Shown piece after piece: positions 1 to 50,344 of a stretch of DNA of 50,344 bases (positions are counted from its first letter, which is position 1; each line of letters opens with the position of its first letter). The stretch is from Candidatus Omnitrophota bacterium (GTDB lineage Bacteria; Omnitrophota; Gorgyraeia; Duberdicusellales; Duberdicusellaceae): NCBI GenBank assembly GCA_021163425.1, contig JAGGWS010000018.1, forward strand, positions 1 to 50,344. Reading direction: 5' to 3'. The position numbers and the translations under genes were made by a program. The notes beneath the pieces were generated by a model, which worked only from the letters and a program-made list of their open reading frames with translations, had not been told where the DNA came from and did no database searches.

Positions 1-2
1 TT

Positions 3-182
3 GAGATGATGGCAAAAAACAAAGGTTTTGATTACTATTTGAGCATAAAAGCGATACGCGAATACCAAAAAATTCCTATTGAAAAGAGACTCCGCTGGTT
101 ATATCAGCTCAATCTTTTAAGAAAGGCCTATCCCAAAGAAATTATTAAGCTTCAGGATAAATTTCGGGAAGGAAAAATCTAA
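3..182 (+). CDS. C-terminal fragment of a small conserved-looking hypothetical protein (...MMAKNKGFDYYLSIKAIREYQKIPIEKRLRWLYQLNLLRKAYPKEIIKLQDKFREGKI*), possibly starting at ATG 6 or 9
   Basis: Open frame from the window edge to TAA at 180-182; charged, protein-like composition. Confidence 0.55.
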   Translation, partial: EMMAKNKGFDYYLSIKAIREYQKIPIEKRLRWLYQLNLLRKAYPKEIIKLQDKFREGKI

Positions 183-245
183 GAATATGGATGAGCTTTC
201 CAAGCAATGCACTCCTATTTTGAAGGGTATAGAAGGGGGTGAGTG

Positions 246-468
246 ATGTCCAAAAAGGTTATTTTAGGGAATTTGGTTTTATTTCTGGCAGGGGGGGCTG
301 GTATTTGGCTTTGGGCTTTTATCTTGTTTTGCTCAAGAAGAAGGAGAAACCATTACCGTCACCACCTATTATCCTGCACCATATGGGGTGTATAATCATC
401 TGCAGGCCAAGAGGATGGCCGTGGGGGATACGGATGAAAGCGACGGTATAGATGCAGGTCTAACTTGA
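246..468 (+). pseudogene. Frameshifted small secreted protein: signal peptide MSKKVILGNLVLFLAGG / LVFGFGLLSCFAQ, then EEGETITVTTYYPAPYGVYNHLQAKRMAVGDTDESDGIDAGLT*
   Basis: ATG 246 with GGGGGTGAGTG upstream; removing one G from the G7 run at 291-297 joins a signal peptide to the downstream frame ending TGA 466-468. Confidence 0.6.
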
Positions 469-550
469 CAAAATACTTTGAAAGTAAAATGTCAAGTTAC
501 GGCTTTAAGCCTTCGTAACTTGACAGAATGTTTTCAAAATAAAATGTCAA
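461..550. repeat. Two imperfect 35-bp direct repeats (461-495, 516-550), each bounded by TTGACA...TGTCAA and flanking a 12-bp perfect hairpin (490-501 / 514-525)
   Basis: taacttgacaaaatactttgaaagtaaaatgtcaa vs taacttgacagaatgttttcaaaataaaatgtcaa (5 differences); TGTCAAGTTACG / CGTAACTTGACA arms. Confidence 0.85.
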
Positions 551-552
551 AA

Positions 553-608
553 ACGTTAAAACGTGTGAACGTGTGAACGTATAAACGTGTAAACGTGTGA
601 ACGTGAAG
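553..608. repeat. Octamer tandem array, 7 units of consensus ACGTGTGA/ACGTGTAA
   Basis: acgttaaa|acgtgtga|acgtgtga|acgtataa|acgtgtaa|acgtgtga|acgtgaag. Confidence 0.85.
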
Positions 609-685
609 AGGTCTACATTAAACCTTTTGACAAACTAACATTAAAAAAGCTACCCCCAAATACTTGACACTTCATAAAATCCTGG

Positions 686-713
686 TTGAAAAAATATATA
701 TTTATGCTAAACT
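686..713 (+). promoter_or_regulatory. Putative sigma70 promoter: TTGAAA - 16 nt - (TATGC)TAAACT
   Basis: -35 at 686-691, extended -10 at 708-713, just upstream of ATG 724. Confidence 0.5.
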
Positions 714-723
714 TCTAACTAAT

Positions 724-1458
724 ATGAAGAGAGGAATTTTAGGGCTGGTAAGTTTCTTTTCTTATTTATGGTTTTTTTTCGGGGGGGAGAGTTTATGGGG
801 TTATTCCGAGAGTTTTCTTCTGGCTGAAAACTATCCCTTTAAACCCGGAGAAAAAATAGTATATAGATTAAACTATAAAGGAATAAAGGTTGGAAAAGCA
901 GAGCTTACCTTTCATGGAGAAGAAAAACTCAGAAATAAAGAGGTATTTTTAGTTACTTTCTCTACCCAGAGTTTATATTTTAAAGACTTAGAGAGGATAT
1001 TTGCTGATAAAGAGAATTTTTTGCCTTTAAGAGTAGAAAGAAAGATTAGAGGTTTGGCTGCTTTTCCTACTACAATAGAAGAAAACTATGACCAGGAAAA
1101 TTTTAAGGTAAGGATTAGAAAGAAGACTCTTTTCTTCTCCAAAAATTTTGTTATAGATAGAGATTCTCCTATCAATAATGCAGTGCTTTTAAGTTATTAT
1201 TATCGGAAAAAGAAAGAATTTAAGCTTGGAGAAGAATTTTTGATTACCCTTCCTACTAAGTCTTTTAAATTAATATTTAAAGGCAGAGAAAAAGTTTCTA
1301 CTCCTTTAGGTGAGTTTTGGGCTTACCTTTTGGAAGCTGACTCTTCTTGTTTTAAACTCTGGTTTAAGGATGATGAGGAAAGAGTGCCTTTGAAGATGGA
1401 AGTACCGGAATTTATGGGCTATTCCTTAGTTATAGAATCAATAGAAAAAGGTAGATAA
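724..1458 (+). CDS. DUF3108-family exported/periplasmic protein (start moved from TTG 664 to ATG 724)
   Basis: Signal peptide MKRGILGLVSFFSYLWFFF; PFKPGEKIVYRLNYKGIKVGKAELTF resembles DUF3108. Confidence 0.7.
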   Translation: MKRGILGLVSFFSYLWFFFGGESLWGYSESFLLAENYPFKPGEKIVYRLNYKGIKVGKAELTFHGEEKLRNKEVFLVTFSTQSLYFKDLERIFADKENFLPLRVERKIRGLAAFPTTIEENYDQENFKVRIRKKTLFFSKNFVIDRDSPINNAVLLSYYYRKKKEFKLGEEFLITLPTKSFKLIFKGREKVSTPLGEFWAYLLEADSSCFKLWFKDDEERVPLKMEVPEFMGYSLVIESIEKGR

Positions 1459-1473
1459 AAGGAGGTTTAAGAG

Positions 1474-2634
1474 ATGGCTGAATGGATAGGCAGAGGCAGA
1501 AGAGCCCGACGCTGTTATGGTTTTGATGAGGTTGCTTTAGTTCCTGGAGAAATTACTATTAATCCTGAGGAGGTAGATACATCCTGGGAGTTTGCAGGAA
1601 GAAGGTTTCCTGTTCCTATATTAGCTGCAGCTATGGATGGGGTAGTGGATGTAAACTTTGCTGTAAAAATGTCGAAATTGGGAGGGATAGCAGTATTGAA
1701 TTTAGATGGGATTCAGACCCGTTATGAGAATCCTGAAGAGGTTTTGGAAGAAATTGCCCAGGCTACTTCTGAAGAAGCTACTAACTTAATTCAGAAAGTT
1801 TATACTGCGCCAGTGAAGAAAAAATTAATTTCTAAGCGAGTAGAAGAGATAAAAAAGAAAGGGGGGTTTGTCTGTGTAAGCTGTATTCCTCAAAACGCCC
1901 AGGCTTTTGCTCCTTTAGCTGAAGAAGCTGGTGCAGATTGTTTTATAGTTCAGTCTACAGTTATTACTGTAAAACATCTCTCTACCCGCTATAAACCTTT
2001 AGACCTTTATAAGTTTTGTAAGCAAAGGAGAATTCCGGTAATTTTAGGTAACTGCGTCAGTTTTGAAGTATGTCTCCAGCTTTTAGATACAGGTTGTTCA
2101 GCGGTCTTAGTAGGCGTAGGCCCAGGAGCTGCCTGCACTACTCGAGGGGTATTAGGGATTGGTGTTCCTCAGGTAACTGCTACTGTTGATTGTAGTCAAG
2201 CCCGGGACTTTTATTACCAGAAGACTGGCAGGTATATCCCTATAATTACTGATGGAGGTATGCGTACAGGAGGAGATGTTTGTAAGGCTTTTGCTTGTGG
2301 AGCCGACAGTGTAATGATTGGTTCTTCTTTAGCTCGAGCCAAGGAAGCCCCGGGTAGAGGTTATCATTGGGGTATGGCTACTTCCCACGCTAATTTGCCT
2401 CGAGGGACAAGGATTGAAGTAGGTACTTCGGGGAGTTTAGAGCAGATTCTTTTTGGTCCGGCAGAGGTAGACGATGGGTCTCAAAATTTAATGGGAGCTT
2501 TAGCTACTTCTATGGGTTCTTTGGGAGCAAAGACTTTAAAGGATATGCACTTTGTAGAGATAATAATTGCTCCTTCTATCCAGACTGAAGGAAAGATTTT
2601 TCAGGCAGCACAAAGAGTGGGGATGGGAAAATAA
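1474..2634 (+). CDS. guaB3: GuaB3-type IMP dehydrogenase family protein, no CBS domains
   Basis: [60 protein letters not shown]. Confidence 0.88.
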
Positions 2635-2669
2635 GTAGATAAATTCTAATTTTCCAACAGGAGATTATT

Positions 2670-5600
2670 ATGGTCCACTCAGATTTTGTTCATTTACATA
2701 TTCATACTCAATACAGTCTTTTAGACGGAGCTTGTTTACTTCCTAGATTGGTAGAAAAAGCTAAAGAATTTAAACTCCCAGCTTTAGCTATAACTGACCA
2801 CGGTAATCTCTTTGGGGCTATAGAATTTTATAATTTATGTCTGCAAGCAGGTATTAAGCCCATAATTGGAGTAGAATGTTATTTAGCTCCTCATTCTCGC
2901 TGGGATAAGAGTTCTAAAAATAATAATGGAGAAAATCAATATCACCTTATTCTTTTAGCTAAAGACCTTTCAGGTTATAAAAATCTTATAAAATTAGTAA
3001 GCCTGAGCTATTTAGAAGGTTTTTATTATAAACCGAGAATAGACAAAGAGCTTCTTTCTCAGTATTCAGAGGGTTTAATCTGCCTTTCTTCTTGTCTTAA
3101 AGGAGAAATACCTTCTCTGATTTTAGGTGGAAAGATTTCCTCAGCTTATAAAGTTTGTGATGATTATCTTCAAATATTCGGGAAGGGTAATTTTTATTTA
3201 GAAATTATGGAGAATGGTTTATCAGAGCAAAAGATAGTTAATGAAAATTTAATAAAGATTTCTAAAGAATTAAAAATCCCTTTAGTAGCCACTAATGACG
3301 TCCACTATATTAATAGAGAAGAAGCTTTTGCTCATGAGGTTCTTCTCTGTATTCAGACTCAGACTACTTTAGCTGACCCTGACCGAATGAAGTTTAGTAG
3401 TGACCAGTTTTACTTAAGAAGACCTGAAGAGATGAAAGTTCTTTTTAAAGACTTGCCTTCAGCAATAAAAAACACTTTGGAGATAGCTGAGAAGTGCAAT
3501 CTGGTATTAGATTTTTCTCAAACCCATCTTCCCAAATTCCCTTTGCCTCCCGGGGTAGACGAAAATCTTTTTTTAGAGAGACTCTGTAAAGAAGCTCTTC
3601 CCAAAAAATACAAAATGCCTGATTCTAAGGTTGAGAAAAGATTATGCTGGGAGTTAGACATTATTAAAAAGACAGGTTTTTCCAGCTATTTCTTAATTAT
3701 CTGGGATTTAATAAAGTATGCTAAAGAGAAAGGTATACCCGTAGGTCCGGGGAGAGGTTCAGCTGCAGGAAGCGTAGTGAGTTATCTCTTAGGGATTACT
3801 GAAATAGACCCTTTAAAGTACAATCTTATTTTTGAGAGATTTCTTAATCCTCAAAGAATTACTATGCCCGATATAGATATAGATTTTTGTTATGAAAAGA
3901 GGCCTTTAGTCTTAGAATATGTAGCCCAGAGATATGGAAGAGACAATGTTGCACAGATTATTACTTTCGGGACAATGCTTTCCCGGGCAGTAGTAAGAGA
4001 TGTAGGAAGAGTTATGGGGTTTAGCTATTCTGAAGTGGATAGGATTGCCAAACTTATTCCTCAAGAAAGTGGCATGACTTTAAAGAGGGCTTTAGAAGTT
4101 AATCCTGAGCTTAAATCTATCTATCAACGTGATGTTCGAATAAGGCGTCTAATAGATACAGCCTTTCATCTGGAGGGTCTTTCCCGTCATGCTTCAGTGC
4201 ATGCAGCCGGAGTAGTGATTAGTGATAAGCCTCTAACCGAATACCTCCCCTTATTTAAAACTTCAGACAATCAAGTAGTTACTGGTTTTGATATGAAGTC
4301 TTTAGAGAAGATAGGCCTTCTTAAGATGGATTTTTTAGGCCTTAAGACCTTAACTGTAATTGAAGAGGCTCTCAAGATTATTAAGAGGACTCAGGGTAAA
4401 GTCATAGATATTACTTCAATCCCCTTAGATGACCATAAAACTTTTCATCTTCTTTCTAAAGGAGATACTTTAGGAATCTTTCAGGTAGAGAGTTCAGGGA
4501 TGAGAGAACTTCTTAAAAGATTAAAGCCAGAAAAATTCGAAGATTTAATAGCAGTTTTAGCCCTCTACAGACCTGGACCTATTGGTAGCGGCATGGTCGA
4601 AGATTTTATTCAACGAAAGCATAGATACAAACCCATAGACTATTTTCATCCTAAATTAGAACCTATTCTTAAAGATACCTACGGTATAATTATATTTCAG
4701 GAACAGGTTATGCAGGTAGCTTCAGAACTAGCCGGATTCAGTTTTTCTGAGGCAGACCTTCTGAGGAGAGCTATGGGTAAAAAGATTCCTGAAGTAATGG
4801 AAGAGCAAAGGAAGAATTTTGTAGAGGGTTGTAAAAGAAAAGGGGTTCCTGAGGGGTTGGCTCATAAGATATTTGACTTAATGGAATATTTTTCACATTA
4901 TGGTTTTAATAAGAGTCATTCTACTGCCTATGCCCTCATTTCTTACCGGACAGCTTATCTTAAGGCTAATTTTCCTGTAGAGTTTATGACTGCTCTTCTT
5001 ACTTCGGAAAAAGACAATACTGATAAGCTCGTAGAATATATTAACGAAGCCAAAAAAATGGGCATAGAGATTTTGCCCCCGGATATAAATGAGAGTTTTG
5101 CGGATTTTACTGTGGTAGGAAAAAGAAGTATCCGTTTTGGTTTATTAGCTGTTAAAAACCTTGGGGCTTCCTCAGTAGAGATTATTATTAAGAATAGGAA
5201 AGAATACGGAAAATTTAAAGACCTTTTTGATTTTACTTCCCGCTTAGATTCAAAATCTGCCAATAAGAAAGTTGTAGAAAGTCTTATAAAGTGTGGAGCT
5301 ATGGATAGTTTTGGTAAGAGAGCTTATCTTATGCATATTTTGCCTGAAGCTTTGGAATATTCTTCTAAATTAGCTAAAGAAAAGTCTTCAGGTCAGCTTT
5401 CTTTATTTGACAGTTCTTCTTTAAGAAAAAACCCTTCAGTGGATAATCAAACTATTCAGGAATGGCCCCAGCAACAGCTTTTACACTTTGAAAAAGAACT
5501 CTTGGGGTTTTATATTACCGGCCACCCTCTTAGTAAGTTTCAAGACCTTATGAAAAAGGCAGGGATTATTAAAATCTCTCAGATAGCTGATAATCCTCAG

Positions 5601-6098
5601 GAAGAGATTGTTACTGCTGGTTTAATTGATAGGATTAACTTAACTACTACTCGTAAGTCTAAAGAACTTATGGCTATTGTCCGGATAGAAGACGAGGAGT
5701 CTTTCCTGGAAGTTTTTATTTTTCCTAAAGTTTTTGAAGAAGTAAAAGGGTATCTTAAAAAAGGCAATATTGTAGCTCTCAAGGGGAGAGCTACATTGAA
5801 GGAGGGAGCTTTGAGATTATTAGCCAGCCGGATAGCTCCCTTAGAAGGAATTTATGATTGGATTTCTAGAGTAGATTTGTATATTCAGGAGCCTAGTTCT
5901 GAGCTGACCGAAAAGTTGAAATTTCTTCTTAATTCCTTCTCGGGGAATGTGCCAGTAGTATTACATTTTCGCCACCCCGAGATTAGATTTGTAAAGGTAA
6001 AAGCAGGTCGGGATTTTCATATTAAACCTCAGCCAGAATTATTCGAGAAATTTTCTTCTCTTTTAGGAGAAGAAAACTATTCTCTGACTTTAATTTAA
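2670..6098 (+). CDS. dnaE: DNA polymerase III subunit alpha
   Basis: N-terminal PHP domain (HLHIHTQYSLLDGA), GPGRGSAAGSVVSYLLGIT, PDIDIDFCYEKR, C-terminal OB fold; 1142 aa. Confidence 0.97.
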   Translation: MVHSDFVHLHIHTQYSLLDGACLLPRLVEKAKEFKLPALAITDHGNLFGAIEFYNLCLQAGIKPIIGVECYLAPHSRWDKSSKNNNGENQYHLILLAKDLSGYKNLIKLVSLSYLEGFYYKPRIDKELLSQYSEGLICLSSCLKGEIPSLILGGKISSAYKVCDDYLQIFGKGNFYLEIMENGLSEQKIVNENLIKISKELKIPLVATNDVHYINREEAFAHEVLLCIQTQTTLADPDRMKFSSDQFYLRRPEEMKVLFKDLPSAIKNTLEIAEKCNLVLDFSQTHLPKFPLPPGVDENLFLERLCKEALPKKYKMPDSKVEKRLCWELDIIKKTGFSSYFLIIWDLIKYAKEKGIPVGPGRGSAAGSVVSYLLGITEIDPLKYNLIFERFLNPQRITMPDIDIDFCYEKRPLVLEYVAQRYGRDNVAQIITFGTMLSRAVVRDVGRVMGFSYSEVDRIAKLIPQESGMTLKRALEVNPELKSIYQRDVRIRRLIDTAFHLEGLSRHASVHAAGVVISDKPLTEYLPLFKTSDNQVVTGFDMKSLEKIGLLKMDFLGLKTLTVIEEALKIIKRTQGKVIDITSIPLDDHKTFHLLSKGDTLGIFQVESSGMRELLKRLKPEKFEDLIAVLALYRPGPIGSGMVEDFIQRKHRYKPIDYFHPKLEPILKDTYGIIIFQEQVMQVASELAGFSFSEADLLRRAMGKKIPEVMEEQRKNFVEGCKRKGVPEGLAHKIFDLMEYFSHYGFNKSHSTAYALISYRTAYLKANFPVEFMTALLTSEKDNTDKLVEYINEAKKMGIEILPPDINESFADFTVVGKRSIRFGLLAVKNLGASSVEIIIKNRKEYGKFKDLFDFTSRLDSKSANKKVVESLIKCGAMDSFGKRAYLMHILPEALEYSSKLAKEKSSGQLSLFDSSSLRKNPSVDNQTIQEWPQQQLLHFEKELLGFYITGHPLSKFQDLMKKAGIIKISQIADNPQEEIVTAGLIDRINLTTTRKSKELMAIVRIEDEESFLEVFIFPKVFEEVKGYLKKGNIVALKGRATLKEGALRLLASRIAPLEGIYDWISRVDLYIQEPSSELTEKLKFLLNSFSGNVPVVLHFRHPEIRFVKVKAGRDFHIKPQPELFEKFSSLLGEENYSLTLI

Positions 6099-6115
6099 GG
6101 TTTCTAAACTTTCCC

Positions 6116-6144
6116 TTGACACCAGTTTAATTAAGTGATATAAA
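6116..6144 (+). promoter_or_regulatory. Putative sigma70 promoter: TTGACA - 17 nt - (TGA)TATAAA, upstream of the HU gene
   Basis: -35 at 6116-6121, -10 at 6139-6144. Confidence 0.65.
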
Positions 6145-6217
6145 GCATAACTGCTTAATAGTCAATAAGAAAGGTAAAAAATGAGCGATATTTTTGAACA
6201 GGGAAGGGGGAGTTCTG

Positions 6218-6490
6218 ATGACTAAAAAGGATATTGTTCTTAAAATTTCTGAGGAGACCGGTTTTAAGCAGATAGTAGTTAAGAAAGTAGTCCACAAGGT
6301 CTTTGAAGTAATGCTTTCTGCCCTCTATAAAGGAGAGAAGATAGAGATAAGGAATTTTGGAGTGTTTAAGGTAAAGAGAAGAAAACCTCGAGTAGGCAGA
6401 AACCCTAAGACTAACCAGCCTGTTCCTGTTCCCGAGAGGAAGACCGTTGTTTTTAAACCCGGTCTGGAGATGAAGCAAAAGATAAGGTAA
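6218..6490 (+). CDS. HU/IHF family DNA-binding protein (start set at ATG 6218)
   Basis: MTKKDIVLKISEETGF...EIRNFGVFKVKRRKPRVGRNPKTNQPVPVPERKTVVFKPG. Confidence 0.93.
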   Translation: MTKKDIVLKISEETGFKQIVVKKVVHKVFEVMLSALYKGEKIEIRNFGVFKVKRRKPRVGRNPKTNQPVPVPERKTVVFKPGLEMKQKIR

Positions 6491-6502
6491 GTTTTTTCTT
6501 AA

Positions 6503-7759
6503 ATGTCTGGGAGATATAGACCTCCGCGAGGGACAAAAGATTTTTTATCGGGAGAAGCTTATACTTCAGTATTTTTAGAGAACAAAGCCCGAGAGATTTT
6601 TTATCTTTACGGATACAGAGAAGTCAAGCTCCCTTTAATAGAAAACAAAGATATTTTTATAAGAAGTTTAGGAGAGAGTACAGAGGTAGTAGAAAAACAA
6701 ATTTTGGAGATTTCTTCACGGGAGAATCTCTGCTTGAGACCGGAAGCCACTGCTCAAATTGTAAGAGCTTATATTGGGCACAGTCTTTATCTTCAGAGAT
6801 TAGTTAAGTTATTCTATATAGGTCCGATGTTCAGGGGAGAGAGACCGCAAAAGGGAAGGTTCAGACAGTTTCATCATATAGGAGCTGAAGCTATTGGAGA
6901 GAAAGACCCTCTTTTAGATACAGAACTCATAGGTTTAGCTGAGAAATTATTAGTCAGTTTTGGGATAAAAGATTTTTATTTAGAGATAAACAGTTTAGGA
7001 TGTGAGGAGGACAAAAACAGATTTAAAAGCCTGCTTAAGAAAAAACTAACTGATAAAGTGAAGTTATTATGTGAGAACTGTCAAAAAAGATTTTTTACTA
7101 ATCCTTTGAGAATTCTTGACTGTAAAGAGGCTAATTGCAGGAAAGTAGTTAATTCTTTAGATATCGGTAATAGTTATCTTTGTAAGAGCTGTCTTTCATA
7201 CTTTGAGCAAGTGTGTAGCCTTTTAGATAAAAGAGGAATTCCCTATAAGGTCAATCCCTGGTTGGTGAGAGGGCTGGATTATTATACTCAGATTGTCTTT
7301 GAGTTTAATTCTGATAATTTAGGTTCCCAGAAAGCTGTAGGTGCTGGAGGAAGGTATGACGGATTAGTTAGAGAATTAGGAGGTCCGGATAAACCAGGCT
7401 GTGGTTTTGCTTTAGGTTTGGAGAGAATCCTTCTCCTTAGAAATTTGGAGAAGTTCTCTCCTTTAAAGGTTTTTGTGGCCTATACTTCTTCTGAGCTTAA
7501 AAGTAAGGCTTTTGAATTGTTGACTGAGTTGAGAGATGAAGGAGTAAGTTCTGATATGAGATTTGAATTTAGCTCTCTTAAGTCTCAATTAAGATATGCT
7601 CAGAAATTGGGGGTAGAATTTGTAGTAATCTTAGGAGAGGAGGAGTTAAAAAATAACCAGGTAAGTTTAAGAGATATGAAGGCTTCTTCTCAAGAAAGGC
7701 TGAGCTTAGACGGGTTAATAGGCTTTCTAAAAAAGGGAGGAAATGTTAAGGACGCATAG
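6503..7759 (+). CDS. hisS: Histidyl-tRNA synthetase
   Basis: PRGTKDFL, LRPEATAQIVRAYIGH, GPMFRGERPQKGRFRQFHHIGAEAIG, GGRYDGLVRELGG. Confidence 0.96.
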   Translation: MSGRYRPPRGTKDFLSGEAYTSVFLENKAREIFYLYGYREVKLPLIENKDIFIRSLGESTEVVEKQILEISSRENLCLRPEATAQIVRAYIGHSLYLQRLVKLFYIGPMFRGERPQKGRFRQFHHIGAEAIGEKDPLLDTELIGLAEKLLVSFGIKDFYLEINSLGCEEDKNRFKSLLKKKLTDKVKLLCENCQKRFFTNPLRILDCKEANCRKVVNSLDIGNSYLCKSCLSYFEQVCSLLDKRGIPYKVNPWLVRGLDYYTQIVFEFNSDNLGSQKAVGAGGRYDGLVRELGGPDKPGCGFALGLERILLLRNLEKFSPLKVFVAYTSSELKSKAFELLTELRDEGVSSDMRFEFSSLKSQLRYAQKLGVEFVVILGEEELKNNQVSLRDMKASSQERLSLDGLIGFLKKGGNVKDA

Positions 7760-9122
7760 TTGTGGAGAATTAACTGAGAAAGATTTAAACAAGGAAGTAA
7801 TCCTTTGTGGTTGGGTTTCTTCTCGAAGAGACCACGGTAAAATTATTTTCATAGACTTAAGAGATAGGTATGGCTTTACTCAGGTGGTATTTATAAAGTC
7901 TTGCTCTCCTGGTTCTTATGAAAAAGCTGAGAAGTTAAGGAATGAAGATGTAATAAAGATAAAGGGGAAAGTTTCAATAAGGCCTGAAGGCACAGAAAAT
8001 CCCAAGATATCCACAGGAGAGATAGAGGTATTAGCTGAGGAGTTAGAGATTCTTAACTCTTCTGAGGAGCTTCCTTTTCTAATTGAGGATAATATTGAGG
8101 CTTCTGAAGAAATAAGACTTTCGTTCAGATTTTTAGATTTAAGAAGAAAACCCCTTCTTAAAAATCTGGAGTTTCGTCATAAAGTAATTCAAAGTATGAG
8201 AGCTTACCTGAATAGCTTAAATTTCTTAGAAGTAGAGACGCCTTTCCTGACTAAATCCACTCCTGAAGGTGCCCGGGACTTTTTAGTCCCTTCCCGGCTT
8301 AATCCTTCTTGTTTTTATGCCCTTCCTCAGTCTCCCCAGCTTTTTAAACAGGTTCTTATGGTTGCAGGTTTAGATAGGTATTATCAGATTGTTCGCTGTT
8401 TTCGTGATGAAGACCTTCGTAAAGATAGACAACCTGAGTTTACTCAGTTAGATTTAGAGATGTCTTTTGTGGAGGAAGAAGATATCTATAGGATTATTGA
8501 AGGGCTTTGTTTTTATCTTTTTAAAGAAGTATTAGGGATTGAGCTTAAGATACCTTTTCCTAGATTAACTTATAAAGAGGCTTATCAGAGATATTCTAGC
8601 GATAGACCTGATTTAACTACAGATGAACCTTTTAGGTTTGTCTGGGTGACTGGTTTTCCTCTTTTTAAATATAACCAGGAAGAAGCTCGCTGGGATTCAG
8701 AACACCATCCTTTTACTGCTCCTTTTTCTGAGGATTTAGCCCTGTTAGATAAAGACCCTTCTCAAGTGAGAGCCCGTTCTTATGACTTAGTTTTGAATGG
8801 CCAAGAAATTGGCAGTGGTTCTATAAGGATACATAACCCTTCTCTCCAAAAGAAGATTTTTGAGATTCTGAATATATCAGAACAAGCCATAGAAGAAAAG
8901 TTCGGGTTTTTAATTAAGGCTTTAAATTACGGAGCGCCTCCTCACGGAGGTTTTGCTTTAGGTTTGGACAGATTTTTAGCTATAATTACTAATTCAGCTT
9001 CGATAAGAGAGGTAATAGCTTTTCCTAAAACTCAGAAAGGAATTTGTCCTTTAACTGGTGCTCCAGCAAAAGTAAGTCTTAAGCAATTAAGAGAATTGAA
9101 TATAAAGGTTATAAGGAGTTAA
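7743..9122 (+). CDS. aspS: Aspartyl-tRNA synthetase, bacterial type, without the GAD insertion domain
   Basis: HSCGELTEKDLNKEVILCGWVSSRRDHGKIIFIDLRD, RCFRDEDLRKDRQPEFTQLDLEMSF, GGFALGLDRFLAII; 459 aa. Confidence 0.94.
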   Translation: MLRTHSCGELTEKDLNKEVILCGWVSSRRDHGKIIFIDLRDRYGFTQVVFIKSCSPGSYEKAEKLRNEDVIKIKGKVSIRPEGTENPKISTGEIEVLAEELEILNSSEELPFLIEDNIEASEEIRLSFRFLDLRRKPLLKNLEFRHKVIQSMRAYLNSLNFLEVETPFLTKSTPEGARDFLVPSRLNPSCFYALPQSPQLFKQVLMVAGLDRYYQIVRCFRDEDLRKDRQPEFTQLDLEMSFVEEEDIYRIIEGLCFYLFKEVLGIELKIPFPRLTYKEAYQRYSSDRPDLTTDEPFRFVWVTGFPLFKYNQEEARWDSEHHPFTAPFSEDLALLDKDPSQVRARSYDLVLNGQEIGSGSIRIHNPSLQKKIFEILNISEQAIEEKFGFLIKALNYGAPPHGGFALGLDRFLAIITNSASIREVIAFPKTQKGICPLTGAPAKVSLKQLRELNIKVIRS

Positions 9123-9138
9123 AAAAAGGAGGTAGGAA

Positions 9139-9705
9139 ATGAGAAGTTTAATATTTCTTTCTATAATCTCTCTATTTTCTTTTCTTTTTTCGGGATGTCT
9201 GGTGAGGACTTATGTGGTAGAAAAGCCACGCACAGACTTAGAAATTACTGGAAATCAAGGTTACTTACAGGGTAGTCCTTCCCAAACTGTCCAGCCTAAA
9301 AAAAGGCTCTCCCCTACTCGCAAAATTACAGTTATAGAGATAGAGTTAGGCGAGCACCCTCCTAAATTGGAAGGCAAAAAGACCCAGCAGGAGGAAGTAT
9401 TGGGAGAAGTTGAAGAGGAAGAAAACTTAGAAGTCGAAGCTAAACCTGAAGAAGTTAGTACAGAAGACATTATCTTAGAAGAGCCTCAAAAGAATCCAGT
9501 TTTTAAGGAAGAAGAAATTCCATCTCAGCCTGAGAAAGAGTATATTCTTTATACTGTTAAAAAAGGAGATACTCTTCAGAAGATTTCTCATAAGTTTTAT
9601 AAGAGTACAAAAAAATGGAAAAAGATTTATGAAGTAAATAAAGATATTCTCAAAGGTCCAGATAAAGTTTATCCCGGTCAGATTTTAAAGATACCTCAGG
9701 ATTAA
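9139..9705 (+). CDS. LysM-domain lipoprotein
   Basis: Lipobox FSGC; C-terminal YTVKKGDTLQKISHKFYKSTKKWKKIYEVNKDILKGPDKVYPGQILKIP. Confidence 0.85.
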   Translation: MRSLIFLSIISLFSFLFSGCLVRTYVVEKPRTDLEITGNQGYLQGSPSQTVQPKKRLSPTRKITVIEIELGEHPPKLEGKKTQQEEVLGEVEEEENLEVEAKPEEVSTEDIILEEPQKNPVFKEEEIPSQPEKEYILYTVKKGDTLQKISHKFYKSTKKWKKIYEVNKDILKGPDKVYPGQILKIPQD

Positions 9706-9708
9706 AAG

Positions 9709-10629
9709 ATGCAGGAATTTGTGAAAATAGAAGACCCTACTCTCTTAGCTTCTTTAGTTGGTCCTTACGACAGAAACTTGAAAATTTTAGAGAAGGAATT
9801 AGGAGTAGAAATTTTTCTGGAAAAAGAAGGATTTTCTTTGAGGGGGAGCTCTAAGTCAGTAAAGAAGGCTAAGACTCTTTTAGAGGGTTTGTTAAGCTCA
9901 AAAGCCCCTTTTACTCCTGAGGCTGTATCTTCATATTTTAGAGGAGGTAATTTTAGAGATAAGGAAGAAGCTATAGAAGTTCCTTCCTCAAAAAGATTTA
10001 TATATCCTAAAACCAGGACTCAAAAAGAATATGTTCGGGCTATTAGGAACTATGAGCTGGTCTTTTCTATTGGACCTGCAGGTACAGGTAAGACTTATTT
10101 AGCCTGCGCTTTAGCTGTAAATTATTTGTTTAAGGGTAAGGTAGGAAGAATTATCTTAACCCGGCCAGCGATTGAAGCAGGGGAGTCTCTGGGTTTCTTA
10201 CCCGGGGATATGTATGAAAAGTTAGGTCCTTATTTACGGCCTCTTTATGATGCTTTATATGATATGATGGACGCTCAAACTATAGAAGACCATTTAGAGA
10301 CAGGAGTAATTGAAGTTGCCCCTTTAGCTTATATGCGGGGTAGAACCTTAAACAATGCTTTTATAATATTAGATGAGGCTCAGAATTGTACACTGGAACA
10401 ACTCAAGATGTTTTTAACTCGCTTAGGTTTTGATTCTAAGACAGTGATTACCGGAGATATAACTCAGTCGGATTTACCCGGCGGCAAGCCTTCAGGGTTA
10501 TTAACCAGTATTAAGCTTTTAGAGAAGATAGAGCAGATAAAGTTTATTTACTTAACCGATAAAGATGTGGTAAGGTGTGAACTGGTCCAGAGGATAATAA
10601 AGGCTTATGAAAAAATTAGGAAAGAATAA
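9709..10629 (+). CDS. phoH: PhoH family ATPase
   Basis: SIGPAGTGKTYLACALAV, RPAIEAGESLGFLPGDMYEKLGPYLRPLYDAL, AFIILDEAQNCT. Confidence 0.95.
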   Translation: MQEFVKIEDPTLLASLVGPYDRNLKILEKELGVEIFLEKEGFSLRGSSKSVKKAKTLLEGLLSSKAPFTPEAVSSYFRGGNFRDKEEAIEVPSSKRFIYPKTRTQKEYVRAIRNYELVFSIGPAGTGKTYLACALAVNYLFKGKVGRIILTRPAIEAGESLGFLPGDMYEKLGPYLRPLYDALYDMMDAQTIEDHLETGVIEVAPLAYMRGRTLNNAFIILDEAQNCTLEQLKMFLTRLGFDSKTVITGDITQSDLPGGKPSGLLTSIKLLEKIEQIKFIYLTDKDVVRCELVQRIIKAYEKIRKE

Positions 10630-11983
10630 GGTTATAGAAATATTAGGGATTGGGGTCTTCATCGTAGTAATGACAATTTTACTTTATCAAATAAGTGTAA
10701 ATATAAGTATTCTGGTAATTGCCTTCTTTTTTCTTTATTATCTGAAAATTTTAAGAAAGAAGAGAGAGTCTACTTTCCTTTCTTTAACCTTTCTTTTCGT
10801 TTTAGCTTTAACTGTTTTCTTCTGGCAGAAAGAGTTTGATTTCAGTCCTTATCTTTCAGGGCTGATAACTCTGGTTCTTTTGGTAAATATTCTTTTTAAT
10901 GATATAGAGTTTTCGTTTGCTTATTTATTCTTTATAAATATTCTCAACACCCTTGTTTTTAATTCCGATTTTAAATTATTTTTAATCTATTTAGTTAGTG
11001 GAGCTACAGCAATATTTTTAAGCAGGAATGTAAGAAAAAGATTTGATGTAATAAAGGCAGGATTTTTAGCAGGGATAATGGAATTTTTAATGATAATTTC
11101 AGTCAGTTCTCTTTTTAAATACCCAGAATTAGTAGAGTCTTTTAAATCAAGCTTAATTAACGGGATAGTTTCCTCGGTAATAGTATTGGGGATACTCCCT
11201 ATATTTGAATATTTATTAGGAGTAGTTACCAATATTTCTCTTCTGGAACTTTCAGATTTTAATCATCCTCTTTTACGAAGATTAATTTTAGAAGCTCCAG
11301 GAACATATCAGCATTCTTTGATAGTAGCTAACCTTGCTGAATCAGCAGCTGAAGCTATTGGCGCTAATTCTATCTTGACCCGGGTAGGTGCTTACTATCA
11401 TGATATAGGTAAGATTTTTAAGGCTGAATATTTTTCTGAAAACCAGATGTTAGCTCAATATAGAGATAAACATAAGAATCTGAGCCCAGCTATGAGCAAA
11501 CTTATAATAATGAAGCATGTAAAAGAAGGTGTAGAACTGGCAAAAAAATATCATCTGAATAAAAAGATAATAGATTTTATAGCCCAGCATCACGGAACAA
11601 CCCTGGTCTATTATTTCTTTAAGAGAGCTCAACAAACCCCTCTTCAAACTGTTTCTTCTGAAGAAAGTTACCGTTATCCTGGTCCTAAGCCTAAATCTAA
11701 AGAAGTTGCTTTAGTGCATTTAGCTGATACAGTGGAAGCTACCTCACGAACTTTAGAAGACCCTAATCCTTCTCAAATTAAGGAGATGGTTAGAACAGCT
11801 ATTTTAGATAAGTTCTTGGATGGCCAACTTGATGAAACTGACCTTACTTTGAAAGATTTAGAGAAGATAGGAGAAGTATTTACCAGGATTCTTAACGCTA
11901 TGTTCCACACCCGTATAAATTATTCCAAGTCTTCAGATGAAGATAGTTCTAAAAAATCTTCAAAAAATACTCAAAATAAATAG
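10607..11983 (+). CDS. Multi-pass membrane HD phosphohydrolase (7TM-7TMR-HD / PgpH-like)
   Basis: N-terminal TM helices; PGTYQHSLIVANLAESAAEAIG, GAYYHDIGKI, IAQHHGTTLVYYFF. Confidence 0.88.
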   Translation: MKKLGKNKVIEILGIGVFIVVMTILLYQISVNISILVIAFFFLYYLKILRKKRESTFLSLTFLFVLALTVFFWQKEFDFSPYLSGLITLVLLVNILFNDIEFSFAYLFFINILNTLVFNSDFKLFLIYLVSGATAIFLSRNVRKRFDVIKAGFLAGIMEFLMIISVSSLFKYPELVESFKSSLINGIVSSVIVLGILPIFEYLLGVVTNISLLELSDFNHPLLRRLILEAPGTYQHSLIVANLAESAAEAIGANSILTRVGAYYHDIGKIFKAEYFSENQMLAQYRDKHKNLSPAMSKLIIMKHVKEGVELAKKYHLNKKIIDFIAQHHGTTLVYYFFKRAQQTPLQTVSSEESYRYPGPKPKSKEVALVHLADTVEATSRTLEDPNPSQIKEMVRTAILDKFLDGQLDETDLTLKDLEKIGEVFTRILNAMFHTRINYSKSSDEDSSKKSSKNTQNK

Positions 11984-12452
11984 CTCTTCCTTCAGGAAAT
12001 TAATTGAAAAAATCTGCAAATTTCTTAATTTAAAGAATTCTTGTATTTCTTTTGTTTTTGTTGATAACCGCTTTATTAGAAACTTAAATAAAAAATATCT
12101 GGGCAAAGATTCTCCTACAGATGTTCTAGCTTTTGATTTAAAAGATAGATTTACCCTGCTCCATCAAAAAGTCACAGGTGTAAACCCGCAAAGAAGGGAG
12201 AAAAATATCTCCAACTTAAATTTCTCAGGAGAGATATTTATTTCTGTGGAGGAGGCTAAAAGGAATTCTAAAATTTTCTCTACGGATATTCACGAGGAGC
12301 TTCTTCTCTATGTGACTCACGGTTTATTACATTTAATAGGTTTTAAAGATAAAACTGCTTCTCAAAGGATGAGAATGAGAAAAAAAGAGAGAGAAATTCT
12401 CTCTTATATCTTTAAAGAAGAGGAAAAAATTATTTCCACGCTCTTGCGTTAA
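11937..12452 (+). CDS. ybeY: Endoribonuclease YbeY-like protein, modified metal motif
   Basis: FVDNRFIRNLNKKYLGKDSPTDVLAFDL ... GEIFISVEEAKRN ... VTHGLLHLIGFKDK; sits after phoH and the HD gene. Confidence 0.87.
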   Translation: MKIVLKNLQKILKINSSSFRKLIEKICKFLNLKNSCISFVFVDNRFIRNLNKKYLGKDSPTDVLAFDLKDRFTLLHQKVTGVNPQRREKNISNLNFSGEIFISVEEAKRNSKIFSTDIHEELLLYVTHGLLHLIGFKDKTASQRMRMRKKEREILSYIFKEEEKIISTLLR

Positions 12453-12502
12453 CCTTCCTTTATCTTTTCTCAAAAAAAAATCAAATTTTAAGAGAAAAAA
12501 TA

Positions 12503-12531
12503 TTGACATATTTTTTAAAATTTGCTAAATT
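12503..12531 (+). promoter_or_regulatory. Strong putative sigma70 promoter: TTGACA - 17 nt - (TGC)TAAATT
   Basis: -35 at 12503-12508, extended -10 at 12526-12531. Confidence 0.7.
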
Positions 12532-12564
12532 AAAATCAGAAGGTTTTAAAAAAAGGAGGTGAGA

Positions 12565-12633
12565 ATGGCTAAGAAGAAAGCAGCAAAGAAGAAAACAACG
12601 AAAAAGAAAACAGCAAAGAAAAAGAAAAAGTAG
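12565..12633 (+). CDS. 22-aa lysine-rich micro-protein MAKKKAAKKKTTKKKTAKKKKK (histone H1 / AlgP tail-like)
   Basis: SD AAAAGGAGGTGAGA, consensus promoter upstream, terminator downstream; 14 of 22 residues Lys; missed by ORF track because of size. Confidence 0.7.
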   Translation: MAKKKAAKKKTTKKKTAKKKKK

Positions 12634-12706
12634 ATTTGCTTTAAATTAGAGTCTTGAAGTTGTTGGCAACTTAAGATAGGAGTTTAAAACAGCTAAAGAA
12701 TCGTGG

Positions 12707-12745
12707 AAGCCTGCTCTTTAAAAAGAGCAGGCTTTCCTTATTTTA
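12707..12745 (+). terminator. Rho-independent terminator of the micro-gene transcript
   Basis: Arms AAGCCTGCTCTTT / AAAGAGCAGGCTT (12707-12734), then TTCCTTATTTT. Confidence 0.8.
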
Positions 12746-12831
12746 GAAAATAGATTTTTTTCTCTATTAAAAAGAATTGGGATTAAAAAATTACTCTATT
12801 CTCAGAAAGAGATTGATATCTATTCTAATAT

Positions 12832-13023
12832 AACTAATTGTCTGGCAATAAGTTAGAAATTTGCTCTTTAAGAGACTTTTTCTTCTCGAATTGAGAAAAG
12901 TTAGTCATTCTTAAAAGAAAGCACGATTAAAATCCAGTTGACTTTAAAAGCTCTGGTAGTATTTTATAATTTATCCTTTACTAATAGAGAATTTCAGATT
13001 ATAAGGCGATAAGATTAATCTGA
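12832..13023. other. Cluster of three stem-loops in the intergenic region before uvrA
   Basis: AACTAATTG-tctgg-CAATAAGTT (12832-12854); imperfect GACTTTTTCTTCTC...GAGAAAAGTTAGTC (12874-12906); TCAGATTA...TAATCTGA (12994-13023). Confidence 0.4.
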
Positions 13024-13109
13024 GGAATACAATCTGAACCTAATAAAAAAAAGAAGATATTTCTTTTGTAAAGGGGTTGTAGCAAATTTAAAAAGAATTT
13101 CTTAAGACT

Positions 13110-15905
13110 ATGAACAAAGAAATTATTATTAAAGGAGCAAGAGAACATAATCTTAAGAATATAGATTTAGTTCTTCCCAAGAATAAGTTTATTGTAATTA
13201 CCGGACTTTCTGGCTCAGGAAAATCTTCTTTAGCTTTCGATACTATTTATGCTGAAGGTCAACGCCGGTACGTAGAGAGTCTTTCCAGCTATGCCCGGCA
13301 ATTTTTAGAAAAATTAGAAAAACCTCAAGTTGAGTATATTGAAGGTTTATCTCCAGCTATAGCTATTGAGCAAAGGTCTTCTTCAGGTTCTTTGCGTTCT
13401 ATTGTAGCTACTCAAACTGAGATTTATGATTATCTGCGCCTTTTATTTGCTAGAATTGGGAAGCCTTATTGTTTTAAGTGTAAGATTCCTATTTCTGCTC
13501 AAAGTCCTCAAGAAATTATAAATAAAGTTTTAGAATACCGGGGTCATAAAATTTATATTTTAGCTCCTCTAATTAAAGGCAAAAAAGGTAAATTTAGAGA
13601 GTTATTCCAGCGTTTAAGAAAAGATGGATTTGTAAGGGTAAGGATAGATGGGAAGATTTATAATTTAGAAGAAGATATAGATTTAGCCCGCTATAAAATC
13701 CATAATATAGAATTGGTGGTAGATAGATTGATTCTCAAACCTGAGGAGAAAGAGAGAATTTCTTCTTCAGTAGAATTAGCCTTAAAAGTAGGCAAGGGAG
13801 AAATGATTGTATTTAGAGAGGATACTGATAGTGAAGATTTTTTTAGTAGTAAACTTCTTTGTCCTAAGTGTAAGCAAAGTTTTCCTGAACTTGAACCTCG
13901 GAGTTTTTCTTTTAATTCTCCTTATGGTGCCTGTCCAGCTTGTAATGGTTTAGGCAGAAGACTGGAATTTGACGTAGACTTGATTGTTCCTGATAAGAGA
14001 AAGAGCTTAAGAGAAGGAGCAATCGAGGTCTGGAGAAGAGGCGGGAGAGGCTATATTCTTTATTATCGCAGTCTTTTAAGAGAATTAGCTGAGGAGTTAG
14101 GTTTTAGTTTAGATGCCCCTTTTTATAAACTTCCTGAAAGAATTCAAAAAATTATCCTTTATGGTTCAGATATAGAAATATGGGGTAAGCCTTTTGAGGG
14201 AGTTATCCCTCATTTAGAAAGAATATTTGAAACTACTGATAGCGACTATTTAAAAGTTGAGATTTCTAAATTTATGAGCAGAAAACCCTGTGTTGAATGT
14301 GGAGGCTTAAGGCTGAGGAAAGAGAGCTTATCAGTCTATGTAAAAGACAAGAATATTGGAGACATCTTAAGGATGTCTATAGGAGAGGCTGGAGAGTTTT
14401 TTGATGATTTAAAGCTTACTTCTCAGGAAGAGGCGATAGCCCATATTCTAATAAAGGAGATAAGGAAGAGATTAAAATTTTGTAAAGAAGTAGGTTTAGA
14501 TTACCTTACTTTAGATAGGTTAAGTTCTACTCTTTCAGGAGGAGAAGCTCAAAGGATAAGGCTAGCCACTCAGTTAGGTTCAGCTCTTTCGGGGGTTATA
14601 TATATACTGGATGAACCTACAATAGGCTTGCATCCTCGGGATATTCAGAGATTGATAGATATCTTTAAAAAATTGAGAGATTTAGATAATAGCGTTATTG
14701 TAATAGAACATGACGAGAGGGTAATAAGAAATTCCGACTGGATAGTAGACTTAGGTCCAGGGGCAGGCAAAGAAGGAGGTTTTGTGGTTTATAATGGTCC
14801 TACCAATCAAATAATTAAAGCTGATTCTCTTACCGCTTCCTATCTTAGAGAGGAAAGGACAATCCCTCTTCCTTTTAAAAGGAGAGATTATAGAAATTCT
14901 CCCTTTATTCTTATAAAGGGAGCCCGCCAATATAACCTTAAAAATATAAATGTGAAAATACCTTTAAGCACTTTTGTCTGTGTAACCGGTGTTTCTGGTT
15001 CAGGAAAGTCTACTTTAATAGAAGAAATTCTCTATAAGGGGATGGCTAATTATCTTTATGGTTCTAAACAACCTGCAGGAGCTTATGATGATATTAAAAA
15101 TAAAGAACTGATAGATAAAGTAATAGTAGTAGACCAGGCTCCTATTGGCAGGACTCCCCGGTCTAATCCTGCCACTTATACCGGGGTCTTTACCTATATA
15201 AGAGAGTTTTTCAGTCAGCTCCCCGAGGCCCGGGTCAGAGGTTTTAAGCCGGGAAGGTTTAGTTTTAATGTGAAAGGAGGCAGGTGTGAAGCCTGTCAGG
15301 GTGATGGTCTTAAAAAAATAGATATGCATTTTTTGCCTTCCGTCTATGTAAAGTGTGAGGTTTGTCAGGGTAAGAGATTCAATGAGCAGACTTTAGAAGT
15401 TAAATTTAAAGGCTACTCCATAGCCGATGTACTGGAGATGTCTGTAGATGAGGCTATAAGGCTTTTTGAGAATATCCCTCAAATCAGAAATATCCTTAAG
15501 ACTCTTCAGGATGTAGGTTTAGGGTATATAGAACTGGGGCAATCGGCTACCACTCTTTCGGGAGGAGAAGCTCAAAGGATAAAACTCTCCAGATACTTAA
15601 GAAAAAAATCTACAGGTCGCACTCTTTATCTTCTTGATGAGCCTACCACCGGACTTCATTTTGAGGATGTGAGAAGACTTTTAGAGGTTCTTCAGAGGAT
15701 AGTGGATAAAGGAAATACTGTCATAGTAATTGAGCATAATTTAGAAGTTATAAAATGCGCAGATTATATAATTGATTTAGGCCCTGAAGGAGGAGAAGAA
15801 GGAGGCTATTTAGTAGCTTGTGGTTCTCCTGAAGAGGTAGCTAAAGTTAAAACTTCTTATACCGGACGTTTCTTAAGAGAAAAATTAAGAGAAAAAGTTT
15901 TCTAA
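13110..15905 (+). CDS. uvrA: Excinuclease ABC subunit A
   Basis: Two ABC ATPase domains ([33 protein letters not shown]), [17 protein letters not shown], zinc motifs CPKCKQSF / CEACQGDG. Confidence 0.97.
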
Positions 15906-15915
15906 TTTAGAAAAG

Positions 15916-18321
15916 ATGAGATTTGCGATTTTCTTCTTGGTTTTGTTAGGGCTGAGTTCTTTTTTTACTCTGGAAAGCTCAGCTGGCGAAGAAGAGGAAT
16001 TCTATACTGCTGAAAAAGCTTTTTCGGAAAATTTCTATGATGCTGCAATCAGTCTTTTTAATTCTTTTATTAAAAGTTACCCTCAAAGCCCCCGGAAAGA
16101 GGAGGCAAAATTATTTATAGCTAAGAGTTTCTTTTATAAGGAAGATTTTGAAAAAGCTAAAAAAGTTTTGTTAGAACTTTTAGAAGAAGGCTCTTCAGCT
16201 ACTATAAAGAGTTCTGCTCTCTACTGGTTGGGTGAGATAAGCTTTCAGGAAAAAAAGTACTCTCAAGCTGAAGCTTTTTTTAACCGGGTAGTTAAAGAAT
16301 TTCCTGGCGCCCCTCTTTACTTCTGGGCTAAATATTCTTTAGGTTTTTGTTTCTTAAAAGAAAACAGATTAAATCTTGCCCAAAAGTTATTTGAAGAGGT
16401 ATTAACTAAGTGTAAGGATAGTCAGATAAGAGAGAAGACTTTTCTTTCTTTAAGCAAGATTTATTATCAGAAGAAAGATTTCTCCCATCTTGGGGATTTG
16501 TGCCTATCTTGGCTAAAAGAGTATCCTGAGACTATCCATAAAGACTACGCCTATTATTATTTAGGAGAGGCAAGCTACTCTTCTAAAAATTACCCTTTAG
16601 CTATTAACTATTATAAGAAAGCCTTAGAAAGCTTAAAAGAAGAATCTTTAAGAGATGAGTTATATCAAAGTTTAGGCTGGTGTTTCTTAGAACAAGATGA
16701 TTTCCAGTCGGCAGAAAGTTATTTTTCTAAGATTGCCTCTGAAGAATTAAAGGTTTATTGTCTGGGCTCTTTTTATTATAAGAAAAAGGAGTACGATAAA
16801 GCTTATAATTTTTTTGATAAATTCCTGAGAAATTACCCCCAGAGTCCCTTCTTAATTAGAGCCTATATAGCCGGAGCTGATTCTCTATATAATTTAGGAA
16901 GGGTTAATGATGCAGTTTCTCTTTACCGGAAGATACTGGAAGGAAAGGAGAGATTAGACAACAAAATTTTAGAACAGGTTTATTACAATTTGGGATGGTG
17001 TTACCTTAAGCTTTCCGATTACAAAAAGTCGATAGAAATTTTCCAGAGACTTGTGAGCAGTTCTTCTAGTCAGATAGTTAAGATTAGTGCACAAATAAAT
17101 ATTGCTGATGTTTATCAGCAGGAAGGTAGATTCAAGAAAGCAATAGAATCTTATCAAGAAATTCTTAAGAATTTTCCCGATAACCTTTATTCTGACTATA
17201 TCCAGTTCCAGGTTGGGGTATGTTTGTTGAAAGAGGGAGATTTTGAAGCGGGTATAATTACTTTGGAAAATTTAACTAAGAACTTTCCTGATTCTCAATT
17301 CAGCTCTGAAGCAAGATATTATTTAGCTTTAGCCCAGAATAAGTTAAAGAACTTTGACCTTTCTATCAGGATTTTGGAAAAACTTTTAGAGGAAAAACTC
17401 CCTAAAAGAATTCTGGAAGAAGTTTATCTTTTGCTTGTTGAGAATTATATAGATAAGAAGGATTATTTTAAGGCTGTGGAGGTTCTTAAAGGTATTCCCA
17501 AGAAACTTTCTCAAGATTCAGAATTTTTGGAGAGAGTTAAAATTCAGGAAGCTTTCCTTCTTGCTAACCAGGATAAATATTTTTTAGCTAAAAAGAAGTT
17601 AGAGAGCTTTCTTAAAAAGCATCCTTCTTCTAAATTTAGAGACCGGGTGCTATTTTATTTAGGTAATCTCTATCATAAAGAGGAAAATTATCCTAAAGCA
17701 GAATTTTATTACCAGAATTTAATTAAGGATTATCCTCAAAGTAGATACTTAGCTCAGGCTCGTCTTAATCTCGCTCAAGTTTTATTTAGCCAGCAAGAAT
17801 TTAAAAAGGCTGAAGAGGTTTTGAGAGAAAATATTTCTGAGAAAAAAGAAGCTCTTCAGAGTAAACTCCTCCTTATAGAATTTAAAGTTTCTCAGGAAGA
17901 TTTTAGTTCGGCTCTTAAAATCTGTGATGAGTTAATAAAAGATTGTCCTGAATCTAAGAATTTCTTTTATTTCAAAAAAGGGGAAGTTTACCAGGAGAAA
18001 GGAGATTATTCTCAAGCTTACCAATGTTTTCTAAGGGCTAAAAGTTTAGCTCTTGATTCTCCTGAGCTTTATTTCTCCTTGGGTCTCAGCTTAGAGAAGA
18101 TGGGCTGTTTGGAAGAAGCTATTAAAAACTTCTTTGAGCTAATATATCTCTTTCCTCAGGAGAAGGAAGAGGTAGTAAAATCTTACTTGCGAATAGCTAA
18201 ATTATATGAGAGACTTAATAACATAGAGGAGGCTAAGAAAGCCTATCAGAAAGTAATAGCTCTGGGTGTAGAAGAAGCAAAGTATGCTCAGGAGAGGTTG
18301 AGAGAGTTAAGAGCTAAGTAG
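15916..18321 (+). CDS. Exported TPR-repeat protein (YbgF/BamD-like repeats)
   Basis: Signal peptide MRFAIFFLVLLGLSSFFTLESSAG; many TPRs, e.g. YPQSPFLIRAYIAGADSLYNLG. Confidence 0.85.
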   Translation: MRFAIFFLVLLGLSSFFTLESSAGEEEEFYTAEKAFSENFYDAAISLFNSFIKSYPQSPRKEEAKLFIAKSFFYKEDFEKAKKVLLELLEEGSSATIKSSALYWLGEISFQEKKYSQAEAFFNRVVKEFPGAPLYFWAKYSLGFCFLKENRLNLAQKLFEEVLTKCKDSQIREKTFLSLSKIYYQKKDFSHLGDLCLSWLKEYPETIHKDYAYYYLGEASYSSKNYPLAINYYKKALESLKEESLRDELYQSLGWCFLEQDDFQSAESYFSKIASEELKVYCLGSFYYKKKEYDKAYNFFDKFLRNYPQSPFLIRAYIAGADSLYNLGRVNDAVSLYRKILEGKERLDNKILEQVYYNLGWCYLKLSDYKKSIEIFQRLVSSSSSQIVKISAQINIADVYQQEGRFKKAIESYQEILKNFPDNLYSDYIQFQVGVCLLKEGDFEAGIITLENLTKNFPDSQFSSEARYYLALAQNKLKNFDLSIRILEKLLEEKLPKRILEEVYLLLVENYIDKKDYFKAVEVLKGIPKKLSQDSEFLERVKIQEAFLLANQDKYFLAKKKLESFLKKHPSSKFRDRVLFYLGNLYHKEENYPKAEFYYQNLIKDYPQSRYLAQARLNLAQVLFSQQEFKKAEEVLRENISEKKEALQSKLLLIEFKVSQEDFSSALKICDELIKDCPESKNFFYFKKGEVYQEKGDYSQAYQCFLRAKSLALDSPELYFSLGLSLEKMGCLEEAIKNFFELIYLFPQEKEEVVKSYLRIAKLYERLNNIEEAKKAYQKVIALGVEEAKYAQERLRELRAK

Positions 18322-18349
18322 AAGTTATTTTAGGAAAGGAGGTTTAAAA

Positions 18350-18973
18350 ATGTGGAGTTTGCTTCTGAAAGGGGGAGCTTTTATGTGGCTTATAGTAATA
18401 TGTTCTATTTTTTCTTTAGCCATAATAATTGAACGCTTCCTTTATTTTTCGAAAATAAAGATAGATTCTCAAGAAGCTCTATCTAAAATATTAAACTACG
18501 TAAAACAGGCAAACTTTAAAGAAGCAATTCAGATTTGCGAAAAGAAAATCACCCCTCTTACTTATATGATTAAAGTGGCTCTTCTTAATTATGACCAACC
18601 CAAAGAGTTTATTAAGGAAGCTTTGGAGGAAGTTTCTTTGTATGAAGTGCCTAAACTGGAAAAAAATTTAAATTTTTTAGCTACTATAGCTCATATTTCT
18701 CCTCTCTTAGGCCTTTTGGGCACAGTAACCGGGATAATAAGGTGTTTCTATATTATTCAGGAAAAAAGTGCGAGTTTAGGAGCAGTCAATCCTGCTGATT
18801 TAGCTGGAGGTATCTGGGAGGCTCTCCTTACTACTGCTTTTGGTCTGGTAGTGGCAATTCCTTCTTTTATAGCTTATAATTATTTTGTAAGTAGAGTAAA
18901 TTACTCGGTTTTAGAAATGGAGAGGACTGCTTCAGAAATGATATCTCTCTTAACTGGGGGGGGAGACCTGTGA
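18350..18973 (+). CDS. MotA/TolQ/ExbB proton channel family protein
   Basis: TM helices; ISPLLGLLGTVTGIIRCF, GGIWEALLTTAFGLVVAIPSFIAYNYF. Confidence 0.92.
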   Translation: MWSLLLKGGAFMWLIVICSIFSLAIIIERFLYFSKIKIDSQEALSKILNYVKQANFKEAIQICEKKITPLTYMIKVALLNYDQPKEFIKEALEEVSLYEVPKLEKNLNFLATIAHISPLLGLLGTVTGIIRCFYIIQEKSASLGAVNPADLAGGIWEALLTTAFGLVVAIPSFIAYNYFVSRVNYSVLEMERTASEMISLLTGGGDL

Positions 18974-19380
18974 AGTTTAGAAAATATCTGTTGAAGGAAG
19001 AATTTGGGCTTAAGGGTTTAGACATTGCCCCTTTAATAGATATAGTATTTATTCTTATTATTTTCTTTATGCTTACATCCAGCTTTATGGTTCAGCCCGG
19101 TATAAAGGTAGAATTACCTCAGACGGTGACCCAGAGTATCCTCCAGCCAGAAAGATTAAATATAATTATTTCTTCTGAAGATGTAGCTTATCTTAACGGG
19201 AGAGTGGTAACTAACAGAGAGCTGGAAGATTTTTTAAATAAAAATAAAGCTAAGGTAAAGTCAGTGTTTATAAAGGCAGACAGGAATTCTTCATTAGGAA
19301 GGGTAGTGGAAATCTGGGATATATGTAGAAAGGTAGGTCTTTCTTATGTAAATATAGCCACTACCTATGTTAGGGAATAG
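18970..19380 (+). CDS. ExbD/TolR family biopolymer transport protein (GTG start)
   Basis: IAPLIDIVFILIIFFMLTSSFMVQPGIKVELP; 4-nt overlap with upstream gene. Confidence 0.92.
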   Translation: MKFRKYLLKEEFGLKGLDIAPLIDIVFILIIFFMLTSSFMVQPGIKVELPQTVTQSILQPERLNIIISSEDVAYLNGRVVTNRELEDFLNKNKAKVKSVFIKADRNSSLGRVVEIWDICRKVGLSYVNIATTYVRE

Positions 19381-19972
19381 ATTGTTAAAGTTCAGTTTCT
19401 TTTCTTTATTTCTTCATTTAGGACTTTTCTTTCTTATAACTCCTGTATTCTACTATTCTTCTGATTCTGAAATTGAACCGGTATTTCTGGGAAGATTTAA
19501 GGGGTTGGGAAGGATTTCTTTAGGGGAAAAGAGTCTTTATAATACTGATTTGTTTAGATGGCCTTTAGAGGATTTCCTTGTTAGTTCTCCTTCTAAGTTG
19601 TTTACTTATTTGAAAAAGATGAGTAAAGAATTTGTTATTTTAGAAAAAGAATTGCCCTTTTTAGAAGAAGAAGTCTTCTCTGGGGATAAGAATTTCTCTT
19701 TTTTTTATTACATAGAGACAAACAGGATAGAATTGGGAAGTTTTGAGAAGCTGGTTTCTTCTGAAGTAGACAGCTTTTTAAAGAAAGATTCTTCTCAAAA
19801 GATTAAATTAAGTCTGTTAATATCTCCTCAGGGAAGGGTGGTCTGGATAAAAGGTCTTGATTTTTTAAGCGATTTTCAGCTAGCTTCTCAGTTAGAATAT
19901 AAACTTAGAAATTTTTTATTTTCGGTAAAAGGAATTTATTATTGGAAAAATATAGAGATTGTGGTAAAATGA
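19367..19972 (+). CDS. TonB/TolA-like protein with N-terminal TM anchor
   Basis: N-terminal TM; C-terminal LSLLISPQGRVVWIKGLDFLSDFQLASQLEYKLRNFLFS; operon position after ExbD. Confidence 0.55.
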   Translation: MLGNRLLKFSFFSLFLHLGLFFLITPVFYYSSDSEIEPVFLGRFKGLGRISLGEKSLYNTDLFRWPLEDFLVSSPSKLFTYLKKMSKEFVILEKELPFLEEEVFSGDKNFSFFYYIETNRIELGSFEKLVSSEVDSFLKKDSSQKIKLSLLISPQGRVVWIKGLDFLSDFQLASQLEYKLRNFLFSVKGIYYWKNIEIVVK

Positions 19973-20205
19973 TAAAGGTTGAATTTTGCTGGTTTTTAGC
20001 TTTCTATGTAGGAGGGTATTTAGTTTTATTCTTCATTTGTTGGTTGAGAGAGAAAGTTTCTGGAGCAGAAGCCCGTTTCAGTATAGGTAAGAAATTTTTA
20101 AGGCAATGTAATATATGCACTCACACTTATTTTTTAAGTTATAATCTTTCGTTGAGTAGATGTCCTTTGTGCGGGAGTTTAAACAAAAAGACTGATAAGG
20201 GCTAA
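19969..20205 (+). CDS. Small membrane protein with C-terminal zinc ribbon (start moved to ATG 19969)
   Basis: ATGA overlap with upstream stop; one TM; CNICTHTYFLSYNLSLSRCPLC. Confidence 0.6.
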   Translation: MIKVEFCWFLAFYVGGYLVLFFICWLREKVSGAEARFSIGKKFLRQCNICTHTYFLSYNLSLSRCPLCGSLNKKTDKG

Positions 20206-20207
20206 AA

Positions 20208-20408
20208 ATGATTACTAAAATAGGTATAGTTGCTGGAGAAATCTGGCATTATCTGGATACTCATAAGAAAGTTAAACTATCTGAGCTTATCTCTGAATTA
20301 GGTTATAGTAGAGAAGTTATTCTGATGAGTGTAGGTTGGTTAGCCCGGGAGGGCCATATTATTTTAGAAGAAGAAGATTCTGATTTTAAGGTATTTTTAA
20401 GGAGGTAA
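20208..20408 (+). CDS. Winged helix-turn-helix protein (DUF2582-like)
   Basis: GIVAGEIWHYLDTHKKVKLSELISELGYSREVILMSVGWLAREGHI. Confidence 0.75.
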   Translation: MITKIGIVAGEIWHYLDTHKKVKLSELISELGYSREVILMSVGWLAREGHIILEEEDSDFKVFLRR

Positions 20409-20409
20409 G

Positions 20410-20715
20410 ATGAAAAAGAGTGTAGCTTTAGTGATTGTCTGGGGCTTGGTTATTATAATAGCCTTACTATCTATAGGAGCGATCTATCTGATGGGGAATC
20501 AGACTTTTGTAGCTGAGCATAAGATAAGAAGATTAAGAGCTTACTATACGGCAAAGGCAGCACTTATTCATGCCTTAGAAGAATTAAGAAAAGGCAGGAA
20601 TCCTGATAATACTTCTATACCTTTAAACAAGATGCAGGCAGATATCAAAGTAAATCCTATAAGTCCTTATTCCGGATGTAAGACTGTTTCTGCAACTGTA
20701 GATTATTCTCATTAA
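20410..20715 (+). CDS. PilX/GspK-like N-terminal membrane-anchored minor pilin-like protein
   Basis: MKKSVALVIVWGLVIIIALLSIGAIYLMG...RAYYTAKAALIHALEELRKG. Confidence 0.6.
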   Translation: MKKSVALVIVWGLVIIIALLSIGAIYLMGNQTFVAEHKIRRLRAYYTAKAALIHALEELRKGRNPDNTSIPLNKMQADIKVNPISPYSGCKTVSATVDYSH

Positions 20716-20780
20716 TTCCCCCTTTTTTTGTCTTATCTTAATCTTACCTTATTAATTTAGTTTTTTTATCCTCAGCCGCA

Positions 20781-20815
20781 ATATATAGTATATTATTAAA
20801 CTTACTACTATATAT
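20781..20815. promoter_or_regulatory. 10-bp perfect inverted repeat upstream of the HTH gene / pilus operon, possible operator
   Basis: ATATATAGTA (20781-20790) - 15 nt - TACTATATAT (20806-20815). Confidence 0.45.
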
Positions 20816-20848
20816 AACTTTTTTTGAAAAAATTATATCATTTTATAC

Positions 20849-20877
20849 TTGACAGATATAAAATTTAATACTTAAAT
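20849..20877 (+). promoter_or_regulatory. Putative promoter TTGACA - 17 nt - TTAAAT for the HTH/pilus operon
   Basis: -35 at 20849-20854; weak -10. Confidence 0.4.
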
Positions 20878-20908
20878 AAAAAAGTAGGTTAAAGTAAGAT
20901 GAGGTAAA

Positions 20909-21097
20909 ATGAAAAGAAAAAAATTCTCTTCCTTATTGAGTGTGGAGGAATTGGCTGAATATTTAGACCTTAAAAAGCAGACTATATATAATTGGTTGAA
21001 TGAGGGTAAGATTGTCGGATTTAAAATCGGTAAGGTCTGGCGATTTAAGAAGGAAGATATAGATAATTGGCTTAAAGAATGTAGAAAGAAAAAATGA
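20909..21097 (+). CDS. Excisionase/MerR-family helix-turn-helix DNA-binding protein
   Basis: LLSVEELAEYLDLKKQTIYNWLNEGKIVGFKIGKVWRFKKEDIDNWL. Confidence 0.88.
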   Translation: MKRKKFSSLLSVEELAEYLDLKKQTIYNWLNEGKIVGFKIGKVWRFKKEDIDNWLKECRKKK

Positions 21098-22614
21098 AGA
21101 AGAGATTAGGGATATACTTGAATTCAGAGGGAATAGCTTTTGCTGAGGCAGAAGGTAAGAATTTGTCTTCGTCAGTATTTCTTTCTTTTTCTTGTCTTTT
21201 AGAAGAAGGAAGAGGGTTTTCTGAGCTTAGTTCTACCTTAAAGATAGAAGCTCTTCTTCAAAAGGGGCTCAGAGAACTCAGGACCGACTTAAAAGAAGCT
21301 TATTTAGGATTTAGTGAAAAGGAGTCAATTTTTAGAGTATTAGAGCTTCCTTATATGAGTAAGAAGGAATTAAATCTGGCTTTGCCTTTAGAAGTGGAGA
21401 AGTATATCCCTTTTAGGATAGAAGAGATTTTCTGGGATTACCAGGAGAGAAGAGCTTTTCGGGAGAAGAAGATTAAGATTGCTTTTCTGGGAATGAAGAA
21501 GACTTTTTTAGAGGAGAGCCTTAAAGCGTTTTCTAATGTAGGAGTGAGGATAAAATCGGTTGAGAGTGGTCTTTTTTCTCTAATTGGTTTCCTCATACTC
21601 ATAGGAAAAATTCCTAAAAGATACAAAGATTTTGCAGTTTTTTCTTTTACTGGAGAAGAAGGGGAAATAGCTATATTCAGGGAAGGGTTTCCTTATTTTT
21701 CAAGATATATAAAGATTCCTTTAGCTTCAGAAGGTGAGCCGGATGTAAAAAAGATAGGGAAGGAATTGGAGATGACTTTAAAATACTACCAGGGAGAAGC
21801 AAAAGCTAGTAAATTAGAGAGACTTTTTATCCTGGGAGAAAGTTCTCTGGCAAAGAGCTGTCAGGAAGGAATTCAGGATTTAGGTGTTTCTTCAGAGAGT
21901 TTACCTTTAGAAGATGTTCTTACAGAGGGGAAAGTTGCTAATCTTTCTGAACTGAAAGCTTATTCTTTAGCTATTAGAGATTATCGGACAAAATCTTTAA
22001 AGTTTGATATTCTTAAAGAGAGGAGAGATGTTGTACCGGGAGAGGAGATAGCAGAGGTTTTAGTTTCTAAGGAAGTTCCTTTGAATTTTAAACCGCTGTT
22101 TTTCCTGTTAATAATTGGAGTTTTTATTGGGGGAAGGGTCTTTTTTGTTCAAATAAGTAAAGAAACTTCTAAAAGAGTTGAGATTAAAAAAATAGAAGAA
22201 GAATTAAAAGCTCTTCCTGATTTCCAAAAATTTGGTTCTCTTCCTTTAACTGAGCTTGAAGAAAGGGAATCCTATTTTAAGAAGGTTTTAGCTCAATTAA
22301 AAGAATATTCAGATATACCCAAGGATAATGCTGTCTTAATTGAGTTATTAAGAAGAAGTATAGCTGAAGGTATGTGGTTTAAAGAACTTAGCTTGAAAAG
22401 AGAAAGAAATCTTAAGGATTTATGCTTAGTTTTACAAGGTTATATATATTTGGGAGATGCCCAGAAAGAAAGAAATAGTCTAAATAAATTTATTACTAAA
22501 CTTAAAGAATCAGAATTTTTAAAAAGAAAGAAGATGAGATTAGCTCTGAATTCGGTTAGACAGAAGGAATTAGAAGGTTATAAAGTAACAGCATTTACTA
22601 TCGAGATTAGATAA
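21094..22614 (+). CDS. PilM-PilN-like fusion (GspL-like) assembly protein
   Basis: Actin-like PilM region LELPYMSKKELNLALPLEVEKYIPF; central TM PLFFLLIIGVFIGGRVFFVQ; PilN-like C-terminus. Confidence 0.75.
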   Translation: MKKRLGIYLNSEGIAFAEAEGKNLSSSVFLSFSCLLEEGRGFSELSSTLKIEALLQKGLRELRTDLKEAYLGFSEKESIFRVLELPYMSKKELNLALPLEVEKYIPFRIEEIFWDYQERRAFREKKIKIAFLGMKKTFLEESLKAFSNVGVRIKSVESGLFSLIGFLILIGKIPKRYKDFAVFSFTGEEGEIAIFREGFPYFSRYIKIPLASEGEPDVKKIGKELEMTLKYYQGEAKASKLERLFILGESSLAKSCQEGIQDLGVSSESLPLEDVLTEGKVANLSELKAYSLAIRDYRTKSLKFDILKERRDVVPGEEIAEVLVSKEVPLNFKPLFFLLIIGVFIGGRVFFVQISKETSKRVEIKKIEEELKALPDFQKFGSLPLTELEERESYFKKVLAQLKEYSDIPKDNAVLIELLRRSIAEGMWFKELSLKRERNLKDLCLVLQGYIYLGDAQKERNSLNKFITKLKESEFLKRKKMRLALNSVRQKELEGYKVTAFTIEIR

Positions 22615-22615
22615 A

Positions 22616-23122
22616 ATGGAAAAGATTTTTAAGAGATATAAGAATTTTTTTCTAACACTGGGCATTCTATTTGTGCTGGGATTATTTTTAGTTAGGCTGT
22701 ATAATTTTTATGAGACAAGGATAGCTAATTACGACCGGGATATAGAGGAGCTTCGTCAGAAAATAGAACTGCTTAAGAGCATATCTTTTTATCAGAATAA
22801 ATTTTCCCAGATTAAAGGTAATTTTTTATCTTCAGATTCTTATACTTTTATTGATTTAGTTAGTGACTATGTCCGGAAGGCGGGTTTAGAAGTAGTTTCC
22901 ATAGAGCCTGAATCTAAGGTTTTCTATGAAGAGAAAGAAATAATTTTTCCTTTAGTTTTAAAATTGAGTTTGAAAGGAGGTTTCGATAATCTTCTTAATT
23001 TTTTAGAAATTCTTGATGAGGAAAAATTAAAAATTACAGTTTTAAGATTAGAAATAAGCGAAAATATTTCCTCAATAGCCTTGGAGATATTGGGACTGGC
23101 TTTAGAAGAAGTAAAATTATGA
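22616..23122 (+). CDS. PilO/GspM-like protein
   Basis: N-terminal TM, coiled coil, ferredoxin-like LVSDYVRKAGLEVVSIEPES...LKLSLKGGFDNLLNFLEILDEE. Confidence 0.65.
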   Translation: MEKIFKRYKNFFLTLGILFVLGLFLVRLYNFYETRIANYDRDIEELRQKIELLKSISFYQNKFSQIKGNFLSSDSYTFIDLVSDYVRKAGLEVVSIEPESKVFYEEKEIIFPLVLKLSLKGGFDNLLNFLEILDEEKLKITVLRLEISENISSIALEILGLALEEVKL

Positions 23123-23472
23123 AAATTAGTTTTCTCACGATTCTTATCTTTTTACTGGCAGTAAATTTTTCTTTAGCCAGAGATCCCTTTAAAAAGATTT
23201 TACCCGAGAAGCCAGAATTTCGACTAGAAGAACCAACGGAATATTCTGAAGAGAAAATTGATTTCCAATCTTTAGAAAGTTTAAGAATTGAAGGAGTTTT
23301 TTGGGATATCCCTGTTCCTCGGGCTATAATAAATGGGAAAGTTTACAAGGAAGAAGACGTAATTGCCGAGGTAGGTGCTCAGATAACCAGAATTAAAAAG
23401 AATGAGGTAATTCTTATTTATAAAGATAGAGTTTTTATATTATCTCCAAAAAAGGAGGGAGAGATACAATAA
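23119..23472 (+). CDS. PilP/GspC-like protein
   Basis: Signal peptide; RIEGVFWDIPVPRAIINGKVYKEEDVIAEVGAQITRIKKNEVILIYKDRVFIL. Confidence 0.6.
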   Translation: MKISFLTILIFLLAVNFSLARDPFKKILPEKPEFRLEEPTEYSEEKIDFQSLESLRIEGVFWDIPVPRAIINGKVYKEEDVIAEVGAQITRIKKNEVILIYKDRVFILSPKKEGEIQ

Positions 23473-23531
23473 TTGTTTAACAGTAATAAGGAAAAGATTA
23501 GTTGTTGACAATTAACATAAGGAGGGAAAAA

Positions 23532-25049
23532 ATGAAAAGGAGATTGATATTAATTTTAGGGATATTTATTTTGTTTCTGTTTCCCCTTTTAAAGAAGGCT
23601 GAAAGTTCAGATAATATTTATGGAGATTATTTGATTTCAGTATCTAAGAAAAAAATTTCTATGGATTTAGAGGGAGCAAGTTTAGTAGATGTATTAAAAA
23701 TACTTTCTCAGGAGACAGGGTTAAACTTTGTCTCTTCAGAAGTAGTGAAAGATAGAAAACTTACTCTTTATTTAGAAAAAGTCCCCTTAAAAGAAGCAAT
23801 GGATGTTATTTTTAAAGCTAACAATTTAACTTGTGAGTTTTACCCTGAGAGTAATATATTCATTGTTAAGGAGATGGGTAAACCTACAATTGAACTGAAG
23901 ACCAAAGTTTACCAGTTAAAGTATATTCAGCTTAAGAGTTCCCGGATGTATAAGGAGATTGATTCAGCTATGGAAAGAGAGGAGGAGACAACAGGAGGAG
24001 GGTCAGAGGATACCTCTGAAACTTCTGAAGAAGAAGGAATCTTAGAGGCAGTAAAGAAAGTTCTTTCTGAATATGGAAGAGTTACTGGAGAAGCCCTTAC
24101 CAATTCTTTAATAGTAACTGATGTTCCTTCTCAGTTTCCTGTTATTGATAAGCTTATAGAATCTTTAGATGTTCCTCTCCCCCAGGTCTTAATAGAGGTG
24201 GAAATATTGGATGTTGCCAAGAATCTTGTAGATAGAGTGGGGATTAAGTTTGAAAATGGGTTATATGCCAGTTTCAGCGGAGGTTCAAGAACTACCTCTT
24301 TCCCTTTTCTTTCTAATTCTACTCCCAGCACCAGAAAAAGTGCTGGTTATGTAACTTCTAGTGAAGAGTATCTTTTTCCCAAGTCTGCTGTAAAATTAGG
24401 GATTTTGGACCTTACCAGTTTTAACGCCCTTTTGGAGTTCTATTCTAAGGACCAGCGGACAAAATATTTAGGCCGGCCCAAGATTCTTACTTTATCTGGG
24501 CAAACTGCTGAGATAAAACTTTCTACTGATGAGGCAGTAAGTGTTCAGAGGACAGAAGACCCTGATACCGGTGAAGTTACCTATGAGATAGAGAGGGCAG
24601 AAATCGGAACTGTCTTGAGAGTCACCCCCCAGGTGAATCCTCAAACCCGGGAAATTACTATGCTTATTGAGCCCAGCACAGCTACAGCTGAGGAGAGTGG
24701 TTATACTCTGGAAGGGTTCGTAGTAAAGGACGTTCATAGGCGCCAGACTAAATCTGTGGTGAGATTGAAAGAGTCTCAGACTTTAATGATTGGAGGTTTA
24801 TTGAGAAATGAGGAGACTACTATTAAACATAAAGTCCCTCTCTTAGGAGATATCCCTTTATTAGGTGCTCTCTTCAGACATAAGAATAAGGATTCTACCG
24901 AAAGAGAGCTTTTAGTCTTTCTTACTCCCCATATTGTTTCTGATAGTAAGTCTTTTATGCCTACTAAGAGTCTATTTAGAGAAGGCAGAGAACAAACTAA
25001 TAGCTTGAGACTTTCAGCGATAGAGGAAGCTTTAGCTAAGTTTGAGTAA
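23532..25049 (+). CDS. Type II/IV secretin (GspD/PilQ family); start moved to ATG 23532
   Basis: SD AAGGAGGG; STN-like N-terminus; VLIEVEILDV, VVRLKESQTLMIGGLLRNEETTIKHKVPLLGDIPLLGALFRHK. Confidence 0.92.
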   Translation: MKRRLILILGIFILFLFPLLKKAESSDNIYGDYLISVSKKKISMDLEGASLVDVLKILSQETGLNFVSSEVVKDRKLTLYLEKVPLKEAMDVIFKANNLTCEFYPESNIFIVKEMGKPTIELKTKVYQLKYIQLKSSRMYKEIDSAMEREEETTGGGSEDTSETSEEEGILEAVKKVLSEYGRVTGEALTNSLIVTDVPSQFPVIDKLIESLDVPLPQVLIEVEILDVAKNLVDRVGIKFENGLYASFSGGSRTTSFPFLSNSTPSTRKSAGYVTSSEEYLFPKSAVKLGILDLTSFNALLEFYSKDQRTKYLGRPKILTLSGQTAEIKLSTDEAVSVQRTEDPDTGEVTYEIERAEIGTVLRVTPQVNPQTREITMLIEPSTATAEESGYTLEGFVVKDVHRRQTKSVVRLKESQTLMIGGLLRNEETTIKHKVPLLGDIPLLGALFRHKNKDSTERELLVFLTPHIVSDSKSFMPTKSLFREGREQTNSLRLSAIEEALAKFE

Positions 25050-25121
25050 TTTCCCTCTAGAAAAATTTCTATATTTATGTTATATCTTTTAGGGAGAGTC
25101 AATTAACTTGAGAAAGAACTT

Positions 25122-26819
25122 ATGCGTTATAAGAAAATAGGAGAGATTTTAATCTCCGAAGGCGTAATCTCACCTTCTCAATTAGAAGAAACTGTAAATA
25201 TTCAAAAAAGAGAAGGAGGAAAGTTAGGCGAGATTCTCATAAGATTGAATTATCTTTCTGAAGAACAATTGGTAATAGCTCTGGGTAAACAATTGGGTAT
25301 ACCCTATGTAACTTCTTCAGAGATATTAAAGCCTCAGACAGAGCAAAATTTAGAGGAACTTATCCCTTATGACTTCGCTATTAAAAATATCTGTGTGCCT
25401 CTTTCCCGGACAGTTTCTTCTTTAACTGTAGCTATGTTTGACCCTACTGACTTAATTCTCTTAGATAATTTAAGGAAGATGGCCGGTTGTGATATAAACC
25501 CTGTAATAGCTCCCCGGACAGTTATTCTTAAAACAATTGAGGATTTTTATGGAAAGTCAAAAATACTTCAAGACGCTATAAAAGAAACTTATAAGACTGA
25601 AACTTCAGCAGAAGTTGAGGTGAAGGGGGTGGGAGAAGAGTTAAGTTTAGATAAATTAGTGGCTAAGGCTGAAGAAGCTCCGGTAATTAAGTTAGTTGAT
25701 TTAATAATAAGACAGGCGATAGAAGAGAATGCTTCTGACATTCATATTGAACCTCAAAGAGATAAGTTAGTTTTAAGATACAGGATTGACGGAGTATTAT
25801 ATGAGGTTCCTTCTCCCTCTCCGTCTTTACATTTAGCTTTAGTCTCCCGAATAAAAATTCTTTCCCGAATGGATATTGCTGAAAAGCGCCTTCCTCAGGA
25901 TGGAGGTTTTATGGTAAAAATTGGAGAGAGGTTAATTGACCTCAGGGTTTCTACTGTGCCTACAATCTACGGAGAAAAAGTAGTCTTAAGAATATTGGAT
26001 AAGAGCAGAATTCCTTTAGATTTAGCTCAATTAGGATTCCTGCCCCAGGAATTAGAAATGATAAAAAAAGGATTGGCTTCTCCTTATGGCTTAGTTCTTC
26101 TTACCGGGCCTACTGGTTCAGGGAAAAGCACAACTTTATATGCAGCTTTAAATCATCTCAAAACTCCTAAGAAAAATATTATGACTATAGAAGACCCTGT
26201 AGAATACCGTTTAGAGGGCATAAATCAGGTTCAGGTAAAGCCAGACATTGGCTTAACCTTTGCTCAAGCTTTAAGGAGTTTTCTCCGACAGGACCCTGAC
26301 ATAATCCTGGTAGGAGAAGTAAGGGATTTAGAAACTGCTGAAATCTGTATGCGAGCTTCTTTAACCGGACACTTAGTTTTATCTACTCTCCATACCAACG
26401 ATGCAGCCTCAGCTATAGTAAGATTGGTAGATATTGGTATTCCTAATTATTTAGTAGCATCTTCGTTGAGATTAATTATTGCCCAGAGGCTGGTGAGGAA
26501 ACTCTGTTCTTCTTGTAAGGAAGCTTGCGAGCCAAAAGTTAGAGAATTGTCGGGGATAAAGATAAATTCTGAGGTTGTTTTTCAAGCTAAAGGCTGTAAG
26601 AGCTGTAACTTTATTGGATATAAAGGGAGGTCTTTAATAGCTGAAATAATTCTGGTAGATGAGCAGATAAAGGAGTTAATCTATAACAAAGCTTCCTTTT
26701 CTGAGATATTTGCAGTGGCTAAAACTAAAGGGACTCTTTCTTTATTAGAGAGCGGGGTTAAAAAAGTAGAGGAAGGCATAACTTCTATGGAAGAAGTTTT
26801 ATCAGCTGCTTTTAAATAG
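25122..26819 (+). CDS. GspE/PilB-family ATPase
   Basis: LLTGPTGSGKSTTLYAALN, IMTIEDPVEYRLEGINQVQV, LRQDPDIILVGEVRDLETAEI, zinc motif CSSC...CKSC. Confidence 0.95.
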   Translation: MRYKKIGEILISEGVISPSQLEETVNIQKREGGKLGEILIRLNYLSEEQLVIALGKQLGIPYVTSSEILKPQTEQNLEELIPYDFAIKNICVPLSRTVSSLTVAMFDPTDLILLDNLRKMAGCDINPVIAPRTVILKTIEDFYGKSKILQDAIKETYKTETSAEVEVKGVGEELSLDKLVAKAEEAPVIKLVDLIIRQAIEENASDIHIEPQRDKLVLRYRIDGVLYEVPSPSPSLHLALVSRIKILSRMDIAEKRLPQDGGFMVKIGERLIDLRVSTVPTIYGEKVVLRILDKSRIPLDLAQLGFLPQELEMIKKGLASPYGLVLLTGPTGSGKSTTLYAALNHLKTPKKNIMTIEDPVEYRLEGINQVQVKPDIGLTFAQALRSFLRQDPDIILVGEVRDLETAEICMRASLTGHLVLSTLHTNDAASAIVRLVDIGIPNYLVASSLRLIIAQRLVRKLCSSCKEACEPKVRELSGIKINSEVVFQAKGCKSCNFIGYKGRSLIAEIILVDEQIKELIYNKASFSEIFAVAKTKGTLSLLESGVKKVEEGITSMEEVLSAAFK

Positions 26820-26837
26820 TTAAGACTAAAATAGATT

Positions 26838-28061
26838 ATGGAAAATTTCTTTTACCTGGCTAAAGACAAAAATTCTAAAACCAGCCGGGGTCAAATTGAA
26901 GCTTCTTCCCGGGAGGAGGCAATAAGACTCCTTCAGGCTCAAGGCTTGTATATAATAGCTCTAAAGAAGATAGAAAAAGCTCAGGAAAGAGAAAAATATC
27001 TTTCTGCTCAACGCTTCTCCCATTCTCGAGTTAAACTGGAGGATTTAGTTTTATTTACCCGGCAATTAGCCACGCTTTTGGCTTCCGGTGTGCCTCTTTT
27101 GAGAAGTTTGGAGACAGTTTCTTCTCAGTGTGCGAGCAGAAAATTATCTAAAGTTCTTTTAAATATGGTTGAAGATATAAGGAAAGGGCTTTCTTTAACT
27201 GAATCGATAGGTAAATACCCGGCTATTTTTTCTTCTCTGTGGATAGGACTTGTGGAGACTGGCGAAGCTTCAGGAAATCTTTCTCAGGTTTTAGATAAGT
27301 TAGCTCAGTATTTAGAATTAAGACAGGAATTCTTGAGGAAGCTAATCTCAGCTATTATTTACCCTCTAATACTTTTAGGAGCCAGTGGCGGGGCCTTGCT
27401 TTTCTTTTCTTTAGTAATTCTGCCTAAATTTAAAGAGATATTTTCTCAGTTTGAGGTTAAACTCCCCTTTTTGACTCAGCTGATATTTGATATAGTAACC
27501 TTTGTCCGGACTAATTTTTTCTGGATTTTAGGGATGCTCGCAATTTTGGGGATTTGCCTGCGCCTTTTTGTTAAATCCTCAGGAGGCAGAGAATTTTTAG
27601 ATAGATTAAAACTTAAACTCCCTCTTCTAAAAGACTTTTTTTATACCTATTTCCTGGAGAGATTCACCTCAACCGCTTATATTCTTTTTGAGAGCGGAGT
27701 CCCGGTGGTTTATGCCCTGGATGTAATTCAGAGAAGTATCGGTAATATAGTTTTTGAAGAGACACTGGAAAGGATAAAAAAAGAGGTAAAAGGGGGTAGT
27801 TCTTTATCTTCAGAATTAGCTAAGGCTGGATTTTTCCCTCCGATGGTGGTGGAGATGACTACAGTAGGAGAGGAAGTGGGTAATTTTCCTGAGATGTTCT
27901 CTCGATTAGCCAGTCATTACCAGACCGCCCTTACTACTAAAGTTGAGCGTTTCACCAGTTTTTTTGAACCAGCGATGATTTTGTTTATGGGGGCAGCTAT
28001 CGGGATAATAGTGGTTTCTTTATTTTTGCCTTTGTTTCAGTTAGCTTCAGCAGTGAAATAA
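26838..28061 (+). CDS. GspF/PilC-family inner membrane protein
   Basis: LEDLVLFTRQLATLLASGVPLLRSLETV, GEASGNLSQVLDKLAQYLE, FFEPAMILFMGAAIGIIVVSLFLPLFQL. Confidence 0.94.
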   Translation: MENFFYLAKDKNSKTSRGQIEASSREEAIRLLQAQGLYIIALKKIEKAQEREKYLSAQRFSHSRVKLEDLVLFTRQLATLLASGVPLLRSLETVSSQCASRKLSKVLLNMVEDIRKGLSLTESIGKYPAIFSSLWIGLVETGEASGNLSQVLDKLAQYLELRQEFLRKLISAIIYPLILLGASGGALLFFSLVILPKFKEIFSQFEVKLPFLTQLIFDIVTFVRTNFFWILGMLAILGICLRLFVKSSGGREFLDRLKLKLPLLKDFFYTYFLERFTSTAYILFESGVPVVYALDVIQRSIGNIVFEETLERIKKEVKGGSSLSSELAKAGFFPPMVVEMTTVGEEVGNFPEMFSRLASHYQTALTTKVERFTSFFEPAMILFMGAAIGIIVVSLFLPLFQLASAVK

Positions 28062-28062
28062 C

Positions 28063-28091
28063 TTGACTCTGGAAGGTTTTTATTATATACT
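28063..28091 (+). promoter_or_regulatory. Putative sigma70 promoter TTGACT - 17 nt - TATACT, internal promoter for pilins
   Basis: -35 at 28063-28068, -10 at 28086-28091, directly after the gspF stop. Confidence 0.65.
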
Positions 28092-28172
28092 TTAGTAAGA
28101 TTTGAAGAGTCTACAGGAGATAATCCCCGGGGGTGGTGATAGATTGGTTTTAAGCAGGAAAGGAGGTTGAAG

Positions 28173-28580
28173 ATGAGGAAAGGCTTTACGCTTCTAGAAC
28201 TTATAACCGTGGTGGTTATTATTGGTATCTTAGCTATGATTGCTGTTCCTCAGTTTTTTAAGGTAGCTGAGAGAGGAAGGGCAGCCGAAGCAATTAATCT
28301 TTTAGGTAGTCTTCGTTCAGCTCAGTTAAGATATTATGCCGAGCATGCTAGAACTACCAATAGTATTAACGATTTAGATATTGAGTGTGGGACTCCCCGT
28401 TTTTTTTCAATGACGCTTCTTGGTTCGGCAACTCCTGGTGTGAATACCAATGTTGCTTATGCTAGAAGAAATAATGTAAGTAATCCTGGTTACGGGAATT
28501 ATCGGTTGTATATTCAATTTGATGGAGATATTACCTGCTTAGGTGGTAGCAGGAATATATGCAGAGTGTTAGGCTACTAG
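28173..28580 (+). CDS. Type IV pilin / GspG-like major pseudopilin (start at ATG 28173)
   Basis: SD AAAGGAGG; MRKGFTLLELITVVVIIGILAMIAVPQF. Confidence 0.92.
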   Translation: MRKGFTLLELITVVVIIGILAMIAVPQFFKVAERGRAAEAINLLGSLRSAQLRYYAEHARTTNSINDLDIECGTPRFFSMTLLGSATPGVNTNVAYARRNNVSNPGYGNYRLYIQFDGDITCLGGSRNICRVLGY

Positions 28581-28632
28581 TTGTATAGTAATAAGGGTAT
28601 CTCTTTTAAAAGGAGGGTTAGTTTCTTAAAGA

Positions 28633-29037
28633 ATGAGGGGAGGGTTTACTTTAGCTGAGGTTATTATTGTAGTAGTAATCATAGGAATTTTGGCTACCTT
28701 AGCTGTGCCCAACTATATTAAGGCTGTGGAAAGAACCCGGAATAAGGAAGCAATTTCTATGCTTAAACTTATCCAGCAGGCTGAGAAGATGTATCGCCTG
28801 GAAAATAATGGCTATGTAGCCTGTAATAGTAATGCTAACTGTAATAATAAACTGAAGTTAAATCTTCCTTCTGGAGGGAATTGGGATTATAAGGTAACAA
28901 ATGTTGATAATAATTCGAAGCCTCCTAAGTTTACAGCCAAAGCCCTAAGGAACGGTTTAGATAAGAGGACCTGGTCTATTGACCAGGATGATAAGGAGCC
29001 AATATGTTCTCCTAAACAGTCTAAGTATTGTGAGTGA
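28633..29037 (+). CDS. Type IV pilin / GspG-like pseudopilin
   Basis: MRGGFTLAEVIIVVVIIGILATLAVPNY. Confidence 0.92.
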   Translation: MRGGFTLAEVIIVVVIIGILATLAVPNYIKAVERTRNKEAISMLKLIQQAEKMYRLENNGYVACNSNANCNNKLKLNLPSGGNWDYKVTNVDNNSKPPKFTAKALRNGLDKRTWSIDQDDKEPICSPKQSKYCE

Positions 29038-29096
29038 TTCTTTCTCTTTTTATATAGAGCTTTTTTCAGATTTTTTAACTGTGGCTAATCGTTGAG

Positions 29097-29444
29097 ATGG
29101 CTAAAAAATCTTTAACCTTTTTAGAAATCTTGGTTTCCGCTCTTCTGGTGGCTATAGCTCTGGCAGGAATCTTGGCCAGTTTTGTTTCAGTAAGGAAAGC
29201 TGTGTTAAGAGGTGATAAGAGACTGGCTGCTTTCAATATAGCCAGAGGAATTTTAGAAGGTTTGTATAAAGAGATAAGGGAGGATACCTGGAATACCGGA
29301 AGGTTGAGTGATGGCCATACTGAGAGTGGAAAGATTTCACTTCCTCCGGAAAATATTACCTACAAGTGGGGTTATAGAGTTAATTCTCGAAAATCTCACG
29401 ATTACCGGCGGGTAGAAGTTTGGGTCAGGTTTCCTCAAGATTAG
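29097..29444 (+). CDS. Minor pseudopilin (GspI/PilV-like)
   Basis: MAKKSLTFLEILVSALLVAIALAGILASFVSVRKA. Confidence 0.75.
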   Translation: MAKKSLTFLEILVSALLVAIALAGILASFVSVRKAVLRGDKRLAAFNIARGILEGLYKEIREDTWNTGRLSDGHTESGKISLPPENITYKWGYRVNSRKSHDYRRVEVWVRFPQD

Positions 29445-29452
29445 TCTGAGTT

Positions 29453-30019
29453 ATGAATAAAAGAACAATTACTCTAATTGAGCTTATTTTAGCTATAGTT
29501 TTATTAGGAGTAATTATTCTCTCAGCTACAGCTATAGATGTAGCTTCCCGCTATTTTTTTAAGTCCTCAGATACTAAAGTTCAGGTTTTAAACGAAGTAA
29601 GTTTTATCTTAGAGCATATTCAGAAAAATGCTTCTCAGGCTACTGGCTGGATTGATGATCCAGGATTTAAATTGCTTTCTTCAACCCAATTATTAATCCG
29701 TCAGGATGCAAATAACCCTCCTACTCCTGGAGATTTTACTGATGATACCTGGATAGAATATCGACGACAAGGAAATAATTTCCGGTTCAGCCCTGATGGT
29801 GGAACAAACTGGGAAACTTTGTCTTCACGGATAGTGGATAATCCCGATATAGATGGAGATGGCTTTCCTGAGCCTGTGTTTTCTCTCAGCCCTTCAGGAA
29901 CTGAGGTTATTGTAACTCTTACTGCCCGTTATGACCCTTCAGCTTCTCTTGACTCCAAGACCAATCCTGAAGTTAGTCTCCAGACTCGCTTATTTTTAGG
30001 AGAACACTCCTTTAATTAA
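29453..30019 (+). CDS. Minor pseudopilin (GspJ/PilW-like)
   Basis: MNKRTITLIELILAIVLLGVIILSATAIDVASRYF. Confidence 0.75.
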   Translation: MNKRTITLIELILAIVLLGVIILSATAIDVASRYFFKSSDTKVQVLNEVSFILEHIQKNASQATGWIDDPGFKLLSSTQLLIRQDANNPPTPGDFTDDTWIEYRRQGNNFRFSPDGGTNWETLSSRIVDNPDIDGDGFPEPVFSLSPSGTEVIVTLTARYDPSASLDSKTNPEVSLQTRLFLGEHSFN

Positions 30020-30020
30020 T

Positions 30021-30047
30021 CCTGAGGTAAACTACCTTCGGTTTCGT
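30021..30047 (+). terminator. Terminator-like hairpin after the pseudopilin operon
   Basis: CCTGAGGTA-AAC-TACCTTCGG (one mismatch) followed by TTTCGT. Confidence 0.45.
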
Positions 30048-30050
30048 AGA

Positions 30051-30074
30051 ACGTGTAAATGTAAAAACGTAACA
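30051..30074. repeat. Short octamer array related to 553-608, 3 units
   Basis: acgtgtaa|atgtaaaa|acgtaaca. Confidence 0.55.
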
Positions 30075-30095
30075 CATACTTCAGAAACAATTTTA

Positions 30096-30123
30096 TTGAT
30101 TTAGTTTAGAGTTATGTTAGAAT
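30096..30123 (+). promoter_or_regulatory. Putative promoter TTGATT - 16 nt - (TGT)TAGAAT for glnA
   Basis: -35 at 30096-30101, extended -10 at 30118-30123. Confidence 0.55.
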
Positions 30124-30151
30124 AAAAAAAAGTTAAAAAGGAGGAGAAGAA

Positions 30152-31486
30152 GTGGTTAATAACAATTTAACTAAAAAGGATATTTTAAAGCTCGCTAAAG
30201 AGCGGGATGTAAAATTTATAAGACTGTGGTTCTCCGATATTACCGGCCAGATGAAGGGATTTGCTATTACTAAAGAAGAGTTGGAAGGGGCTTTAGAAGA
30301 CGGGATGGGTTTTGATGGTTCTTCAATTAAAGGTTTTGCCCGGATTGATGAATCAGATACGATTGCTATGCCTGATATTTCAACTTTTACTATTCTTCCT
30401 TACCGACCAAAAGAAAAAGCAGTGGCTGGGATGCTCTGTGATATTTTAAACCCTGATAGAACCCCCTACCAGGGAGATTCTCGCTATATTCTTAAAAAGG
30501 CATTAGAGAAAGCTAAATCTAAGGGTTTTGATTTTTATATTGGTCCAGAATTAGAATTTTTCATCTTCAAAGATGAAAAGTCAACTCAGATTTTAGATGA
30601 AGGAGGCTACTTTGACATTACTACTTTAGATGCAGGAAATGAAGTGCGTAGAGAGATAATTTTAACTTTAGAAAAAATGGGTATTGGCGTTGAATACTCT
30701 CACCATGAGGTAGCTCCTTCTCAGCATGAGATAGATTTACGCTATACCGAGGCTTTAGCTATGGCTGATATTGTAATGGTTTATAGAATGGTAGTAAAAG
30801 AAATTGCTCAGAAACACGGACTGTATGCTACCTTTATGCCTAAGCCTATTTATGGAGTAAATGGTTCAGGTATGCATACTCACCAATCTTTATTTAAGGG
30901 TGGAGATAATGCTTTTTTTGACCCTAAGGATAAATACTATTTATCTAAAGAGGCTAAAGCTTATATTGCTGGGATATTAAAGCATGCTCGGGAAATTACC
31001 TTTATTTGCAATCAGTGGGTGAATTCTTATAAGCGACTTGTACCTGGTTATGAAGCACCGGTATATATTTGCTGGGCTCAGCGTAATAGGTCTGCTTTGG
31101 TGAGAGTTCCCATGTATAAACTGGGTAAAGAAAAAGCTACCCGGATTGAGTTTCGTTCGCCAGACCCGGCTTGCAACCCTTACTTAGCTTTTGCCTGTAT
31201 GCTTTCTGCAGGATTAGAGGGAATAGAAAAAGATTATTCTTTGCCTTCTCCTTTAGAGAGAGATGTTTACCATTTAACTTACCAGGAGCAGAAAGATTTA
31301 GGAATAGAATGTCTGCCGGGAAGTTTAATTGAGGCTATTGAGGTAGCTGAACAAAGTAAACTCCTCAGAGATACTTTAGGTGAACACATCTTTAATAATC
31401 TAATTACCGCTAAAAAGATTGAGTGGGATGAATACAGAAAAAGAGTCCACCGGTACGAAATAAACACTTATCTCCCAATTTTATAA
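30152..31486 (+). CDS. glnA: Type I glutamine synthetase (GTG start)
   Basis: FDGSSIKGFARIDESD, GPELEFFIF, GVNGSGMHTHQSLF, EFRSPDPACNPYLAFA; 444 aa. Confidence 0.96.
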   Translation: MVNNNLTKKDILKLAKERDVKFIRLWFSDITGQMKGFAITKEELEGALEDGMGFDGSSIKGFARIDESDTIAMPDISTFTILPYRPKEKAVAGMLCDILNPDRTPYQGDSRYILKKALEKAKSKGFDFYIGPELEFFIFKDEKSTQILDEGGYFDITTLDAGNEVRREIILTLEKMGIGVEYSHHEVAPSQHEIDLRYTEALAMADIVMVYRMVVKEIAQKHGLYATFMPKPIYGVNGSGMHTHQSLFKGGDNAFFDPKDKYYLSKEAKAYIAGILKHAREITFICNQWVNSYKRLVPGYEAPVYICWAQRNRSALVRVPMYKLGKEKATRIEFRSPDPACNPYLAFACMLSAGLEGIEKDYSLPSPLERDVYHLTYQEQKDLGIECLPGSLIEAIEVAEQSKLLRDTLGEHIFNNLITAKKIEWDEYRKRVHRYEINTYLPIL

Positions 31487-31535
31487 CTTAACCAGGATAA
31501 TCTTAGAAGATATAAGGTGAAAAACTATTGGGAGG

Positions 31536-33206
31536 ATGTTAAATCTTAGGATAGGCTTGGCTCAGGTAAATCCTACTGTAGGGGATATTAAGGCTAATAT
31601 CTGCAAGGTAAAAGAATATGTGAAGAGAGCAGAGGAGTATTCCGCACACATAGTTGCCTTTCCTGAGATGGTAGTTACTGGTTACCCCCCCGAAGATTTA
31701 TTACTCAAGCCTAAATTTATTGAGGATAATCTAAGGGCTTTATATGAATTTGCTTCTTCTGTAGAGGATACTTTAGTGATAGTGGGATTTGTAGATAAGG
31801 TCAAAAAAAATATTTATAACTCTGCAGCCATAATCTATAGAGGTAGAGTCAGGGGTATATATCATAAGATGTTTCTTTCTAATTATGGGGTTTTCGATGA
31901 AAAGAGGTATTTTCAAGCAGGAGAAGCCTCGTTAGTTTTTAGTTTTGGGAAAGTTATTTTTGGGGTGAATATAGGTGAAGATATACGGGATGTGGAGGGT
32001 TCAATAAATAAGCAGGCTAAGCAAGGAGCAAGGCTTATCTTTATCCTTAATGCTTCTCCCTTCTATGCGGGTAAGATTGATATTCGAGAGAAGATCATTC
32101 GGAGCCAGGCCCGAAGAAATAAAGTTAATATTGCTTACATAAATCTGGCAGGAGGCCAGGATGGGTTAGTTTTTGATGGAGTAAGTTTCATAATCGATAG
32201 GGAAGGAAGACTTTTAGAAGAAGGAGAAATGTTTAAAGAGGATTTGCTTTTAGTAGATTTAAAGTTTTTACCTTCCAAAAGACTCAGCGAAGGGGTAATT
32301 ACTGTAACTAAAGATATCCCTGTCAAAAAAAGAATACCTCTTCCTGAAAAAAGAGCAGAGCGATTGCCTTATTTGGCCCAAATCTATGGAGCCCTTCTTT
32401 TGGGATTGAAGGATTATGTCTATAAGAATGGTTTTGAGAAAGTTGTTATAGGTTTAAGTGGGGGAATAGATTCTTCCTTAGTGGCAACCCTAGCTTGTGA
32501 TGCCTTGGGTAGAGAAAATGTTGTGGGGGTGTTTATGCCTTCTCCGTATACTTCGCCGGCTTCAAGAGAAGATGTAGAGGAGTTAGTCGATAATTTAAGG
32601 ATAAGATTAATAAAAATTCCTATTGATGAGATATACAAAATATTTTTAGAATATTTGAAGCCTCAATTTAAAGGGGTTAAAAAAGATGTAACCGAGGAAA
32701 ATATCCAGGCCCGGATTCGGGGGACTATCTTGATGGCTCTTTCTAATAAATTTGGATGGTTAGTCTTAACTACAGGTAATAAGAGCGAGATGGCTTGTGG
32801 TTATGCTACCTTGTATGGAGATATGGCTGGAGGTTTTAGTGTAATTAAAGATGTGCCAAAGACTTTAGTTTATAGACTTGCCCATTACAGAAATACAATT
32901 AGTAAAGTTATCCCTGACCACATACTTATAAAGGAGCCTTCCGCTGAACTTAAGCCCAATCAGAAGGATAAGGATAGTCTCCCTCCTTATGAGATTTTAG
33001 ACCCGATTCTAAAGGCCTATATTGAAGAAGAGAAGTCTCTGGAAGAAATAGTTTCTTTGGGGTTTGAGAGGAAGATTGTGGAAAAAGTCTTAACTATGGT
33101 GGATAAAAACGAATACAAAAGGAGACAGTCCCCGCCGGGGATAAAGATTACCCCCCGGGCTTTTGGTAAGGATAGGCGTATGCCTATAACTAATAAGTTT
33201 AAATAG
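31536..33206 (+). CDS. nadE: Glutamine-dependent NAD+ synthetase
   Basis: N-terminal nitrilase domain (AFPEMVVTGYPPEDLL); VIGLSGGIDSSLVATLACDALG; GNKSEMACGYATLYGDMAGGFSVIKDVPKT. Confidence 0.95.
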   Translation: MLNLRIGLAQVNPTVGDIKANICKVKEYVKRAEEYSAHIVAFPEMVVTGYPPEDLLLKPKFIEDNLRALYEFASSVEDTLVIVGFVDKVKKNIYNSAAIIYRGRVRGIYHKMFLSNYGVFDEKRYFQAGEASLVFSFGKVIFGVNIGEDIRDVEGSINKQAKQGARLIFILNASPFYAGKIDIREKIIRSQARRNKVNIAYINLAGGQDGLVFDGVSFIIDREGRLLEEGEMFKEDLLLVDLKFLPSKRLSEGVITVTKDIPVKKRIPLPEKRAERLPYLAQIYGALLLGLKDYVYKNGFEKVVIGLSGGIDSSLVATLACDALGRENVVGVFMPSPYTSPASREDVEELVDNLRIRLIKIPIDEIYKIFLEYLKPQFKGVKKDVTEENIQARIRGTILMALSNKFGWLVLTTGNKSEMACGYATLYGDMAGGFSVIKDVPKTLVYRLAHYRNTISKVIPDHILIKEPSAELKPNQKDKDSLPPYEILDPILKAYIEEEKSLEEIVSLGFERKIVEKVLTMVDKNEYKRRQSPPGIKITPRAFGKDRRMPITNKFK

Positions 33207-33289
33207 ATTTTTCTTTAAAGAAGAAGATTGCGAAATACTGAATTCAATAAATTTACCCTTCAGTTTAATCTAAATTTTCAGAGTTTTTC

Positions 33290-33317
33290 TTGACAGAGGA
33301 AGAAAGAATTATAGAAT
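33290..33317 (+). promoter_or_regulatory. Putative promoter TTGACA - 16 nt - TAGAAT for purF
   Basis: -35 at 33290-33295, -10 at 33312-33317. Confidence 0.55.
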
Positions 33318-33353
33318 AAAGCTTAGTGTAAAAAGAGTTTTTAAGTTTTTATT

Positions 33354-34724
33354 ATGTGCGGTGTTTTTGGAGTATTCGGGCATAAACAGGCTAGTTCTTT
33401 GGTATATTTAGGCTTATATGCCCTTCAGCATCGGGGAGAAGAGAGTGCAGGTATTGCTTCTTTTGATGGTAGAAAGGTAAGGTTCCACAAAGGGATGGGG
33501 TTAGTAAGTGATGTCTTTGATGCTAAGATAATAAAGTCTTTGCGAGGAGAAATTTCCTTAGGTCATAATCGTTATTCTACTACTGGAGTAAGCTCAGCTA
33601 AGAATATCCAGCCTTTTTTAGCCCGCCATAGAGGAAGGCATATCTTAATAGCCCATAACGGAAATTTAACTAATACCTTTTTTTTAAGAAAGGACTTAGA
33701 AGAGAAAGGTTCAATTTTTCAGACTACTATGGATTCTGAAATTATCGCTCATCTTTTAGCCCACTCAGACTTAGATTCTCAATCAGCAATAGTAGAGGCT
33801 CTTTCTAAGTTAGAAGGAGCTTATTCTTTGGTCCTGCTCATAGATGGTGAGCTTATTGGAGCAAGGGATTCTTATGGGTTTAGACCTCTTTGTTTGGGTA
33901 AGTTAGATTCTTCTTATATTTTGGCTTCGGAGACCTGCGCCTTGGATTTAATCGGTGCTTCTTATATCAGAGATATTGAGCCGGGGGAGATTCTTTTTAT
34001 CGGTAAAGATGGTTTAAAAAGCATTAAACTTCCTGAGAAGAAAAAACATTCTTTTTGTATTTTTGAATTTATCTATTTTGCCCGGCCTGATAGTGACATA
34101 TTCGGAGCAAATGTTTACTTAACCAGAAAGTCTTTAGGCAGGCAGTTAGCCCGAGAATTTCCTTTATCAACAGATATAGTTATGCCTATTCCTGACTCGG
34201 GAAATTATGCAGCTATGGGATTTGCCGAGGAGTCAGGTATTCCTTTAGAAGTGGGGATGATTCGTAATCACTACGTAGGAAGAACTTTTATTCAACCTTC
34301 TCAGATGGTAAGAAACTTCCGGGTAAAAGTTAAACTTAATCCTATAAAGAGAGTCTTAAAAGATAAGAGAGTAGTTATAATTGAGGATTCTATAGTTAGA
34401 GGCACCACCAGTAAAATTAGGGTGAAGACTTTAAGAGAAGCTGGAGTAAAAGAAGTTCATATGCGAGTAAGTTGTCCTCCTTTGAGGTGGCCCTGTTATT
34501 ACGGTATAGACTTTCCTACAAAAAAAGAGTTGATTGCTTCTTCTCATTCTATAGAGTGGATAAGGGATTTTATAGGCTTAGATAGCCTTAACTATCTAAG
34601 TTTAGAAGGCATGCTTAAAGCTATGCTTATTCCTCCAGAGAATTTTTGTACTGCCTGTTTTACTGGCAATTATCCTACAGCTGTCCCTAAGAGGTTTTCT
34701 AAGAACTTACTGGAGAATTTGTAA
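33354..34724 (+). CDS. purF: Amidophosphoribosyltransferase
   Basis: MCGVFGVFGH, GLYALQHRGEESAGI, VVIIEDSIVRGTTSKIRVKTLREAGVKEVHMRVSCPP. Confidence 0.96.
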   Translation: MCGVFGVFGHKQASSLVYLGLYALQHRGEESAGIASFDGRKVRFHKGMGLVSDVFDAKIIKSLRGEISLGHNRYSTTGVSSAKNIQPFLARHRGRHILIAHNGNLTNTFFLRKDLEEKGSIFQTTMDSEIIAHLLAHSDLDSQSAIVEALSKLEGAYSLVLLIDGELIGARDSYGFRPLCLGKLDSSYILASETCALDLIGASYIRDIEPGEILFIGKDGLKSIKLPEKKKHSFCIFEFIYFARPDSDIFGANVYLTRKSLGRQLAREFPLSTDIVMPIPDSGNYAAMGFAEESGIPLEVGMIRNHYVGRTFIQPSQMVRNFRVKVKLNPIKRVLKDKRVVIIEDSIVRGTTSKIRVKTLREAGVKEVHMRVSCPPLRWPCYYGIDFPTKKELIASSHSIEWIRDFIGLDSLNYLSLEGMLKAMLIPPENFCTACFTGNYPTAVPKRFSKNLLENL

Positions 34725-36335
34725 ATGGCTAAGTATATATTCGTAACCGGAGGAGTTGTTTCCAGTTTAGGCAAAGGTATAGCTTCAGCTTCAATTGGTA
34801 AACTCTTAGAAGCAAGAGGGCTTAAAGTAAGTTTAATAAAGTGTGACCCTTACATTAATGTTGACCCGGGAACTATGAACCCCTATCAGCACGGAGAAGT
34901 TTATGTTACTGAAGATGGAGCTGAAACCGATTTAGATTTAGGTCATTACGAAAGATTCACCAATGCCCTTTTAACTAAAGACAATAATATAACTACAGGG
35001 AAGATTTACTATTCAGTAATAAATAAAGAAAGAAAGGGAGATTATTTAGGAAAGACTGTCCAGATTATCCCTCATATAACCGGTGAAATAAAAGAAAATA
35101 TTAAAAAAGTAGCTTATCTAAGGAGAGTAGACGTAGTTATCGTAGAGATAGGAGGTACTGTTGGTGATATAGAGAGTTTGCCTTTTTTGGAGGCAATAAG
35201 GCAGTTGAGGTTAGAGTTAGGCCCCCATTATGCTATAAATATCCATGTAACATTGGTCCCCTTTATAAAATCTGCAGGAGAGATTAAAACAAAGCCTACC
35301 CAGCATAGTGTAAGTAAATTAAGAGAGATAGGAATAAGTCCTGATATTATCATCTGCAGGAGTGAAAAAGTTTTGAGCAAGGAAGCCCGGGATAAGATTG
35401 CTCTCTTTTGTAATGTAGATAGAGAAGCAGTGATTACTGCTATAGATGTAAAGTATATTTATGAGATACCAGCTATGTTTAAGAGAGAGGGGCTAGATAA
35501 GTTAATAGTAAGACTTCTTAATTTGAGAGGTGAGGATAGAGGGCTGGGTGCGTGGGAGAAGTTAGTGTTGAAAAGACTTAAAAAGTCTCAAAGTAAAGTA
35601 GAGATAGCAGTAGTAGGAAAGTATATAACTTTACAGGATGCTTATAAGTCTGTATATGAAGCCTTAATTCATGGAGCAATTGCTAATGATGTGAAACTTG
35701 TTACTCGCAAGATAGATTCTGAAGATATTGAGAAGCAGGGAGTAGAAAAATATCTGAAAGGAGTAGACGGGATATTGGTTCCAGGAGGATTTGGTCAGCG
35801 AGGCATAGAAGGAAAGATTAAAGCTATAGAGTTTTCTCGTGAGAATAAAATTCCCTTTTTAGGGATATGTCTGGGTATGCAGACTGCAGTAATTGAATTT
35901 GCCCGGGCAGTTTGTGGTTTTAAAAAAGCTAATTCTACGGAGTTTGATAAAAATACAAAATACCCGGTAATAAGTTTACTGGAAGAGCAGGAGAAAGTAG
36001 TTCATAAAGGAGCAACTATGCGTTTAGGAGCTTATGAATGCCGGATAAAAAAGGGTAGTTTAGCCTACAAGGCTTATAAAAAAGAAAGGATTTTTGAAAG
36101 GCATAGACACAGATACGAGTTTAATAATCACTATCGTAAGGTTATGGAGGAGAGAGGATTATTATTTTCAGGAGTTAATCCTCAGAAAGACTTAGTAGAG
36201 ATAATTGAGTTAAAAAATCACCCCTGGTTTGTAGCTTGTCAGTTTCATCCTGAGTTTAAGTCTAAACCCGAGAAGGCTCATCCTTTGTTCCGGGAGTTTA
36301 TCAGAGCGAGTAAGGAGTTTTCTAAGAAAAAATGA
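34725..36335 (+). CDS. pyrG: CTP synthase
   Basis: [84 protein letters not shown]. Confidence 0.97.
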
Positions 36336-36391
36336 TAAGGAATATTATAATAAAAAAAGAAGTAATTTCTGGAGATATGAAAAATAATTTT

Positions 36392-36465
36392 GGCGGGATA
36401 GCTCAGTCTGGCAGAGCAAACGGCTCATACCCGTTGAGTCAGCGGTTCAAATCCGCTTCCCGCCA
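36392..36465 (+). tRNA. tRNA-Met (CAT), probably elongator; CCA not directly encoded after the discriminator
   Basis: Cloverleaf by eye: GGCGGGA/TCCCGCC acceptor, GCTC/GAGC D arm, AACGG-CTCATAC-CCGTT anticodon arm, AGCGG-TTCAAAT-CCGCT T arm. Confidence 0.92.
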
Positions 36466-36471
36466 CTACCA

Positions 36472-36828
36472 ATGGTTTACAGGATAATAAATAAGACAAA
36501 AGATAGTGTTTTAGCTTCTCAGGCTAAGGTAGCTGATAACTTCTTTAAGAGATTTTTAGGCCTTATGTTCAGGAAGAGCCTATCTAAAGAGGAGGCTTTA
36601 ATATTTTTCCGGACACCTTCAATTCATACCTTTTTTATGAGGTTCGCTTTAGATATTCTCTTTTTAGACAAAGAGGGTAAAGTTTTGAGAATAGCCAGAA
36701 AGATTAAGCCCTGGCGGATAGTATTTTGTAGAAATTCCTATGTTACTGTGGAGTTTTCTTCCGAGAACAATAACTTAGCAAGAACTTCTCGGGGAGACTT
36801 TATAATTATAGAAAATGTGGTAAAATAA
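36472..36828 (+). CDS. DUF192 family protein
   Basis: ADNFFKRFLGLMFRKSLSKEEALIFFRTPSIHTFFMRFALDILFLDKEGKVL. Confidence 0.88.
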   Translation: MVYRIINKTKDSVLASQAKVADNFFKRFLGLMFRKSLSKEEALIFFRTPSIHTFFMRFALDILFLDKEGKVLRIARKIKPWRIVFCRNSYVTVEFSSENNNLARTSRGDFIIIENVVK

Positions 36829-36833
36829 TACCT

Positions 36834-37121
36834 ATGGAGAAAAACCCTCTTTTAAATAGAAACAGAAGATCTTATCCCAGGTTTAAAGTTGATTCTTTTG
36901 GCTTTTTGAGAAATAAAGGCGCAACTATACCTATCTTAATAAGAGATATTTCTTCTCGGGGAGTAGGTTTTTTTTCGGAGGTAAGTTTAGAGCCGGGAGC
37001 CTCTGTAGAGATTGATGCTAATATTCCCTTTTTTAATTTCTATCTTTCTAAACGAGGAAAAGTAGTTTATTGTTATAAAGAGAGAGAAGATTTTTTCAGG
37101 TCAGGTTTAGATTTCAGATAA
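36834..37121 (+). CDS. PilZ-domain protein
   Basis: RRSYPRFKVD...IRDISSRGVGFFS fits the RxxxR and (D/N)xSxxG c-di-GMP motifs. Confidence 0.82.
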   Translation: MEKNPLLNRNRRSYPRFKVDSFGFLRNKGATIPILIRDISSRGVGFFSEVSLEPGASVEIDANIPFFNFYLSKRGKVVYCYKEREDFFRSGLDFR

Positions 37122-37138
37122 AAAGATAGTATTTAAAA

Positions 37139-37432
37139 ATGAATGAGAAGCAAGTTATCATCAAAAAGGCTGAGAATGGTTATATCGTGAGTGTAGAAGA
37201 ATCCCGAGAGTTAAAAGATAAGTATTCTAAAGCCTTTAGAAAGTTATTAGAAGTTACGGGGGCTGTAGAAAGCTGGCAGGAAGATAAACTCCATCAGATA
37301 GAAAAACTTTTTAAAGATTCTTTGGGACCACAGGCTTCCTTTACTAAGACCTATATTTTTAAAACTCTTCAGGAAGCAGTTTCTTTTCTTTATACCTATT
37401 TTGAAGAATTAAACCCTCCTTCAAAAATTTAA
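37139..37432 (+). CDS. Hypothetical protein
   Basis: Intact 97-aa ORF within the operon, close spacing. Confidence 0.6.
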   Translation: MNEKQVIIKKAENGYIVSVEESRELKDKYSKAFRKLLEVTGAVESWQEDKLHQIEKLFKDSLGPQASFTKTYIFKTLQEAVSFLYTYFEELNPPSKI

Positions 37433-37434
37433 TT

Positions 37435-38007
37435 ATGTTTAAGAAAATAGTTTTTTTAGATAGGGATGGAGTAATTAATGTCTATCCCGGGAATGGGGAA
37501 TACATTTTAAAGAAGGAAGAATTAAAGATTTTTCCTTTTGTCAAGGACGCCTTAAGGAAACTTAAACAAGCAGGGTTTTTGCTTTATATAATTTCTAATC
37601 AAGCTTGCGTATCTAAAGGCTTAATAACTTCTGAGCAGCTTTTAGATTTGACTTCCTATATGCTAAATCTTATAGAAGATAGCTCTCCTCTAATAGATGG
37701 GGTTTATTACTGTGTGCATCAGGAAGAAGATAGCTGTCCTTTCCGTAAACCTTCTCCAGGTTTAATTAGAGAAGTCCTTAAAAAGTTAGGGATACCTGAG
37801 ACAGAGGTTAATAATCATCTCTTATTCTTCATCGGAGATAGCCTGAGAGATATTAAGTGTGCGCAGGCTTTAGGGATAAGAAATATCCTTGTTCTTTCGG
37901 GAAAAGAAAACTTAGAGAATAAACCTGCCTGGGATACCCAGCCCGATTATATATTCTCTAATTTAGAAGAGGCTGTAAACTTTATTTTAACTCAAAAAAC
38001 ACCTTAA
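37435..38007 (+). CDS. HAD-IIIA hydrolase (GmhB / HisB-N family)
   Basis: IVFLDRDGVINVYPG, YIISNQACVSKGLIT, CPFRKPSPGLI, FIGDSLRDIKCAQALG. Confidence 0.88.
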   Translation: MFKKIVFLDRDGVINVYPGNGEYILKKEELKIFPFVKDALRKLKQAGFLLYIISNQACVSKGLITSEQLLDLTSYMLNLIEDSSPLIDGVYYCVHQEEDSCPFRKPSPGLIREVLKKLGIPETEVNNHLLFFIGDSLRDIKCAQALGIRNILVLSGKENLENKPAWDTQPDYIFSNLEEAVNFILTQKTP

Positions 38008-38057
38008 GAAGTGGGATTTTTCCTTTAAGATGACTCAGATTTTGAGAAAGTAATGCA

Positions 38058-39149
38058 ATGGCTAAGATATGGATAGGTTACATAAGCTGCGGTTTAGGCC
38101 ATAAAAAGGCAGGACTTTCTTTAATTGAAGTCTTTGAAAAAAATCCTCCTTATATATTCAACCTCCTTAATTTTTCTTCTCTTAAAATTTTTTATGAAGA
38201 AGGTTATAGGTTTTTAGTAAAGAAATTACCCCTTTTATGGTATTTAATTTATAGACTTTATTTTTTAGGATCGTTTAAAACTTGCCTTCTTTATCTTCAC
38301 CTCTTTGTTTTTAGAAATTTTGTAAAGGAAGTTATAAAGAAAGAGCCATCAGTTCTAATAAGCACTCACTTTTTTGTTAGTCAGATTGTTGCTTATCTTA
38401 AATCCCAAAAGAGAATCCGAACTAAACTTATTACAGTTATTACTGATTACGGACTCCACCCTTTATGGCTAAATAAGTTTACTGATTATTACATAGTATC
38501 TTCAGAGGAACAATTAAATCTTATCTCTAAGAAATTGTCCTTTCCTGAGGAGAGAATAAAGATTTATGGTATTCCTTTGAGAAGAGGCTTTTTCAAACAG
38601 CAGGAGTTAAAATCCTTAGAGGAAAAATACAGAAAGCCATCTAAGCTTTTTTCTATTCTTCTGTTTTCCAGTGCTTTTGGATTAGGCCCTTTTGTAGAGA
38701 TAATAAAGAAATTCTACAAAAAATGCGGGATATTCGTAATTTATGGAGAGAACAAAAAGGTTAAGAATTTTTTAAGTAGTTTAAAAGAACCCCTTTATCT
38801 TTTAAGTTTTGAATATAAAGAAGAAATCTGGGAATTAGTTGAACTTTCTGATATTATAATTACTAAGCCCGGAGGGATTTCGATAACTGAAGCCATAATT
38901 AAGAAGAAACCCCTTTTATTTATGGATTATTTCCCTGGTCAGGAATTGGACAACCTTAATTATATTTTAAAAAATAATCTGGGATTTTATCCTGAAAGTA
39001 TAGAAGAACTCTTAGCTTTAATAGACAACCTTATTAAAGATAGAGATATTTTATTAAAGATAAGGGAAAATTTTAAAAAAGTAGAAACAGGAGATTCTGC
39101 CCTGAAGATTAAAGAGTTAGCCTTAAAATTATTAAAAAATGATAGCTGA
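38058..39149 (+). CDS. MurG/MGDG synthase-like glycosyltransferase
   Basis: YISCGLGHKKAGLSLIEVF; LSDIIITKPGGISITEAIIKKKPLLFMDYFPGQELDN. Confidence 0.82.
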   Translation: MAKIWIGYISCGLGHKKAGLSLIEVFEKNPPYIFNLLNFSSLKIFYEEGYRFLVKKLPLLWYLIYRLYFLGSFKTCLLYLHLFVFRNFVKEVIKKEPSVLISTHFFVSQIVAYLKSQKRIRTKLITVITDYGLHPLWLNKFTDYYIVSSEEQLNLISKKLSFPEERIKIYGIPLRRGFFKQQELKSLEEKYRKPSKLFSILLFSSAFGLGPFVEIIKKFYKKCGIFVIYGENKKVKNFLSSLKEPLYLLSFEYKEEIWELVELSDIIITKPGGISITEAIIKKKPLLFMDYFPGQELDNLNYILKNNLGFYPESIEELLALIDNLIKDRDILLKIRENFKKVETGDSALKIKELALKLLKNDS

Positions 39150-40965
39150 AGTCTTAGTAGGTCTGGAGATAAATAAAGGTTTTGATTACAAGTTTAGAAA
39201 GAAAAGTTCTCTTAAAAAAGGGATGCGGGTTTTAGTAGATTTTTCAGGAAAGAAAAGAGTAGGGTTTGTAGTAAAAATAAAAAAGAGTTCCTCTCAAAAA
39301 AAACTTAAACCAATCTTAAAAGTTTTAGACAATCTGCCTGCTTTTACTTCTAATCTTTTAAAATTTTCCCGGAAAGTATCCCAGATTTATCTCTATAGTC
39401 AAGGGGAGATATTAGAAATGATGCTTCCCGAATCTTTACGTAGAAGGAGGCCTTTAAGTATTAAACCTAAAAAAGCAAACCTTCAGAAAGAGTATCTGGA
39501 CAACAAGTTTATCTATCTAAGAGAAAATCTTACCGCCAATACTCGTTTTTTTTATTATAAGGAGATAATTCAATCTCAAATAAAAGAAAAAAGAAAGGTT
39601 ATAATCTGTGTTCCCCAGAAAGAGGATGCTTTTTTTATAAAAGATTTTTTGGAGAAGGAATTTGAAGAGATTAGGATAGCTCTTCTTTTTGGCTCAAGTA
39701 AGCCATCTTCTCAACTTAAAGAGTGGCTGAAGATAAGAAATCAGCAAGCTGATGTCTCTATTGGTACAAGATTTGCAATATTTTCACCTTTTGAGAATTT
39801 AGGAGCAATAATCGTAGAGAAAGAAAACTTCTTTGGCTATTTTCAGCCTGAGAAGCCTTTTTACCATTTAAGAGACTTAGCTTTCTTAAGGGCAGAGATA
39901 GAAAAAAGCAATTTAATCTTACATTCAGATTATCCTTCTTTGAAATTATATAAGTTGTTAGAGAAGAAGAAGTTTATCTTTGTAAATAAGTTTAAAGAAA
40001 GCCAATCTCGGACAAAAATATTTGACCTTGCCAGTTATAAGTTTAAAAGAATCCCTTTATTTTCTGAGCTGAGTTTAGAGATAATCAGAAGCAATTTAGA
40101 GAAAGGTAAAAGAATAATTATTTTTTGGAATAGGAAGGGGTTTAGTAACATATTGCGCTGTAATTTCTGTAAAGAGATAATTAAATGTCCACAGTGTGGT
40201 AATTTTTTATCTTTTTCTTTAGAAAAGGACTATTTTTGCAGATATTGTGGATATAAGAACAAAGGAGAAAAAATTCATAAATGTTCTGAAAGATACATTA
40301 GAAAGATAGGTATAGGTATTGAAAGAGTAGAACTTACTCTTAAAAGGTTTTTCCCTGCTAAAAAGATTTTTAAATTCACTAAGAGCTTGGCTTTTCCTCA
40401 GGATTGGGATATTCTTATCTCTACCCAAAAACTCATCTTTCTTAAAGAATTACCTTCAGCAGAAGTTGTTATTTTAGCCGGAATAGATTCTTTGCTTTCC
40501 TGGGGAGATTTTAATTCTTCTCTGGAGTTATATTATTTACTCCAGCGTCTTAAGAGTATAGCTAAAGAGGAATTAATTATATTTACTTTTCACCCTTCTT
40601 ATTATGTTTTTTCAGCTCTTAAAAAAGAGTGGAGCTGGTTTTACGAAAGAGAGCTTAAAGAAAGAAAAACCTGGAAATTGCCTCCTTATACTTGTTTAGC
40701 TAAACTTACTTTGAGGGCTAAGAAAGAAAAGCCTCTTTTGGAGAAAATCAGGGCATTAAAGGGTTTTTTAGAAGGGCAAGCTTTAAAAATAAGGAAAAAA
40801 GTAGAAATTTACGGACCTTTAAGAGAAAAAATATCAACAAAAAAAACTGTTTATTCTTTAGTTGTAAAATCTTCTCAATTTACTACAATAAATAAGGTAT
40901 TAAGATTGGCTTTACAAAAATTTAAGAAATCTACAGCAAAATTATCTATAATAATAGAGAGATGA
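39139..40965 (+). CDS. priA: PriA-like primosomal protein with degenerate helicase motifs
   Basis: N-terminal EVLVGLEINKGFDYKF...GMRVLVDFSGKKRVGFVV; zinc-binding Cys region CNFCKEIIKCPQCGNFLSF...FCRYCGYKN; RKIGIGIERVELTLKRFFPAKKI; Walker motifs not intact. Confidence 0.83.
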   Translation: MIAEVLVGLEINKGFDYKFRKKSSLKKGMRVLVDFSGKKRVGFVVKIKKSSSQKKLKPILKVLDNLPAFTSNLLKFSRKVSQIYLYSQGEILEMMLPESLRRRRPLSIKPKKANLQKEYLDNKFIYLRENLTANTRFFYYKEIIQSQIKEKRKVIICVPQKEDAFFIKDFLEKEFEEIRIALLFGSSKPSSQLKEWLKIRNQQADVSIGTRFAIFSPFENLGAIIVEKENFFGYFQPEKPFYHLRDLAFLRAEIEKSNLILHSDYPSLKLYKLLEKKKFIFVNKFKESQSRTKIFDLASYKFKRIPLFSELSLEIIRSNLEKGKRIIIFWNRKGFSNILRCNFCKEIIKCPQCGNFLSFSLEKDYFCRYCGYKNKGEKIHKCSERYIRKIGIGIERVELTLKRFFPAKKIFKFTKSLAFPQDWDILISTQKLIFLKELPSAEVVILAGIDSLLSWGDFNSSLELYYLLQRLKSIAKEELIIFTFHPSYYVFSALKKEWSWFYERELKERKTWKLPPYTCLAKLTLRAKKEKPLLEKIRALKGFLEGQALKIRKKVEIYGPLREKISTKKTVYSLVVKSSQFTTINKVLRLALQKFKKSTAKLSIIIER

Positions 40966-41891
40966 AAATAGTATTCTTTGGAAACTCCGATTATTCTTTA
41001 GAAGTTTTAAAAGAGCTTTTAGCTGAGAATTATCCTCCTTGTTTAATAGTAACTTCTCCAGACGCTCCTCAGGGAAGGGGTTTAAAGCTTTTACCTTCGC
41101 CAGTTAAAAAATTTTCTCAAACAACTGGTTTGGAAGTTTTAACCCCTTACAAACTTGATAAGGAATTTATTTCTTTAATAGAGGAGAGAGAGCCTGACTT
41201 ATTTATTGTAGTTTCTTATGGCAAGATTTTGCCCTTTCAGTTATTAAAGATACCCAAGATTTTACCTTTAGGAGTGCATCCTTCTTTACTCCCCAAGTAT
41301 AGAGGGCCTGCTCCTATAAATTGGGTTTTGATTAATGGAGAGGAAGAAACCGGCGTAACTCTATTTAAACTCTCTAAGGGAGTAGATAATGGGGAAATAA
41401 TTGCTCAAGAGAAAATATCTATAAACAAAGCCGATGATTTCTTGACTCTCTCAGAAAAAATTTATTCCTTGAGCAAGGAACTCCTAATTAAAACTTTACC
41501 TCTTTTAGAGAAGGGAGATTTTTTTCTGAAGGCTCAGCCTCCTCAGGGTATAAGTTTTGCTCCCAAGATAGATAAAACTTTGAGTAAAATCAACTGGCAG
41601 CAGCCAGCTTTTAAAATTAGAAACTTAATAAGAGCTTTAGTTCCTAAACCTTGCGCCTTTTCTTTTTTTAGGGGCAAGAGGGTGAAATTCTATTCTGCTG
41701 AGGTTGAAAAGTCTAAGGTTGGAAAAAGCCTGCCCGGCGATATTGTTCAGGTTTCTAAACATACCCTGAAGATTAGTACTTCCCAAGGTTTACTCCTTCC
41801 TCTTAGACTTCAGCCAGAAGGGAAAAAAGTACTGGAGGTTTCTGAGTTTATAAATGGTTACCATCCTAAACAAGGAGAAGTTTTTATCTGA
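40962..41891 (+). CDS. fmt: Methionyl-tRNA formyltransferase
   Basis: KIVFFGNSDYSLEVLKELL, GVHPSLLPKYRGPAPINWVLINGEEETGVTLFKL. Confidence 0.95.
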   Translation: MKIVFFGNSDYSLEVLKELLAENYPPCLIVTSPDAPQGRGLKLLPSPVKKFSQTTGLEVLTPYKLDKEFISLIEEREPDLFIVVSYGKILPFQLLKIPKILPLGVHPSLLPKYRGPAPINWVLINGEEETGVTLFKLSKGVDNGEIIAQEKISINKADDFLTLSEKIYSLSKELLIKTLPLLEKGDFFLKAQPPQGISFAPKIDKTLSKINWQQPAFKIRNLIRALVPKPCAFSFFRGKRVKFYSAEVEKSKVGKSLPGDIVQVSKHTLKISTSQGLLLPLRLQPEGKKVLEVSEFINGYHPKQGEVFI

Positions 41892-42094
41892 TTTGTAACA
41901 TTTTTAATTACTATAGCAATAAAATTTGTTAACATTTTGAGATTTCAAATTGGTGATTAGGGTTAGAATAAAAAGTTGAAAATTGAGGCAAGAAAGTTTT
42001 GGTCTAAGAATTGTTTTTAAGTCTTTGTCTTCTTTTGGAAGAAATACTTTGGGAAGGCTGTTAGCTTAATTTTTGTTTTTTCTTCAATAAATAC

Positions 42095-42123
42095 TTGCCT
42101 AAATTAGAATAAATTTATATAAT
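42095..42123 (+). promoter_or_regulatory. Putative promoter TTGCCT - 17 nt - TATAAT, start point predicted at about 42130
   Basis: Perfect -10 at 42118-42123, 8 nt before ATG 42132. Confidence 0.6.
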
Positions 42124-42131
42124 AAGCCCTA

Positions 42132-42584
42132 ATGTTTAAGAAGGCTACTATTTCTGAGGCTGCTCAGATTTATAGGCTTATAGGCTTTTTTGCTAAAAAG
42201 AGGCTTATGCTTGTGCGTTCTTTGAATTATATTTACGAGAGGATAAGAGACTTTTGGGTTTATCAAGAAGGAGGAGAAGTTATAGGGTGTTGTGCTTTGG
42301 CTATTGTGGGATGGCAGGATTTAGCTGAGATAAAGTCGTTAGCAGTTAAGGGAAAATACCAGGGTAAGGGGATAGGCTCTGCTTTAGTTAAAAAAGCTTT
42401 AGAGGAAGCTAAATCTTTAGGGCTTAAGAAAGTTTTTGTTTTAACTTATGCACCTGAGTTTTTTAAAAAGTTAGGATTTAAAGAAATAGATAAAGAAAAA
42501 CTTCCTCATAAGGTTTGGTCAGATTGTCTTAATTGTCCGGAGTTTCCTGATTGTAAAGAAATAGCTTTAATTAAGAAGTTATAA
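42132..42584 (+). CDS. GNAT N-acetyltransferase (short ArgA-like)
   Basis: EIKSLAVKGKYQGKGIGSALVKKALEEAKSLGLKKVFVLTYAPEFFKKLGF; C-terminal WSDCLNCPEFPDCKEIALI. Confidence 0.88.
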   Translation: MFKKATISEAAQIYRLIGFFAKKRLMLVRSLNYIYERIRDFWVYQEGGEVIGCCALAIVGWQDLAEIKSLAVKGKYQGKGIGSALVKKALEEAKSLGLKKVFVLTYAPEFFKKLGFKEIDKEKLPHKVWSDCLNCPEFPDCKEIALIKKL

Positions 42585-42597
42585 ACTAGGAGGAGAG

Positions 42598-43755
42598 ATG
42601 TTAGATTATGGATTAACTGAAGAACAATTAATGATTAAAGAATTAGCCCGGAAAGTAGCTGAGGAAAAGATAAAGCCTTTTAGCAAACAATGGGATGAAG
42701 AAGGGGAATTTCCTCAAGAAGCAATAAAGGCTTTGGCTCAATCAGATTTATTCACTCTTTGTATTCCCGAAGAATATGGAGGTATGGGGGGAGGCTTATT
42801 AGATTTGTGTATTGCTACTGAAGAAGTATCCCGGGTTGATGGAGGGGTGGCTGCTTCTTACGCTGCTTCTTTTTTGGGAATGTTTCCTATACTTTTATTT
42901 GGGACAGAAGAACAGAAGAAGAAGTATTTACCTCCCCTAGCTTCAGGAGAGAAACTTTCAGCTTTCGCCTTGACTGAACCTGAAGCCGGTTCTGACGCTG
43001 GAGCAGTTACTACTAAAGCAGAAAAAGAAGGTGATTTCTATATTCTTAATGGCCTTAAGCACTTTATTACTAACGGAGGAGATGCGGATATTTATACAGT
43101 TATTGCTTTAACTGATAAATCTAAAGGTCCTCGAGGGATTTCAGCCTTCATAGTGGAGAAAGGTGATTCTGGTTTTTCCTTTGGTAAGAAAGAAGATAAG
43201 ATGGGTATAAGGGCTTCTTCAACCCGAGAACTCATCTTTCAAGACTGTAAGATTCCTAAAGAAAGGCTCTTGGGTGGTAAAGAGGGTATAGGTTTTATTG
43301 TCACTATGAAGACTTTTGACCAGTCTCGACCAGGGGTGGCTGCCCAGGCTGTAGGGATTGCTCAAGGGTCGTTAGAGTTAGCTGTAGAGTATGCTCATCA
43401 AAGGGTTCAGTTTGGCCAGAAGATTTCTTCCTTTCAGGGGATTCAGTGGATGTTAGCTGATATGGCTACGAAAGTAGAGGCTGCCCGAAGTTTAGTTTAT
43501 GCAGTAGCCAGAGCCGTAGATAGGGGAGCTAAAAATATCGGGTCTTATTCTGCTCAGGCTAAGCTTTTTGCTTCTGATGTGGCTATGGAAGTAGCTACTC
43601 AGGCAGTTCAAATTTTTGGAGGTTACGGTTATATGCGAGATTATCCAGTGGAAAAATTTATGCGCGATGCTAAGATTACCCAGATTTATGAAGGAACCAA
43701 CCAGATTCAAAAGAATATAATTGCCTTAAATTTAATAAAGGAGTTTGGTAAATAA
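42598..43755 (+). CDS. Acyl-CoA dehydrogenase
   Basis: FALTEPEAGSDAGAVTTKAEKEGDFYILNGLKHFITNG, VQIFGGYGYMRDYPVEKFMRDAKITQIYEGTNQIQ. Confidence 0.96.
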   Translation: MLDYGLTEEQLMIKELARKVAEEKIKPFSKQWDEEGEFPQEAIKALAQSDLFTLCIPEEYGGMGGGLLDLCIATEEVSRVDGGVAASYAASFLGMFPILLFGTEEQKKKYLPPLASGEKLSAFALTEPEAGSDAGAVTTKAEKEGDFYILNGLKHFITNGGDADIYTVIALTDKSKGPRGISAFIVEKGDSGFSFGKKEDKMGIRASSTRELIFQDCKIPKERLLGGKEGIGFIVTMKTFDQSRPGVAAQAVGIAQGSLELAVEYAHQRVQFGQKISSFQGIQWMLADMATKVEAARSLVYAVARAVDRGAKNIGSYSAQAKLFASDVAMEVATQAVQIFGGYGYMRDYPVEKFMRDAKITQIYEGTNQIQKNIIALNLIKEFGK

Positions 43756-43756
43756 G

Positions 43757-44548
43757 ATGCAGATAGTAGTCTGTATAAAACAGGTTCCCCAAACCACTGA
43801 GGTTAAGATTGACCCTCAGACTAACACCTTAGTGCGAGAAGGGGTTTCTTCAATTATTAACCCTTTTGATATGTATGCAATTGAGGAGGCAGTAAGATTA
43901 AAGGAGAAGTTTCAAGCTAAGACCACTGTTATTACCATGGGGCCTCCTCAGGCAGAGGCTGCTTTAAGAGAAGCTTTATCTTTAGGTATTGATAATGCAG
44001 TTCATCTCTGCGATAGAGCTTTTGCTGGTTCAGATACCTGGACTACCAGTTTAGTTCTGGCTAAAGCTATTGAGAAACTTTCGCCGGTAGATTTAGTTAT
44101 CTGTGGTAAGCAGGCTTCTGACGGAGATACCGCTCAGGTTGGTCCGGGGATTGCTTCTCATCTGGACTTGCCTCAGGCTACCTATGTAAGAAAAATAGAC
44201 ACCATCCATTTAGACACCAACCCTAAGATTATGGTAGTAGAGAGACTTTTAGAAGATGGTTATGAAATTTTAGAACTTAAGTTACCTGCCTTAATTACGG
44301 TAGTGAAAGAAATAAATGAACCCCGACTCCCTTCTTTAAAAGGAAAGCTCCGGGCTAAAAAAGAAGTTATTCCAGCCTGGACTCATAAAGATATAGGTTT
44401 ATCTCAGGAAGCAGTTGGTTTAAAAGGCTCTCCTACTCAGGTAGTTAAGATATTTACCCCTCCCCCTAAAAAAGGAGGAAAAATCTTTGAGGGAGAGCCT
44501 CAAGAAGCAGTTTCAGGCTTAATTAAAGAAATTGAGGATTTGTTATGA
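43757..44548 (+). CDS. etfB: Electron transfer flavoprotein subunit beta (start moved to ATG 43757)
   Basis: MQIVVCIKQVPQTTEVKIDPQTNTLVREG, VICGKQASDGDTAQVGPGIASHLDLP. Confidence 0.95.
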   Translation: MQIVVCIKQVPQTTEVKIDPQTNTLVREGVSSIINPFDMYAIEEAVRLKEKFQAKTTVITMGPPQAEAALREALSLGIDNAVHLCDRAFAGSDTWTTSLVLAKAIEKLSPVDLVICGKQASDGDTAQVGPGIASHLDLPQATYVRKIDTIHLDTNPKIMVVERLLEDGYEILELKLPALITVVKEINEPRLPSLKGKLRAKKEVIPAWTHKDIGLSQEAVGLKGSPTQVVKIFTPPPKKGGKIFEGEPQEAVSGLIKEIEDLL

Positions 44549-45732
44549 TTAAAGTAATAAAAGATAAATGTGTAGGCTGTGGGCTTTGTGCTAAGGTGTG
44601 CCCTTCCTCAGCTATTAAAATAATAGATAAGTTAGCTGTAATAGATTTAGATAAGTGTAATCTCTGTTCAGCCTGTGTAACCGCTTGTAAATTTGGAGCA
44701 ATCTTAATAGAGAGAGAAGAACTCAAAAAAGATTTATCTTCTTATAAAGGGGTTTGGGTTTTTTCTGAACAAAGAAATGGAGAGATAGCTCCAGTAGTAT
44801 TCGAACTCTTAGGAAAAGCCAGGCAGTTAGCTAAAGACTTAAATACCTATACAGGAGCAGTCCTCTTAGGCTATCAGATAAAGGAAAAAACCCGAGAATT
44901 GATAGAAAGAGGAGCAGATAAAGTCTTTTTAGTAGATAACCCTGTTCTGAAAAACTATATTGCTGAAAATTACAGCCGGGTAATTACCCAGCTTCTCAGA
45001 AAATATAAACCTGAGATTTTCTTAGCTGGAGCCACTACTACTGGCAGGTCCTTAGTTTCCCGGATTGCAGTAAATATCCATACTGGCTTAACTGCTGATT
45101 GCACCGGTTTAGATATTGATAAGGAGAAGAAGATTTTAATTCAGACCAGGCCAGCCTTTGGAGGTAATATTATGGCTCAGATAATTACTCCTGACTACCG
45201 GCCTCAGATGGCTACAGTTCGTCATAAAGTTATGCCTCCTGCAGGAATTTTGCCTCAAAGAAAGGGTGAAGTTATTGAGGAGAAATTTTCAGAGATAGAA
45301 GACGCCAGAATTAAGTTTATTGATTTCATAAAAGAAGAATTATCTACTGTAAATTTAGCTGAGGCAGATATTATAGTATCCGGAGGAAGGGGGATAGGGG
45401 GGGCTGAGAATTTTAGATTGATTGAAGAGTTAGCTCAAGTTTTGGGTGGAGCAGTAGGAGCTTCCCGGGCAGCTGTAGATGCAGGATGGATTCCTTATTT
45501 TCACCAGGTAGGTCAAACCGGAAGAACAGTTTCTCCTAAAATATATATCGCCTGTGGGATATCCGGTCAAATCCAGCATTTAGTAGGTATGCAATCCTCA
45601 AAATTAATTATAGCCATAAATAAAGACCCCTCCGCTCCTATCTTTAAAGTGGCTAATTACGGTATAGTGGGAGATCTCTTTGAAATTATTCCTCTCCTTA
45701 TTAAGAAGATAAAAGAGATAAAGAGTAGTTAA
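44545..45732 (+). CDS. etfA: Electron transfer flavoprotein subunit alpha with N-terminal 2[4Fe-4S] ferredoxin domain
   Basis: CVGCGLCAKVCP...CNLCSACVTACKFGAI; GAVGASRAAVDAGWIPYFHQVGQTGRTVSPKIYIACGISGQIQHLVGM. Confidence 0.95.
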   Translation: MIKVIKDKCVGCGLCAKVCPSSAIKIIDKLAVIDLDKCNLCSACVTACKFGAILIEREELKKDLSSYKGVWVFSEQRNGEIAPVVFELLGKARQLAKDLNTYTGAVLLGYQIKEKTRELIERGADKVFLVDNPVLKNYIAENYSRVITQLLRKYKPEIFLAGATTTGRSLVSRIAVNIHTGLTADCTGLDIDKEKKILIQTRPAFGGNIMAQIITPDYRPQMATVRHKVMPPAGILPQRKGEVIEEKFSEIEDARIKFIDFIKEELSTVNLAEADIIVSGGRGIGGAENFRLIEELAQVLGGAVGASRAAVDAGWIPYFHQVGQTGRTVSPKIYIACGISGQIQHLVGMQSSKLIIAINKDPSAPIFKVANYGIVGDLFEIIPLLIKKIKEIKSS

Positions 45733-45808
45733 AGCCATTTCTTTTTCTCCTTAAAAGAGTTAAAAAGGTATTTATAAAAAAGAAGAATTATAGTAAAATA
45801 AGAATGTT

Positions 45809-48800
45809 ATGTATCTTAAAGAAGTAGAAATTTTTGGGTTTAAATCTTTTCCTAATAGAACCACTCTTAAGTTTGAGCCGGGGATAACTGTTATTGTTGG
45901 GCCTAATGGTTGTGGCAAGTCTAATGTTTTAGATGCTATAAAATGGGCTCTGGGAGAACAGAGTCCCAAGTCTCTGCGGGGTACAAAAATGGAGGATGTA
46001 ATATTTAACGGCACTCAGAATAAACCCCCTCTAAATTACGCTGAAGTTACCCTTTTATTTTCTAATGAAGACAGAGCTTTAAATTTAGAATTTGAGGAAA
46101 TAAGTATAACCCGTCGTTTATTCCGTTCAGGAGAAAGTGAATATCTCATAAACAATAGCCCTGCCCGGCTTAAGGATATTCAGGAGCTCCTGTTACCTGT
46201 AGGCTTAGGAGAAGGAAGTTATTCTTTTATTTTACAGGGTTCAATAGAGAATATCTTCAGCTATAAACCTGAGGAGAAAAGAATTATATTTGATGAAGCT
46301 TCAGGCATTTTGAAGTTTAAAGAAAGAAAGAAAGAGGTCTTAAGAAAACTTGAGGAGGTAGACAATAATCTTTTGAGAATAGAAGATATAATAACTGAAG
46401 TAAAAAGACAAAAGGATTTTCTCCACAGGCAGGTGGAACGAGCCAGAAAATATCAGGAAATTTATGAAGAATTGAAAGTAATAGAAAGAAAGATTGCTGC
46501 CTTAGAGATAAAAGAATTGAATAAAGAAAAGGAGATTTTTTTAAGCGAATTAAACAATCTGAATGCTCAAGATAAAGAAAAGGAGAGTCTTCTCAAAGAA
46601 TTGCGAGAAGAAATTCAGATAAAAGAGAAAGAGCTGGAGAATTTAAGAAACCAGATTCAATTGAATAGTTCTCAGGTATTTGAAATTTCCTCAGAGATTT
46701 CAGGGTTTGAGCATAGAATAGAGTCAAACAAGAAGATGATAGCCGAATTGCAAAACAGATTAGAAAATATAGAAAGGAGTAGTCTCTTATATTCAGAGAG
46801 GAAAGCTCAGCAAGAGGAAAGAATCGAATCTTTAAAGAAAGAATTAGGCTTAATAGATGACAATTTTTTAGAGAAGAAGAATAAGATAGAGGAATTTTCT
46901 AAAGAGATAGAGAAAAAATCAGAAGAAAACAGAACAAAGGCTTTATTTATTAAAGAGGCAAATCAGAAAATTTTAGGCTTAGAGGAAGAAAGAGTTTCCT
47001 TTTCTAATAATCTTGTAGATATTCAAAGTAAAGTTAATAGCCTTTCTTCTCGCAAAAAGAGGCTTTTGGTAGAAATAGCTAAGTCGGAAACAGAAGTTAG
47101 GGAATTTGAGGTTAAATTTTCTGAAATTGAGAAACAAGTTCAGGAATTTCAGGTAAAGTTTGAAAGTTTTAAGAAAGATAGGAAAGAGCTCTTAAGTAAA
47201 ATAGAGAATTATAAAAAAGAAATTGATAAATTAACCGAAGAAAAATTGAATAAGGAGAAAGAGTTAGCTATTATTTCTTCTCAACTGGAATTTTTAAAAG
47301 AATTAAGAGTAAAGTATGAAGAATTCCCTCAAACTCAGGATATTACTATAATTTTGGATAAAGAAGTTCCTTTTTTACCTTCGGTCATTTTAGCTCGTGT
47401 TGACAGGGATTCTCTTTTGGAAGAGGGTTCTTCTCTTAAAATGAGGACTCAAGCCAAGATTATTCCTCAAAAGGTAGAAGAGATGACCACTAAAATTTCT
47501 CAGCTTAAAGGAGAAGTAGAAGCTATTCAGAATAAATTAGATAACAACTTTAAACAACTATCATTTTTAGAAGAAGAGTTAAAAGCTAAAGAAGAAGCTT
47601 TCCGGGAAGAAGAGAAGGAATTTTCAAGAGTTAAAGAGATAGAGAAAAATTCTAAAGAAACTTTAGAGAGATTAAAAGAAGAAAAGTCTTTAGTAGAGAT
47701 AGAGCTTAAAGATACTCAAGAGGGATTAAATACTCTTTTTTCTCAACAAGAACAACTTAAATCTGCTTTTTCTGAGAGAGATTCCCAGCTTAAAGAATTA
47801 GAACACTCAATAAAAGAAGCCCAGGAGATTATAAAGAGAAATGAAATAGAAATTAAAAATTTAGAGATAGAAATGACTCGCCTCAATACTGAGATAATTT
47901 CTTTAGAAGAAGATAAGAAGAGTAAACAAAATACCTTAGAAATCTTCTTAAAAGATTTAGAAACTTTGGAGTCAGAGATTGCTAATTTAAATAGAGAGAA
48001 TTCAGAAATTGAAAATAAGATTACTTCTTCAGAAAATGAGAATCAGGACTTTTTAAAACAGATAGAAAATAAAGAAAAAGAAAGAGGTTTTTTAAAGGAG
48101 AGTATAGGGAAGCTTAAATCTCAAGAGGGAGATTTATTCTCCCAGAAGCGAACTATTTCAGAGGAATCTGAACTTGTTCAAAAAGAATTAGATAAAATAA
48201 GAGAAAAAGTTCATCAGTTAAGGCTCAAAATCCAGAATCTCGATTTTAACCAGAGTAAGATAGTCTCAGATTTAAACCAGCTTTATTCAATAGAGTTGAA
48301 CTCCGAAGAATTGGATTCTATAGAAGAGTCTTTGCCAGAACTCCAGACTCAGGAAGAGACATTAAAGAGAAAACTTAAATATTTAGGGACGGTAAATTTA
48401 GCCAGTTTAGATGAATACAAGGAATTAGAAGAAAGATTTAATTTTCTTAATACCCAACGCCAGGATTTGCTTTCTTCTAAGGAGGCATTAAAGAAAGCTA
48501 TGAGTAAGATTAAAAAGACTTCTTCGGAAATGTTTATTGAGGCTTTTCAGAAGATTAAAGAGGAATTTAAAGGTCTTTTTAGATTTCTCTTTGGAGGAGG
48601 CAAGGCTGAAATATACCTTTTAGACGAATCTGACCCTTTAGAATCAGGTATCGATATAATAGTTCAACCTCCTGGTAAGAAACTTCAGAGTGTAAGTTTA
48701 CTTTCTGGTGGAGAAAAGGCTCTTACAGCCATAGCTTTAATATTTGCCATCTTTAAGTTTAAGCCTTCTGCTTTGTGTATATTAGACGAGACAGATGCTC

Positions 48801-48994
48801 CTTTAGATGAGGCTAATGTGGATAGGTTCAATTATCTTCTTTCTGAATCTGCTAAAAATTCTCAGTTTATAATAATTTCCCACAATAAAAAAACTATAAG
48901 TAAAGCCTCTGTTCTTTATGGGGTTACTATGCAGGAACAGGGAATATCCAAGATAGTTTCAGTTAAGTTTACTGAAACTCCAGCCTCTCCTTAA
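45809..48994 (+). CDS. smc: Chromosome segregation SMC protein with a reduced/atypical hinge
   Basis: EIFGFKSFPNRTTLKFEPGITVIVGPNGCGKSNVLDAIKWALGEQSPKSLRG; long coiled coils; LLSGGEKALTAIALIFAIFKFKPSALCILDETDAPLDEANVDRF. Confidence 0.94.
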   Translation: MYLKEVEIFGFKSFPNRTTLKFEPGITVIVGPNGCGKSNVLDAIKWALGEQSPKSLRGTKMEDVIFNGTQNKPPLNYAEVTLLFSNEDRALNLEFEEISITRRLFRSGESEYLINNSPARLKDIQELLLPVGLGEGSYSFILQGSIENIFSYKPEEKRIIFDEASGILKFKERKKEVLRKLEEVDNNLLRIEDIITEVKRQKDFLHRQVERARKYQEIYEELKVIERKIAALEIKELNKEKEIFLSELNNLNAQDKEKESLLKELREEIQIKEKELENLRNQIQLNSSQVFEISSEISGFEHRIESNKKMIAELQNRLENIERSSLLYSERKAQQEERIESLKKELGLIDDNFLEKKNKIEEFSKEIEKKSEENRTKALFIKEANQKILGLEEERVSFSNNLVDIQSKVNSLSSRKKRLLVEIAKSETEVREFEVKFSEIEKQVQEFQVKFESFKKDRKELLSKIENYKKEIDKLTEEKLNKEKELAIISSQLEFLKELRVKYEEFPQTQDITIILDKEVPFLPSVILARVDRDSLLEEGSSLKMRTQAKIIPQKVEEMTTKISQLKGEVEAIQNKLDNNFKQLSFLEEELKAKEEAFREEEKEFSRVKEIEKNSKETLERLKEEKSLVEIELKDTQEGLNTLFSQQEQLKSAFSERDSQLKELEHSIKEAQEIIKRNEIEIKNLEIEMTRLNTEIISLEEDKKSKQNTLEIFLKDLETLESEIANLNRENSEIENKITSSENENQDFLKQIENKEKERGFLKESIGKLKSQEGDLFSQKRTISEESELVQKELDKIREKVHQLRLKIQNLDFNQSKIVSDLNQLYSIELNSEELDSIEESLPELQTQEETLKRKLKYLGTVNLASLDEYKELEERFNFLNTQRQDLLSSKEALKKAMSKIKKTSSEMFIEAFQKIKEEFKGLFRFLFGGGKAEIYLLDESDPLESGIDIIVQPPGKKLQSVSLLSGGEKALTAIALIFAIFKFKPSALCILDETDAPLDEANVDRFNYLLSESAKNSQFIIISHNKKTISKASVLYGVTMQEQGISKIVSVKFTETPASP

Positions 48995-49021
48995 AGATTT
49001 ACATTAACAAAAAAGTGAAGC

Positions 49022-49050
49022 TTGATTTTTTAAGAAATATATGTTATTTA
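49022..49050 (+). promoter_or_regulatory. Putative promoter TTGATT - 17 nt - (TGT)TATTTA
   Basis: Extended -10 with ATG 11 nt downstream. Confidence 0.4.
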
Positions 49051-49060
49051 TTTTGGTATT

Positions 49061-50239
49061 ATGAACGAGAAAAATTTACAAGATTTGCAAGAGGAATTAA
49101 CTCGTTTAAGAACCCAGTTTAAGATATTTTATGAGATTACCCAGGCTTTAAGGACTACCTTAAAGTTAGATGAAATTCTTTACATCATTCTTACTGCTAT
49201 AACTGCTCATGAAGGTTTGGGGTTTAATAGAGCAGCTCTCTTTTTTGTTGATTATAATCGCAAGAAGATAAAAGGGATTATGGGGATAGGCCATGTTGAA
49301 CCGCAGGAGGCTGAGGGGATTTGGAGGTTCATTAAGGAGGAGAGAAAAGACTTATATGATTTAATAGAGGAATATCACCGAATAAAGGAACTTCCAGAAA
49401 AGCCTAAATTTTTTGAGTTAGTCCAGAGTTTGGAATTTCCTCTGGATGAGAGGGCTGGATTCCTCTATGGAACCTTTAGCGAAGGCTTCCTTATCCATTT
49501 GAAAAAAGAAAATAAAGAAAAATTTTCTCAAGACCCTCTCTATAAAGTATTTTTATTTGAAGAAGCAGCCTTTCTTCCTCTCTGGGCTAAGAATCAAATA
49601 ATTGGAATCTTGTTTGTGGACAATTTTATTACTAAGAAGCCAATTCAGGGAGAAGATTTAAATATTCTAAATATGTTTGCTTCTCAGGCAGCTTTAGCTA
49701 TAGAAAATTCAAAACTTTTTGAAGATGCCCTCTTTAGAGCTCATACTGATTCTTTAACTAACCTCTGGAATTATGGGTATTTTCAGTATAAATTGGATGA
49801 ATTCTTTGTTCAAGCTTCGAAGTTTAATAAAAGACTTTCCCTCCTTATGATTGATATAGATGATTTTAAAATTTATAATGACGAATTTGGACATTTGGAA
49901 GGAGATAAAGCTTTGATTAACATAGCTTCTTTAATAAAGAATTCTTGCAGAAAGCGGGATTTGGTCTGCAGGTATGGAGGAGAAGAATTCGTGGTGATTC
50001 TTCCTGAGGCTTCCAAAAAAGAGGCTTATGAGATTGCCGAAAGAGTTAGAGCTTCGGTTGAAGATAGCTCTTACCTCTTTAAGAAAAGATTTACCGTAAG
50101 TATCGGAATAGCTTCTTTTCCTGAAGATTGTCAGGATAAAAATTCTCTGGTGGGAATTGCTGACTCTTTTCTCTATCAGGCAAAAAGAGAAGGGAAAAAT
50201 AGGGTAAGCTTTAAAACCTGGAGTTTCCCCAAAAAATAA
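49061..50239 (+). CDS. GAF-domain diguanylate cyclase (GGEEF, with RxxD I-site)
   Basis: HTDSLTNLWNYGYF, LLMIDIDDFKIYNDEFGHLEGDKAL, RKRDLVCRYGGEEFVVILPEA. Confidence 0.93.
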   Translation: MNEKNLQDLQEELTRLRTQFKIFYEITQALRTTLKLDEILYIILTAITAHEGLGFNRAALFFVDYNRKKIKGIMGIGHVEPQEAEGIWRFIKEERKDLYDLIEEYHRIKELPEKPKFFELVQSLEFPLDERAGFLYGTFSEGFLIHLKKENKEKFSQDPLYKVFLFEEAAFLPLWAKNQIIGILFVDNFITKKPIQGEDLNILNMFASQAALAIENSKLFEDALFRAHTDSLTNLWNYGYFQYKLDEFFVQASKFNKRLSLLMIDIDDFKIYNDEFGHLEGDKALINIASLIKNSCRKRDLVCRYGGEEFVVILPEASKKEAYEIAERVRASVEDSSYLFKKRFTVSIGIASFPEDCQDKNSLVGIADSFLYQAKREGKNRVSFKTWSFPKK

Positions 50240-50342
50240 GCCCAATTTTTTGTAAGTCTATAATAAACAAGGGAATAAAAAAATAAAAATCTACAAAGAG
50301 GGCACTCCTTGTTTTATAATATTTTTAACCAGAAAAATGGGC
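50240..50342. other. Nested inverted repeats after the GGDEF gene, at the window edge
   Basis: GCCCAATTTTT (50240-50250) / AAAAATGGGC (50333-50342) enclosing AACAAGG (50266-50272) / CCTTGTT (50307-50313). Confidence 0.45.
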
Positions 50343-50344
50343 AA

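Follow-up and report, generated by a model that had tools for sequence, protein, structure and literature searches.

The locus between ybeY and uvrA

The window, the whole 50,344-nt stretch of DNA analysed here, contains at 12503-12736 a complete small transcription unit, read directly from the letters as a promoter, a Shine-Dalgarno sequence, a 22-codon ORF and a terminator with a 14-bp stem. The names of the neighbouring genes are putative, being our own readings of their sequences. The features of the locus are as follows.

11937-12452, + strand: ybeY-like endoribonuclease gene, the upstream neighbor, recognized from sequence and from a position behind the phoH-like and HD genes, and shared with genome G002
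12503-12531, + strand: sigma-70-type promoter, TTGACA-17-TAAATT with an extended -10, identified by sequence, a promoter scan and conservation across 17 aligned units
12503-12508, within the promoter: -35 element TTGACA, followed by a 17-nt spacer
12523-12531, within the promoter: extended -10 element, TGCTAAATT
12532-12551, + strand: short 5' UTR
12552-12563, + strand: Shine-Dalgarno sequence, AAAGGAGGTGAG, with GGAGGTG invariant in the 17 aligned units
12565-12633, + strand: micro-ORF of 22 codons encoding MAKKKAAKKKTTKKKTAKKKKK, with ATG at 12565 and a TAG stop ending at 12633
12651-12676, + strand: small stem-loop in the interval between stop codon and terminator, identified by folding (z -2.8)
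12705-12736, + strand: rho-independent terminator with a 14-pair stem and a T-rich tail, identified by folding and a sequence scan
13110-15905, + strand: uvrA, the downstream neighbor, at the same place in G002 and one gene further away in G003

The promoter, Shine-Dalgarno sequence, micro-ORF, terminator and stem-loop proposed in a first-pass annotation of this DNA are all present, and direct reading and folding confirmed their coordinates. The terminator stem has a folding energy of -23.1 kcal/mol (z -5.8) that was equalled by none of 200 shuffles, and the stem-loop described at 12657-12672 extends to 12651-12676 (-8.6 kcal/mol). Taken alone, the promoter is within chance for AT-rich DNA, with 4 promoter-like sites observed in the AT-rich stretch of the window against 4.8 expected; it is the conservation of the same layout across the 17 aligned units that places the unit above chance. 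The micro-gene occurs as a single copy in its genome. The window also carries an HU-family gene at 6218-6484, and there are two HU genes in the genome.

The encoded peptide consists almost entirely of lysine, alanine and threonine, with lysine at 14 of its 22 residues (64%). Profile searches matched it to no Pfam or NCBIfam family, and an Rfam search of the window returned one tRNA elsewhere and no structured-RNA match at the unit. We found no earlier description of stand-alone peptides of this kind in the part of the literature covered.

Conservation, synteny and coding constraint

A DNA search of 58 relatives returned matches that span the promoter and run into the ORF, and of the 42 genomes in this uncultured order of the phylum Omnitrophota at least 27 have a full or nearly full unit, a lower bound because several units lie at contig ends and a contig of the same-genus genome G001 breaks exactly at the unit. 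The apparent absence from G001 was for that reason dropped as evidence of loss. The unit is missing from the rsfS site, where it would be expected, in three g15 genomes and in G007, indicating that it is not indispensable. Across the 17 aligned units TTGA, a spaced TG-TA-A-T -10 element, GGAGGTG, the ATG and a common layout are invariant or nearly so, and the units of the order conserve the promoter, the Shine-Dalgarno sequence, a Met-Ala start and a poly-Lys end. The peptides of relatives follow the form M-A-(KKK with A, T or V pairs)n with several lysines at the end, and range from 10 to 66 aa, changing in length by whole codons. Outside the order the sequence-only model R1 was unspecific, many of its weak matches falling on other genes whose promoters are strong. 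In some units the first ORF is followed by another short lysine-rich ORF (L174, at 10018-10068, and three others), for example MKCGAKRKTSKSKSTKKKKK in g9.

The surroundings of the unit are conserved within families. In the window and in G002, representing the window's family, the gene order is phoH, HD-domain gene, ybeY, micro-gene and uvrA, and in G003 the micro-gene is one gene away from uvrA, so that the position upstream of uvrA given in the first-pass annotation holds in this family. The sister family has the order trpB, trpA, M16 peptidase gene, rsfS and micro-gene, followed by ribE or another gene. The micro-gene is at another site in g9, and G105, which belongs to a different family (f7), likewise has a micro-gene, of 19 aa, ahead of uvrA. 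Far from standing in isolation, the unit is a conserved syntenic gene.

Several features of the codons bear on whether the ORF is translated. Relatives retain both the reading frame and the K/A/T composition, and of the 34 nucleotide differences counted between relatives in five pairwise comparisons, 28 fall at third codon positions (binomial p 6e-9; this and other exact probabilities are too small because of shared descent and repeat ancestry, from which part of the codon signal may stem, although the direction is clear). Most amino-acid replacements exchange K and R or are among A, T, V and S. The slippery motif A_AAA_AAG was seen 14 times against 49 expected from within-gene synonymous shuffles, with none of 1000 shuffles as low, and A-runs of at least 7 numbered 10 in the micro-ORFs against 43 in the shuffles; in the window ORF the longest A-run is 5, compared with a shuffle mean of 8.6. 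In ordinary genes of the same loci the ratios of seen to expected were 1.15 for A_AAA_AAG and 1.03 for A-runs, and in lysine-rich segments of ordinary genes 0.87 and 0.88, respectively. The avoidance of A-runs of at least 9 was discarded as coding evidence, being shared by ordinary genes and hence unspecific. The concentration of changes at third positions, together with an avoidance of the slippery motif far beyond that of ordinary genes, indicates that the micro-ORF is translated and under selection. A chance ORF is ruled out by the 17-unit alignment, the codon-position bias, the slippery-motif avoidance and a reversed-pattern control (see below), and we conclude that the unit is a genuine protein-coding gene that has been inherited vertically.

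The first-pass annotation had read the locus as a dedicated unit whose product is a polycationic peptide that stands alone and is similar to H1 and AlgP tails, with a transcript possibly doubling as a functional RNA. Only the former part is upheld, relatives having kept the frame and the K/A/T composition, as the check proposed in that annotation required. A regulatory RNA with an incidental ORF, or a dual-function transcript, could account for the 12651-12676 stem-loop and for the small hairpin found in the longer 5' UTR of many relatives. The interval from stop codon to terminator, however, varies from about 15 to 85 nt and in sequence among relatives, where the 12657-12672 stem was not seen. 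The window leader lacks the 5' hairpin, and the hairpins that lie just before the Shine-Dalgarno sequence in many sister-family units differ in sequence, with no consensus structure returned by RNAalifold on a simple alignment. With the Rfam result and the strong coding constraint, this makes a function of the transcript as RNA very unlikely.

With a terminator behind a short lysine-rich ORF and a further structure between the two, the ORF could also be read as the lysine-sensing leader peptide of an attenuator that controls the gene downstream. This was rejected as most improbable: the genes 3' of the unit differ between families (uvrA, ribE, a GGDEF-type gene, a ROK-family gene) and include no lysine gene among those seen, the ORFs of relatives reach 66 aa, no competing structure is conserved, and the order of synonymous codons is under selection.

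Proposed function of the micro-protein

The reading that we consider probable is that the micro-gene encodes an abundant, disordered, charge-driven polycation that binds nucleic acid in the manner of a head-less H1 tail. The micro-protein would be intrinsically disordered and act through its charge rather than through a fold, binding the phosphate backbone of nucleic acid with no sequence specificity and, once bound, compacting or screening it as does the C-terminal tail of histone H1, minus the head domain. A counter-ion or compaction agent would agree with the strong expression signals, the variable length and the lack of a fixed motif; variation by whole codons is likewise what one would expect of a peptide that depends on charge rather than fold. 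High expression of the unit seems likely, and the product is probably abundant, positively charged and adherent to DNA or RNA. The polycation idea of the first-pass annotation is plausible, and DNA may be condensed by such a peptide. HU genes were found in 21 of 21 genomes tested, among them the micro-gene's own, which suggests that the micro-protein is not the main nucleoid protein and rules it out as a replacement for HU.

Binding to nucleic acid in general is suggested by the likeness to known tails, and the analogy with H1-like tails would make DNA the likelier main target over RNA or the ribosome. Main action on RNA or the ribosome, as a tiny basic ribosome-associated protein of the size of bTHX or as a counter-ion of rRNA or mRNA, is a less likely but serious alternative. 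It is kept alive by the ribosome-maturation genes that adjoin the unit, ybeY in the window's family and rsfS in the sister family, and the promoter of the unit resembles that of an apparent ribosomal-protein gene of the same genome. Nevertheless, with its own promoter and terminator the unit is such that its neighbors prove little, the site in g9 is a different one, and peptides of 10-66 aa that share no fixed motif are unlike a protein filling a ribosomal pocket. bTHX, a short basic ribosomal protein of Thermus, is alike in size class and basic charge but has a defined sequence, which sets it apart from a low-complexity micro-protein of variable length. Finally, poly-Lys would bind any polyanion, a point against the preferred reading. 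The micro-protein might buffer a different polyanion (polyphosphate granules, for example) or position such granules on the nucleoid, given that polyphosphate granules are bound by AlgP, whose tail is similar (PMC9239181); the tail of AlgP is, however, carried on a helical N-terminal domain and the micro-protein has no such head, and we regard this role as unlikely.

Related lysine-tail proteins and comparison with known systems

Two further kinds of lysine-tailed protein occur in the phylum of the micro-gene. The first has one or two GYLYFIDKxGDVSxAKMARGG repeats followed by a lysine tail that is 5 to about 50 residues long (42-109 aa in total) and, in other families of the class, is often encoded directly upstream of uvrA, the repeat motif being matched at 29 of 70 uvrA loci. 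This GYLYFIDK-tail protein is present in 243 of 384 Omnitrophota genomes, belongs to no Pfam or NCBIfam family and is, as far as we found, undescribed. Its head is predicted to form beta strands (six for two repeats, pLDDT 88), and a structure search with the prediction returned no significant PDB match. It occurs in only 3 of the 42 genomes of the window's order, compared with 13 of 16 genomes from other families of the class, a contrast that may reflect a single evolutionary event. We propose, as a hypothesis only, that the head-less form replaced the headed form in the window's order. Families f39 and f7 have both the GYLYFIDK-tail protein and the tail-only gene, so strict mutual exclusion of the two was rejected.

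The second kind, of 23-27 aa, joins a cysteine head to a lysine tail (for example MSCCSTKKCTKKASKKAPAKKVAKKK) and was observed in family f39 and a few others; a scan for the pattern found it in 11 of 384 genomes of the phylum, eight of them in f39 and sharing a common motif. It is possibly a metal-binding polycation. We tentatively suggest, as a possibility that falls short of probable, that Omnitrophota possess a lysine-tail system in three forms (tail alone, GYLYFIDK head plus tail, and Cys head, MxCCxxKKC..., plus tail), of which the micro-gene would be a head-less derivative dominant in its order at an ancestral uvrA-linked site.

When GTDB species genomes were scanned for short ORFs of the form M-A...KKKK, at least 119 loci were obtained. 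At least 75 of the loci listed encode an in-frame peptide of 14-25 aa made almost only of K, A, T, V, P, S, R and G, at least 53 of these with a Shine-Dalgarno-like stretch, and the sources among the matches listed include Verrucomicrobia, Bacteroidota, Alphaproteobacteria, Nitrospira, Planctomycetes, Eisenbacteria and Nanoarchaeota; the low complexity of these peptides means that likeness does not show common ancestry. Within the phylum the pattern was found in 22 of 384 genomes, and the reversed-pattern control in 2 among the genomes listed. If the proposal is true, the 14-25 aa peptides of many bacterial and archaeal phyla would make head-less H1-like tails a class of prokaryotic chromatin or RNA peptides that is general and has been overlooked. 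A nearly pure Lys/Ala/Thr peptide of 10-66 aa, mostly shorter than the length limit of common gene callers, can be its own conserved, syntenic and selected gene, and, if DNA or RNA is bound, would represent bacterial H1-tail chemistry without any folded domain. The 22-mer is defined and simple to synthesise, making it a test case for charge alone as a chromatin protein.

Among known systems, Hc2 of Chlamydia and BpH1 of Bordetella (PF07382, NF038053) are alike in having Lys/Ala/Thr/Val blocks of about five residues and in changing length by whole repeats with the frame kept, Hc2 and BpH1 each varying in their number of lysine-rich pentamers (PMC2848022). The micro-gene family shares such pentameric repeats of variable copy number, as KKK(A/T/V)(A/T/V) units in the 10-66 aa relatives. 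Hc2 and BpH1 are, however, 165-237 and 182-206 aa long, respectively, against 22 aa for the window peptide, which matched neither PF07382 (HC2) nor the histone H1-like NF038053. Weak similarity below the cut-offs was confined to the longest relative, of 66 aa (15.5 bits, E 0.02, against a cut-off of 40 for PF07382; 15 bits against 80 for NF038053). By composition the micro-protein is accordingly classed as an H1-type tail that, by the tests made, falls outside the Hc2 and H1-like families. The KPAA-repeat tails of AlgP and PhaF in Pseudomonas are similar as disordered Lys/Ala tails thought to bind DNA and polyanions (PMC9239181). They form the C-terminus of larger proteins with a helical N-terminal domain, whereas the micro-protein is tail only and lacks proline, its lysine blocks beginning straight from the ATG at 12565, with the conserved promoter and Shine-Dalgarno sequence directly 5' of this ATG. 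The GYLYFIDK-repeat protein shares phylum, class, lysine tail and frequent position just 5' of uvrA with the micro-protein, and differs in carrying one or two beta repeats before the tail and in being nearly absent from the window's order.
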